Position numbers and translations under genes: made by a program
The notes under the pieces: model-generated
What the model saw: the letters and a program-made list of their open reading frames with translations, nothing else
What the model was told of the DNA's origin: nothing
Databases searched by the model: none
DNA from: Mycolicibacterium sp.
GTDB taxonomy: Bacteria > Actinomycetota > Actinomycetes > Mycobacteriales > Mycobacteriaceae
Direction of reading: 5' to 3'
DNA: 64,000 nt
Assembly: GCF_016462545.1 (NCBI RefSeq)
Contig: NZ_JAEMTA010000020.1
Span: 28,079 to 92,078, forward strand
Shown here: positions 1 through 64,000 of the stretch, one piece after another
How positions within the stretch are numbered: position 1 is the stretch's first letter
Layout: every line of letters starts with the position of its first letter

Positions 1-168
1 ACCGACGTCGCCATGGAGGCCATCCAGCTGTTCGGAGGCAACGGCTACATGACCGAATACCGCGTGGAGCAACTCGCCCGCGACGCCAAGTCGCTGATGA
101 TCTACGCCGGGAGCAACGAGGTTCAGATCACCCATGTCGCGCGTGGGCTGCTCAACGATCCTCGATGA
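1..168 (+). CDS. acyl-CoA dehydrogenase, C-terminal fragment (cut by window edge)
   Basis: Only the last 55 residues are in the window; the reading frame is open from base 1 to the TGA at 166-168. The peptide contains the acyl-CoA dehydrogenase C-terminal signature (AIQLFGGNGYMTEYRVE followed by RDAKSLMIYAGSNEVQ), which includes the helix that lines the FAD and acyl-CoA site and the final helix of the fold. Enzymes of this family oxidise the alpha-beta bond of acyl-CoA thioesters with FAD as cofactor, in the cytoplasm. The substrate cannot be predicted from this piece. It is too short for the ORF track, and it converges on the minus-strand rRNA methyltransferase. Confidence 0.9.
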   Translation, partial: TDVAMEAIQLFGGNGYMTEYRVEQLARDAKSLMIYAGSNEVQITHVARGLLNDPR

Positions 169-189
169 TGAATTGCGCTGCGCGCGCCG

Positions 190-328
190 AACGTGGCACA
201 TCGAATGCCGGTCGGGCCCGCCCGCCTCGACGAGGAGCACCCTTCGTGCGGGAGTCGGCCGACATGCGGTTGGCCAGTACGCAACCGGCAGAGCCGGCAC
301 CCGCGATGATGTCGTCGTATCGGGTCAT
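190..328 (-). pseudogene. remnant of a GMC-family (choline dehydrogenase-like) oxidoreductase, frameshifted
   Basis: Reading the minus strand from the ATG at 328 gives MTRYDDIIAGAGSAGCVLAN followed by RMSADSRTK. This is the N-terminal FAD-binding GxGxxG beta-alpha-beta motif of GMC oxidoreductases (usual form: YDYIIAGAGSAGCVLANRLS). The frame then departs from the family. Skipping one base at about 241 restores VLLVEAGGPDRH, the next conserved segment of the same family. So about 46 residues of homology remain, broken by a +1 frameshift, and similarity stops near 190. A full enzyme is about 530 residues, so this is a decayed 5' end. It lies in the otherwise non-coding gap between the convergent acyl-CoA dehydrogenase and rRNA methyltransferase genes. 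Confidence 0.72.
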
Positions 329-354
329 CGAGTCGGACGGGACACCCGGTGTCG

Positions 355-1101
355 CTATTTCCGCCGCGCCGCCCGCGAACTCTGATAGAGGCAGATCGCC
401 GCTGCGGCAGCGACGTTGAGGCTCTCGGCGCTGCCCACCATCGGGATCCGAACGCGCGCGTCGGCGAGCGCCGCGATCTCGGGCGCGAGCCCGTGGGCCT
501 CGGCGCCGAAGAGCCAGGCGGTGGGCGTGGACAGGTCGGCGTCGTCCAGGGACACGTCGGCGTCGAGGGTGGTGGCGAGGACCTGCAGACCCGCTGCGCC
601 GAGCGCGTCGATCAACGCTGCGGTATCGGGCACTTCGAGCACGGGTAGGGCGAAGATACTTCCCGCCGAAGCGCGTAGGCACTTGCCGTTGTAAGGATCG
701 ACGCTGTGCCCGGCAAGGACGACGGCATCGGCACCCATGGCGTCGGAGAGTCGGATCAAGGTGCCGGCGTTCCCGGGCTCGGAGGTCTCGACGGCGACCG
801 CGATCAGCCGCGGTGATGTCGCCAAGACGTCTTCGAGGTTGGGGGTCGGCATCGCGCACACTGCGACAAGGCCGACGGGAGTCACCGTGTCGGACAACGA
901 CTTCGCCGCCTTCTCGGTGACGAGGTGCACGGGCGTCGACTGAAGCATCCCGTCGTAGCGGTCGAGCGCGGACTCCGTCGCGTAGACGTCGAGCACCAGG
1001 CCCCGCGCCAATGCGGCCTCGACCAGGTTGGCGCCTTCGGCCAAAAACGTGCCGGAACGTTTACGGCCCACGTGGCGCAGCAGCTTGGCTGCCGCGACCA
1101 C
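355..1101 (-). CDS. tsnR: TrmH/SpoU-family 23S rRNA (or tRNA) 2'-O-methyltransferase
   Basis: This is a SPOUT-class RNA ribose methyltransferase. The C-terminal half shows the SpoU motifs: NAGTLIRLSDAMGAD (motif 1), the EAHGL segment, and IPMVGSAESLNVAAAAAI (motif 3), which together form the trefoil knot that binds S-adenosylmethionine. The N-terminal part, HVGRKRSGTFLAEGANLVEAAL, is the RNA-binding substrate domain of the family. It is last in the operon infC-rpmI-rplT-tsnR, the same order as in M. tuberculosis. The start is uncertain. The GTG at 1101 is the first conventional codon outside rplT, but the conserved LTERSARV lies upstream of it in frame. The true start may therefore be a CTG (1134) or ATA (1131) at the rplT stop codon. 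The target nucleotide is unknown. Confidence 0.88.
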   Translation of the reverse strand: MVAAAKLLRHVGRKRSGTFLAEGANLVEAALARGLVLDVYATESALDRYDGMLQSTPVHLVTEKAAKSLSDTVTPVGLVAVCAMPTPNLEDVLATSPRLIAVAVETSEPGNAGTLIRLSDAMGADAVVLAGHSVDPYNGKCLRASAGSIFALPVLEVPDTAALIDALGAAGLQVLATTLDADVSLDDADLSTPTAWLFGAEAHGLAPEIAALADARVRIPMVGSAESLNVAAAAAICLYQSSRAARRK

Positions 1102-1130
1102 GCGGGCCGAACGTTCGGTGAGAGGTGCTA

Positions 1131-1520
1131 TCAGGCGGCTTCGCCCGACGGCGCATTGACGTCGCTGGGAAGAGCGGCCCTGGCGACCTCGACCAGCGCG
1201 GTGAACGCGGCCTCGTCGCTGATGGCGATCTCGGAGAGGTTCTTGCGGTCGACCTCGACGCCAGCCAACTTCAGGCCCTGGATCAGCCGGTTGTAGGTGA
1301 TGCCGTTCGCACGGGCCGCAGCGTTGATCCGAGTGATCCACAGCTTGCGGAAGTCGCCCTTGCGCGCCTTGCGGTCACGGTAGGCGTAGGTCAACGAGTG
1401 GAGCTGCTGCTCCTTGGCCTTGCGATAGAGGCGCGACCGCTGGCCGCGGTAGCCCTTCGAGGCCTTCAGTACGGTACGCCGCTTCTTTTGGGCGTTGAGT
1501 GCGCGCTTCACGCGTGCCAT
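1131..1520 (-). CDS. rplT: 50S ribosomal protein L20
   Basis: L20 binds 23S rRNA and is needed for early assembly of the large subunit. The 129-residue product begins [19 protein letters not shown] and continues with [15 protein letters not shown] and the globular C-terminal region [17 protein letters not shown], all standard L20 signatures. It has a slightly long acidic/Ala-rich tail, as is usual in actinobacteria. It is the third gene of the infC operon, 42 bases after rpmI. Its TGA is followed at once by the region where the methyltransferase frame begins. In other bacteria L20 represses its own operon by binding the mRNA; whether the leader described here responds to L20 cannot be seen. 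Confidence 0.98.
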
Positions 1521-1562
1521 GAGGTGTTCCTAAATTTCTCGTACGGACAGGGAGAGCTGCGG

Positions 1563-1757
1563 TCAGCCGTTCAGCATCTTGTTCACGCGGCTGGCATCGT
1601 TCGCCGCGACGACGGTGCGGCCGTCGAGACGACGGGTGCGCTTGGTCGCCTTGTGCTCGAGCAGGTGGCGGCGGCCCGCCTTCTGGCGCACGATCTTTCC
1701 GGTGCCGGTCTTGCGGAAGCGCTTGGACGCTCCGCTGTGAGTCTTGGCCTTGGGCAT
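1563..1757 (-). CDS. rpmI: 50S ribosomal protein L35
   Basis: This is a small, very basic ribosomal protein of 64 residues, the normal size. It opens [20 protein letters not shown] and contains the [14 protein letters not shown] segment typical of L35. It is a structural part of the 50S subunit, near the L20 and helix 41/42 region. It sits 29 bases after the infC stop and upstream of rplT, in the almost universal infC-rpmI-rplT order, and is surely co-transcribed with them. Confidence 0.98.
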
Positions 1758-1786
1758 GAGTCCTCAGTTCTCGTGGTGGATCAGTT

Positions 1787-2416
<630 letters not shown>

Positions 2417-2418
2417 GG

Positions 2419-2446
2419 GGCCTCCTATGTAGTCTTCGAGGAGGCC
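2419..2446 (-). promoter_or_regulatory. hairpin sequestering the infC ribosome-binding site
   Basis: On the minus strand GGCCTCCT (2446-2439) is perfectly complementary to AGGAGGCC (2426-2419), with a 12-base loop. The second arm contains the whole infC Shine-Dalgarno sequence, so the 8-bp stem would block ribosome access just before the ATC start codon. This is read directly from the sequence; that it acts as a translational switch is inference. Confidence 0.7.
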
Positions 2447-2458
2447 ACGCCATCGACG

Positions 2459-2499
2459 CACTGCGCAATGACGCAGTGAGGCCCTGCACAATGCAGGGC
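2459..2499 (-). promoter_or_regulatory. tandem hairpins in the infC leader
   Basis: Two perfect stems lie between the putative promoter and the SD-sequestering hairpin. One is GCCCTGCA/TGCAGGGC (2481-2499, 3-base loop). The other is CACTGCG/CGCAGTG (2459-2478, 6-base loop). They are separated by two bases and have no U-run, so they look like RNA structure rather than intrinsic terminators. Together with the next hairpin they make a structured 5' leader of about 230 bases for the IF3-L35-L20 operon. Confidence 0.6.
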
Positions 2500-2653
2500 C
2501 CGATGCCGACCGATCACGACTCGCGTCGCCTGCGTGAAACGCAGAACACACACCTGACGGTGTCTGTGACCGGACCGCTGTGCCGAGTTGGCCAGCGGTG
2601 GGAGCGGGACTCCACTTGCTGTCCTGGCGTATGCCGGGACGGTCGCGCGTGCC

Positions 2654-2683
2654 AGTCTAGCAGTCATGACCGATGTTCCTGAA
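2654..2683 (-). promoter_or_regulatory. candidate promoter of the infC-rpmI-rplT-tsnR operon
   Basis: The minus strand carries TAGACT (2659-2654), a good mycobacterial SigA -10, with a weak TTCAGG 18 bases upstream. It overlaps the 5' end of the divergent DUF1844 gene. Transcription from here would give the long structured leader. Confidence 0.45.
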
Positions 2684-3028
2684 TCGCCCGACTCGGCGCC
2701 CCAGACGACCGTCCGTGAACTCGCCGAGATACCCGCCGTCGAGGTGATCACCAGGGCGGCCGTGATGCTGATGAGTGCGGCCGCCGAGAAGTTGGGGCTC
2801 TCGGAGGACGACCCCGACGAGGCTCCGCATCGCGATCTGGACGAAGCACGCCGGCTGATCACGGCGCTGGCCGGGCTGGTGAAGGCATCCGCCGAATACC
2901 TGGGACCACACGCCGGGCCGGTCCGCGATGGCCTGAAACAACTCCAGTTGGCGTTTCGCGAGTCCTCCGCGTTCCCCGACGAACCCGGCCAAGGGCCTGG
3001 CGAGAAGTACACCGGTCCGGTCTGGTAG
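2666..3028 (+). CDS. DUF1844-family small acidic protein
   Basis: This is a 120-residue cytoplasmic protein of unknown function. It contains the DUF1844 pattern: VITRAAVMLMSAAAEKLGL, a stretch of acidic residues, then a helical segment LDEARRLITALAGLVKASAEYLG and the tail LKQLQLAFREAS-like. The ORF track starts at 2588, but the ATG at 2666 (MTDVPESPDSAP) is the better start because homology begins there and it clears the infC leader. It is divergent from the infC operon and upstream of lysX, a position in which I recall DUF1844 genes in other actinobacteria. No catalytic motif is visible. Confidence 0.78.
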   Translation: MTDVPESPDSAPQTTVRELAEIPAVEVITRAAVMLMSAAAEKLGLSEDDPDEAPHRDLDEARRLITALAGLVKASAEYLGPHAGPVRDGLKQLQLAFRESSAFPDEPGQGPGEKYTGPVW

Positions 3029-3100
3029 CCAGTCGATGCGCACTCCCCGCAGCCTGCAGTCTCAACCATTTCCCGGCTGGAGCGAATATCCTCGCGGCCT

Positions 3101-6100
3101 ATGACGCTGACCACGCCGAAGCAGCTTCGAAAGTCGACTTTCCGGTGGGTGCCCGCCGCCGCGGGCTGGCTCGTCGGCGTCATTGCGACACTGTCGCTGA
3201 TCGCGAGCATCTCGCCGTTGGTGCGGTGGGCCATCAAGGTCCCGCGCGAGTGGGTCAACGACTACATCTTCAACTTCCCGGACACCAGCTTCGCCTGGGC
3301 GTTCGTGCTGACACTGCTCGCGGCAGCGCTGGCGGCCCGCAAGAGCGTGGCGTGGTGGATTCTCGTCCTCTACATGGTCGCCGCGATCGGCTGGAACGTC
3401 GCCGACCTGTCCACCGGCCCCGAGTCGGTCATGGAGGACGTCGGTGAGGTCATCGGCCTCGGCTTTCACGTCGCGGCAATTGCCTTCCTGGTGCTGGCGC
3501 GCAAGGAGTTCTGGGCCCGGGTCCGCCGCGGCGCCCTAATCAAGGCCGCCGCGACACTGGCGGCCGGTATGGCGATCGGCATCCTGATCGGCTGGGGACT
3601 GCTCGAGATGTTCCCGGGATCCCTCGACCGCGACGAGCGCCTGCCGTACGCCGCCAACCGGGTCGTGGTCTTCGCCGGGGTCGACGCCGACGCGTTCTCC
3701 GGTCACCACCCGCACGTCTTCGTCAACGCACTGCTCGGCCTGTTCGGCGCCCTGGCGCTCATGGTGGCAGCCATCGTGCTGTTCCAGTCGCAGCGGGCCG
3801 AGAACGCACTGACCGGTGAGGACGAGTCCGCCATCCGCGGAATGCTCGAAGTGTGGGGCAAGAACGACTCACTCGGATACTTCGCCACTAGGCGGGACAA
3901 GTCGGTGGTCTTCGCGCCCAACGGCCGAGCCGCCATCACCTACCGGGTCGAGGTCGGCGTGTGCCTCGCCAGTGGCGATCCCCTCGGTGATCCGCGAGCC
4001 TGGCCAGCCGCCATCGGTGCCTGGCTCACGCTGTGCCAGTCCTACGGCTGGGCACCCGGGGTGATGGGCGCGAGCGCGACGGCCGCCCAAGCCTTCCGCG
4101 AGGCCGGTCTCAACGCCCTCGAACTCGGCGACGAGGCCATCCTGTACCCCGACCGCTTCAGGCTGTCCGGACCCGACATGAAGCCGGTGCGCCAAGCGGT
4201 CACCCGCGCACGACGCGCAGGGCTCACGGTGCGCATCCGCCGCCACCGTGACCTCCTGCCGGAGGAAATGGCCAGGGCCACGCAGCGCGCGGAGGATTGG
4301 CGCGACACCGAGACCGAACGCGGATTCTCGATGGCGCTGGGCCGACTCGGCGATCCGGCCGACGGCGACTGCATGCTGGTCGAAGCCGTCGATCAGCAGG
4401 ACGAAGTGGTCGCCATGCTGTCGCTGGTGCCGTGGGGCACCAACGGCGCGTCGCTGGATCTCATGCGGCGTTCGCCCCAGTCGCCCAACGGCACGAACGA
4501 GCTGATGGTCAGCGAGCTGTGCCTACAGGGCGAGGACATCGGCATCAACCGAATCTCGTTGAACTTCGCCATGTTCCGCTCGGCGTTCGAGGAAGGCGCG
4601 CAGCTGGGTGCAGGTCCGGTCGCGCGGCTGTGGCGTGCCCTGCTGGTGTTCTTCTCGCGCTGGTGGCAACTCGAGACGCTGTACCGATCCAACATGAAGT
4701 ACATGCCCGAATGGGTGCCGCGCTTCGCCTGTTACGAGGATGCCCGACTGGTCCCCCGCGTCGGCATCGCATCGGTGATCGCCGAGGGATTCCTGGTGCT
4801 GCCCTTCAGCCGGCGCACCAAACAGCATACGGGTCAACACATCTCGGCACCCGAGACGCTGGTCAACTCCGGCCGATTACAGCACGATGGTAGCGCGCCC
4901 GACCTGACCGGACTCGGACTCGAAGGGCCGGCCGACGAGGTCGTCCACCGGCTCCCGGAGCAGGTCAGAGTCCGGATGGCCAAGCTAAAATCGTTGCAGG
5001 ACAAGGGCATCGATCCCTATCCCGTCGGCAGGGCACCCAGCCACACCGTGGCCCAGGCGCTGGAGACCTCCGGTCAGGAGGTCACCGTGTCCGGTCGCAT
5101 CCTGCGGCTCCGCGACTACGGTTCGGTGCTGTTCGCCGATCTTCGCGATTGGTCCGCCGAAACCCAACTTCTGTTGGACAACTCGCGGCTGACCGACGGC
5201 AACACCGCCGACTTCACCAACGCCATCGACCTCGGCGACCTCGTCGAGGTGACGGGCACCATGGGTGCCAGCAAGTCCGGCACCCCGTCTTTGCTGGTGG
5301 ACCGTTGGCGGCTGATCGGCAAGTGCCTTCGCCCGCTGCCCGACAAATGGAAGGGCCTCACCGATCAGGAGGCGCGGGTCCGCACCCGCTACGTCGACCT
5401 GGCCATCAACACCGAATCCCGCGACCTGATCCGGGCTCGAAGCAACGTCCTGCACGCGATCAGGGAGACGTTGTTCGCCAAGGACTTCCTGGAAGTCGAG
5501 ACCCCGATCCTGCAGCAGATCCACGGCGGCGCGAACGCGCGTCCGTTCATCACCCACATCAACGCCTACGACCTCGATCTCTACCTGAGGATCGCGCCGG
5601 AGCTCTACCTCAAGCGGCTTTGTGTCGGTGGTGTGGAACGAGTCTTCGAGCTTGGCCGCGCCTTCCGCAACGAAGGCGTCGACTTCAGCCACAACCCCGA
5701 GTTCACGCTCCTGGAGGCCTATCAGGCGCACGCCGACTACAACGTGTGGATCGACGGCTGCCGCGAGCTGATCCAGAATGCGGCATTGGCGGCCAACGGA
5801 TCACACGTCGTGATGCGGCCACGGGAGGACGGCAGCCTCGAGCCCGTCGACATCTCCGGTGAGTGGGCCGTCAAGACCGTGCACGGCGCCGTCTCCGAGG
5901 CGCTCGGTGAGCACGTCGACACCGACACCGATCTGACGACCCTGCGCCGCTATGCCGACGCCGCCAAGATCCCGTACCAGACCCACTGGGACCCGGGCGC
6001 CGTCGTCCTCGAGATGTACGAGCACCTCGTCGAGGACAGCACTGAGAATCCCACGTTCTACAAGGACTTCCCCACGTCGGTGTCGCCACTGACCCGACCG

Positions 6101-6403
6101 CACCGCAGCCTGCCCGGCGTGGCGGAGCGATGGGATCTGGTGGCCTGGGGCGTCGAGCTCGGGACCGCCTACAGCGAGTTGACCGATCCCGTCGAGCAGC
6201 GCCGCAGGCTTCAGGAGCAGTCCTTGCTCGCCGCGGGCGGGGACCCGGAGGCGATGGAACTCGACGAGGACTTCCTGCAGGCAATGGAGTACGCGATGCC
6301 GCCGACCGGCGGTCTCGGCATGGGCGTCGACCGGGTGGTCATGCTGATCACCGGTCGCAGCATCCGCGAAACACTGCCCTTTCCGCTGGCGAAGCCGCGC
6401 TAA
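3101..6403 (+). CDS. lysX: bifunctional lysylphosphatidylglycerol synthase / lysyl-tRNA synthetase LysX
   Basis: The 1100-residue fusion has about six N-terminal membrane segments in its first 230 residues. Next comes an MprF-type DUF2156 transferase domain (about 230-590) that moves lysine from Lys-tRNA to phosphatidylglycerol at the inner membrane. The C-terminal 480 residues are a complete class II lysyl-tRNA synthetase: an OB fold ([20 protein letters not shown]), motif 2 ([20 protein letters not shown]) and motif 3 ([16 protein letters not shown]). This architecture is the mycobacterial LysX, which gives resistance to cationic peptides and supports virulence in M. tuberculosis. A TATCCT hexamer ends 8 bases before the ATG, so the transcript probably has almost no leader. 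A separate housekeeping lysS is expected elsewhere in the genome. Confidence 0.97.
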
Positions 6404-6501
6404 GGGGAAGTTACCAGCGTGTTACCAGGAACGGCAGTCACCATGTCGTCGTGACACTGTGGTCGGCAGCCGGAGACTTTCGGCAACAACATCTCTCGTT
6501 G

Positions 6502-7878
6502 ATGCACGGCTGGCTGCCGTTGACGATTCAGGCCATCACCGTGGTCGTTCTCCTGGCCGCGATCGGCTGGCGCACCCGCCGCTGGCGGCTGGTGTGGCTG
6601 CCCGTGGCGCTGTTCGTCGGCGGTGCTTTGGCGGCAGCGTCCTACTGGTTCATCTCGTCGCAGGGCATGTCGGACGACCCAGCTCCGAATTTGCTGTGGG
6701 TTTGGCTCGTCGTCACCGGTGCCGCCGCGGTGGTGCTCGTCGCCGGCTGGCGCAACGCCCTCTGGTGGCGTCGGGCGGCCTCGGCCGCGGGACTGCCGCT
6801 GTGCCTGCTGTGCGCGGCGCTGGCGCTAAACCTCTGGGTCGGCTACTTCCCTACCGTCCAGACGGCGTGGAACCAACTCACCGAGGGGCCTCTGCCCGAC
6901 CAGACCGACCAGGCGACCGTCGTCGCCATGCAGACCAAACATCAGATCCCGGCCAGGGGCGTCGTGGTTCCGGTCAACATCGGCTCTGCCTCGTCGGGCT
7001 TCAAACACCGCGGCGAATTGGTCTACCTTCCGCCCGCCTGGTTCGCGACGAACCCGGCTCCGCACCTGCCGACGTTGATGATGATCGGCGGCGAGTTCAA
7101 CACCCCCGGTGACTGGCTGCGAGCCGGCAATGCAATCAAGACCGTCGACGACTTCGCGGCCGCCAATCGCGGCAACGCCCCCGTTCTCGTGTTCGTGGAC
7201 ACCGGTGGCGCGTTCAACAACGACACCGAATGCGTCAACGGGTCGCGCGGCAACTCCGCGGACCACCTCACCAAGGACGTGGTGCCGTTCATGGAGTCGA
7301 CGTATGGCGTGAGCGCCAACCGTGCCAACTGGGGCCTCGTCGGCTGGTCGATGGGAGGCACCTGCGCGGTGGATCTGGCGACCATGCATCCAGACATGTT
7401 CAGCACCTTCGAGGACATTGCCGGCGACCTGGCGCCCAACTCCGGAAACAAGCAGCAGACCATCGACCGGTTGTTCGGCGGCAACGCCGCGGCCTACGCC
7501 GCCTTCGACCCCACCACGGTCATCACCAGGCACGGCCCGTACACCGGGGTGTCCGGATGGTTCGACATCAACGGATCGGGGCCGACGAACGGCCCAACGG
7601 TGGTGAACGCGGTCAATGTCAACGGCACCGGACTGGGCGGCAAGGATGCCGCGGCCCACGTCAGCGATCAGGCGGCTGCGGCGAACTCACTGTGCGCCCT
7701 CGGCGCCGCCAACGGCATCAGCTGCGCAGTGGTGATGCAACCGGGCAAGCATGACTGGCCGTTCGCCGACCGCGCCTTCTCCGCCGCGCTGCCGTGGCTG
7801 GCAGGCCAGATCCACACACCCGGCATCCCGGTGCAGGCACTGCCGGGCCCGGCGCCGACGTTGTCGCACATTCAGTAG
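6502..7878 (+). CDS. membrane-anchored esterase-like alpha/beta hydrolase (Rv1639c-type)
   Basis: The first 130 residues hold about four hydrophobic helices (for example LPLTIQAITVVVLLAAIGW). A periplasm-facing alpha/beta-hydrolase domain of the esterase D / mycolyltransferase type follows. The nucleophile elbow is GWSMGG with Ser at about residue 283; the probable catalytic His is in QPGKHDWPF (about 417). The substrate is unknown; an acyl transfer or lipid-ester role in the envelope is plausible by family. It follows lysX by about 100 bases on the same strand, as in M. tuberculosis, so the two may be co-expressed. The start is uncertain: an in-frame GTG at 6451 would add 17 residues. The ORF track start at 6130 lies inside lysX and is rejected. 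The last codons overlap the convergent gene by 7 bases. Confidence 0.82.
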   Translation: MHGWLPLTIQAITVVVLLAAIGWRTRRWRLVWLPVALFVGGALAAASYWFISSQGMSDDPAPNLLWVWLVVTGAAAVVLVAGWRNALWWRRAASAAGLPLCLLCAALALNLWVGYFPTVQTAWNQLTEGPLPDQTDQATVVAMQTKHQIPARGVVVPVNIGSASSGFKHRGELVYLPPAWFATNPAPHLPTLMMIGGEFNTPGDWLRAGNAIKTVDDFAAANRGNAPVLVFVDTGGAFNNDTECVNGSRGNSADHLTKDVVPFMESTYGVSANRANWGLVGWSMGGTCAVDLATMHPDMFSTFEDIAGDLAPNSGNKQQTIDRLFGGNAAAYAAFDPTTVITRHGPYTGVSGWFDINGSGPTNGPTVVNAVNVNGTGLGGKDAAAHVSDQAAAANSLCALGAANGISCAVVMQPGKHDWPFADRAFSAALPWLAGQIHTPGIPVQALPGPAPTLSHIQ

Positions 7879-8966
7879 TCGGACTCGGCTGCGACCAGCT
7901 CGGCGAGGAACGCGTCGGGTCCGGGTTGGGCGAGCCGCGCCCTGGCGACGTCGCGGACGCGCTGCCGAAGCTCCGCGGCGGCACTGGAGTCGGCGGTCAC
8001 GGCGCGCTCGGGACCTATGGCCACGCTGGTCGCCGACCAGTCGTGATCCCACGCCTGGTTCTCACTCACCTCGCGGCCGTCCCCGTCCACCACCGTCACG
8101 GCGGCCGCTCCGTTCGCGTCGAGAGCACCTGTGCCGCTGAGCTTTCCGGAGCGCACCCTGACGTCGATGCCCCGGGCCGACGCCCGGCCGGTGAGCGCGA
8201 CACGCACCGTGACGATCACCGACGAGTCGGCGGTCTCGACCGACCAGTCGATCGTGCGGTCCGCCGCGTCGAACATCCCCTGCGGCACGGCCACCCAGTC
8301 GACGGACCCGGCGCCGCGGGCGATCGCGCCCTGCGCACGGTCGCCGTCTCGGCCCGCCGCCAGCGCGTAGTCGTCACGTCGCCCGCGCACCGAATCGCCT
8401 GTTGCTGCCGACGATTGCCCTGACCAGGCGCCGACCTCGTCGGCCAGATCGGCGCAGCGCGCCGCCAATTCGCTGACTCGCGAATCGTCCGCCGACCCGC
8501 TGGCAAGGAGCGCGGCGCGGTGCGGCGCGAGCAGTCCTCCGACGTCGGCGTCCAGCGCGTCGTCGGAGAAGAACTCCTGTGCCGCGCTCAGCAGAACCGC
8601 CAACTCGCCGTCGAGCAGCGCGCGGTCCAGTGGCACGATCCCGTCCCGGCGGCTCTCGGGCCACCACCGGCGAAGCCAGTGCCCGATGGCGAGCCGCCGC
8701 AACGGCTCCACGGCCTCGGGCAGCAACTCGACGTCGATCGGTGTGAGATCCGACGCAATCAGGGCGTGCGCCGCCGGCCCCACCACGCGCCACAGCCACT
8801 CTGCGGCATCGAGATTTGTGATGGTCATTCTGGTCGCAGCCACGCCGTCCGGATCGTCCACCGTCCATTCGAGTACCGCACCGCTGACGTCGAGCACCGC
8901 CACCGCGGGAGGCGCGGAGACGGCCGGCCCGACGACCCGCAGACCGGAGTCGGATACCAGCCTCAC
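7872..8966 (-). CDS. unknown protein, coupled to the 449-residue unknown upstream
   Basis: I do not recognise this 364-residue protein. It starts at a GTG whose bases overlap the TGA of the preceding gene (GTGA), so the two are translationally coupled and probably work together. The N-terminal half looks mixed alpha/beta (VVGPAVSAPPAVAVLDVSG) with a helical stretch (LAIGHWLRRWWPES). The C-terminal third has a beta-rich pattern (TIDWSVETADSSVIVTVRVAL, then a GKLSGTGALDANGAAAVTVVDG strand pair). There is no signal peptide or membrane segment. It belongs to the five-gene accessory locus with the CHAT protease. The ORF track start at 9083 is inside the neighbour and is not used. Confidence 0.7.
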   Translation of the reverse strand: MRLVSDSGLRVVGPAVSAPPAVAVLDVSGAVLEWTVDDPDGVAATRMTITNLDAAEWLWRVVGPAAHALIASDLTPIDVELLPEAVEPLRRLAIGHWLRRWWPESRRDGIVPLDRALLDGELAVLLSAAQEFFSDDALDADVGGLLAPHRAALLASGSADDSRVSELAARCADLADEVGAWSGQSSAATGDSVRGRRDDYALAAGRDGDRAQGAIARGAGSVDWVAVPQGMFDAADRTIDWSVETADSSVIVTVRVALTGRASARGIDVRVRSGKLSGTGALDANGAAAVTVVDGDGREVSENQAWDHDWSATSVAIGPERAVTADSSAAAELRQRVRDVARARLAQPGPDAFLAELVAAESDY

Positions 8967-10312
8967 CGGGCCACCTCGTACTCCTGAAGTTCCAACATCG
9001 ACTTGATGCGCTGGCGGTGGTCCAGGCTCACCGACCGCGCGACACCCTCGAGCAGCGACCGCAGATCGTCGACGTCGGCACACGGCTCCTGCCAGACGTC
9101 GCGGCCGTGTAGCCGGGCCCAGAGCCTTCGGAGATACGGGCGTGCGAAGGCGGACAGCTCATCGATCACCTGTCGCTGGCGGGGATGAACCGGTCCACCA
9201 TCGACGAGGTAGCGCCGCGCGTGTAGCACGTAGGCCTCCTTGCGCAGCCGGGCCTGGATGCCGCCCGACAGCGCGTAGCGGGTGGGCTTGGCATCGCTCA
9301 GCGGGTCGAGGTCGACCGCGACCTCGATGCCCGTGATCAATGCCGCCTGCTTGTCCTCGCCGAGCAGACCCCATGGCGCGCACGCCCGATCGACCTCTTC
9401 GGCACACAGCAGCGGAATCTCGGGAAGCTCGTCGCGGTCCAGGGCCCGACGCAACGTCGCATGCACGCGATCCACCACACTACGGTTCAGCGGAGGATCC
9501 CCGTCGACACTCCGCATCACGGGCGGCGGCGGTTGCGGGGCAACTGAACTCAGCCCGATGTCGACGATCGACCATGGGAGTTCGGCCCCGCCGACGCGGG
9601 CCTTGGCACCGAAGTTGTAGGGCGTCGCGTCCGCGACGAGAGCCGACCACACCCGCTGCCTGGCCATCGCGGCGTTGTGGCCCGCGTCGGCTCCGAGCAC
9701 CGTGGTGAGGCCGGCCAGAAATGGCCCGGCAATGGTGTCACCCGGCCCTACGTCGCGCCAGCTGCGCTCGAGCTGGCGGGACAGCCGAGCCACGACGTGC
9801 GCATCCCCCACGTAGCGGTTGAGCACCTCGATGCCGGTCCGGTCGCGGTCGTCGTGGACGCCACGCAGTACCGACTCGGCGGTGGCCCGGTCATCGGTGG
9901 CCGGTCGGCCTCGAGTGACCGCAAGCTCGAAGCACAGGGGAAAGTAGAGCTCCTGGGCGTTGCCAGACGTGATGCGCATGCGGCGGCGCTCGAGCTTCAA
10001 CACCGCGAACCACGCTGCAGCAGAGCGCAGTTGGGGTGCATGATCGAGAATCAAGTGTCGCATCGCGGTGCCCGTCTCCGATGTGACGACGGGCGCGGAG
10101 TACTGCGGGTTGGCGCGCAGCCGAAGTATCAGCGGGTCGAGAATCCGCTTGACGGTGCGGCGCAGCGGAGCGCCGTCGATGCCACTGAGGACCTCGACGC
10201 CCGGTCCGATCGCGCGCCACGCCTCGTCGATCACCATGCGTCGCGGCAGCACCGCACCCTCCCGCACTGCAGGGGTGCCGGCGTCGGTCACCAGGCGAGG
10301 AGCCGTGGTCAT
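8963..10312 (-). CDS. unknown 449-residue protein of the CHAT/TPR locus
   Basis: I do not recognise the family. The protein appears cytoplasmic, rich in Arg and helical, with segments such as LKLERRRMRITSGNAQELYFP, QLERSWRDVGPGDTIAGPFL and RKEAYVLHARRYLVDGG. There are no Walker, protease or DNA-binding signatures I can name. Its ATG is 83 bases from the divergent start of the membrane-anchored gene at 10396, so the two probably share a promoter region. It overlaps the next gene by four bases, which implies a stoichiometric pair. A scaffold, adaptor or effector role for the neighbouring CHAT protease is possible, but this is inferred only from position. Confidence 0.72.
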   Translation of the reverse strand: MTTAPRLVTDAGTPAVREGAVLPRRMVIDEAWRAIGPGVEVLSGIDGAPLRRTVKRILDPLILRLRANPQYSAPVVTSETGTAMRHLILDHAPQLRSAAAWFAVLKLERRRMRITSGNAQELYFPLCFELAVTRGRPATDDRATAESVLRGVHDDRDRTGIEVLNRYVGDAHVVARLSRQLERSWRDVGPGDTIAGPFLAGLTTVLGADAGHNAAMARQRVWSALVADATPYNFGAKARVGGAELPWSIVDIGLSSVAPQPPPPVMRSVDGDPPLNRSVVDRVHATLRRALDRDELPEIPLLCAEEVDRACAPWGLLGEDKQAALITGIEVAVDLDPLSDAKPTRYALSGGIQARLRKEAYVLHARRYLVDGGPVHPRQRQVIDELSAFARPYLRRLWARLHGRDVWQEPCADVDDLRSLLEGVARSVSLDHRQRIKSMLELQEYEVAR

Positions 10313-10395
10313 CCGCCCAGAATAGGCGGTACCTCGACGAATGCCGCATACGAAACTTGGGTTCGGTAGCAGAGTCCGGGTCGGATCCTGGTGGC

Positions 10396-11037
10396 ATGTC
10401 CGACGCCCTGGTGATCGCCCTCGTGTTCCTCCTCTCCGTTGCGATCGGCGCAGTGCTGTGCGCTCACCTGTCGCATGTCACCCGCGCGCCGTCCGAACTA
10501 CTTCCGGTCCGCAAGGCGACAGGGGTGGGCATTGGCACCGTGCGCGCCGTCGATGGGTTGATCACCGTCGACGTGGAGAGCGTCTCGGGACAACACTTCG
10601 AAGGACGCCTGCATCGACGGGACGACGACGGGTCGCTCGGCGGATTGCAGCCCGGTGTCCTGCTGTTGGTCACTTTCGATCCGGCTATGCGCGAACGACT
10701 TTCGCTCGCAGACGACATGGCGGCGGTGCGAGCGGCCTTCGACCGGATGCTCGTGCGCAAGGGCCTGGTGACACCGGCACAGGTAGACCTGATCAGGAAT
10801 GGCATCAAGTCCCGTGGTGTCGTGACTGCGATGAGGACGACGGGCGTAGCTCGCGAGGACTACCGCGAGATCGAACTCGACCTGATGGTCCGCAGGCCAG
10901 CGGGCGGGCAGTTTCCCGCGCACGAGACCACGCTGATACCCGAGTCGGCACTCGCCAGGGTCGCGCCGGGTTCGGTGGTCGACGCCTATTACGCAGACGA
11001 CGAATCCGTCGTCACCGTGTCGGTACCGCCCGGCTGA
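10396..11037 (+). CDS. membrane-anchored unknown protein in the CHAT locus
   Basis: This is a 213-residue protein of unknown family. One N-terminal hydrophobic helix (ALVIALVFLLSVAIGAVLCAHL) could be a signal anchor. A soluble region of about 180 residues follows and may contain two similar beta-rich halves: TGVGIGTVRAVDGLITVDVES and SRGVVTAMRTTGVAREDYREIELDLMV both look like small OB- or SH3-like barrels. GATCCT ends 6 bases before the ATG, so transcription may be leaderless. It is convergent with the CHAT gene (4-base gap) and divergent from the 449-residue protein. The internal repeat is my reading and needs a structural model. Confidence 0.68.
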   Translation: MSDALVIALVFLLSVAIGAVLCAHLSHVTRAPSELLPVRKATGVGIGTVRAVDGLITVDVESVSGQHFEGRLHRRDDDGSLGGLQPGVLLLVTFDPAMRERLSLADDMAAVRAAFDRMLVRKGLVTPAQVDLIRNGIKSRGVVTAMRTTGVAREDYREIELDLMVRRPAGGQFPAHETTLIPESALARVAPGSVVDAYYADDESVVTVSVPPG

Positions 11038-11041
11038 ACCC

Positions 11042-12271
11042 TCACCGCGCACCGTCGACGGCAAACGTGACCAGCGCCGCCCAGTACAGCGGATGTGCGC
11101 TCGCGTCACCGGAACGCCACTGCCGCATACGGTTGCGCTGCCATCGATTCACCGCGCGGCCGCCCTCGTCCTCGTCGTGTGCGTCGTCCACGGCGACCAC
11201 GAGCTCGGCCATGGGATCCTCTGCTCCACCGGTGAACTGCCGATAACCGGCCGTCGTCGGCAGCGACCACAGTGTCGCCGTCACCAGTTGGGCGCCGCAG
11301 AGGACCATCGCGGCGACCAATCCCGTCGCCTCGTCGAACCGGTAGTCGCCACCGGACGCGCATGCGATGAGTGCCACCCGCGGCGGCATCGACATTCGTC
11401 GGGACATGATGGTCGCCGCGGTGAGCGGAGCCTCCTCCGCCAGATGCAACGCCGCCTGGTCGGCACGGCCCGACTGATCCTCGGCGGCGCTCGCGTGACC
11501 GACGTAGAGGAGCCGACGAGGTTCCTCGGTCAACATCGCGACGAGCCATTCCCGGTCGGCGTCCGTGCGCCGGAACAGTTCAGCCGTCGCGGACACCCTG
11601 GGCAGCACCTGTCGCGAGGTGACGTCTTCGGCGAAGTGCCGAGCCACCCGCGTGTCGGGTGACGGTCGACCGAGGACCGAGCCCAGCGCCGAGTCGGCAC
11701 GTTGCCCTGGCACTCGCGGGTCGAGGATCACCAGCGGCAGGCGGTGACGCCGCTCGGCCCATGTCGTGCGCGGCCGCCGCGCGTTGACGATGTTGGGCGG
11801 AATGGCCAACAACACGTCCACCAGTTCCATCAGCCGATACGACTCCGTCTCGGAGTCGACGGGCAGCGCGAGCAGGCCCCACGGCACGCGCCCCAATCTC
11901 GCGCTGGGCGAGATGAACAGGACGGGCCGCGGCGCGGACACGCCGTCGGACAGGAGGCGCCATGCGGCATCGGAGAGCAGCGCCGCCCCGAGCCGTCTGG
12001 CCAATGCCATCTCGGTGTCCCGGGTCGCGAAGGGCCCCTGCGTGAGGGCTCTGGCGACGGCGTCGGCGATGGACTCACCCCCGGTCGGTTCGGGGAGCGC
12101 GACCGCGAGTTCGTCGAGGCATTCGCGGATCTGCGGTGCCTGCACCACCCAGGTCACCGTTCGGGACGGGTCCCCCACCACCCGCAGGCTGGCGTAGGTG
12201 GCCACCCCGACGTCCGCGAAGCGCAGTACGAGAGTGCGAGAAGTCAGGACCCCTTCTCCCATGTCTCCCAT
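11042..12271 (-). CDS. CHAT-domain (caspase-like) cysteine protease
   Basis: The C-terminal half has the caspase/separase-fold CHAT signature. The catalytic His is at about 259 in LLYVGHAS and the catalytic Cys at about 304 in VALIACASGGDY, each after a hydrophobic strand; the usual downstream segment GLVAAMVLCGAQLVTATLWSLP follows. The N-terminal 150 residues contain FISPSARLGRVPWGLLALPV, the conserved lead-in of CHAT domains. Known CHAT proteins are proteases activated by a partner, often a TPR protein, in stress and anti-phage responses such as the Craspase/TPR-CHAT of type III-E CRISPR. Here the gene overlaps the upstream TPR-like gene by 28 bases. The start may be the ATG at 12262 rather than 12271. 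The substrate is unknown; the two unknown proteins alongside are candidates. Confidence 0.85.
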   Translation of the reverse strand: MGDMGEGVLTSRTLVLRFADVGVATYASLRVVGDPSRTVTWVVQAPQIRECLDELAVALPEPTGGESIADAVARALTQGPFATRDTEMALARRLGAALLSDAAWRLLSDGVSAPRPVLFISPSARLGRVPWGLLALPVDSETESYRLMELVDVLLAIPPNIVNARRPRTTWAERRHRLPLVILDPRVPGQRADSALGSVLGRPSPDTRVARHFAEDVTSRQVLPRVSATAELFRRTDADREWLVAMLTEEPRRLLYVGHASAAEDQSGRADQAALHLAEEAPLTAATIMSRRMSMPPRVALIACASGGDYRFDEATGLVAAMVLCGAQLVTATLWSLPTTAGYRQFTGGAEDPMAELVVAVDDAHDEDEGGRAVNRWQRNRMRQWRSGDASAHPLYWAALVTFAVDGAR

Positions 12272-13983
12272 ATCGATTCAGCCGCGGTGACACACTGCCC
12301 GTAACGCTGCGACGCCAGCTCACGGTAGCGATCGAGCACCGGGCCCGTGGTCGGATCCATCCGCAGCGGAGGCAGCGGGCCCAGCCGCGTGAGTCCGGTG
12401 CCGTCGGTGATCGGCGGTCCTGCGGCGACCAGGGCCAGCTCATCGACGTCGGTGATCGGGGCGGCCGCCGTGGAGACACTCGACCACTCGGTCGATCCGC
12501 CCTCGACTCTCTCGGCATTGAATGTGCCACGTGCGCTGTGGTATTCGACCAACTGACTGACCAGATCCGCGTTCTCCCACTCCAAGCAGACGGCGAAGGC
12601 GCCGGCCAGCATCGGCGCCGACACGCACCTCGCCCACTGCGCACGCGCCTCGGCGTCGGCAACCGAGTACCGCACCGAATCGACGGCCAGGGACGCGGGA
12701 ACCTTCAGTTCGGCGGCGCGTTCCAGCTTCTCCATCGCTTCTGCGAACTTCGCGGTGCCGGGTTCGGGACTCATCGCCCCCGAACCCGAGCGGTAGCTCT
12801 CCTCCACAGCTTCCCAGTCCGCGTCGGGATCACCTGCGCCGTCGAAGCCCAGATCGGCCAGCGCCTCGGCCCGCCACACGTTGCCGAGGTGATCGTCGAG
12901 CCTGGCATAGGCCAACCAGCTGCTGCGGGGCGAGGAGTCCAGACATGCGCGTGCCTGCGCCACCATGTCGACGGCCTCGGCGTAGCGGCCGCGAAAGATC
13001 GCGATCCAGCTGCGCTGCAAAAGAATTCGGTGGATGTGCAACGGTTTGCCGAGCTCACGCCAATGACGCTCGGCGTGCTCCCAGCACTCGTCGGCGACCT
13101 TGAGGCCACCCGCGGACATTCTGGTCAGTCCGAAGAACAGCCAGCACCGCGAGACGTCGTTGGCGCGGGCGTAGCGCGCGATCACCGGGTAGGCCTCGTA
13201 CATGAGGGCCTCGGTAGCCACTCGGTCGCCTGCGGACCAACTCGCCGCGCCGCGTTCCAATCGAGCTCGCGCCGTGGCCAGTTCCCACCCACGCGCCTCC
13301 GCCCGGGCCTCGGCACGTCGCAACCACGGGGTGGCCTGGTCGAGCCTGCCGGTCTCGATGCAAAACCTGGCGTAGCCGATGCTGCCGAGCACCCGCAGAT
13401 TGTCGGCCGATTCGTCACCGGTCGAGGACGTTTCGATGTGGCGGATGACGTTGTCCCACAACGAGACCGACCGCACGTGCAGGTCGTCGTCGCACAAACC
13501 CTCCGCGCAGACGATGCGAGCATAGATCGACAGATACGTGTGTTCCTCGGCGAGATCCGCGAACTCTTCGTCGTCGTCGTCCAGCGCGGCGAGTGCTATC
13601 GCGGCCCCTTCGTGGTCGCCGATGGCGGCAGCCAAGCCGATCTCCAGGAAGCCGGCCCGTCGTCGGTAACGGCACACCAGATGACGCACCTCGTCGGTCG
13701 TCATCGTGCACTGTCCGAGCACCTCCGGCGCCGCGGTGCCCGCGAGGATCGACGAGTAGATGGCAAGGCACTCCCCCATCCGACGAGACGCCTCCCGCAC
13801 CCCGTCGTAGGCCGTCCTCACCAGGTAGAGCTCACCGAGCTGGGCCAAGGCCTCGAGCATCCAGCCGTCCCGGTCGGCCGCCTCGATCTGCGGCATCAGC
13901 GACAGCAGCAGCTCCTTGGCCGCCGTCTCGTCGGAGGCCAGAGCCAGGTGACGGGCCCGCTCCAGCTCCCCGGGGATCGACAC
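12244..13983 (-). CDS. TPR-like helical repeat protein, partner of the CHAT protease
   Basis: The 579-residue soluble protein is Ala-rich and almost entirely helical. Regularly spaced helix pairs resemble tetratricopeptide units, for example LERARHLALASDETAAKELLLSL, LEALAQLGELYLVRTAYDGVREASRR and ATPWLRRAEARAEARGWELATARARLERG. TPR arrays bind peptides or proteins and are the usual regulatory partner of CHAT proteases. It is the first gene of the pair and its 3' end overlaps the CHAT start, so it is probably made with it and may hold it inactive until triggered. There is no enzymatic motif or transmembrane segment. The repeats are degenerate and the exact number cannot be counted by eye. A 681-residue antisense ORF over this gene is a high-GC artefact. 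Confidence 0.72.
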   Translation of the reverse strand: MSIPGELERARHLALASDETAAKELLLSLMPQIEAADRDGWMLEALAQLGELYLVRTAYDGVREASRRMGECLAIYSSILAGTAAPEVLGQCTMTTDEVRHLVCRYRRRAGFLEIGLAAAIGDHEGAAIALAALDDDDEEFADLAEEHTYLSIYARIVCAEGLCDDDLHVRSVSLWDNVIRHIETSSTGDESADNLRVLGSIGYARFCIETGRLDQATPWLRRAEARAEARGWELATARARLERGAASWSAGDRVATEALMYEAYPVIARYARANDVSRCWLFFGLTRMSAGGLKVADECWEHAERHWRELGKPLHIHRILLQRSWIAIFRGRYAEAVDMVAQARACLDSSPRSSWLAYARLDDHLGNVWRAEALADLGFDGAGDPDADWEAVEESYRSGSGAMSPEPGTAKFAEAMEKLERAAELKVPASLAVDSVRYSVADAEARAQWARCVSAPMLAGAFAVCLEWENADLVSQLVEYHSARGTFNAERVEGGSTEWSSVSTAAAPITDVDELALVAAGPPITDGTGLTRLGPLPPLRMDPTTGPVLDRYRELASQRYGQCVTAAESIWETWEKGS

Positions 13984-14039
13984 TGCTGCATCATAAGTCG
14001 CGGCGGACGCGAGGTGTGGAAGTCGGAAATGGCGAAGAC

Positions 14040-14064
14040 GGCGGACGTGCCAGGCACGTCCGCC
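14040..14064 (-). terminator. terminator hairpin of the LpqH-like gene
   Basis: GGCGGACGTGC/GCACGTCCGCC is a perfect 11-bp stem with a 3-base loop, 20 bases after the lipoprotein stop codon. There is no long U-run, as is usual in mycobacteria. Confidence 0.65.
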
Positions 14065-14084
14065 GCCCCCCGCAGGATGACCCG

Positions 14085-14582
14085 TCAGTTGCAGGTCACC
14101 TTGATCTCGAACTTCTTCGTGATCATTCCGGCCATCGGGTTCTTCATGTCGGCACCCTGCGCCTCACCGGTGATGGTGTAGGTGCTGCCGTCGACCGCCA
14201 CGTCCGCCGAGCCGGACTTCATCCCACCCATCTGGGCCACGGCCAGCGCGTTGCCGTCGACGACCAGGCCCAGGGACTCCACCGCCGGCGGTGTTGCGTC
14301 GCTCATCACCACCGCGACGCCCTGCTGCCCGCCGACGGCTCCGCTGGCCACGTTGATCTTGCCGCCGGCCTTCACGCAGGTGACGGAGTTGAGGTCCAGG
14401 CCCGCCAGATCCTGACCCTCGACCTTGACCTGGGTGTTGCCGCTGGTGCTGACCTGTGTGCTGCTGCTGCCGCCGGCAGCAGGTGTGCTGGACCCCGGCG
14501 TCGAGCCCTTGTCATCAGAGCAGCCCACCAGAACCAGGGCGGCCGCCGCGATGCCGATACCCGCCGTCACGATCTTCTTCAT
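14085..14582 (-). CDS. LpqH-family (19 kDa antigen-like) lipoprotein
   Basis: This is a 165-residue exported lipoprotein. The signal peptide MKKIVTAGIGIAAAALVLVG ends in the lipobox LVGC, so Cys becomes the lipidated N-terminus on the outer face of the membrane. A Ser/Thr/Gly-rich linker, often glycosylated in mycobacteria, precedes a beta-rich domain. That domain has the family pattern VTCVKAGGKINVASGA and ends FEIKVTCN, the two Cys residues presumably forming a disulfide. Members are immunodominant TLR2 agonists in M. tuberculosis. The ORF track start at 14777 is too long; the ATG at 14582 starts the signal peptide. It is monocistronic, with its own terminator downstream. Confidence 0.9.
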   Translation of the reverse strand: MKKIVTAGIGIAAAALVLVGCSDDKGSTPGSSTPAAGGSSSTQVSTSGNTQVKVEGQDLAGLDLNSVTCVKAGGKINVASGAVGGQQGVAVVMSDATPPAVESLGLVVDGNALAVAQMGGMKSGSADVAVDGSTYTITGEAQGADMKNPMAGMITKKFEIKVTCN

Positions 14583-14718
14583 TTCTTCGGTTCCCTTCGT
14601 TCGCAACGCCGGAGATGACGTCGTCGTGAGGCAAGTACACGAGGGGTGCGGCGCTACCGATCCCAACTTCTGGGTCGATGCGCGCTCGGCGGGCCGGACG
14701 CGTGACGGCTCGGCCAGA

Positions 14719-16395
14719 TCACAGAGACCCCGAGACCACCCGCCCTTCGAATACGACGGCGTCGCACTTGATGCCACTCAGCGACTCCGCCGGGACGTCG
14801 AACGGCGAGCCGTTCAACACGAGGAGGTTCGCCACCTTGCCGACGGTGAGCGAACCCAGTTCGTCCTGCAGGCGAAGCTGGGTAGCCCCGTTGATGGTGT
14901 AACCCTCCAGCAGCAGGTCGCGCGGCAACTGGGCGTCGGCTGCGGGCCGGACGCTGCCCGGGTAGGTCGCCGGGTCCAACGGATACTCTGGGTCCACGCG
15001 CGTGACGGCGATCTGCATGCCGAACATCGGGTCGGCCCTGTGCAATTCGTAACCGCTCACGACGTCGCTGCCGAAGGTCACGGTGGCGCCGCTGGCGGCG
15101 ATCTCGTTGAATCGGTACATCCGGTTCCAGCGTTCCTCGCCGAGGTGCTCCTTGGCTTCATCGCCGAAGTATCCGCCTGACCAGTGCGTGGTCCAGTTGA
15201 CCAAAATGCCCAACTCGGCTGGCCGCACCATGTCGGCCGGGTCGACCAGTTCGCAGTGCGCCAGCGTCACCTGAATTCGCCATGCGTCGCCTTGTGTCGC
15301 GAGCCGTCCCCGGGCAGCCTCGACGGCGTCGCAGGCCACCCGGAAGGCGCGGTCGCCCACCAGGTGAACGTGTACGTCGACGTGAGCGGTGTTGCACAGC
15401 AGCAGGCACTGCTCGAGTTCGTCGGTTTCCATGCCGATCTCGCCGAAGTGTTCCTGCGCATGACTGCACAGTGGGGCGATCACCGCGCTGTTGCCGCTCT
15501 CGTTGGTGCCGTCCAGGAACAGCTTCACGGCGTTGACGCCGATGTGCGGGCGGCCGAATCTGGATTGCAGGTCGGCTATTCGGACCAGCACGGCCGGGAG
15601 ATCCGTCGAGTTCGTGAACTGAACGGCGCCTTGGTAATAGACGTTCAGCTCGCCGCGCTCGTCGAGTTCGACGAGCGACTCGAGAATCTGCTCGTCGTCG
15701 AGCAGCGCCTCGAACACCGTCGTCACCCCGTGGTCGGTCATGAAGTCGAAGAACGGCTTGATGCGTGCCGGGGTGAGCTCCCGCGGCGGGCTCCACCCGA
15801 TGCGCTCGTACATCGCGTCGAGGAAGTGCCGATGGACGAGTTCGCGCAGCAGCCCGGTGGGCTCGCCGTTCTCGTTGCGCACGAACATCTCCAACCCCGG
15901 CACCGGATCCGGAGTGTCCTTGGTGACGCTCATTAGGTCCAGCATCTTGCTGTTGACCCAGTGTTCGTGTTCGCTGAAGTCCTGACACAGCACCGGTCGG
16001 TCGGGCACCACGGCGTCGAGCAGTTCCTTGGTGGGGCCGCCGTCGCGGAACGTCGCGCTTGGGTAGTACTCGAAGTACAGAAACGGTGCCTCCGCCACCG
16101 GATGTGCAGCGGCGTACTCGGCGATGAATCGCAGGATCTCGTCTACGTCGGTCGTCCACGGGAGGCGCACGTGCCAGAAGCTCTGCGACACCATCGACGG
16201 GTGGGTGTGGGCATCTACGATCCCCGGAATCACCGTCCGCCCGCCGAGGTCGAATACCGTCAGCTCCCCGGCGTCGGGGCGCGTGCGGCGCTCGCCCACG
16301 TAGGTGATCACTCCCCCTTCGACCACGACGGTGTCGGCCAGCGGTCGTCCCGCATCGGCGGTGTGCACCCGCGCGTTCGTCAACACCATTCCCAC
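14719..16395 (-). CDS. amidohydrolase family 3 (YtcJ-like) metal-dependent hydrolase
   Basis: The 558-residue enzyme belongs to the amidohydrolase superfamily, with a TIM barrel and a divalent metal site. Visible metal ligands are the HxH of IPGIVDAHTHPSM after strand 1, His residues in LLCNTAHVDVHVHLVGD, and the Asp in TVTFGSDVVSGYELH. The N- and C-terminal beta-sandwich (GRTVIPG; LTVGKVANLLVLNGSPFDV) is also typical. These enzymes hydrolyse amide, urea or related bonds of small molecules; the substrate is unknown. The GTG at 16395 follows AGGAG by 7 bases; the ATG at 16389 is the alternative. It is divergent from an amino-acid permease, with an AraC-type regulator next, so the trio likely imports and hydrolyses an amide compound. 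Confidence 0.85.
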   Translation of the reverse strand: MGMVLTNARVHTADAGRPLADTVVVEGGVITYVGERRTRPDAGELTVFDLGGRTVIPGIVDAHTHPSMVSQSFWHVRLPWTTDVDEILRFIAEYAAAHPVAEAPFLYFEYYPSATFRDGGPTKELLDAVVPDRPVLCQDFSEHEHWVNSKMLDLMSVTKDTPDPVPGLEMFVRNENGEPTGLLRELVHRHFLDAMYERIGWSPPRELTPARIKPFFDFMTDHGVTTVFEALLDDEQILESLVELDERGELNVYYQGAVQFTNSTDLPAVLVRIADLQSRFGRPHIGVNAVKLFLDGTNESGNSAVIAPLCSHAQEHFGEIGMETDELEQCLLLCNTAHVDVHVHLVGDRAFRVACDAVEAARGRLATQGDAWRIQVTLAHCELVDPADMVRPAELGILVNWTTHWSGGYFGDEAKEHLGEERWNRMYRFNEIAASGATVTFGSDVVSGYELHRADPMFGMQIAVTRVDPEYPLDPATYPGSVRPAADAQLPRDLLLEGYTINGATQLRLQDELGSLTVGKVANLLVLNGSPFDVPAESLSGIKCDAVVFEGRVVSGSL

Positions 16396-16431
16396 GTCGA
16401 CTCTCCTCACTCGTCGTGGGAAAGCTACCCA

Positions 16432-16463
16432 CGGCGGCGCGGCGGAACAGCGCCGCGCCGCCG
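16432..16463. promoter_or_regulatory. perfect 13-bp inverted repeat in the amidohydrolase/permease promoter region
   Basis: CGGCGGCGCGGCG and CGCCGCGCCGCCG are exact inverses separated by GAACAG. The element lies in the 143-base gap between the divergent genes, upstream of both starts, so it is a candidate operator for the adjacent AraC-type regulator or a cruciform. It is not placed as a terminator for either gene. Confidence 0.5.
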
Positions 16464-16526
16464 ATTGAGCGTCATCGTCATGCCGGTCGAGCCGAATCGT
16501 GCTGTCGCGGTGGCCCCGCCAGTCCC

Positions 16527-16532
16527 TACATT
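16527..16532 (+). promoter_or_regulatory. -10 hexamer of a leaderless promoter (permease)
   Basis: TACATT ends exactly 6 bases before the permease ATG, so transcription would begin at the start codon. No Shine-Dalgarno is present. Confidence 0.5.
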
Positions 16533-16538
16533 TGCCGG

Positions 16539-17915
16539 ATGACCGAACTCAAGCGGCTTTTGACACTGCGACATCTGGTGGTGTTCGGCCTGGCATACCT
16601 CGCGCCGACGGTGGTGTTCAACTACTTCGGCATCGTGACGACGCTGACCGGCGGCATGATGGCGCTGGCCTACGCCGCGACCACGGTGGTCATGTTCTTC
16701 ACGGCCTACAGCTATGCCACGATGGTGCGGGCCTTCCCGGTGGCCGGCTCGGCGTACACCTACGTGCGCATGGCAGTTCACCCTCACCTCGGCTTCCTCA
16801 CCGGTTGGGTGATGCTGCTCGACTATCTGCTCCTGCCGATGGTGTGCTACCTGCTGGTCGCCATCTACATGAACGAATTCGTCCCCGCCGTACCCGTGTG
16901 GGCGTGGATAGTGCTCGCCGCCGCCCTCGGGGCCATCACGAACGTCTTCGGCGTCAAGATCGCCGGCCGCATCAACTCCGTCGTGATTGGCGCGCAGATC
17001 CTATTCTCGGTCGCCCTGGTCGTCATCGTCGCTGTGTACGTCACCGGAGGGCAGGGCGCCGGCACGCTGCTCGACGGAGCGGCGGTATTCGACGCCGCGA
17101 ACTTCGACGCGTCGAAGGTGCTGTGGGCCGCGTCCATCCTGGCCGCGTCCTTTCTAGGCTTCGACGCCGTCTCGACGATGGCCGAGGACACCGTCGACCC
17201 AGCCAAGACGGTGCCGCGCGCCGTCTTGCTCGTCCCGATCGCCGCGGGCATCGGCTTCTCGGTCATCTCCTACTTCATGCAGCTCGCCTGGCCGAACGCC
17301 GCCACCGAGATTCAAGACCCCGACTCGGGAATCTTCGAACTGCTCGGCCGACTCGGTGGCAATACCCTGTCGACGGCGTTCCTGGTGACCGACAACCTCG
17401 CGAGTATGGTGTGCGCGATCGCCGGCCTGGCCGCGGCGTCGCGAATTCTGTACGGGATGGGCCGCGACGGTGCGCTCCCCCGCCGCTTTTTCGGCGCGCT
17501 CAACGAACGCTTCCAGACGCCGGTGAACAACATCCTGCTCATGACCGCGATCGCGTTGACGGCGATCTTCTACGCGGACAATCTGATGGCCGCCGCGTCG
17601 CTGGTCGCCTTCGGCGCGCTGTGCGGCTTCGTGCTGGTCAACTATTCGGTCATCAGTCACTTCTTCATCCGCGGTCGACGCCGCTCGAGCAGCGACGTGA
17701 TCCGCTACCTCGTCGTCCCCGGTCTGGGCATGGTCGTCTGCGCTGCACTGCTGGTCAACGTCGACGTCTCGGCCAAGATCCTCGGTGGCGTCTGGCTCGT
17801 GCTCGGCATCGTCTATCTCGGCTTCTCCACCAACGGCTTCCGGCGCCCGCCCGCCGAGATCGACATCGCCGAGGACGACGAGGTGACGGCGTCGACGACG
17901 GAATCCGTGGGCTGA
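16539..17915 (+). CDS. APC-superfamily amino acid permease
   Basis: The 458-residue integral membrane protein has about 12 hydrophobic helices and the APC-fold pattern: helix 1 with VVFGLAYLAPTVVFNYFGIVTTLTGG, helix 3 with FPVAGSAYTYVRMAVHPHLGFLTGWVMLLDY, and helix 8 with SRILYGMGRDGALPRRFFGALN. Such carriers import amino acids or amines by symport or antiport across the cytoplasmic membrane. The ATG at 16539 is chosen because the hydrophobic core begins soon after and a -10 hexamer sits 6 bases upstream; the track start at 16416 would cross the inverted repeat. It is divergent from the amidohydrolase, and the AraC-type regulator lies 44 bases downstream. The specificity is unknown; the neighbours suggest an amide or amine nutrient. 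Confidence 0.9.
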   Translation: MTELKRLLTLRHLVVFGLAYLAPTVVFNYFGIVTTLTGGMMALAYAATTVVMFFTAYSYATMVRAFPVAGSAYTYVRMAVHPHLGFLTGWVMLLDYLLLPMVCYLLVAIYMNEFVPAVPVWAWIVLAAALGAITNVFGVKIAGRINSVVIGAQILFSVALVVIVAVYVTGGQGAGTLLDGAAVFDAANFDASKVLWAASILAASFLGFDAVSTMAEDTVDPAKTVPRAVLLVPIAAGIGFSVISYFMQLAWPNAATEIQDPDSGIFELLGRLGGNTLSTAFLVTDNLASMVCAIAGLAAASRILYGMGRDGALPRRFFGALNERFQTPVNNILLMTAIALTAIFYADNLMAAASLVAFGALCGFVLVNYSVISHFFIRGRRRSSSDVIRYLVVPGLGMVVCAALLVNVDVSAKILGGVWLVLGIVYLGFSTNGFRRPPAEIDIAEDDEVTASTTESVG

Positions 17916-17947
17916 TCGGTTGCGTCGCGACCGGGGCTCGGCAGGAC

Positions 17948-17953
17948 TACGTT
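17948..17953 (+). promoter_or_regulatory. -10 hexamer of a leaderless promoter (AraC-type regulator)
   Basis: TACGTT ends 6 bases before the ATG of the regulator gene. Confidence 0.45.
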
Positions 17954-17959
17954 TGACCG

Positions 17960-19309
17960 ATGTTCGACGTGGTGACGGACTACGCGTCCGGCGCCCGGGT
18001 GCGCACGCACGTCCAGGCCGTCCGCGGCACCGCGCTGCACGCCCATCCCAACGCGCTGGAGATCGTGTACGTGCTCTCGGGTCGCCTGCACGTACGAGTC
18101 AGCAGCGAGGACTTCGACCTCGACGCGGGTGACTACGTCGTGGTCAACCGGCTCGATCCGCACCTACTCGAGGGTGACGACGAAAACGTCACGGCGGTAA
18201 TGCATCTCGACCTCGCAGCGTTTGCCGACGTCGACCCGTTCGCCGATCAGATCATGTTCGCGTGCGAGTCCTTCGACCTCCCCCGGTATCGACGGCAGGA
18301 GGAGCTACTGAGGGGACTCCTGCTCGACGTCGTCGACCTCGCCGTGATCACGCCGTCCGCTTCCCGGCTCGACGCGCGAGCGACCGACCTCGTCCGACTG
18401 CTCTGTACCGGGTATTCGATCGAGAACTACTACCAACGGGATCGGGACCCGAGCGCGGCTCAGCGGGCCAAGCTGCACGGCATGGTTGCGGTCATGCGGA
18501 GGAATCTGGCCAGTCGTGATGCCCTCGAGGACGTCGCGGTCGCGCATCACTACTCGAAGTCCTACGTGTCCCACTTCGTGAAGAACACGGCGGCCTTCAG
18601 CTTCAGCAGTATGTTGACCGCCACGCGGGTCATGCACGCCGAACGATTGCTCCTGCTCACCGACGACACCGTGCGAGACGTGTCGACGCAGTGCGGGTTC
18701 TCCGACGTGAAGTACTTCACGCGATCCTTCGCCGATTGGTTCAAGCAAACCCCGGCGGAGTACCGCGCCCAGTACCGCCCGCTCACCTGGCGCGACAACA
18801 CGTACGAGGACGTCGACGCGGCCACCACCGCCGTCCTCGTCGGGCAGCACCGCAGCCGCGTGGCCTCACCAAGCGACCCGCCGCGGCTCTCCATCACGCC
18901 GATCGTGCTCAAGAACGTCGGCTCGCGCGCCGACCTCTTCGCCAGGATCGGCACGTTCGACTCAGCCGAAGAAGTGCCCGTCAGCTCGGCTCCCGCGACG
19001 CCGCCGCGCCGCCACCTGATGCCGATGCGCGTCCGCGACACCGACCTCGACGGCGACCACCTCGTCCAGATCCTCGCGTCTTCCACCGGAAACGACGCCA
19101 CGCCCTGTCTGGTGATCGAGTACTCCGGTCGAACGTCCACCATCGACGCCCTCGCGAAGCTGGCTGCGCTACTTCTCCGTGTCGGCGACGTCGACGTAGA
19201 GGTATGGCTCTTCTACTCCGGAGTTCGGGCGCGGGTCGCCGTGGACGAGGTGATCGACGTCGTCGAGCGGGAGTATGGGCTGCTGCCGCAGGCCGTGATG
19301 GTCACCTGA
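17960..19309 (+). CDS. AraC-family regulator with N-terminal cupin and extra C-terminal domain
   Basis: The 449-residue transcription factor has a cupin sensor domain at about 15-90 (HAHPNALEIVYVLSGRLHVRV, DAGDYVVVNRLDPH). The double helix-turn-helix DNA-binding domain lies at about 180-275; its second motif is intact (VRDVSTQCGFSDVKYFTRSFADWFKQTPAEYR). About 170 further residues follow the HTH, where most AraC proteins end. This tail has a beta/alpha pattern (TPCLVIEYSGRTSTIDALAKLAALLLRV, VDVEVWLFYSGVRARVAVDEVIDVV). It may be a reduced version of the glycosidase-like domain found on some cupin AraC proteins, but I cannot confirm that. Its position beside the permease and amidohydrolase suggests it controls them, perhaps through the 13-bp inverted repeat. 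Confidence 0.88.
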   Translation: MFDVVTDYASGARVRTHVQAVRGTALHAHPNALEIVYVLSGRLHVRVSSEDFDLDAGDYVVVNRLDPHLLEGDDENVTAVMHLDLAAFADVDPFADQIMFACESFDLPRYRRQEELLRGLLLDVVDLAVITPSASRLDARATDLVRLLCTGYSIENYYQRDRDPSAAQRAKLHGMVAVMRRNLASRDALEDVAVAHHYSKSYVSHFVKNTAAFSFSSMLTATRVMHAERLLLLTDDTVRDVSTQCGFSDVKYFTRSFADWFKQTPAEYRAQYRPLTWRDNTYEDVDAATTAVLVGQHRSRVASPSDPPRLSITPIVLKNVGSRADLFARIGTFDSAEEVPVSSAPATPPRRHLMPMRVRDTDLDGDHLVQILASSTGNDATPCLVIEYSGRTSTIDALAKLAALLLRVGDVDVEVWLFYSGVRARVAVDEVIDVVEREYGLLPQAVMVT

Positions 19310-19340
19310 CTGACGCGATCCGGTCGGCCGCGGCGGTACC

Positions 19341-19631
19341 GTGACAGGCGTGGGAGACTCCGACGAGATCATCGATGCCGAGATCGTGCCGGACCCATCA
19401 CCCGCGACGCCGCCGGACACCGGCTACACCTCGGGCGGCGTGCCGACGTTCGAGTCGGTCAGGGAGAAGATCGAGACCCGATACGGCACCGCCATCGGGT
19501 CAGCGGAGCTGGCCTCGGAGACCGCCGAGGGCCGCGATGTCGAGCAGCAGTACGAGGACAGGCAGCGCGCCGCCCACGATCGCCTCGAACAGATCCGAGC
19601 CTCGATGCGGGACGAGACGGACGAGGCCTGA
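19341..19631 (+). CDS. small acidic conserved mycobacterial protein
   Basis: This is a 96-residue soluble protein of unknown function. It is acidic, with a disordered N-terminal part (EIIDAEIVPDPSPATPPDTGYTSGGVPTFESVREKIE) and a helical C-terminal half (DVEQQYEDRQRAAHDRLEQIRASM) that could form a coiled coil. The start is a GTG at 19341; a second GTG at 19350 (VGDSDEI) is possible. It lies between lysX-region genes and uvrA. By position it may correspond to M. tuberculosis Rv1638A, though I recall only that gene's location and not its sequence. The stop is 4 bases before the TTG of the HTH_42 gene, so the two are likely co-transcribed. Confidence 0.7.
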   Translation: MTGVGDSDEIIDAEIVPDPSPATPPDTGYTSGGVPTFESVREKIETRYGTAIGSAELASETAEGRDVEQQYEDRQRAAHDRLEQIRASMRDETDEA

Positions 19632-19635
19632 CGCC

Positions 19636-20817
19636 TTGCGTTCGTTCTCCGTCGCGGAACGGCGCACACGGCTGGCGCGACGCCACCTCCTCGCCGAGGC
19701 CTCCGACCAGCCGGTGGTCGACGTCGCCGGCTCGTTCGTCGGTCTGCACGCCACCGACCCGGCCACCCCGTATCTATCTCTCTGGGCACGCCTCGACGGG
19801 TTCCGCGTCGCCGACTTGGACGCCGCCATGTATCAGGACCGGACGGTGGTCAAACACCTCGCCATGCGGCGCACGCTGTGGGTGTTCGACGTCGGCGACC
19901 TGGCTGCCGTGCAGAGCGCCGCAAGCGATCGGGTGGCAGGCGCCGAGCGCAAGAAGCTGATCGCCGACGTGGTGAAGGCCGGTATCGCCGCCGACGGCGG
20001 AGCGTGGCTCGACGAGGCGTCGGCGGCCGTTCTCGCACACCTGCGCGACCACGGCCACGCCAGCGCCCGGGAACTGCGAGAGGCGCTGCCCCAGTTGGCC
20101 GGTACCTACGACGCGGCACCCGGAAAGCCTTATGGCGGTGCAGGTCCCATTTCACCGCGGGTGCTCACCGTGCTCGGCGCCGAGGGACGGCTGGTGCGCG
20201 GCCCCAACGATGGCGGCTGGACCACGTCGCGCCCGAAGTGGACCCCCGCGGCGCACTGGCTCGGCGCGAACGAACCGACGGAGCCCGGTGCCGCGCGGGC
20301 GACCCTGATCCGGAGATGGCTGCGCGCGTTCGGGCCCGCCACCGTCACCGACGTGAAGTGGTACTTCGGCCATACCCTCACGTGGGCCCGTGATGGTCTT
20401 CGTGACGTCGGCGCCGTCGAAGTGGACATGGACGGGACCGCGGGATTCGTGCTGCCCGACGATCTGGAGCCCGAACCCGCGGTCGACCGGTGGTGCGCCC
20501 TGCTCCCCGGACTGGACGTGACGACGATGGGCTGGAAGGACAGGGACTGGTATCTCGGCGAGCACGAGGCACAGGTGTTCGACCGCAATGGCAACGGCGG
20601 GCCGACCGCATGGTGCGACGGTCGAATCGTGGGCGCGTGGACTCAGGACGCCGACGGCCGCGTGGTGCCGCGGTTGACCGAGAAGGTCGACGCCAGGGCC
20701 TCGAAGGCGTTGGCGCGCAAGGCCGAGGAGCTCACCGACTGGCTCGATGGGACGCGCGTCGCCGCACGATTTCCCTCTCCCCTGTCGAAGTCGCCGTCGA
20801 AGGCGACTCCCGGTTAG
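19636..20817 (+). CDS. winged-helix HTH_42 protein, AlkZ/YcaQ-related (DNA glycosylase-like)
   Basis: The 393-residue protein has the HTH_42 fold of three winged helices that in AlkZ and YcaQ enclose DNA and cut out alkylated or crosslinked bases. Family segments visible are ARRHLLAE at the start, the helix with [27 protein letters not shown], and [16 protein letters not shown]. In the characterised glycosylases the catalytic motif after GL is QxQ, HxQ or QxD; here it reads HAT. Repair activity is therefore uncertain and the protein may have another DNA-binding role. The start is TTG at 19636 ([16 protein letters not shown]), just after the previous stop; the longer track start overlaps that gene. 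Its stop overlaps the convergent uvrA stop by a few bases, which fits a DNA-repair neighbourhood. Confidence 0.82.
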
Positions 20818-23702
20818 GAGACCTTGCGCCGCTTCTTCGCGGGCGCGGGAGCGGGCAGCATCTCGGCGAGGAACTGGCCGGTGTAGCTCTCCGAGACCGC
20901 CGCCACGTCCTCGGGTGTGCCCTGCGCGACGACCGTGCCGCCGCCGCCGCCGCCCTCCGGGCCCATGTCGACGATCCAATCCGAGGTCTTGATGACGTCG
21001 AGGTTGTGTTCGATGACGATGACGGTGTTGCCCTTGTCGACCAGGCCGTTGATGACCTTGAGCAGTTTGCGAATGTCCTCGAAGTGCAGACCGGTGGTCG
21101 GCTCGTCGAGGACGTAGACCGTGCGACCCGTCGACCGCTTCTGTAGTTCGGCGGCCAACTTCACCCGCTGTGCCTCGCCGCCGGACAACGTCGGGGCGGG
21201 CTGACCCAGTCGGACGTAGCCGAGGCCGACGTCGACGAGCGTCTTCAGATAGCGGTAGATCGAGGTGATCGGCTCGAAGAAGTCCGTCGCCTCCTCGATC
21301 GACATGTCGAGGACCTCGGAGATGGTCTTGCCCTTGTAGTGCACCTCTAGGGTTTCCCGGTTGTACCTGGCGCCGTGGCAGACCTCGCACGGCACGTAGA
21401 CGTCCGGCAGGAAGTTCATCTCGATCTTGATGGTGCCGTCACCCGAGCACGCCTCGCAGCGGCCGCCCTTCACGTTGAAGGAGAACCGTCCCGGCTGGTA
21501 GCCCCGCACCTTGGCCTCGGTGGTGGCAGCGAACAGCGTCCGGATCTTGTCGAAGACACCCGTGTACGTGGCCGGGTTGGAGCGCGGCGTGCGTCCGATC
21601 GGTGACTGATCGACTCGCACCAGTTTGTCGAGTTGGTCGATGCCGTTGATCCGAGTGTGACGGCCGGGCACCTGACGCGCGCCGTTGAGCTTGTTGGCCA
21701 GCACCGCCGCCAGGATGTCGTTGACGAGGGTGGACTTTCCGGACCCCGAGACACCGGTCACCGATGTCAGCACGCCCAGCGGGAAGGACACGTCGATCTC
21801 GCGCAGGTTGTTCTCGCGGGCGCCGACCACCGTCAACTGGCGCTTACGGTCGATGGGCCGGCGGATGGCAGGCACTTCGATGCTTTCCTTGCCGGAAAGG
21901 TATGCGCCAGTGATGGATTCGGGATTGGTCAGAAGGTCGGCGTAGGTGCCGCTGTGCACGATGTGGCCGCCGTGCTCACCGGCTGCCGGTCCGATGTCGA
22001 CGACCCAGTCGGCGTGCGCGATGGTGTCCAGGTCGTGTTCGACGACGATCAGCGTGTTGCCGAGATCCCGCAGTCGAACCAGGGTGTCGATGAGGCGGCG
22101 GTTGTCACGCTGGTGCAGACCGATCGACGGCTCGTCGAGCACGTAGAGCACCCCCGCGAGGCCGGAGCCGATCTGCGTGGCGAGCCGAATGCGTTGCGCC
22201 TCACCGCCGGAGAGCGTGCCGGCGGCGCGGGACAGCGTCAGGTAGTCCAGCCCGACGTCGAGTAGGAAGCCCAGCCGCGACTGGACCTCCTTGAGCACCT
22301 GCCCGGCGATGGCATGCTCGCGCGTGCCGAGGGTGAGCCCGTTGAGGAACTTCGAGCAGTCGGCGATCGACAACTCACAGACCTGCGCGATGGACTTCGC
22401 GTCGTCGTCCGCGGCCAGCGTGACGGCCAGGATCTCCGGCTTGAGTCGAGTGCCCTCGCACACGGGACACGGGACGTCGCGCATGAAGCCGTCGTAGCGT
22501 TCCTTCATCTGCTCGGACTCGGTCTGCTCCATGCGGCGGTGCAGGAACGCCATCACGCCCTCGAAGTCCGCGTAGTACGAGCGGGTGCGGCCGTAGCGAT
22601 TCTTGTACCTGACGTGGACCTGCTCGTCGCAGCCTTCGAGGATCGCCTTGCGCGCCTTCGCGGGCAGCTTGCGCCACGGCGTGTCCACGTCGAATCCCAA
22701 GCTCTCGCCAAGGCCTTCGAGCATCCGCGTGAAGTAGTCGGCGGTGTGGCCCATGGCCCAGGGAGCAATGGCGCCCTCGGCGAGCGTCAGATCCGGGTCG
22801 GGTACGACGAGGTCGGGATCGACCTCCTTGCGGATGCCCAGACCGGTGCACTCGGGACAGGCGCCGTAGGGCGAGTTGAAGGAGAACGACCGCGGTTCGA
22901 GGTCGTCCACCGCCAGGGCGTGACCGTTGGGACACGCGAGCTTCTCGGAGAACCGCTGCTCCCGCTGCGGGGCGTCCTCGTCCTCGTCGACGAACTCGAG
23001 CACGAGGATGCCGTCGGCGAGCCCGAGCGCCGTCTCGACCGAGTCGGTCAGGCGTTGCTTGGAGCTGGCCTTGACGCTGAGACGGTCGACGACCACCTCG
23101 ATGTCGTGCTTCTCCTGCTTCTTGAGCTTGGGCGGATCGGTCAGGGTGTGCACGACCCCGTCCACGCGGACGCGGCTGTAGCCCTGAGAGTTCAGCTTCT
23201 CGAAGAGGTCGACGAACTCACCCTTTCGGGTGCGAACCACGGGAGCCAGCACCTGGAAGCGAATTCCCTCGTCCATCGCCAGCACCTGGTCGACGATCTG
23301 CTGGGGCGTCTGCCGCGCGATGCGCTCACCGCAGACGGGACAGTGCGCGGTACCGGCGCGGGCGTAGAGCAGTCGCAGATAGTCATAGACCTCGGTGATG
23401 GTGCCGACCGTCGAGCGGGGGTTGCGGTTGGTGGACTTCTGGTCGATCGACACCGCAGGGGACAGGCCCTCGATGAAGTCGACGTCGGGTTTGTCCATTT
23501 GCCCCAGGAACTGCCGCGCATAGGCCGACAGCGACTCCACGTAGCGGCGCTGCCCCTCGGCGAAGATCGTGTCGAACGCCAGCGACGACTTGCCGGAACC
23601 GGACAGGCCGGTGAAGACGATCAACGAGTCGCGCGGCAGGTCTACGTCGATGCCTCGAAGGTTGTGCTCGCGCGCTCCCTTGACGATCAGCCGGTCAGCC
23701 AA
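20814..23702 (-). CDS. uvrA: excinuclease ABC subunit A
   Basis: UvrA finds bulky DNA lesions and loads UvrB in nucleotide excision repair. The 962-residue product has two ABC ATPase modules: Walker [21 protein letters not shown] near residue 31 and [15 protein letters not shown] in the second half, with signature [16 protein letters not shown] and [15 protein letters not shown]. The zinc-binding [12 protein letters not shown] and CEACSGDGT motifs and the glycine-rich loop near the C-terminus ([10 protein letters not shown]) are present. The length matches other UvrA proteins. The start is TTG at 23702 (reads [17 protein letters not shown]), preceded by GAAGAGGA. I saw no LexA box in the 116-base divergent region upstream, so SOS control is not evident here. 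Confidence 0.98.
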
Positions 23703-23805
23703 CTGAATCCTCTTCCTTCAATTCAATACCGCCGGTTTCACAGCGCTTCCAAGCCCGCAGAAGGCAGTCCGCGCCCATGTTATGTCCCACCCCCGACAAG
23801 CCCGC

Positions 23806-23811
23806 TACCGT
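23806..23811 (+). promoter_or_regulatory. -10 hexamer of a leaderless promoter (MBL hydrolase)
   Basis: TACCGT ends 7 bases before the ATG at 23819, consistent with a transcript starting at or next to the start codon. Confidence 0.4.
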
Positions 23812-23818
23812 GGCGGAC

Positions 23819-24496
23819 ATGACAGTCGTCGAGGACAACTACACCGGCCACGTCGAGTCGGGTACCGCCGCGCGCCGCACGCTTCCCGGGGCGTCGATCG
23901 TGAAGGCGTCCGTGGGCCCCATGGACAACAACGCCTACCTGATCACGTGTTCCCACACGGGCGAGACGCTACTCATCGACGCCGCAAACGACGCTCCGAT
24001 CCTGCTCGACCTCATCGATCGGTACGCGCCGAAGCTCGTGCTCATCGTCACCAGCCACCAGCACGGCGACCACTGGATGGCGCTCGACGAGGTCGTCAAG
24101 GCCACCGGTGCGCCGACTGCCGCCCACCGACTCGATGCCGCGCCGCTGCCCGTGACGCCCGACCGCATCCTGGCCCATGGCGACACCATCGACATCGGCG
24201 ACCTCGTGTTCGACGTGATCCACCTACAGGGCCACACCGAGGGCTCCGTCGCACTGGCCCTGGCGGGCTCCGCGGCGGGCGACGTGGTTCACCTGTTCAC
24301 CGGCGACTGCCTGTTCCCCGGCGGAGTGGGCAAGACCTGGAAGGACGGCGACTTCGAGCGTCTGCTCGGCGACGTCACCACGCGAATCTTCGACGTCTAC
24401 CCCGACTCGACCGTCGTCTACCCGGGGCACGGCGACGACACCACGGTCGGCGCCGAGCGGCCGCATCTCGCGGAGTGGCGCGAACGCGGGTGGTGA
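23819..24496 (+). CDS. MBL-fold metallo-hydrolase (Rv1637c-type)
   Basis: The 225-residue cytoplasmic protein has the metallo-beta-lactamase fold. The metal-binding motif HxHxDH appears as SHQHGDHW. Other ligands are in LQGHTEGSVAL, FTGDCLFPGGVGKT and YPGHGDDTTVGAERPH, so two metal ions are expected. Glyoxalase II and related thioesterases share this pattern, but the substrate is unknown. The ATG at 23819 (MTVVEDNYTGHV) is preferred to the track start at 23777 because a -10 hexamer lies between the two. It is divergent from uvrA, the same arrangement as in M. tuberculosis. Confidence 0.88.
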   Translation: MTVVEDNYTGHVESGTAARRTLPGASIVKASVGPMDNNAYLITCSHTGETLLIDAANDAPILLDLIDRYAPKLVLIVTSHQHGDHWMALDEVVKATGAPTAAHRLDAAPLPVTPDRILAHGDTIDIGDLVFDVIHLQGHTEGSVALALAGSAAGDVVHLFTGDCLFPGGVGKTWKDGDFERLLGDVTTRIFDVYPDSTVVYPGHGDDTTVGAERPHLAEWRERGW

Positions 24497-24589
24497 TCCC
24501 GGAGCAACCCCGGCACCGAATGTGACGCCACTGCGACATTTCGCACATTTCGTCGCAGTGAGGTCACGCGCGCCGGAAGGATTGAACCC

Positions 24590-25090
24590 ATGAGCGGATG
24601 GCCCACGCCGGACAAGGTTGGTCCCGGACAGGAATCGGTGTGGGACTACCCCCGACCGCCGAGGCTGGAGACGTTCGCCGGCTCGATCACGATCGAATTG
24701 GGCGGCCGGATCATCGCGTCCACCGATCGCGGGTGGCGGGTGCTGGAGACCAGCCACCCGCCCACCTACTATCTACCGCCGTCCGCGTTCGACGACGGCG
24801 TCTTGCGCGAGGCAGCGGGGTCGTCGTGGTGCGAGTGGAAGGGCGTCGCGTCCTACTACGACCTCGTCACCGAGGGTCGCGTCGCAGACCGTGCCGCTTG
24901 GACCTACCTGCAGCCCACGGGCGGCTTCGAACCGATCACCGGAGCAATCGCCGTGATGGCGGCAGAAGTCGACCGCTGCACCGTCAACGGTGAACAGGTG
25001 CAACCCCAACCGGGTGGCTTCTACGGCGGCTGGGTGACCAGTTGGGTCAAGGGCCCGTTCAAGGGCATTCCGGGGTCGAGGGGCTGGTAG
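24590..25090 (+). CDS. DUF427-domain protein
   Basis: The 166-residue protein carries the DUF427 domain from about residue 30: the strand IIASTDRGWRVLETSHPPTYYLPP, then CEWKGVASYYDLV and the AAWTYLQPTGGFEPI segment. The conserved Cys-Glu-Trp-Lys-Gly stretch may form part of a binding pocket. The function of the family is not established; the fold is a small beta-tent. There is no signal peptide. The ATG at 24590 is about 25 bases after the last long ORF in that strand and is the only reasonable start. It converges on the stress-protein gene with a 10-base gap. Confidence 0.88.
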   Translation: MSGWPTPDKVGPGQESVWDYPRPPRLETFAGSITIELGGRIIASTDRGWRVLETSHPPTYYLPPSAFDDGVLREAAGSSWCEWKGVASYYDLVTEGRVADRAAWTYLQPTGGFEPITGAIAVMAAEVDRCTVNGEQVQPQPGGFYGGWVTSWVKGPFKGIPGSRGW

Positions 25091-25100
25091 CCCCCGGACA

Positions 25101-25544
25101 TCAGGACGTGTGGACGATCAGGACGTCGGACTTGGACCGGCGAGCGACGTTGGCGGGCACCGATCCGAGCAGTCGACCGGCGATGGTGCTCAGGCCGACG
25201 TTACCGACGACCAGAAGGTCTGCCTTGATCTCCTCAGCCAGATCGACCAGGGCGTCGACCGGAGCGCCGACGACGGCCTTCTCCTCGACGTCCTTGGCTC
25301 CCGCCGTATGCGCCCGGTCCCTGGCCTCACGAAGGATTGCGTAGATGGGGGCATTGCCCGCCATCTTGTAGCCCTCGTCCTTGAGGACGTCGGCAGCCCG
25401 CGCGTCCTCGCTCTGGGGGAAGTACGCGGTCGCCACGATCAACTTCGCGCCCGCTCCCCCGGCGATCTGCGCAGCCCGGTCTACCGCACGCAGCGATGAA
25501 TCCGAACCGTCAGTGCCGACCAAAACGGTCTGATAGGCGCCCAT
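25101..25544 (-). CDS. universal stress protein (Rv1636-type)
   Basis: This is a 147-residue UspA-fold protein. The nucleotide-binding motif G2xG9xG(S/T) is present in VVGNVGLSTIAGRLLGSVPANV, along with the N-terminal strand and Asp (TVLVGTDGSDSSLRAVDRA). The M. tuberculosis relative in the same position, Rv1636, was reported to bind cAMP as well as ATP, so a cAMP-sink role is possible. It is probably a cytoplasmic homodimer. The next 270 bases upstream contain no gene I can support and presumably hold its promoter. Confidence 0.92.
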   Translation of the reverse strand: MGAYQTVLVGTDGSDSSLRAVDRAAQIAGGAGAKLIVATAYFPQSEDARAADVLKDEGYKMAGNAPIYAILREARDRAHTAGAKDVEEKAVVGAPVDALVDLAEEIKADLLVVGNVGLSTIAGRLLGSVPANVARRSKSDVLIVHTS

Positions 25545-25815
25545 TCATGCCCTCCAGTGTCGATTGCCAAGCCACCCGAGACAGTAACCCGTCGTTCGAA
25601 GAACAGGGGCCAATTCGCTCGGATGACACGCGTATTGCCGGGACTGATCCTAACCTCGGGTCCGGCGCCGAATGCGAGGTTGGTGAGCAACGGTACGCCC
25701 GCCGCGCCCGGAGGCCCCGGCTCGCATCCGGGGCGCCAACGTGACGTGGGTCATTGACGGCACCGTCGACGCGACCGAAGTCGTTCCGCCGCAAGGGAAT
25801 AGACGGGTTGCCGAC

Positions 25816-27447
25816 TCACTCCCGGTGCCTCGGGTCGAAGTTGGACGGCGCGGCCTCTTCCGCGCGCACCGCAAAGTCGGTGTCGGAGAACGTGTAGCGG
25901 TACCAGGGCTCGTCATCGCAGCGTCCGAGTTGGTGACGGAGATTGCTGAACGCTCCGTAGAGGGCGCGGTACGGCTGCCCGTGGAAGTGCTGCAGAATCT
26001 CCTTCCACGTCCGAGGAGCCTCGCGAATGAGCGCTGCCATGTCACTGGTCAGCTCATCCTCCGACTTGACGACGACGTCCGGCGGCGGGTCGCCGAGTTC
26101 GAACACCGTGCTGCGGTCGAAGTGCGATCGCACGAACTTGGGGCTGATCGGGATGGTGCAGTCGAGGCCGATCTTCGACGCCGTTCCCGGCGCCGCGTCG
26201 TCGGCGATCATGGGGTCGACCGTCATCGTGTTTCCGTTCGGGATGGTCACCGTGTCCAGGTGCGGCATGTACCTGAACGCCATCGCGAACTGCACGGCGT
26301 TGTCGTCCCAGATGTCGACGTCCTCGTCGAAGACCATCGCGATCTTCGGCAGGCCCTGCTTCGAGCAGGTCAGCATGACTCCGAGCGCCTGCTTCGAGTC
26401 ACCGGCGCCGCGGGTGTTGATCTTCGCGTAGGCAATGTTCGACAACCCGCCCAGCGGCGCGCGCACCTCCTTGACGTCGATGCCCGCCATCGCCAGGCCG
26501 CCGTACAGGTCGGACTCGATCATGGGCAGCTGCAACATGTTGTCGGTGTACCAGGGGTGCGTACCGCCGATCGTGGCGTGCTGGAAGATGCCTCCCCTGC
26601 GGAACGTCATGGCCTTGACGACGGCCCGGTAGTTGGCCTTGATCCCGCCGCCGTACATGCCGGTGAACTCGCCGTAGGGGCCCTCGTCGTGAGTCAGCCC
26701 CTCCGTGCACATCAGCTCGCACTCGAGCACGATCTCGGCATTGGCGGGCACCAAGAGGTCGATGGTCTCGCACTTCACCAGCTTCGCGGGGTGGCCGTAG
26801 AAATTCCCGAGCACCTCGAAGTCGTCGGTGCCCGGCGGTACGCCCGTCAGCGCGGCCACCTTGTCGACGAGCGGCCCGCCGAGCACGATCGCGAGCTCGA
26901 GGTTGTGGCCCTTCGCTTGCGCCGCTTGGGCATTCAATCGCGCACGATGCGATGTGCACGTCATGTCGAAGTTCTTCTCGTTCTTCGTCCGGAACATGCT
27001 GCGGTAGATGCCCCAGTCGTAGACACCGGTGTCAGGGTGCTTGGTCACCACCAGGTTGTCGTTGGTGTACGCGTGGCCGTCTCGGTCATGGTGAAGGAAC
27101 AGCGGCAATCGCGTCAGGTCGACGTCGTCGCCGGTGAGGATGACCTCCTTGCACGGCGCGGTGTCGACCACCTCGGGCTTGATCCGGCCCTTGCCGAGTT
27201 CGACCATCCGGCGGCCGGTTTCGCTCTTCTCGCACCCCAGTGCCCACGCCGTCTGATCCTGATTCGAATAGGCGTTGGCCAGGAACTGGAACTCGCAGTC
27301 GGTCACCTTCTCGACCAGGACCGCGGTCAGCGGATGGGCCTCCATGACGGCGGGCAACTCATCGACCCGCTTCTCTTCGGTGACGCGGACCAGCAGGCCC
27401 GCCTTCTCCATGTCGTCGACGAAGTCTCTCAGACTCTGCTGGGGCAT
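25816..27447 (-). CDS. UbiD-family decarboxylase (prenyl-FMN dependent), copy 1
   Basis: The 543-residue UbiD-family enzyme reversibly decarboxylates aromatic or unsaturated carboxylic acids using prenylated FMN. The two active-site glutamates of the E-R-E triad fit EGPYGE in LTHDEGPYGEFTGMYGG; a prFMN/metal-binding region precedes it (GTHPWYTDNMLQLPMIESDLY and the DYWGIYRSM-type segment). It is longer than E. coli UbiD. It is the last gene of a minus-strand operon UbiD-SRPBCC-UbiD, and a UbiX flavin prenyltransferase that would make its cofactor is 2.5 kb away. The substrate is unknown; the CoA ligase, aldolase and amidohydrolase in this island suggest an aromatic acid. It may form a hetero-oligomer with copy 2. 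Confidence 0.9.
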   Translation of the reverse strand: MPQQSLRDFVDDMEKAGLLVRVTEEKRVDELPAVMEAHPLTAVLVEKVTDCEFQFLANAYSNQDQTAWALGCEKSETGRRMVELGKGRIKPEVVDTAPCKEVILTGDDVDLTRLPLFLHHDRDGHAYTNDNLVVTKHPDTGVYDWGIYRSMFRTKNEKNFDMTCTSHRARLNAQAAQAKGHNLELAIVLGGPLVDKVAALTGVPPGTDDFEVLGNFYGHPAKLVKCETIDLLVPANAEIVLECELMCTEGLTHDEGPYGEFTGMYGGGIKANYRAVVKAMTFRRGGIFQHATIGGTHPWYTDNMLQLPMIESDLYGGLAMAGIDVKEVRAPLGGLSNIAYAKINTRGAGDSKQALGVMLTCSKQGLPKIAMVFDEDVDIWDDNAVQFAMAFRYMPHLDTVTIPNGNTMTVDPMIADDAAPGTASKIGLDCTIPISPKFVRSHFDRSTVFELGDPPPDVVVKSEDELTSDMAALIREAPRTWKEILQHFHGQPYRALYGAFSNLRHQLGRCDDEPWYRYTFSDTDFAVRAEEAAPSNFDPRHRE

Positions 27448-27457
27448 GGCACGCCTT

Positions 27458-27874
27458 TCACTCGAATGCCGTTACGGCGTCACCGGTTTCGACGTAGTCG
27501 CGGAGGTGGTGCAGGAGGACGCCCCATGTCGTGTTGCACTTGCGGAAGTTGCCGTGGGTGCCGGGCCAGCCGGCATGCCGAACCGTCAGCAGGGTTCGGG
27601 TGTCGGCCGCCGTGACGGTGAACGTCGCCGTGGTGCCGACTGAGTCGCCCGGCCCCCGGGTGCATCGCCAGATGACTCGATCCGGCTCTGAAGTGACTAT
27701 CTCCCAGGCGAATTCGGGGTGGTTGGCGTACCGGAAGACCCATTCGGTGCCAACCTCGCCGCTGCCCGTCGCATGGGGCGTATGCCAGGCCTTGACGCCG
27801 TCGGGCGTCGACAGGGCCGCGAAAACCTGCTCTGGCGTCGCGTCGATCTTGAGTTCGTGGTCGATCTCGGGCAC
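27458..27874 (-). CDS. SRPBCC (AHSA1/START-like) ligand-binding protein
   Basis: This is a 138-residue soluble protein with the START/Bet v1-like fold. It begins MPEIDHELKIDATPEQVFAALSTPDGVKAWHT, the usual first strand and helix of AHSA1-type domains, and continues WVFRYANHPEFAWEIV and the final helix FRKCNTTWGVLLHHLRDYVETG. Such domains form a hydrophobic pocket for small aromatic or lipid ligands. Its place between two UbiD genes (10 bases from one, 6 from the other) implies a role in the same pathway, for example binding the substrate or a third subunit. No catalytic residue can be named. Confidence 0.83.
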   Translation of the reverse strand: MPEIDHELKIDATPEQVFAALSTPDGVKAWHTPHATGSGEVGTEWVFRYANHPEFAWEIVTSEPDRVIWRCTRGPGDSVGTTATFTVTAADTRTLLTVRHAGWPGTHGNFRKCNTTWGVLLHHLRDYVETGDAVTAFE

Positions 27875-27880
27875 GTCGTC

Positions 27881-29308
27881 CTACCTCTGGTCGAGTTCGG
27901 GAAAGTCGTAGTCACGCCAACCGGGCACGTCGGCCACTTCGAGAAACTCCTTGCCGTGCTCAGCCACCGAGGGTCCACAGGCATCACCAGCAACTTTGAT
28001 GACCGTGCCGTACGGGTAGGTCGCATCGATGCCGAGGGCGGAGCCGGTCCGCTGATCCAGCGGAATCGAGTCGTCGATCGACGGATCCAAGGGTCCGGCC
28101 CCCAAGCCGTCGACCACGATCACGTCGCGGGCGGGTTGGCTGCGGAATGCCGTCGCCCACTCGACCTGATCGGGGTTCTGCACGTCGATGTCGGGATCGA
28201 CGACGATGACGGTCTTCGGCCGTACGTTCGTCGCCATCGCGGCCAGGATCGCGGCTCGGGCTTCACCCGCGTAGCGCGGGCGCATCGCGATGACGACGTA
28301 GAACGACACACCGCCGGAGGCCGGGATCGCCACCCGCTCGATGGTCGGGAACTGCTGTCGCATCATCTGCAGGAACGACGCCTCGAAGGGCAACTGCTTG
28401 AGGGTGTGGTTCTCGGTGGGAGGTACGCCGGTGAGCAGAGCCTGGAAGTGAGCGCCGTCGCGGTGGGTGATCGCGGTGGGCCGCGCGATCGGCTTCATCG
28501 AACCCGGCGTGTAGTAGCCGGTGTACTCGCCGAGCGGGCCCTCCATGACCTCCGTTTCGAACTGCACCTCGAACTCGATGACGAACTCGGCGTGGGCCGG
28601 TACCTCCACGTCGTTCGTCTTGCATTTCACCAGCTCCACCGGCGCCCCGCGCAGACCACCGGCTACCTCGAAATCATCGGTGTCGTCGGTGGTTTGGACC
28701 GGACACGTGTAGGCGAGCATGGGATCGACACCGATCACCAGCGCCGCCCGGAAGGTCTTCTGACCGGCCCGCACCGCCTTCGCCAGGTTCTTGCCGAACC
28801 GGTGGAAGGGTTGCGCCATGAAGGACAGCGTGTGAGCGTCGATGATTTCGAACCGGTAATGCCCCATGTCGGGAATCCCGGTCTCGGGATCGCGACTGAC
28901 GACGATCCCCGGCGTGATGTACGGGCCGCCGTCGTCGGGGCTGTACCTCGGGACCGGCAGGGTGGTCAGGTCGATGTCGTCGCCGAGGATCACGTTCTCG
29001 TGGACCGGGGCGTCATCGACGAGAACTGGCGGGATCGGATTCGCCAGCCCGTCGAGGATGTGCTGCATCACGGTGTCCTCGGTGCAGCCGTAGGCGATGA
29101 GCGCCTTGGCCCGCGAGTTGTAGACCCCGCCGACCAAGGGAAAATCGGTCCCGTCGTCGGTGAACACGATCGCGGGGCCGCCGACGGCCGCGCTCTTGCG
29201 CATCGCCTTGGCCACCTCGAGGTCGAGGTTGACGGGGCGGTTCACGTCGATGAGCTCACCGCGGGCGCGCAGCGCATCGAGGAACTCGCGGAAATCTTGG
29301 AACGGCAT
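27881..29308 (-). CDS. UbiD-family decarboxylase, copy 2
   Basis: This is a second UbiD enzyme of 475 residues. It begins MPFQDFREFLDALRARGELIDV, the typical opening of the family. The E-x4-E pair is present in EGPLGEYTGYYTPG, and the FMN-binding region GVPPTENHTLKQLP lies downstream. It is clearly divergent from copy 1, so the two are probably not recent duplicates. It is the first gene of the operon UbiD-SRPBCC-UbiD and divergent from the TIGR02444-UbiX pair, with 98 bases between the starts. A start at 29323 (MGHPAMPF) is possible; neither has a good Shine-Dalgarno. Confidence 0.9.
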   Translation of the reverse strand: MPFQDFREFLDALRARGELIDVNRPVNLDLEVAKAMRKSAAVGGPAIVFTDDGTDFPLVGGVYNSRAKALIAYGCTEDTVMQHILDGLANPIPPVLVDDAPVHENVILGDDIDLTTLPVPRYSPDDGGPYITPGIVVSRDPETGIPDMGHYRFEIIDAHTLSFMAQPFHRFGKNLAKAVRAGQKTFRAALVIGVDPMLAYTCPVQTTDDTDDFEVAGGLRGAPVELVKCKTNDVEVPAHAEFVIEFEVQFETEVMEGPLGEYTGYYTPGSMKPIARPTAITHRDGAHFQALLTGVPPTENHTLKQLPFEASFLQMMRQQFPTIERVAIPASGGVSFYVVIAMRPRYAGEARAAILAAMATNVRPKTVIVVDPDIDVQNPDQVEWATAFRSQPARDVIVVDGLGAGPLDPSIDDSIPLDQRTGSALGIDATYPYGTVIKVAGDACGPSVAEHGKEFLEVADVPGWRDYDFPELDQR

Positions 29309-29406
29309 GGCGGGATGCCCCATACTCTGCAAACGAAGGTGGCCAGCAAATCACGTTTGATCGTGCCACATCATTGCTGGCCTGTGGCCCCGGCACACGG
29401 AGTTCG

Positions 29407-29925
29407 ATGACAGACTCGCGAGACGACCTCCGAAGTTTTGCGTTGAACGTCCATGGATGCGACGGCGTCGCCTCGGCGTGTGTCCTGCTGCAGGACCGCT
29501 GCGGCGTCGACGTCAACGTGCTGCTCCTGGCGGCCTACGTGGGTGCGGTCAAGGGAGCGTCGGTCACCCCCGCCGACGTCGCGGCGGTCAGCGCCCGCAC
29601 CATGCCGTGGCAGCGCGACGTGATCGGTCCACTTCGAGCCGTTCGAACGGGGCTGAAAGTCGGTCCGCCACCCGCCCCGAACGACGCCACGGCAGCGCTG
29701 CGAGACGCCGTCAAGGCCGTCGAACTCGAGGCCGAATTGATCGAACTGAACGAACTGGCCGCCCTCGTCGCATGTCTCGATGCGCCCGCAGCGCCGGGAA
29801 GCGCCCGCGACCGCGCGGCGGCGGCGATGCTCGTCGTCACCGGAGCCTGCCGCGGCCTCGGCGCTGGCGAGCGTGCGGCGATCGACACAATCGCCTCGGC
29901 GGCAGCAAGATTCGGCAAGGAGTGA
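29407..29925 (+). CDS. TIGR02444-family protein (DUF2390)
   Basis: The 172-residue cytoplasmic protein is helical and Ala-rich. The first 60 residues match the TIGR02444 pattern: FALNVHGCDGVASACVLLQDR followed by GVDVNVLLLAAYVG. The molecular function of the family is not known. The start at 29407 (MTDSRDDLRSFAL) is chosen over 29374. It stops 4 bases before the ubiX GTG, so the two are co-transcribed and probably translationally coupled. In other bacteria I do not recall a link between this family and UbiX, which makes the pairing worth noting. Confidence 0.78.
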   Translation: MTDSRDDLRSFALNVHGCDGVASACVLLQDRCGVDVNVLLLAAYVGAVKGASVTPADVAAVSARTMPWQRDVIGPLRAVRTGLKVGPPPAPNDATAALRDAVKAVELEAELIELNELAALVACLDAPAAPGSARDRAAAAMLVVTGACRGLGAGERAAIDTIASAAARFGKE

Positions 29926-29929
29926 TGAC

Positions 29930-30526
29930 GTGAGACGTATCATCGTCGCGATCACCGGCGCATCGGGGGCGATCTACGGCATCCGCGCGCTGGAGATGCT
30001 GGGCAAGGTCGAGGACGTCGAGACCCACCTGATCGTGACCCCGTCGGGTCAACGGACCATCGCGCACGAGACCGACTACGGACCCGATGAGGTCCGCGCG
30101 CTGGCCGATCGCCACTACCACCCACGCGACATCGGCGCGGCGGTGTCGTCGGGCTCGTTCGTCACGACCGGCATGTTGGTGGCACCGTGCTCGGTGAAGA
30201 CCCTCAGCGGAATCGCCAACTCCTACAACGACGAGCTGGTGGTGCGCGCGGCGGACGTGTGTCTGAAGGAGCGACGCAGGCTGGTCCTGATGCTGCGCGA
30301 GACTCCCCTGCACGCCGGACACATCGACCTGATGGCCAGGGCGACGACCAGCGGCGCGATCATCATGCCGCCCGTCCCCGCGTTCTACGCGATGCCGCGC
30401 ACCCTCGACGACGTCGTCACCCAGACGGTGTCACGGGCTCTCGAACTCCTGGACGTCGTCATTCCCGGGATCCAGCGCTGGGATGGCAGGTCCGTGGTTC
30501 CGGACGAGGGTCTAGCCGGTCCGTGA
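29930..30526 (+). CDS. ubiX: flavin prenyltransferase UbiX
   Basis: UbiX joins dimethylallyl (mono)phosphate to reduced FMN to make prenyl-FMN, the cofactor of UbiD enzymes. The 198-residue flavoprotein begins MRRIIVAITGASGAIYGIRALEML (Rossmann-like FMN site, G-A-S-G). It also has ASVxSGSFxTxGM-type residues (SSGSFVTTGMLVAPCSVKTLSGIANSYNDELV) and the C-terminal substrate region PPVPAFYAMPRTLDDVV, all canonical. The GTG at 29930 follows AAGGAG by 7 bases. It is next to the two UbiD genes and supplies their cofactor; it may also serve other prenyl-FMN enzymes of the cell. The 3' end overlaps the convergent thioesterase by 15 bases. Confidence 0.95.
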   Translation: MRRIIVAITGASGAIYGIRALEMLGKVEDVETHLIVTPSGQRTIAHETDYGPDEVRALADRHYHPRDIGAAVSSGSFVTTGMLVAPCSVKTLSGIANSYNDELVVRAADVCLKERRRLVLMLRETPLHAGHIDLMARATTSGAIIMPPVPAFYAMPRTLDDVVTQTVSRALELLDVVIPGIQRWDGRSVVPDEGLAGP

Positions 30527-31369
30527 CCGGCCGAAGTACAGCTCCTGGGTGGCGATGCACACCACCTGGCCCGTGCGGTTGAACATCGTGCCGGTGGCGA
30601 GGCCGCGACCACCGATTCCACTGGGCGAGAACTGATCCGAGAGCACCCAGTCGGACAGGTCGATCGGTCGATGGAACCAGAGGGCATGGTCGATCAGAGC
30701 GTTGAAGGTCGTCGCGGGCGTGGCGCGCCGCATGGCGACCGCCGTCTCCAACATCGTCGTGCCCGTCAGGTAGGTCAGCAGCGCGCTGTGCAGAACTTGG
30801 TCGTCGGGCACGGGCTCGGTCGGCTTCCACCACATCCGAATGCGTGGCGACGGCTCAGGCAGATCCACGGCCACTCGCGGCGGCGGGTCGACGTAGCGTC
30901 GTTCGAAGGGCTGCGGGCACACCCAGAAACCCCCGAGTTCGTCGGCGTAGAGAGCGAGTTGCTCGTGGACCGGCGGAAGCGACTCCGGTGCGGGAACGTC
31001 GGGCATGGGAGCGTGATAGTCGGCGCCCTCGACCGGGATGCTGAACGACGCGAGCGCTTCGAGCAGCACGTCGCCATCCTGGCTCGCGGTGATCTGCCTG
31101 GTGGACAGCGTTCCCCCATCGCGGGAACGAACGACCTGGAAGTCCACCGGTCGCGCGGCGTCCCCCGCCCGCAGGTAGTACACGTGCACGCTGTGGGGGG
31201 TGCGGCCCGGTGCCGTCCGACCCGCGGCCATCAGTGCTTGCCCCGCGATGTGCCCGCCCACGATGTGATGGGCGGGGTTGTCGAGCTGGGTGGCCACGAA
31301 GCGGTCATCGTCGGCCTGGTCGACCTGCAGGGTGGCGACGATGTCGGCCAGCGCGGGTACGTATGTCAC
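30512..31369 (-). CDS. tesB: acyl-CoA thioesterase II (TesB type)
   Basis: The 285-residue thioesterase has a double hotdog fold. It has the TesB patterns: NPAHHIVGGHIAGQALMAAGRT with the catalytic Asp/Gln/Thr region, SVHVYYLRAGDAARPVDFQVVRSRDGGTLSTRQI, and the C-terminal half SDWVLSDQFSPSGIGGRGLATGTMFN. It hydrolyses acyl-CoA to free acid and CoA in the cytoplasm. The start is the GTG at 31369 (VTYVPALADIVATLQV), as the additional 17 residues of the ORF show no family similarity. It is the last gene on the minus strand of the catabolic island, 64 bases after the amidohydrolase. It may recycle CoA from dead-end thioesters made by the ligase. Confidence 0.92.
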   Translation of the reverse strand: MTYVPALADIVATLQVDQADDDRFVATQLDNPAHHIVGGHIAGQALMAAGRTAPGRTPHSVHVYYLRAGDAARPVDFQVVRSRDGGTLSTRQITASQDGDVLLEALASFSIPVEGADYHAPMPDVPAPESLPPVHEQLALYADELGGFWVCPQPFERRYVDPPPRVAVDLPEPSPRIRMWWKPTEPVPDDQVLHSALLTYLTGTTMLETAVAMRRATPATTFNALIDHALWFHRPIDLSDWVLSDQFSPSGIGGRGLATGTMFNRTGQVVCIATQELYFGRSRTG

Positions 31370-31433
31370 CCCGGCATCATGCCGCAGCGCGGACGGTCGA
31401 CACCGAGCGAGTCGATGCAACGCTCGGCGGAGA

Positions 31434-32702
31434 TCAGTACGCGTCCGGATTCTGCTGAACTGCGAGCGGAACGGGATGCTGGTAGAGCCGTGACGCGTTC
31501 TCCCACGTCACCTTCCGCACGATGTCGTCGGGCAGCCCGTTGATTTGCTCTCCGATGATGCGCTGGGTGTGTGGCCATGTCGAGTCGCAGTGCGGATAAT
31601 CGGATTCGAGCAGGATGTTGTCAGCTCCGATCCGCTCGTACTGGACGAATGACGATTGATCCTCCACCGCGCAGAACCAGAAATTCCGCGTGAACACCTC
31701 CGCGGGGGTCAGGGTCTCCCCCAACTCCCGCCACGTGCCGTACATGTCATGGTAGCTGAGCATGTGGTCGAGTCGATCGAGAAGTCCTGCTACCCAACCG
31801 ATTCCACCCTCGGACATGCAGATCTTCAGATCCGGGTGCCTGGTGCATACACCGGAGTACAGCCAGTCCACCGCGGCGGAGATCGCGTAGGCGAAGAACA
31901 GCACGCCCTGCACGTCGGGAGGTGCGTCGGCGGTGGTCGACGGCGACGTGCCCGAGGACCCGATGTGGAGATTCACCACCGTCCCGGTCTCGGCGCACGC
32001 GGCCATCAGCGGTTCCCAGTAGCCGGAATGGATGGTCGGCAGGCCCAACATCGCCGGGTTCTCACTGAACGTCACCGCGTGGAAGCCACGGTCGGCGTTC
32101 TCGTGGATCATCGTCGCGGCGACGTCCGGATCGAGCAGCCACGGCAGTTGGCACGGAATGATCCTTTCTGGATAGGCGCCGGCCCAGGCCTCGATGTGCC
32201 AGTCGTTCCACGCCCGTACCGACGCCATCGCGAGGTCGCGGTCGCTGGTCACCTGCTGAAGTCGCTGACCGGCGAAGCCCGGCAGGAACGAGGGGAAGTT
32301 CAGCGACGCATACACTCCGTTGAGGTCCATGTCCTTCACTCGCGCATGGATGTCCCACGCGCCGCGCCGCATCTCGTCGAATCGCGTCGGCTCGAAGCCG
32401 TACTCGGACACCGGCCTGCCCACCACCGCATTGAAGCCCACGTTGGGCAGTGACTGACCGTCGTACATCCAGGTTTGGCCGCCCCCTTCGGTGTCGACCA
32501 CCCGCGGGGCGCGGTCGGCGAACCTCCGCGGTACCCGCCCCTCAAAGCTATCGGGCGGTTCCACGATGTGGTCGTCGACGGAGATCACCGTGTACTGCCG
32601 CGCGGCCCGTTCGGGCTCGGGCAGGAACGTGACCGTTCGGTCGGCCCCGGTCCCGGCGGTGGTGAAGCTGAGGTTCGCCGACATCTCGTCGATGGAAGCC
32701 AT
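31434..32702 (-). CDS. amidohydrolase_2-family metal-dependent hydrolase/decarboxylase
   Basis: The 422-residue protein of the amidohydrolase-related PF04909 type includes ACMSD and gamma-resorcylate decarboxylase. The metal site is seen in VISVDDHIVEPPDSF (D-x-H in place of H-x-H) and LHIGSSGTS, with LLESDYPHCDSTWPHT as the final Asp/His loop. The helix WVAGLLDRLDHML is also typical. Many mycobacterial relatives have unknown substrates. It stands between the class II aldolase and the thioesterase in a minus-strand operon with a CoA ligase, so it may act on a ring or side-chain acid in the same pathway. The start MASIDEMSANLSF is the ORF start; a later ATG (MSANLSF) is possible. Confidence 0.87.
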   Translation of the reverse strand: MASIDEMSANLSFTTAGTGADRTVTFLPEPERAARQYTVISVDDHIVEPPDSFEGRVPRRFADRAPRVVDTEGGGQTWMYDGQSLPNVGFNAVVGRPVSEYGFEPTRFDEMRRGAWDIHARVKDMDLNGVYASLNFPSFLPGFAGQRLQQVTSDRDLAMASVRAWNDWHIEAWAGAYPERIIPCQLPWLLDPDVAATMIHENADRGFHAVTFSENPAMLGLPTIHSGYWEPLMAACAETGTVVNLHIGSSGTSPSTTADAPPDVQGVLFFAYAISAAVDWLYSGVCTRHPDLKICMSEGGIGWVAGLLDRLDHMLSYHDMYGTWRELGETLTPAEVFTRNFWFCAVEDQSSFVQYERIGADNILLESDYPHCDSTWPHTQRIIGEQINGLPDDIVRKVTWENASRLYQHPVPLAVQQNPDAY

Positions 32703-32735
32703 GCGCTCGATCTCCCTCTCTCGTAGTCGATCACG

Positions 32736-33509
32736 TCACTCAAGGACGCTGCGGTCGGCCTTGATCGTCATTCGCGCCGCGCCTGCCCAGTACACGTCGG
32801 CCGCCCGTTCGATCAGCGACGCCCGCATCCCCACCATGTCGCCGCGGTTCATCCTGGACGGTGTCCGACCGGTGACCAGCACGTCGTAGGCCAGCCGGCA
32901 CACCCGCTCGATGGAGACCGCCCGGTACACCGCTTGCGCGAGGTTGCCGCCGGTCGCGATCACACCGTGATTCGCCAAGATCACCAGATTCGCCGCACCG
33001 ACTTGGCCGGCGAGCTCACTCGCCCGCCACGGCGCATCGATCTCGCCGTCGTACTCGGGCACCAGATACATGTCGTCCAGAAAGAGCGCACCGGTCTGGT
33101 GAACCAACTCCGGCAGCATGCCGAGGGCGGCGATCAAGCTCACGTAGTACGGGTGATTGTGGATCACCACCCGGGCGTCGGGTCGCTGCCGGTGCAGTTC
33201 GGTGTGCAGGTGGATGGCAGGCGTCACGTCCCAGCGTCCGCTGACCACCCGTGCGTTCTCGTCCACGACGCAGATGTCCGAGGCGGTGAGCTCCTGCCAC
33301 CACAGGCCCCAGGGATTGACGAACATGTCGGAGCGATCGTCGAGCTGCCAGGTGATGTGGCCGGCCATGTTCTCGGCGAACCCGACGTCGGCGAGATGAC
33401 GGAACGCCACGGCCATCTTCTGCTCGTCGGTGAGGTCCACCCCGATGGGGGGCACCTTCGACGGCGCCCAGACCCCCAAGCCGCCCTGCCTAACCTGTTT
33501 TGTGGTCAT
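32736..33509 (-). CDS. class II aldolase/adducin-family protein
   Basis: The 257-residue protein has the zinc-dependent class II aldolase fold. The metal ligands are visible as HLHTELH, IHNHPYY and LANHGVI, and the catalytic Glu/Asp region is near AENMAGHITWQLDD (with N and G of the phosphate loop). Known members cleave phosphorylated sugars such as fuculose phosphate, but mycobacterial copies in catabolic clusters often act on other hydroxy-carbonyl compounds. Its ATG overlaps the end of the acyl-CoA ligase (ATGA), so the two are coupled. The gap to the amidohydrolase is 33 bases, so all three share one transcript. Confidence 0.88.
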   Translation of the reverse strand: MTTKQVRQGGLGVWAPSKVPPIGVDLTDEQKMAVAFRHLADVGFAENMAGHITWQLDDRSDMFVNPWGLWWQELTASDICVVDENARVVSGRWDVTPAIHLHTELHRQRPDARVVIHNHPYYVSLIAALGMLPELVHQTGALFLDDMYLVPEYDGEIDAPWRASELAGQVGAANLVILANHGVIATGGNLAQAVYRAVSIERVCRLAYDVLVTGRTPSRMNRGDMVGMRASLIERAADVYWAGAARMTIKADRSVLE

Positions 33510-35107
33510 GGCTCCAGTGTCGATCGGATGTCCTCGCGAAGTTGGCCTTTGGCGATCTTGCCGCCCGAGGAACGTGGCAGTTCGTCGAGGATCTCGAGTC
33601 GTTCCGGGAGCAACTCCTTGGAGACGCCCATGCCCAGCAGGTGCTCGATGAGCGCAGGCAGGTCGATGACGCCGTCACGCTTCAACTCGACGAACGCGCA
33701 GACCCTTTCGCCGAAGACGGGGTCCGGCATCGCCACCGCCGCGGCCACTGCCACGGCGGGATGGGTCGCGACGACTTCCTCCACCGCGACGGCGCTGATG
33801 TTCTTTCCGCCGCGCAGGATGAAGTCCGACGTCCGCCCGGTCAGGCTGAGATAGCCGTCGGCGTCGAGTTCGCAGATGTCACCCATCCGCATCCCGCCAT
33901 CCTGTGTGAACAACTGGTCGTGGTCGGTGCCGTCGAGATAGCCGAGACTGGTTGCCGGACCACGGCAGACAGGTTGTCCTCGACCCGATTCCGTGACGTC
34001 GAGATCGCCGTCGAACAGTCGGACCTGCATCTCCGGCACGATTCGCCCAGCAGTGCGAAGTCGGCGGTGCAAGGTGTCCGCCACGGTGGTAGCGCTCAAC
34101 ATGCCGGTTTCGTTCGATCCGTAGAACTGCAAGATCTTCACCCCCGTCAGCTCTTCGAACTGCGCGGCCTGTGTATAGGGCAGCGGCTCACCGCCGGTGA
34201 ACACGATGCGCAGGCTGCTGAGATCGCGGGCGCGGGCGGCGGGGCTTGCCAGGATCATGGCCAATTGAGTACTGACGCAACATAGTACGGTCGCCCGGTG
34301 CCGCTCGATCGCGGCACAGGTGGAGGCGGGATCGAAGCGCTCGATCCTGACCGTCGTCGCGCCCAGATGGTTGGGCGTGGTGTGCGAGGTCCAGATTCCG
34401 AAGCCGAATGGCGTGGGAATGACGGGCAAGAAGACGTCGTCGGCGGTGAGTTCACCATTGGCGACGGCTTTCTGGTGGAAGTAGTACCAGCGATTCTGGG
34501 TGTGCACCACACACTTTGGCAGGCCGGTCGTGCCCGACGTGGAGTTGATGAGGAACACGTCGTCGGGTCGGAGGGGCGATAGTCGCGCATCGGCACCCGG
34601 TCTGTCGACTGGGTCGACGACGACCTCGCCGGAACTCTGGTCGAGAAGGACGGAACGAAGTGTCGGGTCGGCGTCGGCGGCCGCCCGTGCTGCCGCCTCG
34701 TGTCGCCCGGCATCGCTGACGAGCAGCGACGGTTTCGCCGTGCGCAAGATATGGGTCACTTCGCGAACACCGGCGCGCGCCCCGAGTCCCACCGCGACCG
34801 CGCCGCAGCGTTCGATCGCCATCAGTAGTACGTGGATCTCCGAGCTGTCCCGGTGCCACATCGCCACCCCGTCACCGGCCGACACGCCCAAGTCGCGGAG
34901 TTGGCAGGCGAGGTTCGTGGCGGCGTGGTCGAACTCCGACCATGTCAAGGTGCGGCTGGACGAGTCGAGAAGGAAGTCCACGAACGCCGATTTGTCCGGC
35001 GCGGACAGGGAGTTGTGTCGAACGCGCTCCGAGAGCGTGGTGTCCGACCACCACCCGGCGGATCGATACTGCGCGGCCTCCTCGCTGGTGACGGCGATGG
35101 TGACCAT
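33506..35107 (-). CDS. AMP-binding acyl/aryl-CoA synthetase
   Basis: The 533-residue adenylate-forming ligase activates a carboxylic acid with ATP and then forms a CoA thioester. Motifs in order: phosphate loop LINSTSGTTGLPKCVVHT (about 190), acyl pocket region IVFTGGEPLPYTQA, YGSNETGMLS, the hinge and linker RTSDFILRGGKNISAVAVEE, and the catalytic Lys in PRSSGGKIAKGQL. It resembles cyclohexanecarboxylate/benzoate-type ligases more than fatty-acid FadD proteins. It is first in the operon ligase-aldolase-amidohydrolase-thioesterase and is divergent from the phytochrome module. The 270-base gap beyond it is non-coding and should contain its promoter. Confidence 0.9.
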   Translation of the reverse strand: MVTIAVTSEEAAQYRSAGWWSDTTLSERVRHNSLSAPDKSAFVDFLLDSSSRTLTWSEFDHAATNLACQLRDLGVSAGDGVAMWHRDSSEIHVLLMAIERCGAVAVGLGARAGVREVTHILRTAKPSLLVSDAGRHEAAARAAADADPTLRSVLLDQSSGEVVVDPVDRPGADARLSPLRPDDVFLINSTSGTTGLPKCVVHTQNRWYYFHQKAVANGELTADDVFLPVIPTPFGFGIWTSHTTPNHLGATTVRIERFDPASTCAAIERHRATVLCCVSTQLAMILASPAARARDLSSLRIVFTGGEPLPYTQAAQFEELTGVKILQFYGSNETGMLSATTVADTLHRRLRTAGRIVPEMQVRLFDGDLDVTESGRGQPVCRGPATSLGYLDGTDHDQLFTQDGGMRMGDICELDADGYLSLTGRTSDFILRGGKNISAVAVEEVVATHPAVAVAAAVAMPDPVFGERVCAFVELKRDGVIDLPALIEHLLGMGVSKELLPERLEILDELPRSSGGKIAKGQLREDIRSTLEP

Positions 35108-35377
35108 GACGAGATCATAGGAATAGCGGGGGCACCGTCACTGGGAATCGGGCGAGTGCGGGGATTCGATTAGGGCAGGCGGGCTCTGGCAGGAGTCGAT
35201 GGTGTCGTAATCGCAGTGGACCACGTGCACGGATGTGAGGGACCAAAGTCCTTAGGCACGATGCATTCTCAGCTTTCCACGTGCCAACTGCCATCGCAGT
35301 GGACAATCGTGCCCACGGGGCCGGATGCGAGACGTTCGAAACGCAGCGAAGGCGGGACATTGGCCGGTACGTGGACG

Positions 35378-35995
35378 ATGCGTGAAAGTGCGGCGCCGCT
35401 TGCCGCCCTTCGTCGTGCGACCGCCGCGGATCACGAATCGGTCGATCAGCTGATTCATCCGCATCGGCTCGTCGACATCGGTTACTACGCTGCCGTCGTC
35501 CGCGGGCTGATCGAGGCCGCCGAGCGCGTCGAGGTGACGTTGCCACTGATCCCGAGCGAGCTGCATGCCGAGGGGCTTTCCCCGTCAGAGGTCTCCAAGC
35601 GGTTGGCGCTCGACGACGAGTCGACGTTCTTGGACGGGCTCGCTGGAGCCTGGTCGCTTCGACGACCGTCTGGCCTGCAGGAACCACTGCTCGGATCGGG
35701 TCCGCACCCGCGCGCCACGATGCTGGGACTCCTCTACGTCTACGTCGGATCCGGACTGGGCGGTCTGCGCCTGTTGAGGGTTGCCCGAACCGCGCCCTGG
35801 TGGCAGCGCGAACGCGTGCACCTGCTGCTCCGGCCGTACGGCGCCCACCTCGACGATCGTTGGCGAGCGGTGCTGACCGCCCTCGCGCGACTGGACTCCG
35901 ACGAGACGAACGCTGCTGCGACGGCCGCACGTGTCTGCTTCGACCTGCACCGTCGGTCTCTCGTCGACCACCTTTCGGTCGGACGCGGCGGATGA
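35378..35995 (+). CDS. bphO: heme oxygenase of the bacteriophytochrome-associated (BphO) type
   Basis: The 205-residue enzyme opens heme to biliverdin IX-alpha, the chromophore of bacteriophytochromes. The N-terminal ALRRATAADHESVDQLIHPHRL carries the proximal heme-ligand His of the family, and the distal helix appears as LYVYVGSGLGGLRLLRVARTA with the Gly-rich G-x-x-x-G sequence. Its last four bases overlap the phytochrome start (ATGA), which is a strong functional link. The start ATG 35378 is chosen because homology begins there; no good Shine-Dalgarno was seen. The ORF track version from 35216 adds 54 residues without family character. Confidence 0.86.
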   Translation: MRESAAPLAALRRATAADHESVDQLIHPHRLVDIGYYAAVVRGLIEAAERVEVTLPLIPSELHAEGLSPSEVSKRLALDDESTFLDGLAGAWSLRRPSGLQEPLLGSGPHPRATMLGLLYVYVGSGLGGLRLLRVARTAPWWQRERVHLLLRPYGAHLDDRWRAVLTALARLDSDETNAAATAARVCFDLHRRSLVDHLSVGRGG

Positions 35996-38805
35996 GCGAG
36001 GGCTCCGAGGCACTGTGGAAGGTAGTCGGCCACGAGGGCTGCGAATCCGAGCCGATCAGCAAGCCCGACGCCATTCAGGCGCGCGGATGGCTGCTCGCCG
36101 TCGACCTCGCGACGCGGCGCGTCTCCCACGTGTCGTCGAACCTGGACGCTCCGATCGGCGCCGTCCTCGATACTCCCACCGTCTTGGGATCGACGCTCGA
36201 AGACGTCGCGTGTGGACTGCAACTCCCCGACGCTGCAATGCGATTCGAGTCCATCGCGGGTTGGCAGACCGAGATGCCCTGGCTGATCTCCGATCCCTTG
36301 ATGGTCACTGCCCACTCGACGAGTGACCACTACGTCCTCGAACTCGAGCGCGACATTCCCTCCGTCGCTTCGGATCCGACCGCGATGATAGCCACGCTGC
36401 TGGAGGCGCCGAGTTGGCAGGCGTTCTCCGAGCAGACGGTGAAGGCCCTGGGACAGATGTTCGGCTACGCACGCACCATGGCCTACACGTTTCATCCCGA
36501 CCATCACGGTGAGGTGACCGCCGAGTACCTCAACCAGCCCGACTTGGAACCGTTCCTGGGGCTGCACTATCCCGCCTCGGACATCCCGCGCCAAGCCCGT
36601 CGGCTGTACGTCATGCAATTGGTGCGGGTCATCGATGACGTCGATGACCCGACCGTTCATCTTCTCGGATCGGCTCCCGATGGCGAGCCCGCGCCGGCAC
36701 TCGATCTCAGCTTCGCGAACCGGCGCGCTGTCTCACCGGTACACCTGGAGTACACGCGCAACATGGGGGTCGCAGCCACCGCAACTGTGTCCATCGTCCA
36801 GTTGGAACGGCTGACGGGCATGTTCGTCATGCACCACACCGAGCCCCGATCACTCAGCCTGAGTGATCGTCTGGCGCTCGCCACCGTCAGCCGCATTGCC
36901 TCGTTCGTCGCAGCGAAGATGGACGAGAAGTCCTTCGGAACCCGTCGTGCTCGGGTGAGCACGCTCGCCGAAGAACTCCGCCGAAACCTAACCGCCGGTG
37001 ACGATTTCATCCGGTGCATCGAGGCGATGGGTGATGAAGTCCTGACGGCAGTGGAGGCCGACGGAGTGGTGGCCCGGCTGGATCGCGAGGTGTTCCGCCT
37101 CGGCGCCGTACCGGAACAGGACATGATCGATCAGCGAGTGCGCGAGTTGAGCTCGACTGGAGCCGAACTCGTACAGACGACCGACTGTCTCGCAGCAGAC
37201 ATGCCCGAACTCGCCGACCCCGACATCTGCGCGGGTGCGATCGTGGCCAGGCTGCCCGGCACACCTGAGGGGTACGTGGCATGGTTCCGTCGACCGTTCC
37301 TCGACTCCGTCCGATGGGGCGGGGAGTTGACCGCACTGGTCCGCAAAGACGAGTTCGGACGGCTGCACCCACGTGGCTCGTTCGATGAGTTCGTCGAGAA
37401 CGTCACCGACCGTAGCCGCCAGTGGTCCGATCACGATCGGATGGTCGCCGAAAGTCTCTATCGCGCTCTGCAATTCGGCCTAACCGAGTGGGCGTATCGG
37501 CAGCTCGCGGTCCTAGCGACCATCGATCCGCTCACGGGCCTCGGCAACCGTCGCTCGCTCTCACAGGCGATCGACGGCGCGATGCCAACCCGCTCGGCGT
37601 TGCGCCGCCCGGCGCTGCTGTACCTCGACCTCGATCGCTTCAAGCAGATCAACGACGCGTTCGGGCACCACATGGGAGACCTGGTCCTTCAGGCAACCGC
37701 TGACCGGCTCGAGCGGGAGGCGTTCCATCTGGTCGGTCGGTTCGGCACCGTCTACCGCCTCGGCGGCGACGAGTTCGTCGTGCTCCTCCGCGACGCCACG
37801 CCCGAAATGGTCTCCGGTCTCGCCGACGGAATCCTCGCAGCGTTCCGGGATCCGGTGATCGTCGACGGCGCGAGCAACGTGGTCAACGTCAGCATCGGAG
37901 CCGTCGCCGATGCCGATTACGTCGACTCCGACGAAATGCTTCGGCGCGGAGACCTGGCCATGTACTCGGCCAAGCGGGCCGGAGGGTCCCGTGTCACGTT
38001 CTATCAGGACGACTTCTCACACGCGGCGGTGCGTCGGTCGACGCTCGAACAGCAGCTTTACCAGGCGATCGAACACGATGAGCTGATTCCGGTGTTCCAA
38101 CCCATCGTCTCGCTACGAACCGGTCAGATCGTGGGTGCGGAGGCACTGGCGCGCTGGCGCCAGCCCGTCGGGGGCGTCCTTCTGCCTGCCGAGTTCATCC
38201 TGCTCGCCGAGGAGACCGGGCAGATCCGCCAGGTCGATCGACGGGTCACCGAGCGCGCCGTGGTGGAGTGCCGCGGGTTGTTGCGCGAACCTTCGCGGGA
38301 ATTCCACCTGGCGATCAACGCGAGCGCCAAGACGGTGGATGCGGAGTACGTCGACTACCTCGCTGAGCTGATCGCCCGCTACGGCCTCCTCCCCGAACGG
38401 TTGACCATCGAGCTGACGGAGTCTGCAATGGTTCACGAATCGGGCCGCCTTCGTCAGACGCTGAGCGACATCCGGTCGCTCGGAGTGAAGGTGGCCATCG
38501 ATGATTTCGGGACGGGTTACTCCTCGCTCGCCCACCTGCAGAACCTGCCGGTCGACATGGTCAAGCTGGATCGCACGTTCGTCGAGCGGCTGCGCGGCGA
38601 CGAGGGCGCCAACGTAGTCGCCCGGTGGGCGATCCAACTGGTATCGGAACTCGGACTGCAGATGATCGCAGAGGGTGTCGAGACCCGCGATGAGGAGGAG
38701 GCCCTGCGATCGCTCGGTTACGACTGGGTGCAGGGCAACCGATACGGCACTCCGAAACTGGCGCCACCCCGCACCAGTGACCTCCCGAGCGACAAGTCGC
38801 CGTAG
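35992..38805 (+). CDS. bphP: bacteriophytochrome with GGDEF and EAL domains (light-responsive c-di-GMP enzyme)
   Basis: The 937-residue photoreceptor has domains in the order PAS-GAF-PHY-GGDEF-EAL. The biliverdin-binding Cys is at 17 (GCESEPI), followed by the PAS segment DAIQARGWLLAVD. GAF has LHYPASDIPRQARRLYV (DIP at about 196) and HLEYTRNMGVAATATVSIV; PHY has the tongue RWGGE and PRGSF (about 459). GGDEF is intact at about 591 (RLGGDEFVVLL), but the inhibitory RxxD site before it is missing. EAL is at about 717 (GAEALARW), with IELTES, AIDDFGTGYSS, KLDRTF and IAEGVET all kept. Synthesis and breakdown of c-di-GMP are both possible in principle. The chromophore would come from the coupled heme oxygenase. 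The ORF start at 35800 is a false extension. Confidence 0.95.
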   Translation: MSEGSEALWKVVGHEGCESEPISKPDAIQARGWLLAVDLATRRVSHVSSNLDAPIGAVLDTPTVLGSTLEDVACGLQLPDAAMRFESIAGWQTEMPWLISDPLMVTAHSTSDHYVLELERDIPSVASDPTAMIATLLEAPSWQAFSEQTVKALGQMFGYARTMAYTFHPDHHGEVTAEYLNQPDLEPFLGLHYPASDIPRQARRLYVMQLVRVIDDVDDPTVHLLGSAPDGEPAPALDLSFANRRAVSPVHLEYTRNMGVAATATVSIVQLERLTGMFVMHHTEPRSLSLSDRLALATVSRIASFVAAKMDEKSFGTRRARVSTLAEELRRNLTAGDDFIRCIEAMGDEVLTAVEADGVVARLDREVFRLGAVPEQDMIDQRVRELSSTGAELVQTTDCLAADMPELADPDICAGAIVARLPGTPEGYVAWFRRPFLDSVRWGGELTALVRKDEFGRLHPRGSFDEFVENVTDRSRQWSDHDRMVAESLYRALQFGLTEWAYRQLAVLATIDPLTGLGNRRSLSQAIDGAMPTRSALRRPALLYLDLDRFKQINDAFGHHMGDLVLQATADRLEREAFHLVGRFGTVYRLGGDEFVVLLRDATPEMVSGLADGILAAFRDPVIVDGASNVVNVSIGAVADADYVDSDEMLRRGDLAMYSAKRAGGSRVTFYQDDFSHAAVRRSTLEQQLYQAIEHDELIPVFQPIVSLRTGQIVGAEALARWRQPVGGVLLPAEFILLAEETGQIRQVDRRVTERAVVECRGLLREPSREFHLAINASAKTVDAEYVDYLAELIARYGLLPERLTIELTESAMVHESGRLRQTLSDIRSLGVKVAIDDFGTGYSSLAHLQNLPVDMVKLDRTFVERLRGDEGANVVARWAIQLVSELGLQMIAEGVETRDEEEALRSLGYDWVQGNRYGTPKLAPPRTSDLPSDKSP

Positions 38806-38821
38806 GCGGGGAACACACGCG

Positions 38822-38892
38822 AGCGGATGACGGGATTCGAACCCGTGTAAACGGCTTTGCAGGCCGGTGCCTAGCCACTCAGCCACACCCGC
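38822..38892 (-). tRNA. tRNA-Cys(GCA)
   Basis: On the minus strand a 71-base cloverleaf runs from GCGGGTG to CATCCGC with discriminator T. The acceptor stem has 7 pairs including one G-U. The anticodon loop is CTGCAAA (anticodon GCA). The T arm is ACGGG TTCGAAT CCCGT. U73 and GCA are the Cys identity elements. The CCA end is not encoded. Confidence 0.95.
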
Positions 38893-38976
38893 GTTGACGC
38901 CGACTGTGCCATCGCGGCGAGTTCCATCCCATCCTTTCGATCGGCGTGATTGCTTCGAACAGCACGCCGGTCGCGA

Positions 38977-38982
38977 TACCTT
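38977..38982 (+). promoter_or_regulatory. -10 hexamer of a leaderless promoter (MgtC-like gene)
   Basis: TACCTT ends 6 bases before the ATG at 38989, with no Shine-Dalgarno. Confidence 0.45.
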
Positions 38983-38988
38983 GTCCGG

Positions 38989-39693
38989 ATGCAACACTGG
39001 CTGGCCGACCCACCCTTCTTCGGCGGCCCGGGTCAAGGCCCCCGACAGATCATCGAGCTGTTCGTCGCATTCGGCTTGACGGCACTGATCGGTCTCGAGC
39101 GCGAGATACAGGGCAAGAGCGCCGGGCTGCGGACGCAGACCATCGTCGGCACCGCGGCGGCACTGATCCTTCTGGTCAGCAAGTACGGATTTCAGGACGT
39201 GTTGGTCGACGGTCTCGTCGTCGTCGACCCGTCCCGCGTCGCGGCCCAAATCGTCTCGGGGATCGGCTTTCTCGGCGCAGGCATCATCATCTTCCGACGC
39301 GGCTCGGTCCACGGTCTGACGACGGCGGCCGCAGTCTGGGAGTCGGCGGCCATCGGCATGGCCGCAGGCTCGGGCCTGCTGCTACTCGCCTGCACCGTCA
39401 CGGCGATGCACTTCCTGATCATCCTGGGATTCATGCCATTGGCCAAGCTCCTGGCCTCCCGGCTGAGCGGTTCGATCCGCATCCACGTGACCTACGCGGA
39501 GAATCGCGGCGTCATGAGCGCGCTCCTGCAGGCCTGCGAGCGACGCAACTGGCAGTTGGCCGAGCTGGAATCGGATCCGACGGGCGGGGTGCTGCTGACG
39601 TTGTCGGGCAACGGAATACTGACCGCGCCGACCCTGCTGGCCAGCATCGACGGCGTGACCGCGATCCGCCAGCTCGACGACGACCCCGACTAG
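38989..39693 (+). CDS. MgtC/SapB-family membrane protein
   Basis: The 234-residue protein has about five membrane helices in its first 150 residues and the family signature: ALIGLEREIQGKSAGLRTQTIVGTAAAL, then GIGFLGAGIIIFRRGSVHGLTTAAAVWESAAIGMAAG. A C-terminal ACT-like soluble domain of about 80 residues follows (IRIHVTYAENRGVMSALLQACERRNWQLAELE). In pathogens MgtC helps survival in low magnesium and inside macrophages, partly by inhibiting the F1Fo ATP synthase. The ATG at 38989 replaces the track start at 38950 because TACCTT lies 6 bases before it. It is tail-to-tail with the MFS gene, overlapping by 4 bases. Confidence 0.9.
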   Translation: MQHWLADPPFFGGPGQGPRQIIELFVAFGLTALIGLEREIQGKSAGLRTQTIVGTAAALILLVSKYGFQDVLVDGLVVVDPSRVAAQIVSGIGFLGAGIIIFRRGSVHGLTTAAAVWESAAIGMAAGSGLLLLACTVTAMHFLIILGFMPLAKLLASRLSGSIRIHVTYAENRGVMSALLQACERRNWQLAELESDPTGGVLLTLSGNGILTAPTLLASIDGVTAIRQLDDDPD

Positions 39694-41087
39694 CCTCGGC
39701 CGCGACTGGCGCGGTAGGAGGCGACGGACCCGACCGCGGCGACGGCAGCCATCACCGCGAACAGCCACCTCGCGGCAGTCGCGTCACCACTGTCAGTGAG
39801 GTTCACGACGATGCCTGCGAGGCCCGCACCGAACGCACCGCTGATCAGCTGCACGGTGTTGATGGCCGCGGCCGCCGTTCGCCCTTCGTCCGGATCGTCG
39901 CTGCTGCCCATGGCCCACGCCGACAGGTGGGGCCACGCCATTCCCACACCGGTGCCGGTGATCACCAGTGCCACCACCCATACCGCGATGACGAGACCGA
40001 AGGCGTCGTCGATCTGACTGACCGCGGCGATTCCCAGCCCGACCGCCATCACCAATGGCGCTACGGCGACGACCCGAACGATGATGCGCGTCTTCGTCAG
40101 CGATGCACTGACGATCTCGCTGATGGTCCACCCGACTGCCACCGAGACGCCGAGGAATCCCGCTGCCACGGGCACCAGGTGCGCCAGCCGCTGCCCGAAC
40201 AACGGCACGTACATGTCGGCCATCGTCGCGGCCATCAAGATTCCGAGCGTGAGGTAGATCCACTTCAACGGCCCCGGCCGAAAGGCCATGGGCGGCAGGA
40301 CCGACGCGCTCGTCCGTCGGTCCACGACGAGGAACACCCCTACCAGTGCGACGCCCACGACGAGCAGACTGCCGGTCACGGCGAGACTGCGCGCGATGCC
40401 TGCCACGCTGACCGCCAGCGCAGCCACGCCGAGCAGCATCAACGACCACACCGGAATGCGATCGGCGCTCGGACGATCCTCACCCGGGGTCCGACCGGGC
40501 AGCGCAAACGGCACCAGTGCCGCCATGGCCGCCGTCAACAGCGCCAGCAGACCGAAGGCCCAACGCCACGAGCCGAATTGGGCGAACAGCCCACCTGCGG
40601 CCGGCCCGACCAACGTTCCTACTCCCCACATCGCGGACACCAGCGCCGACGCCTTGGTCCATAGCGACTGCGGCAGTGCGGCATTGATGACGGCGTATCC
40701 CAGACCGGCGAGCAGACCGCCCGCAGCGCCCTGCACCACGCGACCGAACAGAAGAAACTCCATGCTCGGTGCCACGGCGCACAGCACGCTGCCGACGCCG
40801 AACACGCTGAGGCCCGAGACGTAGGCCCACCTCGGCCCGAGCTTCGTCAGAACCGGGCCCACGGTGGTGGCCGCCACCACCGATGCGACCAGGTAGACGG
40901 TCGTCACCCAGGCATAGAGTCGTTGGCCGCCGATCTCCGCAACGGTGCTCGGCAACAGGCTGATGGTGAGGAACTCGTTGGTCGCGTACAGCGCGACACC
41001 ACCAGCCAGAACTGTCGAGGCGCCGAGATGCTTGGGTCCCAGCAGTTCTGCCCAACTACCGTTCGGGGGGCTGTCGGTCCGCGTCAC
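39690..41087 (-). CDS. MFS transporter, drug-exporter type (Rv1634-type)
   Basis: The 465-residue membrane protein has at least 12 hydrophobic helices. The first helix pair has LPSTVAEIGGQRLYAWVTTVYLVASVV, like the DHA2 drug-efflux group. The antiporter-type motif A between helices 2 and 3 is TKLGPRWAYVSGLSVFGVGSVL, and motif C-like GAAGGLLAGLGYAVINAAL and GVGTLVGPAAGGLFAQF are present. Such proteins export lipophilic compounds in exchange for protons. In M. tuberculosis the gene next to uvrB (Rv1634) was studied as a drug efflux pump. It is transcribed away from uvrB's direction of entry, 55 bases after the uvrB stop, on the same strand. Confidence 0.87.
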   Translation of the reverse strand: MTRTDSPPNGSWAELLGPKHLGASTVLAGGVALYATNEFLTISLLPSTVAEIGGQRLYAWVTTVYLVASVVAATTVGPVLTKLGPRWAYVSGLSVFGVGSVLCAVAPSMEFLLFGRVVQGAAGGLLAGLGYAVINAALPQSLWTKASALVSAMWGVGTLVGPAAGGLFAQFGSWRWAFGLLALLTAAMAALVPFALPGRTPGEDRPSADRIPVWSLMLLGVAALAVSVAGIARSLAVTGSLLVVGVALVGVFLVVDRRTSASVLPPMAFRPGPLKWIYLTLGILMAATMADMYVPLFGQRLAHLVPVAAGFLGVSVAVGWTISEIVSASLTKTRIIVRVVAVAPLVMAVGLGIAAVSQIDDAFGLVIAVWVVALVITGTGVGMAWPHLSAWAMGSSDDPDEGRTAAAAINTVQLISGAFGAGLAGIVVNLTDSGDATAARWLFAVMAAVAAVGSVASYRASRGRG

Positions 41088-41142
41088 GCGACTAACCGTA
41101 GGAGCTCAACCATGGTTGAGATCAAGACGTCGCGAACGTGGC

Positions 41143-43305
41143 TCACTTCAGACCGGCGGCATCCATGCCGCGAAGCTCCTTCTTCAGGTCGGCGATCTCG
41201 TCGCGGATCCGGCCGGCCAGCTCGAACTGCAGGTCGCGGGCCGCGGTCATCATCTGCGCGGTGAGGTCCTTGATGAGATCGGCCAGCTCCGCCCGCGGCA
41301 TGTTCGCCATGTCGCGTCCCTCGACGATGCCCGCACTGACGGCGCGACCTGGTTCGCCCTGCGCCCGTCGACCGCGCGAGGCGTTGCGACCGGAACCACC
41401 TACGTCGACGGTGGCGTCGGTGTCGTCGGCCTCCCGATAGACCTGATCGAGGATGTCGGCAATCTTCTTTCGAAGCGGTTGCGGGTCGACGCCGTGGGCC
41501 TCGTTGTACGCAATCTGCTTGGTCCGGCGACGGTCGGTCTCCTCGATGGCCTGCGCCATCGAGTCGGTGATCTTGTCGGCGTACATGTGCACTTCGCCGG
41601 ACACGTTGCGCGCGGCGCGACCGATCGTCTGGATGAGGCTGCGCGCCGAGCGAAGGAAACCCTCCTTGTCGGCGTCGAGAATCGACACCAGCGACACCTC
41701 GGGGAGGTCGAGCCCCTCACGCAGCAAGTTGATGCCGACCAGCACGTCGTATTCACCGAGCCGCAACTGCCGCAGCAGCTCGACCCGGCGCAGGGTGTCC
41801 ACCTCGGAGTGCAGGTAGCGGACCCGGATGCCGAGCTCGAGCAGATAATCGGTGAGATCCTCGGCCATCTTCTTGGTGAGCGTGGTGACCAGGACGCGCT
41901 CGTCGAGTGCCGTGCGCTTGCGAATCTCCCCGATCAGATCGTCGATCTGACCCTTCGTCGGCTTCACCACCACCTGCGGGTCCACCAGGCCGGTCGGGCG
42001 GATGACCTGCTCGACGAACTCGCCAGATGACTGACTGAGTTCATAGGGTCCCGGTGTCGCCGACAGATACACGGTCTGTCCCACGCGGTCGGCGAACTCT
42101 TCCCACGTCAGCGGCCGGTTGTCGACCGCCGAGGGCAACCGGAACCCGAAGTCGACCAGGTTGCGCTTGCGCGACATGTCGCCCTCGTACATGCCGCCGA
42201 TCTGAGGCACCGTGACGTGTGACTCGTCGATGACCATCAGGAAGTCTTCCGGGAAGTAGTCGAGCAGCGTGGCGGGCGACGTGCCGGCCGCGCGACCGTC
42301 GATGTGCCGTGAGTAATTCTCGATGCCCGAGCAGAATCCGACCTGCTTCATCATCTCAACGTCGTAGTTGGTTCGCATCCGAAGTCGTTGCGCCTCAAGC
42401 AGTTTGCCCTGCCCTTCGAGCTCGGCAAGGCGCTCTTCCAGCTCCTTCTCGATGCTGGAGATGGCCTGCGCCATGCGCTCCGGGCCTGCGACGTAGTGCG
42501 TCGCGGGGAAGACGCGCAGCGAGTCGACCTTGCGCACCACGTCACCGGTCAGCGGGTGCATGTAGTAGAGCGCCTCGATCTCGTCGCCGAAGAACTCGAT
42601 GCGAACCGCGAGTTCCTCGTAGCTCGGAATGATCTCGACGGTGTCGCCCCGCACCCGGAACGAGCCTCGGGTGAAGGCCATGTCGTTGCGGGTGTACTGC
42701 ACGTCGACCAGAAGACGGAGCAGTCCGTCGCGCGGCACCTCGTCACCCACGGTCAGTTCGACGGAGCGATCGAGATACGACTGCGGGGTACCGAGGCCGT
42801 AGATGCAGGACACCGACGCCACCACCACCACATCGCGGCGGGACAGCAGATTGGAGGTGGCGGAGTGCCGGAGTCGCTCGACGTCGTCGTTGACCGAGCT
42901 GTCCTTCTCGATGTAGGTGTCGGTCTGCGCGATGTACGCCTCGGGTTGGTAGTAGTCGTAGTACGACACGAAGTATTCGACGGCGTTGTTGGGCAACATC
43001 TCTCGGAGTTCATTGGCCAACTGTGCAGCCAGCGTCTTGTTGGGCGCCATGATGAGGGTGGGCCGCTGGAGTCTCTCGATGAGCCACGCCGTGGTCGCCG
43101 ACTTGCCGGTACCCGTGGCGCCCAACAGCACCACGTCGCGCTCTCCGGCGTTGATGCGGCGCTCCAACTCGGCGATGGCGGCGGGCTGATCACCGGCCGG
43201 CGAATGCTCGCTGACCACCTCGAAGGCGCCGCCCGTACGCACGACGTCATCGACGGCTCGGTATTCCGAGTGCGCCACGACGGGATATTCGGTAGCGAAA
43301 GCCAT
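41143..43305 (-). CDS. uvrB: excinuclease ABC subunit B
   Basis: UvrB receives damage from UvrA, checks the strand with its beta hairpin and recruits UvrC. The 720-residue product has the six helicase motifs: Walker [17 protein letters not shown], the hairpin [23 protein letters not shown], motif II-like [34 protein letters not shown], and [15 protein letters not shown]. The UvrC-contact UVR domain is at the C-terminus ([31 protein letters not shown]). The ATG at 43305 ([15 protein letters not shown]) is the start; the ORF track extends 173 residues too far upstream. It is divergent from a small membrane protein, with 69 bases between, and I see no LexA box there. Confidence 0.98.
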
Positions 43306-43374
43306 GTTCACCAGGTTAGAACCAACCACCGACAAGTGCTGTTCCCGCCCACCGGTGGACATTATTGTGACGCC

Positions 43375-43677
43375 ATGTCCGAAGCCCTGCGGATCACGCT
43401 GCGCCTGCTCGGCCTGGCGCTGCTGGCCATCTGCGTGACGTGCGTGGTGCTGCTGTTCCGTCCCGGTCCCGCGGGAGTCGCCGAGGCGATGGGTGTCACC
43501 TGCGGGAACGACCGCTACAGCGCCGAGTCCTATCAGTGTTCTTCCTTCGACGCGGTGAGCGTGCTGTGGACGGTCATCTCGGTCTCCTTCGTCGCGGGGG
43601 TGGCACTGCGGATCGGCACGCGGCCCAAGGGCCGGGCGCCCAGGACGTTGGACCTGCGGTGGCTGCGGGCACGATGA
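43375..43677 (+). CDS. small two-helix membrane protein
   Basis: The 100-residue protein is of unknown function. It has two clear membrane helices, [20 protein letters not shown] (about 8-27) and [19 protein letters not shown] (about 62-80). A loop between them holds two Cys residues ([18 protein letters not shown]) that could form a disulfide if the loop is outside the cell. Its stop overlaps the next start by 4 bases, and that gene overlaps the secreted protein gene, so three genes are coupled. Confidence 0.76.
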
Positions 43678-44192
43678 CCGTCGACCTTCACCCGCCCAAG
43701 CGCGAGACCTTCGACGTGGCGGCCCACACGAACACCGACCCCAAGGGCGTCGTGCGCGACGTCGACGTCTACGACGTGCATCCGTGGGGGCTCTACATGG
43801 CCCGGCCGACACCTGGGCGCGCACAGTTTCACTACCTGGAGTCGTGGCTGCTGCCGTCGTTGAGCCTGCGTGCGTCGATCTTCCACTTCAATCCCGGTTA
43901 CGAACGCGATCAGGACGTCTATCTGGACATCGGCCCGATCGTCGTCGACGGCCAGGTCTGGCGCACCCAAGACCACTACCTCGACCTCGTCGTCCGCACC
44001 GGTACAGACGTCGAGCTCATCGACGTCGACGAACTGTTCGAGGCGGTTCGGCTGGACCTGATCACGCCGGATACCGCTCGCGTGGCGGTGCAGACGGCAG
44101 TTGCCGCCGTCGACGGTTTGGCCCGCCACGGATACGACCTCGGACGGTGGTTGGCGGACCACGAAATGGTTCTCACCTGGCGGGCAGCGTAA
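43674..44192 (+). CDS. DUF402-domain protein (Rv1632c-type)
   Basis: This is a 172-residue soluble protein with the DUF402 beta-barrel. The characteristic segment is [25 protein letters not shown] with [14 protein letters not shown] after it. Structural studies of relatives in other bacteria show nucleotide di/triphosphatase activity that needs conserved acidic residues and metals; the DxD pattern here (QDHYLDLVV) fits, but the substrate is unknown. It lies between the two-helix membrane protein and the secreted protein with overlaps of 4 and 1 bases. Confidence 0.82.
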
Positions 44193-44782
44193 TGTCTGCT
44201 TTCATGAGCTTGACTAAGCGTGGGCTGCTGACGGGCGTCGCGGCGACCGCTCTGCTGTTCAGCGCGCAGCTGCTGCCTGCCCCTGCGCAGGCCGATCCCG
44301 GCGTCCCGACCGGACCCGACGCCAGCGAGCAGGCGGCCGATACGCCGCCTCCCCCGCCCGAAGCGAAGACCGACTTCGGCCCCGGACCGTACAACGTGGT
44401 CTACCGGGCCCGGGTCGACGGCGTGTCCCGGGGCGCGACGATCAGCTATGCGATGGCAGACGATCAGGTCAACACCGCGGAGCCGACGATGGTCCCGGGC
44501 CGCACGTTCGAGGCGACGGGTGTGGTGACGCAGACCCAGAAGGCCGGCATGCAGGTGGCCATCCAATGGCCGTACTCGGCGAGTCTGCACTGCGAGATCC
44601 TCGTCAACGACCAGATCATCGCCGAAGCCGATCAGTTCGTCGCGCCGCGGCTCACGCCCCAGCACAACGACCCGGGCTACGGCGTGCTCAGCTGCGGAAC
44701 GGTGACCAACTTCCCGACCGGTAACACGGCGCCGATCGACGCGCCCGCACCTGCCCCCGCCGACTCCGCTCCCGCCGCCTGA
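44192..44782 (+). CDS. secreted or membrane-anchored protein, MmpS-like C-terminal domain
   Basis: The 196-residue exported protein has a signal peptide (LTKRGLLTGVAATALLFSAQLLPAPAQA, cut after AQA) and a Pro-rich linker. The beta-sandwich that follows recalls the periplasmic domain of MmpS proteins, particularly YNVVYRARVDGVSRGATISYAM, VAIQWPYSASLHCEILVNDQII and the final Cys. MmpS proteins assist MmpL lipid exporters. However, no MmpL gene is in this window, and the similarity is by eye only. Start is ATG 44192, with an ATG at 44204 also possible. The tail is unusually rich in Pro and Ala. Confidence 0.62.
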   Translation: MSAFMSLTKRGLLTGVAATALLFSAQLLPAPAQADPGVPTGPDASEQAADTPPPPPEAKTDFGPGPYNVVYRARVDGVSRGATISYAMADDQVNTAEPTMVPGRTFEATGVVTQTQKAGMQVAIQWPYSASLHCEILVNDQIIAEADQFVAPRLTPQHNDPGYGVLSCGTVTNFPTGNTAPIDAPAPAPADSAPAA

Positions 44783-44789
44783 CGCCGAC

Positions 44790-45968
44790 TCAGGGCCGCC
44801 AGCCCGTGGCGTCGGCCCACGCCCACGCGCGTCGGTAGGCGTCCTCGAACCACGGCTCCTTGGCGTCGGCGTAGGCGGCCGTCGTGTGGTGACCCTGCGA
44901 CGCTACGTTGCGCTTGAGTTCGAGGTACTCGTCGCGCACCGCGGGCTCGGCGGTGACCCAGTCTCGGAACAGCAGAGCGAACTGCTGCCCCGGCGAGCCA
45001 TCGACGCGCACGTGTACGTTGGTGGGGCGACCCGGATCGGCAGAGGCGTGAAAACGCTTGTGCCACAACGCCCCACGGTCGCCGTGGGCGACGTCCTCGG
45101 TGATCTCGTCGATGCGCGGATACCCCGCGGCGAGGAGCCCGTCGACGAGCTCGTCAGCGACCGCGAGTGACGGGACGGTCACCTGGACGTCGATCACGTC
45201 CTTGGCGTCGAGACCGGGAACGGCCGTCGACCCCACGTGGTCGATGCGCACGGCCCGATGACCGCAGACGGTGTTCAGTCGCTTCAGGATCCGGTCGGCC
45301 TGGTCTGCCCACGTGGGATCGGCCGGGACCAGTCGCGGCTCGACGATCGCAGGCACGCCCGCGTCGAGGTTGCGAGCGAACGGCACGATGCGGCCGTGCC
45401 ACAGCTCCACCGCGCTGCGCTTGAGCTCGTCGGAGCCACCGTGATTCTCCAGCCAGACGTCGGCCACCAGTCGGCGGTCGGCCTCCGTCGCCTGCGCGGC
45501 GATCCGCGCCCTGGCGTCGGCCTCGGTGAATCCGCGGTGCTCGACGAGACGCGCGACACGCGTCTCCTCGTCGGCGTGCACGATGACCACCAGCGGGAAC
45601 ATCGGCGCCATTTGCGACTCCACCAGCAGCGGAATGTCTTCGATGATCACGGCGTCCGACGGCGCCTCGTCGATCAGCTCGGCGCGCCGCTTGCCCACCA
45701 GCGGGTGCACGATGCCGTTCAGAGTCTTGCGTGCGTCGTCGTTGGAAAAGGCCACTGCCGCCAAGGCGGGGCGGTTCAACGCGCCGTCGGGAAGCAGAAT
45801 CTCCGAGCCGAACGCCTCCACCAGCGCGGCCAACCCCTCCGTGCCGGGCTGGACCACCTCCCGTGAGATGACGTCTCCGTCGACGACGATGCCGCCAAGT
45901 TCACTGAATGTGGAGGACACCGTTGACTTTCCGGCGCCGATGCCGCCGCTCAATCCGATACGAAGCAC
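44790..45968 (-). CDS. coaE: dephospho-CoA kinase fused to a GrpB/UPF0157 domain
   Basis: This 392-residue fusion does the last step of coenzyme A synthesis, phosphorylating the 3'-OH of the ribose. The N-terminal kinase (about 1-200) has the P-loop GLSGGIGAGKSTVSS, the DGDVISREVV region, and ARLVEHRGFTEADARARIAAQ, typical for CoaE. The last 180 residues are a GrpB/UPF0157 nucleotidyltransferase-like domain: ILKRLNTVCGHRAVRIDHVGSTAVPGLDAKDVIDVQV, with H-V-G-S and the D-x-D-like VIDVQV. This fusion is usual in mycobacteria, and the added domain has been thought to help folding. The start is GTG at 45968. Confidence 0.96.
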   Translation of the reverse strand: MLRIGLSGGIGAGKSTVSSTFSELGGIVVDGDVISREVVQPGTEGLAALVEAFGSEILLPDGALNRPALAAVAFSNDDARKTLNGIVHPLVGKRRAELIDEAPSDAVIIEDIPLLVESQMAPMFPLVVIVHADEETRVARLVEHRGFTEADARARIAAQATEADRRLVADVWLENHGGSDELKRSAVELWHGRIVPFARNLDAGVPAIVEPRLVPADPTWADQADRILKRLNTVCGHRAVRIDHVGSTAVPGLDAKDVIDVQVTVPSLAVADELVDGLLAAGYPRIDEITEDVAHGDRGALWHKRFHASADPGRPTNVHVRVDGSPGQQFALLFRDWVTAEPAVRDEYLELKRNVASQGHHTTAAYADAKEPWFEDAYRRAWAWADATGWRP

Positions 45969-45999
45969 GGCACCAGTGTGTCAGGGCGCCGACACGACG

Positions 46000-46029
46000 A
46001 ACGCCCCGGCTCGGGTGAGCCGGGGCGTT
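46000..46029 (-). terminator. rpsA terminator hairpin
   Basis: AACGCCCCGGCTC/GAGCCGGGGCGTT is a perfect 13-bp stem with loop GGGT, 14 bases beyond the rpsA stop and before coaE. It lacks a T-run but is among the strongest hairpins of the window. Confidence 0.72.
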
Positions 46030-46042
46030 GGTCGTACTGAAT

Positions 46043-47497
46043 TTAGGCGTTGCCTGCGAGCTTCTCCCGCAGCGCGGCCAGCTGAGCATCGCTGGCCAGC
46101 GTTCCGCCGGAGGGCTCGCCCGAGCTCGACGACGACGACGAGGAGCCATTGGCGGTGGCGGGCCTGCTGGCCGCCTCCGCGTCGGCTGCCGCGAACTTCT
46201 CCATCTGCGCGGTGTGCATCTTGTGGCGGCGCTCGGCCTCGGCGTACCGGGCCTCCCACTCGTCACGCTGCTTCTCGAAGCCCTCGAGCCATTCGTTGGT
46301 CTCGGAGTCGAAGCCTTCCGGGAAGATGTAGTTGCCCGCTTCGTCGTAGCTGTCGGCCATGCCGTACTTCGACGGATCGAACTCCTCGGTGTAGTCCTCG
46401 TTGGCCTGCTTGAGGCTCAGCGAGATCCGACGACGATCCAGGTCGATGTCGATGACCTTGACCATCGCGTCGTCGCCGACCTGGACCACCTGGTCCGGGA
46501 CCTCGACGTGGCGCTCGGAGAGCTCCGAGATGTGCACCAGGCCCTCGATGCCCTCTTCGACGCGGACGAACGCACCGAACGGGACCAGCTTGGTGACCTT
46601 GCCGGGAACGATCTGCCCGATCGCGTGGGTGCGCGCGAAGTGGCGCCACGGATCTTCCTGAGTTGCCTTGAGCGACAACGAAACCCGCTCGCGGTCCATG
46701 TCGACGTCGAGAACCTCGACGGTGACCTCGTCACCCACGGTGACGACCTCGGACGGGTGGTCGATGTGCTTCCAGGACAGCTCGGAGACGTGCACCAGGC
46801 CGTCGACGCCGCCCAGGTCCACGAAGGCACCGAAGTTGACGATCGAGGAGACGACGCCCTTGCGGACCGCGCCCTTCTGCAGCTGGTTGAGGAACTCGCT
46901 GCGCACCTCGGACTGCGTCTGCTCCAGCCATGCGCGACGCGACAGCACCACGTTGTTGCGGTTCTTGTCGAGCTCGATGATCTTGGCCTCGATCTCCTTG
47001 CCGATGTACGGCTGGAGATCGCGGACGCGGCGCATCTCGACCAGCGACGCGGGCAGGAAGCCACGCAGGCCGATGTCGAGGATCAGGCCGCCCTTGACGA
47101 CCTCGATGACGGTGCCCTTGACGGCCTCGTCCTTCTCCTTGAGCTCCTCGATCGTGCCCCAGGCGCGCTCGTACTGAGCGCGCTTCTTGGACAGGATCAG
47201 GCGGCCTTCTTTGTCCTCCTTGGTGAGGACCAACGCTTCGATCTCGTCGCCGACGGACACCACCTCTGAGGGGTCGACGTCGTGCTTGATCGAAAGTTCA
47301 CGGGAAGGGATGACCCCTTCAGTCTTGTAACCGATGTCGAGCAAGACTTCGTCGCGGTCGACCTTGACGATGGTGCCTTCGACGATGTCGCCATCGTTGA
47401 AGTACTTGATGGTCTTGTCGATCGCGGCCATGAAATCCTCGGCCGAGCCAATGTCGTTGATGGCTACTTGCGGCGAGGTGATGGAGGGGCTTGGCAT
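46043..47497 (-). CDS. rpsA: 30S ribosomal protein S1
   Basis: S1 holds mRNA on the small subunit. The 484-residue protein has four S1 RNA-binding domains; typical cores are GTIVKVDRDEVLLDIGYKTEG, GTVIEVVKGGLILDIGLRGFLP, GVVSSIVNFGAFVDLGGVDGLVHVSELSW and GKVTKLVPFGAFVRVEEGIEGLVHISEL. It has four domains instead of the six in E. coli, as is normal for actinobacteria. A helical acidic region and a Ser-rich low-complexity patch (NGSSSSSSSSG) lie near the end. It has a perfect terminator downstream and is monocistronic or weakly linked to coaE. In M. tuberculosis S1 has been discussed as a target of pyrazinoic acid. Confidence 0.98.
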   Translation of the reverse strand: MPSPSITSPQVAINDIGSAEDFMAAIDKTIKYFNDGDIVEGTIVKVDRDEVLLDIGYKTEGVIPSRELSIKHDVDPSEVVSVGDEIEALVLTKEDKEGRLILSKKRAQYERAWGTIEELKEKDEAVKGTVIEVVKGGLILDIGLRGFLPASLVEMRRVRDLQPYIGKEIEAKIIELDKNRNNVVLSRRAWLEQTQSEVRSEFLNQLQKGAVRKGVVSSIVNFGAFVDLGGVDGLVHVSELSWKHIDHPSEVVTVGDEVTVEVLDVDMDRERVSLSLKATQEDPWRHFARTHAIGQIVPGKVTKLVPFGAFVRVEEGIEGLVHISELSERHVEVPDQVVQVGDDAMVKVIDIDLDRRRISLSLKQANEDYTEEFDPSKYGMADSYDEAGNYIFPEGFDSETNEWLEGFEKQRDEWEARYAEAERRHKMHTAQMEKFAAADAEAASRPATANGSSSSSSSSGEPSGGTLASDAQLAALREKLAGNA

Positions 47498-47646
47498 GTG
47501 GTGGGTGGCTCCGGACAGGTTTTATCGTAGGGACAGTTGGTATTGGTGTGCACCGGTGTTGAACGCGGTCACGCGCGCACACGGGTACCCGAAGAGACTA
47601 CTCGACGGGGTACACGCTGGACAAACCTGGGTCGCTGCCCGCCCGC

Positions 47647-47652
47647 TAGGCT
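47647..47652 (+). promoter_or_regulatory. -10 hexamer of a leaderless promoter (PrsW-type gene)
   Basis: TAGGCT ends 6 bases before the GTG at 47659. Confidence 0.45.
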
Positions 47653-47658
47653 GCGTTC

Positions 47659-48816
47659 GTGTCGCACGCCTCCGCGCCTTCGTCGCCGCGTCCGCTCGGC
47701 CCTCCGCTGCCACGCAAGATCCGCAAGGTCGGCGCGCCGCTCGGAGCCATCATCGCGATGGGCATCGTCGCGGGCCTGTCGGTGATCCTGCTGACCGCCG
47801 TCAACCCCGTGGGCACCTCGATCGGATTCGTGCTCGCCTCCGTGGCGGTCGTCATCGTGCTGCTCGCCTATCTGTGGCTGGACCGATGGGAGCCGGAGCC
47901 ACCGCGACTGCTGGTCCTCGCGTTCGCGTGGGGCGCGTCGGTGGCGATCATGGTCTCGGTGATCCTGGAGATCGTCTTCGGGTCGCTGCTGGCTACCGGT
48001 GCAGCCGCGACCGATGAGTTCTTGGGCCTCGCCGTCGTGGCGCCGATCGTCGAAGAGGCCGCCAAGGGCGCGTTTCTGCTGATCATGATGACCGGCAGGC
48101 GCCGTCACGAGCTCAACTCGCTGACGGACTGTCTCGTCTACGCCGGCATCACCGCGGCGGGTTTCGCCTGGTTGGAGAACATCGGGTACATCGGCGGCGG
48201 TGAATCGCTGGGCGGGTCGCTCGTCACCGCAGGGCTGCGTCTCATCATGGGTCCCTTCGCTCACCCGCTGTTCACGACGATGACGGCGATCGGCGTCTAC
48301 TTCGCCCTACGACGCAGGGGACCTCTCGCCAAGGCAGGCTGCGTGCTGCTTGGCTACGCCGGCGCCGTCCTCATGCACGCACTGTGGAACGGTTCGTCGT
48401 TCTTCGGCATCGAGACGTACTTCCTCGTGTACTTCCTCTGGATGGTGCCCGTCTTCGGAGTCGCGATCGCCCTGGCCATCGGCAGCCGCCGTCGGGAACA
48501 GCGCATCGTCGCCGCCAAGCTGCCCGGCATGGTGGCCGCCGGCGTGGTGACCCCGAACGAAGCCACCTGGCTGGGCTCGATCCGCACCCGCAAGCAGGCG
48601 ATCACGGAGGCGACCAGGCTCGCAGGAAAGCCGGCGGGCAAGGGAGTGAAGAACTTTGCGGCCGCGGTGATCGAGCTGGCGTTCGTCCGGGACCGCATCG
48701 ACCGCGGTTTCGGCGATCCGAGGGTGCATGCGCTGCTGAACGAGGAGACCTACGGGGTGTACTCCGCGAGAGCTGCCGCCCCGAGCTTGCAGTCGCTGGC
48801 CGCATATCGCGTTTGA
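47659..48816 (+). CDS. PrsW-family intramembrane metalloprotease
   Basis: The 385-residue membrane protein has about eight or nine hydrophobic helices. Family motifs are EEAAKG in VVAPIVEEAAKGAFL, the FAWLENIGYI segment and GYAGAVLMHALWNGSSFFG, which supply the Glu and His metal ligands in the membrane. A cytoplasmic region of about 95 residues follows the last helix. PrsW in Bacillus cuts an anti-sigma factor during envelope stress; the mycobacterial substrate is unknown. The start is GTG at 47659, with a -10 hexamer 6 bases before it. It is divergent from rpsA. Confidence 0.88.
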   Translation: MSHASAPSSPRPLGPPLPRKIRKVGAPLGAIIAMGIVAGLSVILLTAVNPVGTSIGFVLASVAVVIVLLAYLWLDRWEPEPPRLLVLAFAWGASVAIMVSVILEIVFGSLLATGAAATDEFLGLAVVAPIVEEAAKGAFLLIMMTGRRRHELNSLTDCLVYAGITAAGFAWLENIGYIGGGESLGGSLVTAGLRLIMGPFAHPLFTTMTAIGVYFALRRRGPLAKAGCVLLGYAGAVLMHALWNGSSFFGIETYFLVYFLWMVPVFGVAIALAIGSRRREQRIVAAKLPGMVAAGVVTPNEATWLGSIRTRKQAITEATRLAGKPAGKGVKNFAAAVIELAFVRDRIDRGFGDPRVHALLNEETYGVYSARAAAPSLQSLAAYRV

Positions 48817-48838
48817 CGCGCTGCGGGATACTTACCCG

Positions 48839-49477
48839 ATGCAACTGCAGCACGTCCTCGACGTCCTGCCGGCGTTCGTGCTGGCGAGCGTGATTCTCGC
48901 TGCACTTCCCGGTCCGGCGACGGCGTTGTTCCTGCACCGCTCGATCCGCGACGGCAGGGCCGCCGGTTTCGCCGCCGTCGCGGGCAACGAGATCGGCATC
49001 CTGAGCTGGACGCTGGCCGGCGGGGCCGGCTTGTCGGTGCTACTGATGGCCAATCACGCACTATCGGTGGTGTTGCACGTCGTCGGCGCGGCAATCCTGA
49101 TCTGGCTGGGAATCAGCGCCTGGCGGAACGCGAAGCTCCCCGCACAGATCGACGTGCCGCTGGCGCCGAAGGGACGGACGCCCGCCGCGGCCTTTCGGGC
49201 GTCCCTGATCTCGATCGCCGCCAATCCGAAGGCGGCGGCATTCGGCATCGTGGTGCTGCCGCAGTTCCTACCGTCCAGCGGCCCGGTACTCGCTACGTTG
49301 CTGCTGTTGGCGGCGATTCAATTGGTGATCGACACGGCCTGGTGCGCAAGTGTCGTGCTCATCGCCGATCGAGCCCGAAAGATGCTGAGCCAGAATCATG
49401 TTCGGCGCCGTATCGAACGCACGATGGGCGCGATCCTGATGGTCCTGGGGCTGGGTCTAGCCGCCGATCTGCGCTAG
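48839..49477 (+). CDS. LysE-family amino acid exporter
   Basis: The 212-residue membrane protein has about six helices. The RhtB/LysE signature is in its first loop: LPGPATALFLHRSIRDGRAAGFAAVAGNEIGILSWTLAG; VVGAAILIWLGISAWRNAK is helix 3 and AASIAANPKAAAFGIVVLPQFL-like sequence is helix 4. Members export amino acids such as homoserine, threonine or lysine to prevent toxic excess. The substrate is unknown. It is 22 bases after the PrsW gene and likely co-transcribed, and it overlaps the convergent polA stop by 4 bases. Confidence 0.88.
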   Translation: MQLQHVLDVLPAFVLASVILAALPGPATALFLHRSIRDGRAAGFAAVAGNEIGILSWTLAGGAGLSVLLMANHALSVVLHVVGAAILIWLGISAWRNAKLPAQIDVPLAPKGRTPAAAFRASLISIAANPKAAAFGIVVLPQFLPSSGPVLATLLLLAAIQLVIDTAWCASVVLIADRARKMLSQNHVRRRIERTMGAILMVLGLGLAADLR

Positions 49478-52170
49478 TGCGCTGCGGCGTCCCAGCTGCG
49501 CCCGTACCCGACCGATACCTCCAGGGGCACCTCGAGCGGGTAGGCCCCGCCCATGTTGTCGCGCACCAGTTCGTCGAGTTTCTCCCGCTCCCCCTCTGCG
49601 ACCTCGAACAGCAATTCGTCGTGAACCTGAAGCAGCATCCGGGACTGCAGCCCCGCCTCACGAATGGCGTTGTCGGTGTTGATCATCGCCACCTTGATGA
49701 TGTCCGCCGCACTGCCCTGAATGGGCGCGTTGAGTGCCGCCCGCTCGGCCGCTTCCCGAACGTTGCGGTTGCTGCTGTCCAGCTCCGGCAGGTAGCGGCG
49801 CCTGCCCAACACGGTCGACGTGTACCCGTCCTTGCGCGCCTGCTCCACGACCGACTGCAGGTAGTCGCGCACCCCGCCGAAGCGTGAGAAGTAGGCGTCC
49901 ATCTGCACCTTGGCCTCCTCGGTGGAGATCTTCAGCTGGGCCGCAAGACCGTAGGCACTCAGCCCGTACGCCAGCCCGTAGGACATGGCCTTCACCCGTC
50001 GGCGCAACTCCGCGGTGACCTCGTCGATCGGCACCCCGAACGCTCGGGAGGCGACGAACGAATGCAGGTCCTCTCCGGTGTTGAACGCCTCGATGAGCCC
50101 CTCGTCGCCGGACAGGTGCGCCATGATCCGCATCTCGATCTGGCTGTAATCCGCCGTCATCAGCTCGGCGTAACCGTTCCCGACGACGAAACCCTCGCGG
50201 ATCTGCCGGCCCGCCTCCGTCCGGATTGGGATGTTCTGCAGATTCGGCTCGGTGGACGACAGCCGTCCGGTCGCCGCGATGGTCTGGTTGAACGTGGTGT
50301 GAATGCGTCCGTCGGAGCCGACCGCATTGAGGAGCCCGTCGACGGTGACCTTGAGTCGGGTGGCGTCCCGATGCGCGAGCAGGTGCTGCAGGAAGGGGTG
50401 CCCGGTCTTGTCGAACAGGCCCTGCAGGGCGTCGGCGTCGGTGGTGTAGCCGGTCTTCGTGCGCTTGGTCTTCGGCATTTCGAGCTCGTCGAACAGCACG
50501 ACCTGCAGTTGCTTCGGTGAACCGAGGTTGATCTGCTTGCCGATCACGGCGTAGGACGCCTCGGCCGCGTCGCGGATGAGATTCGCGAACTGACTCTGCA
50601 GCTGACCCAGCAGGTCGAGGTCGATCGCGATACCCGTGGTCTCCAGCTGGGCGAGTACGCGCTGCACCGGTAGTTCCATGTCACCCAGCAGCGCCGCGGA
50701 GTCGATCCGCTCCAGTTCCTGGTCGAGCGCGTCGGCGAGATCGGCGACCGCCGACGCCCTCAGCAGCAGCGTCTGCACCGCCTGGTCGTCGACGCCCTCA
50801 TCGTCGTCGAGCAGCGAAAGCTGTTGCTGCTCGGGGTTTTCCGCTCGCAGTTCGCGCTTCAGGTAGCGAACGGCGAGATCGTCCAATGCGAAGCTCCGCT
50901 GCCCGGGCCGCACCAGGTAGGCGGCCAGTGCGGTGTCGGAGGTCACGCCCTTGACGTCCCAGCCGCGGCCGGCGAGGTCGTGCATCGCGAGCTTGGCCTC
51001 GTGGAGCGCCTTCGGCACGGCGGGGTCAGCCAGGAACGCTGCCAGTGCGGCCTCGTCGTCGGGGCTCAGCGACGACGTGTCGACGTAGCAACCCTCACCG
51101 TCTGCGGAGACGATGGCGAGCGCGGTGGCGTCGGAGTCGAAGGAAAGGTGGGTACCCACGACGGCGAGGCCGAAGCGCTGGCCCGTTTCGTGTTCGGCCA
51201 GCCACGCCGCGAGTTGGCCCCGCTCCAGGACACCACCGCGTACGTCGAAGCCCTGCTCGACCTCCGGATCGGCGGATGCGAGTGTCTCGAACAGCCGGTC
51301 GCGGAGGACGCGGAACTCCAGGTCGTCGAACAGTCGGTGGATCTGGTCGCGGTCCCACGGCATCATCCGCAACGTGTCTGGCGTCTGCGCCAACGGGACG
51401 TCCTTGACGAGTTCGGTGAGGTCGCGGTTGAGGATCACGTGGGAGAGGTTGGCGCGCAACGACTCCCCAACCTTGCCCTTGACGGTGTCGACCTGGTCGA
51501 CGAGCGCCTGCAGGGACCCGTACTCGACGATCCACTTGGAGGCGGTCTTCTCCCCCACCCCGGGGATGCCTGGCAGGTTGTCGCTGGGATCGCCCCGTAG
51601 GGCCGCGAAGTCCGGGTACTGGGTCGGCGTCAACCCGTACTTCTCGACGACGGCGTCCGGGGTGAACCGCGTCAGCTCGGACACACCCTTGCGCGGGTAG
51701 AGCACCGTGACGTCGGGACTGACGAGCTGCAACGCATCGCGATCGCCGGTGACGATGAGCACGCGGTAGCCCTCGGACTCGGCCTGGGTCGCCAGCGTCG
51801 CGATGATGTCGTCGGCCTCGAACCCCACCTCGGCGAGGGCCGTGATGCCGAGGGCGACGAGAACTTCCTTGGTGATGTCGATTTGGCCGCGGAACTCGTC
51901 GGGCGTGGCGGAGCGCCCCGCTTTGTACTCCGGGTACTTCTCGGCCCGGAACGTCTGACGAGAGACGTCGAAGGCCGCGGCGATGTGCGTCGGCTGCTCG
52001 TCACGGAGCAGGTTGATCAGCATGGCCGTGAACCCGTACACCGCGTTGGTGGTGAGGCCGCCCTGAGTCTTGAAGTTCTCCGCGGGCAGGGCATAGAACG
52101 CCCGAAAGGCCAGCGAATTGCCGTCCAACAGCATCAATGTGGGCTTGGTATCGGTCTTGGCTGGGCTCAC
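49474..52170 (-). CDS. polA: DNA polymerase I
   Basis: The 898-residue repair and Okazaki-fragment polymerase has an N-terminal 5'-3' flap nuclease domain (about 1-310; LMLLDGNSLAFRAFYAL, the acidic site ALAEVGFEADDIIATLA, and the helix-hairpin-helix region LPGIPGVGEKTASKWI). The middle exonuclease-like domain appears degenerate, as in other mycobacterial Pol I. The polymerase domain has motif A MTADYSQIEMRIMAHLSGDEGL, motif B RRRVKAMSYGLAYGLSAYGL and motif C LLQVHDELLFEV. The start is GTG at 52170. It is convergent with the exporter gene. Confidence 0.98.
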   Translation of the reverse strand: MSPAKTDTKPTLMLLDGNSLAFRAFYALPAENFKTQGGLTTNAVYGFTAMLINLLRDEQPTHIAAAFDVSRQTFRAEKYPEYKAGRSATPDEFRGQIDITKEVLVALGITALAEVGFEADDIIATLATQAESEGYRVLIVTGDRDALQLVSPDVTVLYPRKGVSELTRFTPDAVVEKYGLTPTQYPDFAALRGDPSDNLPGIPGVGEKTASKWIVEYGSLQALVDQVDTVKGKVGESLRANLSHVILNRDLTELVKDVPLAQTPDTLRMMPWDRDQIHRLFDDLEFRVLRDRLFETLASADPEVEQGFDVRGGVLERGQLAAWLAEHETGQRFGLAVVGTHLSFDSDATALAIVSADGEGCYVDTSSLSPDDEAALAAFLADPAVPKALHEAKLAMHDLAGRGWDVKGVTSDTALAAYLVRPGQRSFALDDLAVRYLKRELRAENPEQQQLSLLDDDEGVDDQAVQTLLLRASAVADLADALDQELERIDSAALLGDMELPVQRVLAQLETTGIAIDLDLLGQLQSQFANLIRDAAEASYAVIGKQINLGSPKQLQVVLFDELEMPKTKRTKTGYTTDADALQGLFDKTGHPFLQHLLAHRDATRLKVTVDGLLNAVGSDGRIHTTFNQTIAATGRLSSTEPNLQNIPIRTEAGRQIREGFVVGNGYAELMTADYSQIEMRIMAHLSGDEGLIEAFNTGEDLHSFVASRAFGVPIDEVTAELRRRVKAMSYGLAYGLSAYGLAAQLKISTEEAKVQMDAYFSRFGGVRDYLQSVVEQARKDGYTSTVLGRRRYLPELDSSNRNVREAAERAALNAPIQGSAADIIKVAMINTDNAIREAGLQSRMLLQVHDELLFEVAEGEREKLDELVRDNMGGAYPLEVPLEVSVGYGRSWDAAAH

Positions 52171-52380
52171 GCCCTCACTCTATTCACCCGTCCCGACACG
52201 CAGGAGCTCCCGTGCCATCTACCCGAGGACACGGGTGGCCGAGCTCATCGGCCCGGTGGCGGCGCAGGCCTGATCGGTGATGGATTCGGCGCGACAACGC
52301 CGAGGATCTCCTTCGAATACTGCTCGATGCGGGTCGTCGGTAAAACTGCAACACGTTTCAGTTCACCCGTCTCGATCGCG

Positions 52381-52386
52381 TAGTCT
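52381..52386 (+). promoter_or_regulatory. -10 hexamer of a leaderless promoter (DUF35-thiolase pair)
   Basis: TAGTCT ends 7 bases before the GTG at 52394. Confidence 0.42.
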
Positions 52387-52393
52387 CAGGCCC

Positions 52394-52843
52394 GTGCCAG
52401 GAACAACGGACGCTCAAGCGCAACTGCCTGCGATCGACGGGTGGTTCGCCGCCGACGACGCCGGAATACCCCATCTGATCGCCGGAAAGTGCACCCAGTG
52501 CAGCACGTACGTGTTTCCACCGAGGGCCAACAGCTGCCCGAATCCGGCCTGTGACGGCGACACCCTCGAGCAGGTGCCGCTGTCTCGCCGCGGGAGGGTG
52601 TGGAGTTACACCGAGAACCGGTATCCGCCGCCGGCTCCATATCCGGCCGCAGACCCGTTCGAGCCGTTCGCCATCGCCGCCGTCGAACTCGCCGACGAGG
52701 GCCTGATCATCCTGGGCAAGGTCGTCGACGGCACTCTGGCGGCCGATCTGAAGGTCGGCATGGAGATGGAGCTGACCACGATGCCGCTGTACACCGACGA
52801 GGACGGCTTCGTGCGCAGCGTCTACGCATGGAGGATCGCATGA
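52394..52843 (+). CDS. DUF35 zinc-ribbon/OB-fold protein
   Basis: The 149-residue protein is an acyl-CoA-associated OB-fold with a rubredoxin-like zinc finger: CTQCSTYVFPPRANSCPNPAC (two CxxC-like pairs), then the OB fold GRVWSYTENRYPPPAPYPAADPFEPFAIAAVEL and GMEMELTTMPLYTDEDG. In archaea and actinobacteria such proteins bind a thiolase partner and shape its substrate channel or transfer CoA intermediates. Here the thiolase-family gene starts 4 bases inside its end, so the two are surely made as a complex. The start is GTG at 52394; the longer ORF start at 52277 lies before the -10 hexamer. Confidence 0.9.
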   Translation: MPGTTDAQAQLPAIDGWFAADDAGIPHLIAGKCTQCSTYVFPPRANSCPNPACDGDTLEQVPLSRRGRVWSYTENRYPPPAPYPAADPFEPFAIAAVELADEGLIILGKVVDGTLAADLKVGMEMELTTMPLYTDEDGFVRSVYAWRIA

Positions 52844-54120
52844 GCATCAGCCCGCCGGAGACATCCCCCGAGTCGCTCCGCTCCGGCCCGCCGGAGACAT
52901 CCCCCGGGTCGCTCCGCTCCGGCCCGCCGGAACCCCTCTACATCCTCGGCGCAGGCATGCACCCGTGGGGCAAGTGGGGCCGCGACTTCACCGAATACGG
53001 CGTCGTCGCCGCGCGGGCAGCACTCGCCGAGGCGGGCCTCGACTGGCGTCAGATCCAGCTGGTGGCGGGCGCCGACACCATCCGCAACGGCTACCCCGGC
53101 TTCATCGCGGGATCGACGTTCGCCCAGAAGCTGGGGTGGAACGGCGTTCCGGTCAGCTCGAGCTATGCGGCCTGTGCCAGCGGATCGCAGGCCCTGCAGA
53201 GCGCCCGCGCCCACATCCTCGCGGGGTTCTGCGACGTCGCCCTCGTCATCGGTGCCGACACCACCCCGAAGGGTGCGTTCGCGCCGGTCGGCGGCGAGCG
53301 CAAGAACGACCCGGATTGGCAACGCTTCCATCTGATCGGAGCCATGAACCCGGTGTACTTCGCGCTGCTGGCCCGGCGCCGGATGGACCTCTACGGCGCG
53401 ACGTCCGAGGACTTCGCGCAGGTGAAGGTCAAGAACTCCCGCCACGGCCTGCAGAACCCGAACGCCCGCTACCGCAAGGAATCCGCAGTCGACGACGTGC
53501 TGGCCAGTCCCGTGGTCTCCGACCCGCTACGCCAACTCGACATCTGCGCCACCTCCGACGGCGCCGCCGCGCTGATCGTGGCCAGTAAGTCGTTCGCGCA
53601 GAAGCATCTCGGGTCACTCGAGGGCGTGCCGTCGGTGCGCGCGGTGAGCACCGTAACCCCGCGCTACCCGCAGCATCTCCCCGAATTGCCGGACATCTCC
53701 ACGGATTCCACCGCCGTCGTCGCCGCTCCCGATCGGGTGTTCAAGGACCAGATCCTCGATGCCGCCTACGCCGAAGCGGGCATCGGGCCCGAAGACCTCA
53801 GCCTGGCGGAGGTGTACGACCTGTCGACCGCCCTGGAACTCGACTGGTACGAACACCTCGGCTTGTGCGCCAAGGGTGAGGCCGAGTCCCTGCTGCGCAG
53901 TGGCGCCACCACCATTGGTGGTCGGGTGCCGGTCAACCCGTCGGGTGGTCTCGCATGCTTCGGCGAAGCCATTCCGGCCCAGGCGATCGCGCAGGTCTGC
54001 GAGCTCACCTGGCAGTTGCGGGGCCAGGCCATCGGCAGGCAGGTCGAGGGCGCCACCGTCGGCGTCACCGCCAACCAAGGCCTCTTCGGCCACGGCTCGT
54101 CCGTGATCGTCGCGCGCTGA
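52840..54120 (+). CDS. thiolase-family lipid-transfer (Ltp/SCP-x-like) protein
   Basis: The 426-residue protein belongs to the thiolase superfamily and was annotated in M. tuberculosis (Rv1627c) as a lipid carrier. The active Cys is in SSSYAACASGSQAL and the C-terminal catalytic region is VNPSGGLACFGEAIPAQAIAQ with GVTANQGLFGHGSSVIV. Pairs of DUF35 and such thiolases include retro-aldolases of the Ltp2 type acting on steroid side chains, so a sterol or acyl-CoA cleavage role is possible. The N-terminal 28 residues carry a 12-residue duplication (PPETSPESLRSG, PPETSPGSLRSG) that is not part of the thiolase fold. A start further downstream cannot be excluded. Confidence 0.9.
   Translation: MSISPPETSPESLRSGPPETSPGSLRSGPPEPLYILGAGMHPWGKWGRDFTEYGVVAARAALAEAGLDWRQIQLVAGADTIRNGYPGFIAGSTFAQKLGWNGVPVSSSYAACASGSQALQSARAHILAGFCDVALVIGADTTPKGAFAPVGGERKNDPDWQRFHLIGAMNPVYFALLARRRMDLYGATSEDFAQVKVKNSRHGLQNPNARYRKESAVDDVLASPVVSDPLRQLDICATSDGAAALIVASKSFAQKHLGSLEGVPSVRAVSTVTPRYPQHLPELPDISTDSTAVVAAPDRVFKDQILDAAYAEAGIGPEDLSLAEVYDLSTALELDWYEHLGLCAKGEAESLLRSGATTIGGRVPVNPSGGLACFGEAIPAQAIAQVCELTWQLRGQAIGRQVEGATVGVTANQGLFGHGSSVIVAR
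52851..52931 (+). repeat. 36-bp tandem repeat in the 5' end of the thiolase gene
   Basis: Two 36-bp units (52851-52886 and 52887-52922) differ at a single base (A/G), and the first 9 bases recur with the last G changed to A (52923-52931). The length is a multiple of three, so the frame is kept and 12 residues are added. The GTCGCTCCGCTCCG core is GC-rich and may be a slippage-prone repeat. Confidence 0.85.
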
Positions 54121-54147
54121 GCGTGCGCGTTGCGCCGGAACTGCTCG

Positions 54148-54168
54148 GCGTGTCGCGTGCAGACACGC
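54148..54168. repeat. inverted repeat between convergent genes, possible bidirectional terminator
   Basis: GCGTGTC-GCGTGCA-GACACGC (7-bp stem) lies between the thiolase and livF stops. The 84-base gap is built of similar GCGTGC/GCACGC words, suggesting a dispersed intergenic element; that would have to be shown by searching the genome. Confidence 0.5.
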
Positions 54169-54204
54169 ACGCTCGCGCTGGGGAGGGGTGGCGGCCGGCG
54201 GGAG

Positions 54205-54972
54205 TCAGGCGACTCCGAGGTAGGCGGCCCGAATGCTGTCGTCGGCCAACAGGTCTCGCGCGTTGCCGGCCCGGGTGACCGAGCCAGTCTCCAAGATGTA
54301 GGCGCGGTCGGAGCGGCTCAGCGCCTGTTGGGCGTTCTGCTCGACCAGGAGCACGGTGGTGCCCTGCTGGTTGATCTCGGAGATGATCTTGAAGATCTGC
54401 GAAATGATCATCGGCGCCAGCCCCATCGACGGTTCGTCGAGCAGGAGCACCTTGGGTCGTGCCATCAGCGCCCGACCGATGGCGAGCATCTGCTGCTCGC
54501 CGCCCGACAGCGTGCCGCCCACCTGGCTGCGACGCTCGGCGAGCCGCGGGAAGGTCTCCAGGACCCAGTCGAATCGCTCGCGATGTTCGGCCTTGCTCGG
54601 GAACTTGCGCCCGTAGCACCCCATCTCGAGGTTCTCGACGACCGTCATGCCCGGGAAGACGCCACGTCCCTCCGGCGCTTGGATGAGCCCGTCGGTGACC
54701 CGCCGGTGCGCCTTCACCCGCGAGATGTCCTGACCGTCGAAGAAGACCGAGCCCGACGTGAGCGGTCGCAGCCCGGAGATCGCCCGCATCATCGTGGTCT
54801 TGCCTGCACCGTTGGAGCCGAGCAGCGTGACGAGCTCACCCTCGTGCACCTTCAACGAAACACCGTGCAGCGCTTGAATTCTGCCGTAGTGCACGACGAC
54901 GTCTCGAACTTCGAGTAGCACCGGCCGCGGATCGGCGTCGGTGCTCTGGGTCGACTCAGCCGAGTTCGTCAT
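54205..54972 (-). CDS. livF: branched-chain amino-acid ABC transporter ATPase LivF
   Basis: This is a 255-residue ABC ATPase. Walker A is GSNGAGKTTMMRAISGL, the signature LSGGEQQMLAIGRAL, Walker B KVLLLDEPSMGLAP and the switch His is in TTVLLVEQNAQQAL. The EPSMGLAP segment is typical of the LivF branch. It forms the cytoplasmic ATPase pair with LivG. It begins MTNSAESTQSTD and its ATG overlaps the 3' end of livG by 17 bases. It is the last gene of the transport operon; the ORF track start at 55083 lies inside livG and is rejected. Confidence 0.95.
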   Translation of the reverse strand: MTNSAESTQSTDADPRPVLLEVRDVVVHYGRIQALHGVSLKVHEGELVTLLGSNGAGKTTMMRAISGLRPLTSGSVFFDGQDISRVKAHRRVTDGLIQAPEGRGVFPGMTVVENLEMGCYGRKFPSKAEHRERFDWVLETFPRLAERRSQVGGTLSGGEQQMLAIGRALMARPKVLLLDEPSMGLAPMIISQIFKIISEINQQGTTVLLVEQNAQQALSRSDRAYILETGSVTRAGNARDLLADDSIRAAYLGVA

Positions 54973-55807
54973 CGGGTACTCCCAGGTAGGCGGCGACGAC
55001 TTTCGGGTCCTCGCGGATCTCGGCAGGCAGACCGTCGGCGATCTTGCGCCCGAACTCGAGCACCACGATGCGGTCGGTGACACCCATGACCAGTCGCATG
55101 TCGTGTTCGATGAGCAACACCGTGTAGCCGTCGTCGCGGATCGCCTGGATCAGCTCGATGAGTGCCGACTTCTCACTCGGGTTGAAGCCGGCGGCAGGCT
55201 CATCGAGGCAGAGCAGCTTCGGCTCGGTGGCCAGGGCCCTGGCGATCTCGAGCCGACGCTGATCTCCGTATGGCAGGTTCTTCGCCTTCTCGTCCGCCCG
55301 TTGCGAGATTCCCACGAATTGCAGTAGGGCGGCGGCCTTCTCGATCGCCGACTTCTCCTCGCGCCGGTGCCGGGGTGTGCGGATGAGGGCGCCGGGGACC
55401 GACGTCTCGTGCCGGGCGTCCGTGCCGACCACGACGTTCTCCAGTGCCGTCATCTCGCCCCAGAGCCGGATGTTCTGAAACGTTCTGGCGATACCGCGCC
55501 GGGTGATCTCGTGCCGCTTGATCTTTCCCAACGGCGCGCCGTCGAAGATCACCGTGCCCGACGTCGGTCGGTACACCCCCGTGATGGCGTTGAAGCACGT
55601 CGTCTTGCCCGCACCGTTGGGACCGATCAGACCTAGGATCTCACCGCGTTTGATGTCGAAGGTCACCGCATCCAGCGCGGTGAGCCCGCCGAATTTGACG
55701 GTCAGATCCGTTGTCGCCAAGAGCGTCTCACCCTCGGCGGCCTTCACCTCGCGGTGCAGGGCGGCGAGTTCCTCGTCGACCGCTACCGCTTCCTGATCGT
55801 CGGTCAT
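54956..55807 (-). CDS. livG: branched-chain amino-acid ABC transporter ATPase LivG
   Basis: The 283-residue ABC ATPase has Walker A GPNGAGKTTCFNAITGVYRP, a signature region NLPYGDQRRLEIARALATEPKLLCLDEPAAGFNPSE (LSGG replaced by LPYGDQRR, as in all LivG proteins), and EHDMRLVMGVTDRIVVLEFGRKIADG. It pairs with LivF on the cytoplasmic side of LivH and LivM. The start MTDDQEAVAVDEE at 55807 overlaps the livM stop (ATGA). The first 30 residues are an acidic N-terminal extension not seen in the E. coli protein. Confidence 0.95.
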   Translation of the reverse strand: MTDDQEAVAVDEELAALHREVKAAEGETLLATTDLTVKFGGLTALDAVTFDIKRGEILGLIGPNGAGKTTCFNAITGVYRPTSGTVIFDGAPLGKIKRHEITRRGIARTFQNIRLWGEMTALENVVVGTDARHETSVPGALIRTPRHRREEKSAIEKAAALLQFVGISQRADEKAKNLPYGDQRRLEIARALATEPKLLCLDEPAAGFNPSEKSALIELIQAIRDDGYTVLLIEHDMRLVMGVTDRIVVLEFGRKIADGLPAEIREDPKVVAAYLGVPDDELG

Positions 55808-57012
55808 GCCGCCGCCTTCGAATCGTCGGCCTTGCTCAACAACTTTCGCGCCGACGACGCGTAGGCGAGGAGCTGCTGACGCACCGGGAACAACCCCTGC
55901 GGACGGAAGATCATGAGCACCACCAGCGCGAGCCCGAAGAACAGGTACTTCAGGTCGCCGAGATTGACGCCGAACAGTTCCACGCCGAGCAGTCGGTTGG
56001 GCAGGTAGACGATGATGAACGCACCGAAGATGACGCCCAACTTGTTGCCCTGACCACCGAGCACGACGGCGACCAGGAACAGCATCGAGTTGATGATGTT
56101 GAAGTTGGTCGGCGCGACGTACTGCACCTGACCGGCGTAGAGCGCACCCGAGAGGCCACCGATGCCGGCGCCGATGACGAAGGCCCACAGCTTGAAGCGG
56201 AACGTGTCGACGCCCATCACCTCTGCGGCGTCCTCGTCCTCCCTGATGGCCACCCACGCGCGGCCGACCCGACTGCGTTCCAGGTTGCCGACCAGCAGGA
56301 GGATGCCGATCATGAGCAGCAATCCGAGCCAGAACCACCAGGTGCCGTAATTGGCGTCACCCGCGGAGTTTCCGCTCGAGAAGACTCCGTTGGGCAGGCG
56401 TTCGCTCTCCCCCACCCGCGGGTAGGCGATCTGGTTCAGGCCGCGCGATCCATTGGTGATGTCGGAGAGATTGTCGGCGAGCAATCGGATGATCTCACCG
56501 AACCCGAGCGTCACGATGGCGAGATAGTCACCGCGCAACCGCAGCGTCGGTATGCCGAGGATCAACCCCGCGAGAGCGGTGACCGCCATCGCGATGGGTA
56601 CGCAGGACAGCCAGGCCCAGTCCTTGCTGAAGAACCCGGTGGCACCGACCTTGTTCCACGGGCTGTCCGGACTCGTGAGCAGCGCCACCGTGTAGGCACC
56701 GACGGCGTAGAAGCCGACGTAACCCAGGTCGAGCAGACCGGCCTGACCGACGACGACGTTGAGGCCGATGGCGATGATCGCGATCATCGCGAACTGAGCC
56801 ATCACGCCGCCCATGCTGATCCCGGTCGTCGCGATCCACGGCGGGGGAAACAGCGGCAGAAGCGCCAGCAGGCCGAACCCGACGACGCCGAAGATCCACT
56901 TCTGCGGACGGCCCAGCCCGGACCACCACTGTCGCAGTCCGTCACCGGGGGCGAGGAGTCGCTGCGTGGGCGTCATGCCCTTGCGGGTGTGCGGTTCCGC
57001 CTGATGGCTCAT
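55804..57012 (-). CDS. livM: branched-chain amino-acid ABC transporter permease LivM
   Basis: The 402-residue permease has about ten membrane helices. The LivM family segments are [64 protein letters not shown] and the EAA-like loop [44 protein letters not shown]. An N-terminal soluble part of about 45 residues precedes the first helix. It starts at the ATG overlapping the livH stop by 4 bases, so all four genes of this operon are translationally coupled. Confidence 0.95.
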   Translation of the reverse strand: [402 protein letters not shown]

Positions 57013-58019
57013 GCGCGTGCCTTCCCGAGGCTCTCACCGAGGATGCCGGTCGGGCGGATGAGCAGAACGAGGACCAGCAGTACGAACGCCACCACGTCGC
57101 GCCACTGGGTGCCGAAGACCGCCTGGCCGTAGTTCTCCATCACGCCAAGGATGAGACCACCCAGCAGCGCGCCGCGCAGGTTTCCGATACCGCCGAGGAC
57201 CGCAGCCGAGAACGCCTTGATGCCGAGCAGGAATCCGCCGGAGTAGATGATGCCCTGCGGCACTTTCAGCGTGTAGAGCAAGGCGGCGGCACCGGCCAGC
57301 AGACCACCGATCAGGAAGGTGGTCATGATGATGCGCTCGCGGGAGACGCCCATCAGTGTCGCGGTGGTCGAGTCCTGTGCCACCGCCCGAATGCCGCGAC
57401 CGAACTTGGTGCGGTTGATCGCGATGTCCGTCAGGAGGGCAAGCACCAGCGCCGCCACGATGATCACCAGCGTGACGTTGGAGACCGTCGCTCCGAAGAT
57501 GGTGAACTGGGCCTTGGGCTGCACCAGGGTGATCGGCTGCTGGGCATTGGATCCGCCGTAGCCCTTGATGATGCGCGGCAGAATGAAGTGCACGAACTCC
57601 TGCAGCACGAACGACATGCCGATCGCGGTGATCAAGAAGGTCAGCGGCCGCGCGTTCCGCCGGCGCAGCGGTCGGTACGCGATGAACTCCAAACCGACTG
57701 CGGCCGAACCGGATACCAGCATCGCGAAGGCCATCGCGATCGCCAGGTAGACGATCGTCAGGAGAACGCCCTTGTTGTAGGCGTTTCCGCTCGGGGTGAA
57801 CCCCAGGATGAGGTCGAGACAGAAGTAGGTGCCGAACATGCCGAGCATGAAGATCTCGGAGTGGGCGAAGTTGATCAGCCGCAGCACGCCGAACACCAGC
57901 GTGTAGCCAACGGCTACCAAGGCGTAGATGGCACCCCACGACAGGCCGTCGATCGTCAACTGCCAGAAGCCATTCAATAGGCCATCGACGTTGAAGTTGA
58001 TGTTGGCAGCCATTAACAC
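57009..58019 (-). CDS. livH: branched-chain amino-acid ABC transporter permease LivH
   Basis: The 336-residue membrane protein has eight or more helices and the LivH features LTIDGLSWGAIYALVAVGYTLVFGVLRLINFAHSEIFMLGMFGTYF, the loop GRGIRAVAQDSTTATLMGVSRERIIMTTFLIGG and GGIGNLRGALLGGLILGVMENY. It forms the translocation pore with LivM. The GTG at 58019 is 11 bases after AGGAGG; the ATG at 58013 (MAANINF) is equally reasonable. A strong hairpin separates it from the binding-protein gene, which may lower its expression relative to that gene. Confidence 0.95.
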   Translation of the reverse strand: MLMAANINFNVDGLLNGFWQLTIDGLSWGAIYALVAVGYTLVFGVLRLINFAHSEIFMLGMFGTYFCLDLILGFTPSGNAYNKGVLLTIVYLAIAMAFAMLVSGSAAVGLEFIAYRPLRRRNARPLTFLITAIGMSFVLQEFVHFILPRIIKGYGGSNAQQPITLVQPKAQFTIFGATVSNVTLVIIVAALVLALLTDIAINRTKFGRGIRAVAQDSTTATLMGVSRERIIMTTFLIGGLLAGAAALLYTLKVPQGIIYSGGFLLGIKAFSAAVLGGIGNLRGALLGGLILGVMENYGQAVFGTQWRDVVAFVLLVLVLLIRPTGILGESLGKARA

Positions 58020-58050
58020 CGGCGGCGGCTCCTCCTGGGTAAAAGGATAC

Positions 58051-58088
58051 GAGGCGCGCCCGAGACGTGTGGGCCTCGGACGCGCCTC
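58051..58088 (-). terminator. intercistronic hairpin/attenuator between the binding-protein gene and livH
   Basis: On the minus strand GAGGCGCG-(1)-CCGAG folds with CTCGG-(1)-CGCGCCTC: an 8-bp and a 5-bp stem separated by a single mismatch, with a 10-base loop. It is followed by GTATCCTTTTACCC, a short T-rich run. The arrangement resembles a leaky intrinsic terminator that keeps the binding protein more abundant than the membrane subunits. Confidence 0.68.
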
Positions 58089-58098
58089 GTGTCGACGA

Positions 58099-59310
58099 CT
58101 ACTGGACCTTGAAGATCCAGATCAGGTTGGTGGTGAGCTCACCGTTGGGCGACCACTGGTAATTGCGCGCCACACCCTGGCCGTTGTAGTTCTTGACGTA
58201 ATCCAGCAGCGCCGGTCGGGTGATCGCACCCGAGTCGATGCCCTTCAACAAGATGGTGCCGAGGTCGTAACCCTCGGTGCTGTAGGTGCCGGGTTGCTGA
58301 CCGAACTTCTTCGTGTACTCGTCGGCGAACGTTCCGGTGGCCGGGCCGCACGGGCAGGACAGGATCGAGCCCTTCGACGACTCACCGGCCTGCTTGACGA
58401 ACTCCGGGTCCTTCGTGCCGTCGGCGCTGACGAAGGTCGCCTCGACCCCGCCGTCCTTCAGCTGCTGGACGAACGGCGCGGCTTCCGAGTAGTAACCGCT
58501 GTAGAAGACGGCGTCCGGGCTGACGCCCTTGATCTGAGTGACGGCGGCCGAGAAGTCCTTGTCGCCCTTCTTCACCTGGATGTTGCAGGCCGAATCGGCG
58601 ACCGGTCCCAGTGTTTCGCGAATCGGGACGGCCAGTCCCAGCCCGTAGTCGGTGCTGTCGTCGACGACGCAGATCTTCTTGTAGCCGAGGGTGTTCTTCA
58701 GGTAGTTGGCCACGGATGGCCCCTGCACCCCATCATTGGCGAGACCGCGGAAGAAGGTCTTCCACCCGTTCTCGCTCAGCGTCGGGTTGGTGGCCGACGC
58801 CGTGGCCGCGACGAGCCCGGCCTGATCGAACACCGTGCCGGTGGCCTTGGTCTCGCCGGAGAACGCGGGCCCGACCAGTCCGATCGTGTACTGGTCGTCG
58901 ACGATCTGAGGGGCAACCGCGGTGGCCTTCTGAGGATCGCCCTCGGTGTCGAACGGCTTCAGCTGCACCTGGCAGCCGGGGTTGGCGGCGTTGTGCTTGT
59001 CGATGGCGAGCTGTACGCCGTTCTTGATGTTGATGCCGAGCGCGGCGTCGGGGCCGTTGAGAGCGCCGGCCATCGCGATCGACACCGGCGGGCAGGTTGC
59101 CTTGCCGTCGCCAGTCGGATCGGCCGGCTTCGCGCCCTCTGCCGCCTTGACCTCGGCGCCGTTCTCGTCGATCTGGACCTGCTCGACGATCTTCAGGTCA
59201 GACTGCGACGAACTCTGCTCCGGCGCCGACTGGCTGCAGCCAGCGATCCCGAGCACGAGCAAGCCCGCGCTTCCGAGAGCAAATGCATTACGTGCCATGC
59301 GACCGCGCAC
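58099..59310 (-). CDS. branched-chain amino-acid ABC transporter substrate-binding lipoprotein
   Basis: The 403-residue lipoprotein has a signal peptide (MARNAFALGSAGLLVLGIAGC, lipobox GIAGC) and a periplasmic-binding fold of the LivJ/K type. Family sequences: VSIAMAGALNGPDAALGINIKNGVQLAIDKHNAANPGCQVQLKPFDTEGDPQKA, LVGPAFSGETKATGTVFDQAGLVAATASATNPTLSENGWKTFFRGLANDG and DAVFYSGYYSEAAPFVQQLKDGGVEATFVSADG. It captures the substrate outside the membrane and delivers it to LivHM. The true ligand may be a branched-chain amino acid, amide or urea. The GTG start at 59310 follows GGAGG by 6 bases. It is first in the operon, with its promoter in the 178 bases upstream. Confidence 0.94.
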   Translation of the reverse strand: MRGRMARNAFALGSAGLLVLGIAGCSQSAPEQSSSQSDLKIVEQVQIDENGAEVKAAEGAKPADPTGDGKATCPPVSIAMAGALNGPDAALGINIKNGVQLAIDKHNAANPGCQVQLKPFDTEGDPQKATAVAPQIVDDQYTIGLVGPAFSGETKATGTVFDQAGLVAATASATNPTLSENGWKTFFRGLANDGVQGPSVANYLKNTLGYKKICVVDDSTDYGLGLAVPIRETLGPVADSACNIQVKKGDKDFSAAVTQIKGVSPDAVFYSGYYSEAAPFVQQLKDGGVEATFVSADGTKDPEFVKQAGESSKGSILSCPCGPATGTFADEYTKKFGQQPGTYSTEGYDLGTILLKGIDSGAITRPALLDYVKNYNGQGVARNYQWSPNGELTTNLIWIFKVQ

Positions 59311-59488
59311 GTGTCACCTCCGTGTCAACGTTGTCAGGGGCATCGACGGCGCAGGTCACGTGACCCAGGCCCGCCGGTGCTTCCGGTAGAACATAGCCAA
59401 CACATCGCGCCGGTGCGTGATGTTGACGAACGCGGACTGAGTGTCGCCTGTGTGATCGGGTGAAACAGCGCGTCAGGAAACGCACTTG

Positions 59489-60097
59489 TTACGTCTCAGG
59501 TGTGTCCAAGGTTTCCAGGACGACCTCGGCGACACGCCTCATGGTGGTGCGACGATCCATCGCCGCGCGCTGAATCCACTTGAACGCCTCCGGCTCCGAC
59601 ATCTTCTGCTTGGCCTGGAGCAAACCCTTTGCGCGCTCGACGAGTTTGCGCGTCTCGAGCCGGTCCGACAGCGAGGCGACTTCCAGTTCCAGCGCGGAGA
59701 TCTCGCCGAATCGGCTGACCGCCAACTCGATCGCCGGAATGAGATCGGTGATCGAGAAGGGCTTCACCAGATACGCCATGGCGCCGGCGTCGCGGGCTCG
59801 CTCGACGAGCTCACGCTGGGAGAAGGCAGTCAATATCAAGATCGGTGCGATCCGCTTCGTCGCGATCTCGGCGGCCGCATCGATGCCGTCGCGGCGCGGC
59901 ATCTTGACGTCCATGATCACCAGATCGGGCCGCAGGCTCTCGGCGAGCTCCACCGCCTCCTGTCCGTCACCGGCCTCGCCCACCACCTCATAACCCTCTT
60001 CGCGAAGCATCTCCGCGAGATCCATGCGGATGAGAGCTTCGTCCTCGGCGATGAGGACACGGTGCGGCTTGGCAGTGTCGGTCGTGGACCCGGTCAT
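59489..60097 (-). CDS. pdtaR: ANTAR-domain response regulator PdtaR
   Basis: The 202-residue two-component regulator controls transcription termination through RNA binding. The receiver domain (about 14-130) has the acidic pocket IAEDEAL, the phospho-acceptor Asp in LVIMDVKMPRRDG, Thr in ILTAFS and Lys in VKPFS. The ANTAR domain (about 145-195) has the family core LVERAKGLLQAKQKMSEPEAFKWIQRAAMDRRTTMRRVAE. In M. tuberculosis (Rv1626) it is phosphorylated by the sensor PdtaS, which is encoded elsewhere. The ATG at 60097 is preferred to the ORF start 60103. It is separated from the tRNA gene by 94 bases. Confidence 0.96.
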   Translation of the reverse strand: MTGSTTDTAKPHRVLIAEDEALIRMDLAEMLREEGYEVVGEAGDGQEAVELAESLRPDLVIMDVKMPRRDGIDAAAEIATKRIAPILILTAFSQRELVERARDAGAMAYLVKPFSITDLIPAIELAVSRFGEISALELEVASLSDRLETRKLVERAKGLLQAKQKMSEPEAFKWIQRAAMDRRTTMRRVAEVVLETLDTPET

Positions 60098-60143
60098 GAC
60101 CACATTGTCGCGTGAGTAGCGCAGAACAGCGACCGCGGGGCCG

Positions 60144-60173
60144 TGACGGTCCCCTGGGCCGATCCTCTATGGT
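60144..60173 (+). promoter_or_regulatory. candidate tRNA promoter
   Basis: TGACGG (60144-60149) and TATGGT (60168-60173) are 18 bases apart and end 18 bases before the tRNA 5' end. Confidence 0.4.
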
Positions 60174-60191
60174 GGGAAACCGCAGCGCGAG

Positions 60192-60268
60192 GCCCTCGTA
60201 TCCCAATTGGCAGAGGAAACGGATTCAAAACCCGTGCAGTGTGAGTTCGAGTCTCACCGAGGGCACCA
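60192..60268 (+). tRNA. tRNA with anticodon CAA (Leu), short variable loop; integration site
   Basis: The 77-base gene includes an encoded CCA. The acceptor stem GCCCTCG/CGAGGGC is perfect, with discriminator A. The T arm is GTGAG TTCGAGT CTCAC. The anticodon loop is TTCAAAA (CAA), on a stem ACGG(A)/(C)CCGT with one A-C mismatch next to the loop. The codon read would be UUG (Leu). The variable region between the anticodon and T stems is only about 5 bases (GCAGT), whereas bacterial tRNA-Leu normally has a long arm, so the identity is not certain. A tyrosine integrase gene begins 92 bases downstream, which points to this tRNA as the attachment site. Confidence 0.8.
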
Positions 60269-60323
60269 GAAAGAGCTGATCACAGCGTGTATCGACTCCC
60301 GCCGAACAGCCCACACACCGACC

Positions 60324-60360
60324 CAGCCCGCAGACAGCCCGCAGGAACTAAGATGCGGGC
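60324..60360 (+). promoter_or_regulatory. repeats overlapping the integrase promoter
   Basis: CAGCCCGCAG occurs at 60324-60333 and 60335-60344 (11-base period). GCCCGCA (60337-60343) pairs with TGCGGGC (60354-60360). The -10 hexamer TAAGAT (60349-60354) lies inside this inverted repeat, 6 bases before the integrase ATG. These could be integrase or excisionase arm sites or an operator. Confidence 0.5.
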
Positions 60361-61695
60361 ATGTCGACGACCAGGCGCGGATCCCGTGCAGGAGTAGAGG
60401 ACCGCTGGCACCGGCCAGCCCGTAGGAGCGAGGAAGTCCGGTATCCCGCCGACGTCAGTCCAGGTGAGCCGACGTGGTGCATGGACGCCAAGCACGGCAC
60501 CCCCGGCACCCTGGTCTGCACGGGTCGTCACGGACAGGGCCACCGCTGGCAGGCCCGTTGGGTCGGCGAAGGCGTGGAGCGGTCCAAGAGCTTTGCCAAG
60601 AAGGCCGATGCTGAGAGGCAGTTACGCGGCGTGGTCGCCGACCTGGAAACCGGCACCTACGCCGACCCCCAGCGCTCCGCAGTGACGTTCGAGACCGTGG
60701 CCGAGTCCTGGCTCAAGACAAAGCAAGCCACCAACCGCGCACCCAAGACCATCGCCGGATATAGAGGTCTCCTCGACGTCGTCATCCTGCCCAAGTGGCG
60801 TGACGAGCGCCTGCGCGACATCACCCATGAGCGCCTTCAGGACTGGACCACCTGGTTGGCCTCCGACCCGACGGCACGTCAACACAAGAAGAAGGGGAAG
60901 GAGGATGCCGGCCTGTCCCCTGCCCGCGTGATCCAGGTTCACCAGGTGGTGTCTCAGGTCCTCGGCTTCGCCCTGCGGTCCAAGTATGTCGCCACCAACG
61001 CTGCCGACCACATCGAGCTGCCGAGCAAATCGCAGAGCAAGGACCTCGCCCTGAGTCACGATCAGGTGCACCGTCTGGCCGAGGAAACGGCCAACGCCGA
61101 GAAGGCCGTTCGCTACCGCAGCGACACCACCTCGCCCCAGACACCCCCTCAGGCCCTCGGCACCATGGTGCGATTCCTCGCCTACACTGGACTGCGCTAC
61201 GGCGAGTGCACCGCACTTCGGGTCAGCGACGTCGACACGACCAAGCGCCGCGTAACGGTCGGCAAGTCAGTGACCCAGGTACGCGGCCAGGGGCTCGTCG
61301 AGGGTGACACCAAGACTCACCAGCGCCGGTCCGTACCGATCCTGACCACCGCTCTAGTCGAGGAGTTGCGCTTACTCGTCGAGGATCGTGACCCCTCGGA
61401 GTACCTGTTCCCCGGTCCCGACGGTGGCCCGATGGCCATCGGGTGGTTCCGGGTGCGGTTCGACCGGGCCGTCCGCAAGCTCGGCGTGCCTGGTGTCACC
61501 CCGCATACGTTGCGACACTCCGCCGGGTCACTTGCATTGGCCTCCGGTGCCTCCATCGCCACAGTGCAGAAGCTCCTGGGTCATCGGAACGCCACGACGA
61601 CGTTGAACGTCTACAGCCACATGCTGCCCGACGACTTCGACAACCTCGCCGCTGCGATGGACTCCGCTGCCCGCAAGGCCTCGACCAGCGCCTAG
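60361..61695 (+). CDS. int: tyrosine-type site-specific integrase
   Basis: The 444-residue phage-type recombinase inserts and excises the element. The N-terminal part has an arm-binding-like segment (RWVGEGVERSKSFAKKADAERQL), then the core-binding helices (TFETVAESWLKTKQATNRAPKTIAGYRGLL). The catalytic domain keeps all residues: Arg in TGLRYGECTALR, His-x-x-Arg in TPHTLRHSAGS, the second His in LLGHRNATTTLNVYSH and the nucleophile Tyr in VYSH. It is therefore probably functional. The start ATG 60361 has TAAGAT 6 bases upstream. It is oriented away from the tRNA. Confidence 0.95.
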   Translation: MSTTRRGSRAGVEDRWHRPARRSEEVRYPADVSPGEPTWCMDAKHGTPGTLVCTGRHGQGHRWQARWVGEGVERSKSFAKKADAERQLRGVVADLETGTYADPQRSAVTFETVAESWLKTKQATNRAPKTIAGYRGLLDVVILPKWRDERLRDITHERLQDWTTWLASDPTARQHKKKGKEDAGLSPARVIQVHQVVSQVLGFALRSKYVATNAADHIELPSKSQSKDLALSHDQVHRLAEETANAEKAVRYRSDTTSPQTPPQALGTMVRFLAYTGLRYGECTALRVSDVDTTKRRVTVGKSVTQVRGQGLVEGDTKTHQRRSVPILTTALVEELRLLVEDRDPSEYLFPGPDGGPMAIGWFRVRFDRAVRKLGVPGVTPHTLRHSAGSLALASGASIATVQKLLGHRNATTTLNVYSHMLPDDFDNLAAAMDSAARKASTSA

Positions 61696-61761
61696 AGCGT
61701 CATAAGTAACAGCTCCTGGAACGAAATGCACTGCAGCGCAACCGTATTGAGGCGGACCACC

Positions 61762-61790
61762 TTGTCCCGTTGCACGCTTTGACGTAGACT
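61762..61790 (+). promoter_or_regulatory. SigA-like promoter upstream of the excisionase operon
   Basis: TTGTCC (61762-61767) and TAGACT (61785-61790) are exactly 17 bases apart. The first gene starts at 61883, preceded by GAGGAAGG, so a leader of about 85 bases is expected. The 187-base gap between the integrase and this gene holds no other recognisable feature. Confidence 0.55.
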
Positions 61791-61882
61791 CGGACACGCG
61801 GTTCCCCTGGAATCGGCAACACCCTCGAAGTCGTGCCACTGGCGCGAGTTGGTTTGCCGTTTCTAGAGGAAGGTCCCGCGCC

Positions 61883-62131
61883 ATGGGTGCACACCCAATT
61901 TCGTCGCACTGCCCGCACTGCTCCCAGGTCGATCCGCCCGACCGCATGACTACGGGCGAAGCCGCCCGCTATACAGGCGTGGCCGAATCGACACTTCGTT
62001 ACTACCGGCACGCCGACATCGGCCCCGCGTCCTACGCGATCCGCACCAAGGTGTTGTACGACCGCGCCGACCTCGATGCGTGGATTGCCGCGCAGAAGGC
62101 CGCGAGCCTCCGTGGCGGTGACGTCGCGTGA
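61883..62131 (+). CDS. excisionase-like helix-turn-helix (MerR/HTH_17 type) protein
   Basis: The 82-residue protein has a winged-helix DNA-binding segment MTTGEAARYTGVAESTLRYYRHADIGPASYAIRTKVLYDRADLDAWIA, the usual pattern of phage excisionases and HTH_17 proteins. The first 20 residues include CPHC and could bind zinc or be dispensable; a start at the ATG of MTTGEAA is the alternative. It probably guides the integrase toward excision or controls the downstream operon. Its TGA overlaps the GTG of the next small ORF. Confidence 0.82.
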   Translation: MGAHPISSHCPHCSQVDPPDRMTTGEAARYTGVAESTLRYYRHADIGPASYAIRTKVLYDRADLDAWIAAQKAASLRGGDVA

Positions 62132-62253
62132 ACGCCTCCCCCCTCACACAGGCCGACCGTGACGTCGTCGAGGACGTCGGCCTGGCCGACCTCGACGACC
62201 GCGTCGGTCAGGGTCCGCACGCCGTGCACGCCGAGGAGGCGATGCCGTCGTGA
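62128..62253 (+). CDS. acidic micro-ORF (41 residues)
   Basis: This ORF is too short for the ORF track. It starts at a GTG overlapping the excisionase stop (GTGA) and ends in a TGA overlapped by the next GTG. The peptide is strongly acidic (DRDVVEDVGLADLDDRVG). Two successive stop-start overlaps support translation, but no family is known. Confidence 0.5.
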   Translation: MNASPLTQADRDVVEDVGLADLDDRVGQGPHAVHAEEAMPS

Positions 62254-62384
62254 CTGAACGAACGAGCCGCCCCGGCGAGGAGATCACCGGAGCGGCCCAG
62301 ATGCCCGAGTCAGGAGCTATCCGCAATCTTACCCCCCAGGGGTATGCGTGGGCACGGTTGGTGGTGGCCCATGTCCGAACTTGA
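62250..62384 (+). CDS. micro-ORF (44 residues) coupled to the ATPase gene
   Basis: It begins at the GTG overlapping the previous stop and ends inside the ATPase gene, 14 bases past its ATG. The peptide ends GYAWARLVVAHVRT and is basic at its C-terminus. Coupling on both sides argues for real translation. The function is unknown. Confidence 0.45.
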   Translation: MTERTSRPGEEITGAAQMPESGAIRNLTPQGYAWARLVVAHVRT

Positions 62385-63885
62385 ACACAAGGTCCTGTCC
62401 CGGATGCTGGACCCAGGCGACATCGCCACCGTGGCCGCAGCTGGCATGTCCTCCAAGGCATTCGAGGACCTCAGCTGCCGCGCCGCCTATGGATGGATGC
62501 TCGAACGCTGGCGGGCGGATGGGACGCCGCCCACCACGATGATGATGGGCAATGAGTTCCCTACGTTGAAGCTCGACGCCAAGGTCGACGAGCCCGTCGG
62601 GTGGATGGTCGCCGCGTTGCAGCAGCGCTACACCGTCAATCAGGCCCAGGACGTCATGCTGACCGCGTCCAAGACTCTCGACGCCGATCCTGAGGCTACC
62701 GTCGTGGGCCTGCGCAACGCCCTAGACGACGTTCTGAGACAGTCGGGGACTGCACCCGGCCCGACGCTCTACACCGACGTGGGGGCGATGCTGGACGACG
62801 CCCTGCCTGAGGCTCCGCACCCCGAGGTGCTGACCCGCGCCGACGGGGTGCCCCTGTTCTATCGGGGTGAGGTCAACTTGTTGTTCGGTGACCCCGAGCA
62901 CGGCAAGACGTGGATCGGCCTGGCCGCGTGCGCCGAGGTGCTGGCCTCCGGTGGCCGCGTCCTGGTGGCCGACATCGACCACAACGGCGCGCAGGCCATC
63001 GTGTCGCGCCTGTTGCTGCTCGGCGCGCCGAAAGAGTCTCTGCGCGATCGTGACCGGTTCCGGCACTGCGAGCCCGCCGAGGTTCCCGACGTCGTGCGGA
63101 TGGTCGCCGACTGCGCCAGCTGGACACCCGACGTCGTGATGGTCGACTCCACCGGCGAGTTGCTGCCGATGTTCGATGCCAACAGCGACTCCGGCGACGA
63201 CTTCACCCGCGTGCACGCCCGTGTACTGCAGCCGCTGGCCGACCTCGGCGCGGCGGTGCTGCTCGTGGACCACTTGGCCAAGGGCAAGGACTCACGCGCA
63301 CTCGGTCCCGGCGGCACGATGGCCAAGCGCCGCACCGTAGGTGGCCTCTCGCTGCGCGTCGTGCGAGAGCGTCCGTTCACCCGCACCGGGGGCGGATCGG
63401 CGCGCCTGTTGGTCAACAAGGACCGCCACGGCGGGGTGCGCGACCACTGCGCCGCCCCACGCCCTGGCAAGGACAACGACGAGCAGCTGGCCGGGACGTT
63501 CGTACTGGACGCCAACGCCGACGGCTCCACGTGGCTTGTGGCACCCCCGCAGGCCGACGCCAGCGGAGCCGGTGAGGAGTTCCGGCCCACGCTGCTGATG
63601 GAGCGTGCCAGCCGCTTGGTCGAGGACAGGCCACGAGCGTTGACGCGCAACCAGATCGCCGAGGAGACGCAGGGCAAGAAGGCCACGTTGCTGCTAGCCG
63701 TGGACCTCTTGGAGCGCGAGGGCCACTTCACCAAGAGCGAGGACAGGCCGCAGAGATACACCTCGGCGAGGCCCTACCGGCAAGCCGAGGACCCACGGGC
63801 GCAGTCCCACATGCCGATGGCAGACCGCCTGCGGCGACACCAGGGCGACCAGGAAGAGCAGACCGGAGGCCAGGACGATGACTAG
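62371..63885 (+). CDS. RepA/DnaB-like AAA_25 ATPase (replication helicase-like)
   Basis: The 504-residue ATPase has a RecA-type core. The N-terminal region (SELEHKVLSRMLDPGDIATV, then AFEDLSCRAAYGWMLERWRADG) resembles the DnaB N-terminal helical domain. The core has Walker A GDPEHGKTW, Walker B VVMVDSTGEL, and the sensor LLVDHLAKGKDSRALGPGGTMAKRR, matching plasmid and phage RepA-like helicases. The C-terminal 120 residues look like a winged-helix domain (LTRNQIAEETQGKKATLLLAVDLLEREGHF) and could bind the repeat array downstream. The likely job is autonomous replication of the excised element. The ATG at 62371 is preferred; the ORF start at 62344 adds nine unlikely residues. Confidence 0.86.
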   Translation: MSELEHKVLSRMLDPGDIATVAAAGMSSKAFEDLSCRAAYGWMLERWRADGTPPTTMMMGNEFPTLKLDAKVDEPVGWMVAALQQRYTVNQAQDVMLTASKTLDADPEATVVGLRNALDDVLRQSGTAPGPTLYTDVGAMLDDALPEAPHPEVLTRADGVPLFYRGEVNLLFGDPEHGKTWIGLAACAEVLASGGRVLVADIDHNGAQAIVSRLLLLGAPKESLRDRDRFRHCEPAEVPDVVRMVADCASWTPDVVMVDSTGELLPMFDANSDSGDDFTRVHARVLQPLADLGAAVLLVDHLAKGKDSRALGPGGTMAKRRTVGGLSLRVVRERPFTRTGGGSARLLVNKDRHGGVRDHCAAPRPGKDNDEQLAGTFVLDANADGSTWLVAPPQADASGAGEEFRPTLLMERASRLVEDRPRALTRNQIAEETQGKKATLLLAVDLLEREGHFTKSEDRPQRYTSARPYRQAEDPRAQSHMPMADRLRRHQGDQEEQTGGQDDD

Positions 63886-63910
63886 GGCCAGAAGCCTTCT
63901 GATGCCAGGA

Positions 63911-63993
63911 CGTTCCCCGTTCCCAAGACGTTCCCCGACGTTCCCAGGAACGCCCAACCCCGAGGCGTTCCCCCTATAGGGGTGGGGAACGCC
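63911..63993. repeat. GTTCCC iteron-like array with nested palindromes (candidate origin)
   Basis: CGTTCCC occurs at 63911, 63918, 63929, 63939 and 63966, and inverted (GGGAACG) at 63985. A 10-bp inverted repeat GGCGTTCCCC/GGGGAACGCC (63964-63993) encloses the perfect palindrome CCCCTATAGGGG (63971-63982). Several repeats are spaced by about 7 to 11 bases. The array begins 26 bases after the ATPase stop and may continue beyond 64000. Similar iteron arrays serve as origins or regulatory sites in small replicons. Confidence 0.65.
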
Positions 63994-64000
63994 CTATGGG

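Follow-up and report, generated by a model that had tools for sequence, protein, structure and literature searches.

The tandem genes bphO and bphP, found on a 64,000-nucleotide stretch of mycobacterial DNA (the window), very probably constitute a bicistronic light-sensing operon in which BphO would supply biliverdin to BphP, a bacteriophytochrome that would in turn set c-di-GMP levels according to light. From a comparison of loci, the pair seems to be inherited and transferred between species as one unit. The coordinates of its features are collected in Table 1.

Table 1. Features of the bphO-bphP locus, numbered from the first nucleotide of the window
Feature	Position	Strand	Remarks
Conserved element GCAGTGGACAATCGTGCCCA	35296..35315	+	Putative promoter -10 region GACAAT; left edge of transferable block (~35294)
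bphO	35378..35995	+	205 aa; diverged canonical heme oxygenase; alternative start TTG 35360
ATGA stop/start overlap, bphO/bphP	35992..35995	+	Possible in 8/8 species; in CR10 via first ATG
bphP	35992..38805	+	937 aa; bacteriophytochrome with GGDEF-EAL output, PadC-EAL type
PAS_2 domain	36040..36348	+	Pfam; predicted biliverdin-binding Cys17 at domain start
GAF chromophore pocket	36418..36912	+	Y165, DIP 197-199, R212, R245, H251, Y254, H281/H282
PHY domain with tongue	36964..37470	+	RWGG 441-444, PRGSF 460-464
GGDEF domain	37516..37989	+	RLGGDEF motif intact; RxxD I-site absent
EAL domain	38050..38754	+	EAL, N776, ELTE, DDFGTG, K858, AEGVE, Q914
tRNA-Cys	38821..38892	-	3' end 16 bp from bphP stop; homology to cassette-less relatives starts there

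The bphO-bphP pair is genuine and has been maintained. A search for orthologues, as an earlier note on this sequence had proposed, found the pair in eight Mycolicibacterium species (that of the window, Mycolicibacterium hodleri, CR10, Root135, M. chubuense, M. chlorophenolicum, G224 and G054), with both reading frames conserved at 59–91% identity. The closest relative is M. hodleri (91%), and the note was correct in taking the host for a mycobacterium. The four-base overlap that it described was also borne out, with both reading frames placed as in Table 1. The dN/dS ratio (NG86) is 0.16–0.21 for bphP as a whole and 0.32–0.57 for bphO, and by domain it is 0.07–0.57 in every domain of the species pairs tested, indicating purifying selection; in two of three pairs the strongest constraint falls on GAF. 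Because the reading frames and the ATGA overlap are kept in eight species with such ratios, the pair is not a product of chance, and a pseudogene is ruled out by the absence of stops together with purifying selection.

The element GCAGTGGACAATCGTGCCCA is a probable -10 region of the operon's promoter. Its hexamer, GACAAT in the window, reads GATAAT in G224 and GAGAAT in G054, GTGGACAATC is conserved in six of the eight species at 58–79 bp 5' of bphO, and the element occurs as a single exact copy in the genome; a scan for promoters and terminators gave no candidate for this operon. An in-frame TTG preceded by GAAGGCGG lies upstream of the bphO ATG at 35378, and because of this upstream GAAGG sequence the true start of bphO may be the TTG. 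In M. hodleri (L003 8800-8862) the bphP frame lacks its usual stop and reads antisense into tRNA-Cys, giving a C-terminus ending in MTGFEP. A divergent cluster at 31434-35107 on the minus strand of the window encodes an amidohydrolase, a class II aldolase-like protein and an acyl/aryl-CoA ligase; among the loci compared, it occupies the same site only in M. hodleri.

Since single-sequence searches do not recognise bphO, its name as a heme oxygenase needed separate proof. BphO alone has no match in Pfam, NCBIfam or the PDB, and against the heme oxygenase model PF01126 it stays below the curated cut-off and gives no match even at an E-value of 10; the G224 orthologue reaches only E 0.0016 and 18.7 bits. 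We do not claim membership of that model for BphO, and the case for its homology comes from profile and fold. A profile built from the eight orthologues weakly matches Neisseria HemO (E 0.0012) and also picks up distant heme oxygenases from a single family within the same order, which were all that searches of the order and class returned outside the genus; three of the four tested reach the PF01126 cut-off. An alignment of 17 rows (A3), comprising the orthologues, distant heme oxygenases of the same order and heme oxygenases beside other mycobacterial phytochromes, gave a profile that matches HemO (1j77) at 2e-18 and PigA (1sk7) at 5e-13. The structure model built from A3 has a mean pLDDT of 88.4; a model from the eight orthologues only was discarded (pLDDT 39.5). 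The top structural matches of the A3 model are heme oxygenases (1sk7, Z 16.8 over 182 residues, rmsd 2.8; 1j77, Z 16.3), Z scores of 16–17 exceed the tool's warning range for helical bundles, and Foldseek concurs with a probability of 1.00, though its E-values are about 0.003. The predicted model shows the all-helical heme oxygenase fold. Within A3 the proximal His19, G124 and G128 are invariant in the 17 relatives and S125 and G129 nearly so, and the distal motif YVYVGSGLGG (120-129) retains the pattern Y-V-x-x-G-S-x-x-G-G. From the A3 profile, the confident model, its structural matches, His19 and the distal glycine motif, we conclude that BphO is a diverged member of the canonical heme oxygenase family, and the identity given to it in the earlier note is thus upheld through profile, model and structure. 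Neisseria HemO and Pseudomonas PigA share with BphO the fold, the proximal histidine and a Gly-Ser-x-Leu-Gly distal motif, but only 16–20% identity, and the BphO locus shows no sign of an iron-uptake setting. The product of BphO would be biliverdin IX-alpha, and a dedicated biliverdin enzyme makes sense because the mycobacterial MhuD makes mycobilin, not biliverdin (PMC6018153).

BphP has the order PAS-GAF-PHY-GGDEF-EAL, all five Pfam domains (PAS_2, GAF, PHY, GGDEF and EAL) scoring above cut-off, which confirms that this phytochrome ends in GGDEF-EAL. Cys17, DIP, RWGG and PRxSF, already noted from the sequence, proved invariant in the eight species (C17, D197-I198-P199, R441-W-G-G and P460-R-G-S-F464), while in the neighbouring PASDIP the serine is replaced by alanine in G224. 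The catalytic motifs GGDEF (591-595) and EAL (717-719) are intact in all eight orthologues. The GGDEF domain has no RxxD I-site, and therefore product inhibition is not expected there. In 63 other phytochromes 92 positions reach at least 90% conservation; BphP keeps 67 of these, including C17, Y165, DIP, Y206, R212, R245, H251, Y254, W442 and G444 of the tongue, and PRxSF. At positions that are 85–100% conserved in these 63 proteins the mycobacterial clade has residues of its own (C280M, W275T, L244R or L, D160A and W467F, among others), and it differs further at R166 (T or K) and P446 (L, V or S), where other phytochromes show little or no variation. The clade retains the known chromophore contacts, and the biliverdin pocket and both c-di-GMP domains look functional; because of the clade-wide changes, however, photochemistry may be altered or weak.

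The kind of protein to which BphP belongs, a PadC-EAL with an adjacent heme oxygenase, is already known. PadC-EALs are defined by N-terminal Cys, DIP, PRxSF, GGDEF and EAL/ExL motifs and are sorted by linker length (PMC9587094). BphP has the N-terminal Cys (C17, invariant in the eight), DIP in GAF (197-199), PRxSF in the PHY tongue (460-464), and the GGDEF/GGEEF and EAL/ExL motifs at the positions given above. From the PHY tryptophan to DxLT there are 33 residues in all eight proteins and in RsBphG1, against 44 in IsPadC(+7); the linker is 11 residues shorter and is therefore of class -4, a class common in Actinobacteria (PMC9587094). By sequence, then, BphP fits the published family in all its motifs, but the mycobacterial proteins form a separate long-branch clade and the main text of PMC9587094 names no mycobacterial member. 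A tree of 71 photosensory modules places the mycobacterial eight in one clade (100/100) that groups with proteobacterial PadC-EALs, whereas the PP2C- and GGDEF-type phytochromes found in other mycobacteria fall elsewhere; given the long stem (2.19), this placement deserves only moderate confidence. Further mycobacterial phytochromes found in this analysis (PP2C type and PadC type) have the same photosensory domains, but their outputs differ and they belong to separate lineages.

Among characterised proteins the closest to BphP is BphG1 of Rhodobacter (Cereibacter) sphaeroides, the founding PadC-EAL, which has the same domain order, an equal linker length and 35.5% identity over 97% with BphP, and whose gene likewise follows directly upon a heme oxygenase gene. 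RsBphG1 is, however, plasmid-borne in an alphaproteobacterium, a 67-bp gap takes the place of the mycobacterial overlap, and its pocket has the canonical C, W and L, at which positions the mycobacterial clade shows M, T and R. In Pseudomonas aeruginosa the output of BphP is a histidine kinase. There too bphO lies upstream of bphP in one bicistronic transcript and supplies biliverdin (PMC6018153), but it serves this kinase phytochrome, whereas the mycobacterial output is GGDEF-EAL. A different mycobacterial PadC-EAL, in G032 (L153), has its own heme oxygenase gene upstream; its linker of 41 residues (+4 on the published scale) does not match any length that we found listed in PMC9587094.

In the operon that we propose, BphO would open heme to biliverdin IX-alpha, and BphP, translated from the overlapping start codon, would bind this biliverdin at Cys17, as its conserved residues suggest, and assemble as a dimer. 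Judging from the characterised relatives PadC and BphG1, red light would convert BphP from Pr to a Pfr-like state, the PHY tongue would refold, and the class -4 coiled-coil linker would draw the GGDEF domains together, so that more c-di-GMP is made in light, while the intact EAL domain could hydrolyse c-di-GMP. By this analogy light would raise rather than lower cyclase activity; two characterised class -4 PadCs, from Microbacterium and Agromyces, show responses of 2.2- to 13-fold when a close relative is counted with them (PMC9587094), and BphG1 is listed as light-activated (PMC8846402). To our knowledge few PadC-EALs have been characterised, and fewer still have had their phosphodiesterase activity measured.

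It is possible, if rather doubtful, that BphP binds biliverdin and is mainly a light-regulated phosphodiesterase, with a regulatory GGDEF domain and EAL as the output, in which case light would lower c-di-GMP. The fully conserved EAL residues and the missing I-site agree with such an enzyme, one inactive domain is frequent in GGDEF-EAL proteins, and in PadC-EALs the EAL output may be the more important one, as suggested by the authors of PMC9587094; yet cyclase activity was found in all three PadC-EALs tested (PMC9587094), and in the eight species the GGDEF motif and the metal and substrate residues are invariant under purifying selection.

The changes C280M, W275T, L244R and W467F, together with the stem branch of 2.19, could also mean that the clade has lost normal photochemistry and that BphP is a dark sensor of biliverdin, heme or redox state. 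We consider this unlikely, as Cys17, the ring-contacting set of His, Arg, Tyr and Asp, and the tongue motifs are all invariant, a dedicated bphO has been retained, and GAF is the domain under strongest constraint in most of the pairs. That BphO is chiefly an iron-scavenging enzyme, its coupling to bphP being incidental, is highly improbable: canonical heme oxygenases do release heme iron too, but bphO co-occurs strictly with bphP and is coupled to it by ATGA in eight species and at three or more chromosomal sites, and no heme-uptake genes were recognised among the scanned neighbours of bphO. A light-sensing operon with biliverdin made for BphP is the preferred reading.

The pair is an isolated homology block of about 3.45 kb found at three or more chromosomal sites, mostly adjoining tRNA genes: tRNA-Cys in three species and tRNA-Ala (with tRNA-Ile) in four, while in G224 no tRNA was found in the 20-kb segment around bphO-bphP. 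When 20 kb was compared between the window and CR10, the sole DNA homology extended over 35294-38786 at most, in two alignments, neither of which reaches beyond the upstream element, bphO and bphP. In the cassette-less relatives G004 and G009, homology to the window starts at 38815-38817, the 3' end of tRNA-Cys. In CR10 (L141 8035-8075, 11752-11828) the pair is bracketed by an intact tRNA-Ala on the upstream side of bphO and, starting 9 bp past bphP, a 41-bp direct copy of the 3' part of this tRNA (score 52, against a maximum of 27 in 3516 null comparisons). In Root135 a 33-bp copy of the tRNA-Cys 3' end overlaps the end of bphP, and a separate acyltransferase-like gene lies between this copy and the intact tRNA-Cys. 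Partial 3' copies were not found in the window, M. hodleri, M. chubuense, M. chlorophenolicum or G054, the cassette in the window has no flanking direct repeats, and neither cassette nor bphO homologue was found on plasmids. Past insertion at tRNA genes would be the simplest reading of these loci. The block holds only bphO and bphP, with no integrase gene, and we did not assign it to the tRNA-site integrative elements. In G009 (L212 12450-15369) about 2.8 kb separate the intact gene from another 41-bp copy of the tRNA-Cys 3' end, and a Gly-rich reading frame resembling PE_PGRS lies between them; because of this further copy the tRNA-Cys site looks like an insertion hotspot.

A census of 297 sampled genomes from the genus found PHY domains in 78, about a quarter, in several unrelated lineages, and PF01126 heme oxygenases in 100. 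The bphO type described here was found in six genomes, none with a PF01126 match, and in all six only beside this bphP, which, with the ATGA coupling, supports the earlier proposal that chromophore supply and photoreceptor are made together. The 78 PHY-bearing genomes comprise 43 with a PF01126 heme oxygenase, six with this bphO type and 29 whose phytochrome genes are accompanied by no recognised heme oxygenase; PHY and PF01126 are associated (Fisher P 6e-6, not corrected for relatedness). The source genome encodes a second phytochrome (C109:220601-221080) of 755 aa with a canonical pocket and the organization PAS-GAF-PHY-PP2C, the commonest mycobacterial type, which possibly feeds a partner-switching sigma factor pathway. 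Because BphO is the only heme oxygenase found in this genome, which has no PF01126 match anywhere, it may charge the second phytochrome as well, and is probably its source of biliverdin. The same genome has 21 GGDEF and 9 EAL domains, and light would therefore be one input of many.

The earlier note mentioned neither this second phytochrome, the number of c-di-GMP domains and the spread of phytochromes through about a quarter of sampled mycobacterial species, nor the transferable nature of the block beside tRNA genes and the PadC-EAL family already described. No paper on a mycobacterial phytochrome was found in the open-access literature searched, and a paper on how M. kansasii responds to light mentions neither phytochromes nor photoreceptors. 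New here are the occurrence of bphO-bphP as an isolated block at several chromosomal sites, mostly by tRNA genes, the spread of phytochromes through the genus, and BphO as the only heme oxygenase found in this genome. With several phytochrome lineages in so many of the sampled species, red-light sensing in mycobacteria becomes directly testable, and a predicted self-sufficient unit of two genes leading from light to c-di-GMP would lend itself naturally as a tool to the study of c-di-GMP in soil mycobacteria. Much more tentatively, the pair could be a minimal "photoreceptor islet" of chromophore enzyme and sensor enzyme that, though it has no integrase, travels from one tRNA site to another in soil mycobacteria and brings a red-light input into an already large c-di-GMP network, with an unusual photocycle from its clade-specific pocket and a heme oxygenase that also charges the resident PP2C phytochrome. 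A third mycobacterial lineage (L144-L151), found in at least seven genomes, consists of PHY-GGDEF phytochromes that lack EAL, in two of these genomes with a weak PF01126 heme oxygenase adjoining. In G169 (C46:42449-42983, L152) a PHY domain is divided between two reading frames, and the phytochrome gene there has probably decayed.

Follow-up and report, generated by a model that had tools for sequence, protein, structure and literature searches.

A repeat array directly after a RecA-fold helicase gene as the probable replication origin of a Mycolicibacterium integrative element

The window analysed here, a stretch of 64,000 nucleotides from a Mycolicibacterium sp. genome, ends in an array of GTTCCC repeats which lies directly after rep, a gene coding for a RecA-fold protein whose C-terminus is modelled as a winged helix. 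Very probably, an integrative element of about 8.9 kb replicates from this array, to which Rep would bind with its winged helix. Our main evidence is the presence of similar arrays at rep in most relatives of this protein, with repeat words which diverge together with Rep.

The integrative element and its repeat array

The element extends over two contigs: C102, which contains the window, and C15. We infer the join from the overlap of the array, the direction of the genes and the att sites; if the contigs join as proposed, the element has 8871 bp and its attR end is L004:5189. Its order is tRNA-Leu(CAA) with a 44-bp att duplication, int, xis, a 41-aa ORF, rep, the array and cargo genes:

60192–60268, + strand: tRNA-Leu(CAA), integration target, attL (ARAGORN)
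60361–61695, + strand: tyrosine integrase (Pfam Phage_integrase 7e-26; PHROG integrase 5e-67)
61883–62131, + strand: excisionase-like HTH protein (Pfam HTH_17 1e-9; PHROG excisionase/regulator 1e-10)
62128–62253, + strand: 41-aa ORF (54% identity to the ORF preceding rep in L066)
62371–63885, + strand: rep, alternative start 62344 (Pfam AAA_25 1.5e-7, AlphaFold2, fold match)
63911–63946, + strand: left iteron set, CGTTCCC four times in direct orientation with a spacing of 7–11 bp
63947–63951, − strand: partial inverted copy GGAAC
63964–63993, no strand: hairpin, arms GGCGTTCCCC (63964–63973) and GGGGAACGCC (63984–63993) around CCCCTATAGGGG (63971–63982); inner 24 nt inverted with respect to C15 and L037
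64000: end of contig C102; the array carries on in contig C15 (L004:1-91)
L004:267-635: HTH protein, next C15 gene with a recognised domain (HTH_17 just below the cut-off)

The 44-bp att core (60224–60267) is repeated at C15:5146-5189, where 40-mer matches span 44 bp. A 37-mer from the 3' end of the tRNA has exactly two copies in the genome, C102:88309 and C15:5153, both in the same orientation. An integrase adjoining a tRNA gene whose 3' end is duplicated corresponds to what is found in tyrosine-integrase elements. No empty site was recovered in relatives; the sequence past attR is not conserved at full length in the 40 relatives searched. A tRNA-Leu(CAA) also adjoins the integrase in one relative with different iterons, ATGGACA (L043:6105-6179).

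The cargo in C15 includes, besides the HTH protein, an ion-channel protein (L004:4006-4866), a DUF732 protein (L004:2590-3219) and proteins without family (L004:632-862, 869-1654, 1710-2243 and 3133-3996). Among the scanned proteins of the element, none could be assigned as a relaxase, capsid or terminase protein. None of the eight C15 proteins, several of them without family, has a packaging match in PHROGs, and the only match obtained when the cargo was scanned for defence systems is a weak HTH one.

Rep has a helical N-terminus, a RecA-fold (AAA_25) motor at residues ~133–390 and a C-terminal winged helix at ~405–464 (residue numbers refer to 62374–63882). Its sequence matches in PDB are RecA and a RAD51 paralogue. 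In the AlphaFold2 model the RecA-like core has mostly high confidence, the N-terminal helices low confidence. A fold search with the whole model, to which all these fold matches refer, finds RecA/RAD51 and the helicase domains of T7 gp4 and Twinkle. The winged helix has been assigned from the order of the modelled elements: residues 405–464 are predicted as helix-helix-helix-strand-strand, with block means mostly between 80 and 90, and this is the order of a winged helix. Two Rep relatives (L050, L062) have an N-terminal PrimPol domain.

GTTCCC starts at 63912, 63919, 63930, 63940 and 63967, always in the + strand, and the single full inverted copy, GGGAAC, at 63985: the span is 63912–63990. 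The five direct copies and one inverted copy in 80 bases of the original prediction are thus found at exact positions, and its statement that they are far from random holds. The density of GTTCCC across the window is 0.45 per kb, which as a rough estimate gives a Poisson chance of 2.7e-12 for six copies in ~80 bp, or ~4e-6 when all hexamers and positions are allowed for. Over all 90-bp stretches in the window, this score is not exceeded by another hexamer. Three CGTTCCC with gaps of 20 bp or less are found nowhere else in the 6.25-Mb assembly. The genome contains another GTTCCCC..GGGGAAC palindrome (L005, G000:C94:12184-12201); a Rep relative was not found in the surrounding 20 kb.

The 12-bp palindrome nested in a 10-bp inverted repeat is also present as described, and the single-stranded fold of 63886–64000 has z = -4.2 against shuffles. 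More repeats follow past 64000: C15 starts within the same array, and ACCCCGAGGCGTTCCCC is common to both contigs in direct orientation. The hairpin stretch (about 24–28 nt; 63967–63990) is inverted in C15, with one extra GTTCCCC, and two further GGGAAC follow (C15:49, 86). In the closest relative, which is from Mycolicibacterium hippocampi (L037 and L125 are one contig), the order is C15-like. The final ~35 nt of the window therefore probably result from misassembly at the hairpin; a true inversion is possible. Since the contig ends inside the array and C15 inverts the last ~24 nt, the orientation of the hairpin at the window end is unreliable. The palindrome itself is found in the window, C15 and L037 alike.

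Arrays and repeat words in Rep relatives

We have compared 109 distinct Rep relatives, from Mycolicibacterium, Mycolicibacter, Rhodococcus, Nocardia, Gordonia, Dietzia, Tsukamurella, Micromonospora and others. An array was defined as at least five copies of one 7-mer per 250-bp stretch; the score is that of whichever 7-mer does best, which was decided once the data had been seen. By this measure, 60 relatives have an array that overlaps the rep stop or lies immediately 3' of it, a further 23 elsewhere in or adjoining rep, and 26 have none. Away from rep, just 76 of 34,054 tiles reach six copies. In the first set, whenever the 300 nt downstream of rep contain at least five copies, the locus has the lowest p value that 200 shuffles allow (0.005). 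Of the 60 3' arrays, 14 contain a hairpin with a stem of at least 7 and TA in its loop (0.75 expected from shuffles), as do 2 of the 49 other loci. A hexamer seen in the middle of the array in several relatives, AGGTCA, shows no clear enrichment (11/60 vs 6/49, forward strand).

The same layout is found outside integrated elements. The Streptomyces plasmid p-XQ-29-C (a complete linear record of 7.9 kb) has eight CCTGCCC directly 3' of rep, the Kineococcus plasmid pKRAD02 (12.9 kb, circular) has nine GGGAACC across the rep end, and phage MinS1 (a 50-kb record) has ten GGGACGA directly 3' of rep. The plasmid status of the first two is the depositors' claim, and the pKRAD02 repeats could be partly a coding effect, since they overlap the coding end of rep. 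The original prediction was of a replication origin or a site for the winged-helix tail; the array is placed at rep in the majority of the relatives, and likewise in the two plasmids and the phage, which supports both, probably as one and the same thing.

In the first set, mostly 87–138 residues follow the motor when there is a 3' array, and mostly 63–83 when there is none, with exceptions on both sides. Many short-tailed Reps have a GGTTCC-type array inside rep, about 1100 nt before the stop, which is possibly an intragenic origin. In L038–L042, L098–L100 and L126–L133, GGTTCC-type repeats are found in the 5' part of rep, and aligned members have VPGS/EPGT-like peptide repeats.

The repeat word varies by locus: GTTCCC, TGTCCAT, GGGCACG, AAATCACG, GCTCCCTT and more, or, as 7-mers, CGTTCCC, ATGGACA, CGTGCCC, CGAACAA, TCGGACA, AAATCAC, AGGGAGC and others. 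That about sixty relatives have the same layout with different words suggests a word specific to each helicase. A change of word goes with a change of Rep, and neither with int and xis nor with a common Rep N-terminus. For example, L092 resembles the window in integrase DNA (77%) and xis DNA (73%), yet its Rep is only 28% identical and its iterons are AGGGAGC. L066 has in common with the window the N-terminal 186 aa of Rep (49%) and the small upstream ORF; its motor and tail are different, and its array is GCTCCCT. These two cases argue that the array belongs with the motor-tail half of Rep. In some natural chimeras, motor, tail and word switch together. A 31-nt GTTCC cluster resembling the array of the window, TGTTCCCCGTTCCCTGGCGTTCCTGGGAACG, lies just 3' of the L066 array, possibly as a relic of cassette exchange.

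Whether the tail alone sets the word is less clear, the data being suggestive only. Like tails go with like words despite distant motors in L052/L064 (AAATCAC), and the GTTCC-core group (the window and L037 with L118, L062, L072 and L119) also has like tails with distant motors. In the first 40 loci, the covariation of tail and word looked strong (partial Mantel r = 0.16, 0 of 2000 permutations), but in 59 loci the effect is weaker (r = 0.07, matched or exceeded in 173 of 5000), so we regard a dependence on the tail independent of the motor as no more than a suggestion. In the larger set, motor similarity predicts the word at least as well (partial 0.13), and the nearest tail neighbour has a word match of 4.07 vs 3.70 (Wilcoxon p 0.03).

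Alternative explanations and known systems

Other functions may be considered for the array. It might be an operator, through which Rep or an HTH protein of the element controls the downstream C15 genes with no role in replication. The next C15 gene with a recognised domain does encode an HTH protein, and iterons often regulate rep as well. Nevertheless, operators do not usually comprise at least six copies and a hairpin; in addition, a different Rep comes with a different word, and plasmids and a phage have the layout too. A purely regulatory role is improbable, while an array serving as both origin and operator is possible. It is even harder to accept that the hairpin is merely the rep terminator and the repeats a by-product. 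There is a strong fold directly 3' of rep, but a terminator scan predicts none at the hairpin, and a terminator needs neither direct repeats of one word nor words specific to each locus. Termination may be a second function of the hairpin, whose job (opening site, priming site or rep terminator) is the least certain part of our proposal. With int, xis and a 44-bp att core present in the element, the array might also be arm-type or att DNA for the integrase or excisionase, the most remote of these explanations: it lies 3.6 kb from attL, and L092 retains closely related int and xis with a different array.

The origin reading has precedents for an arrangement of rep and iterons (PMC7581432, PMC6092414, PMC4234260). 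As in iteron origins, several copies of a short repeat adjoin the gene of a putative cognate initiator. In SaPI/PICI elements, which also have int and xis, and in SCCmec Cch2, an initiator helicase gene is directly followed by short iterons (PMC7581432, PMC6092414), which are recognised by the C-terminal domain, as we propose for Rep. This arrangement works as an origin in SaPI and SCCmec, which by analogy favours the same role for our array, a putative origin immediately 3' of rep. In PICIs the origin, also 3' of rep, has an AT-rich region with an iteron set on either side (PMC6092414), whereas the window array has no AT-rich centre: its AT content is 0.35, vs 0.34 in the element, and the most AT-rich 40-mer (0.55) begins 337 nt past rep, outside the array. 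The SaPI and Cch2 helicases are DUF927 or D5-type, while Rep is a RecA-fold AAA_25 protein. Since the layout is common but helicase family and AT-rich centre differ, we consider that the system would work like a SaPI/PICI origin without being a member of that class.

Other systems have some of these features. The IncQ plasmid RSF1010 (RepA/RepB/RepC; background and PMC4234260) likewise combines iterons with a hexameric helicase of the RecA type, but distributes these steps over separate proteins, with RepC reading the iterons; in the window, helicase and putative DNA-binding domain form one protein. A winged helix is also part of two other replication proteins, ORF904 of pRN1 and alpha of phage P4; a stem-loop located 3' of rep is required by pRN1, and P4 alpha binds repeats at its own origin (PMC4234260). 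Nevertheless, the pRN1 stem-loop has ~100 nt, iterons are absent from this plasmid and its helicase is SF3, and P4 alpha has a Toprim-type primase. The candidate Mycobacterium PICIs and phiRv1/phiRv2 are also small integrated mycobacterial elements, some in tRNA genes and some with helicases; the candidate PICIs are defined by a capsid gene, absent among the recognised proteins of our element, and iterons are not mentioned for them (PMC10654092). The RepA mycobacteriophage replicons are extrachromosomal and have a RepA-like protein, but this has 320–350 aa and an N-terminal HTH, and repeated motifs were not seen in those regions that the authors studied (PMC7157519).

A possible replicon family

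In the proposed mechanism, the C-terminal winged helix of Rep would bind the GTTCCC iterons, the RecA-fold motor would assemble as a ring on the DNA next to them, and Rep would unwind the adjoining DNA. Host enzymes would then copy the excised circle, allowing autonomous replication. That the word changes with Rep and that its C-terminus is modelled as a winged helix are consistent with the tail as the reader of the array. Our literature search, limited to open-access papers, found for this Rep family neither assays (of binding, helicase activity or replication) nor a description of iterons. The chances are about even that these genes represent a largely undescribed actinobacterial replicon family: a RecA-fold helicase with its own winged-helix initiator domain and a fast-diversifying iteron word, in which motor, tail and iterons are swapped as one cassette, with the iterons inside rep in some members. 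Such a family would span integrated elements, small plasmids and some phages.

In summary, the array is a likely origin of replication for a class of mobile elements which recurs in actinobacteria, and suggests that the layout of rep followed by iterons also exists with a helicase fold other than that of SaPIs. The approximately sixty natural pairs of putative initiator and origin, with their different words, make a recognition rule for the winged helix testable, and could yield compatible laboratory plasmids for M. smegmatis.
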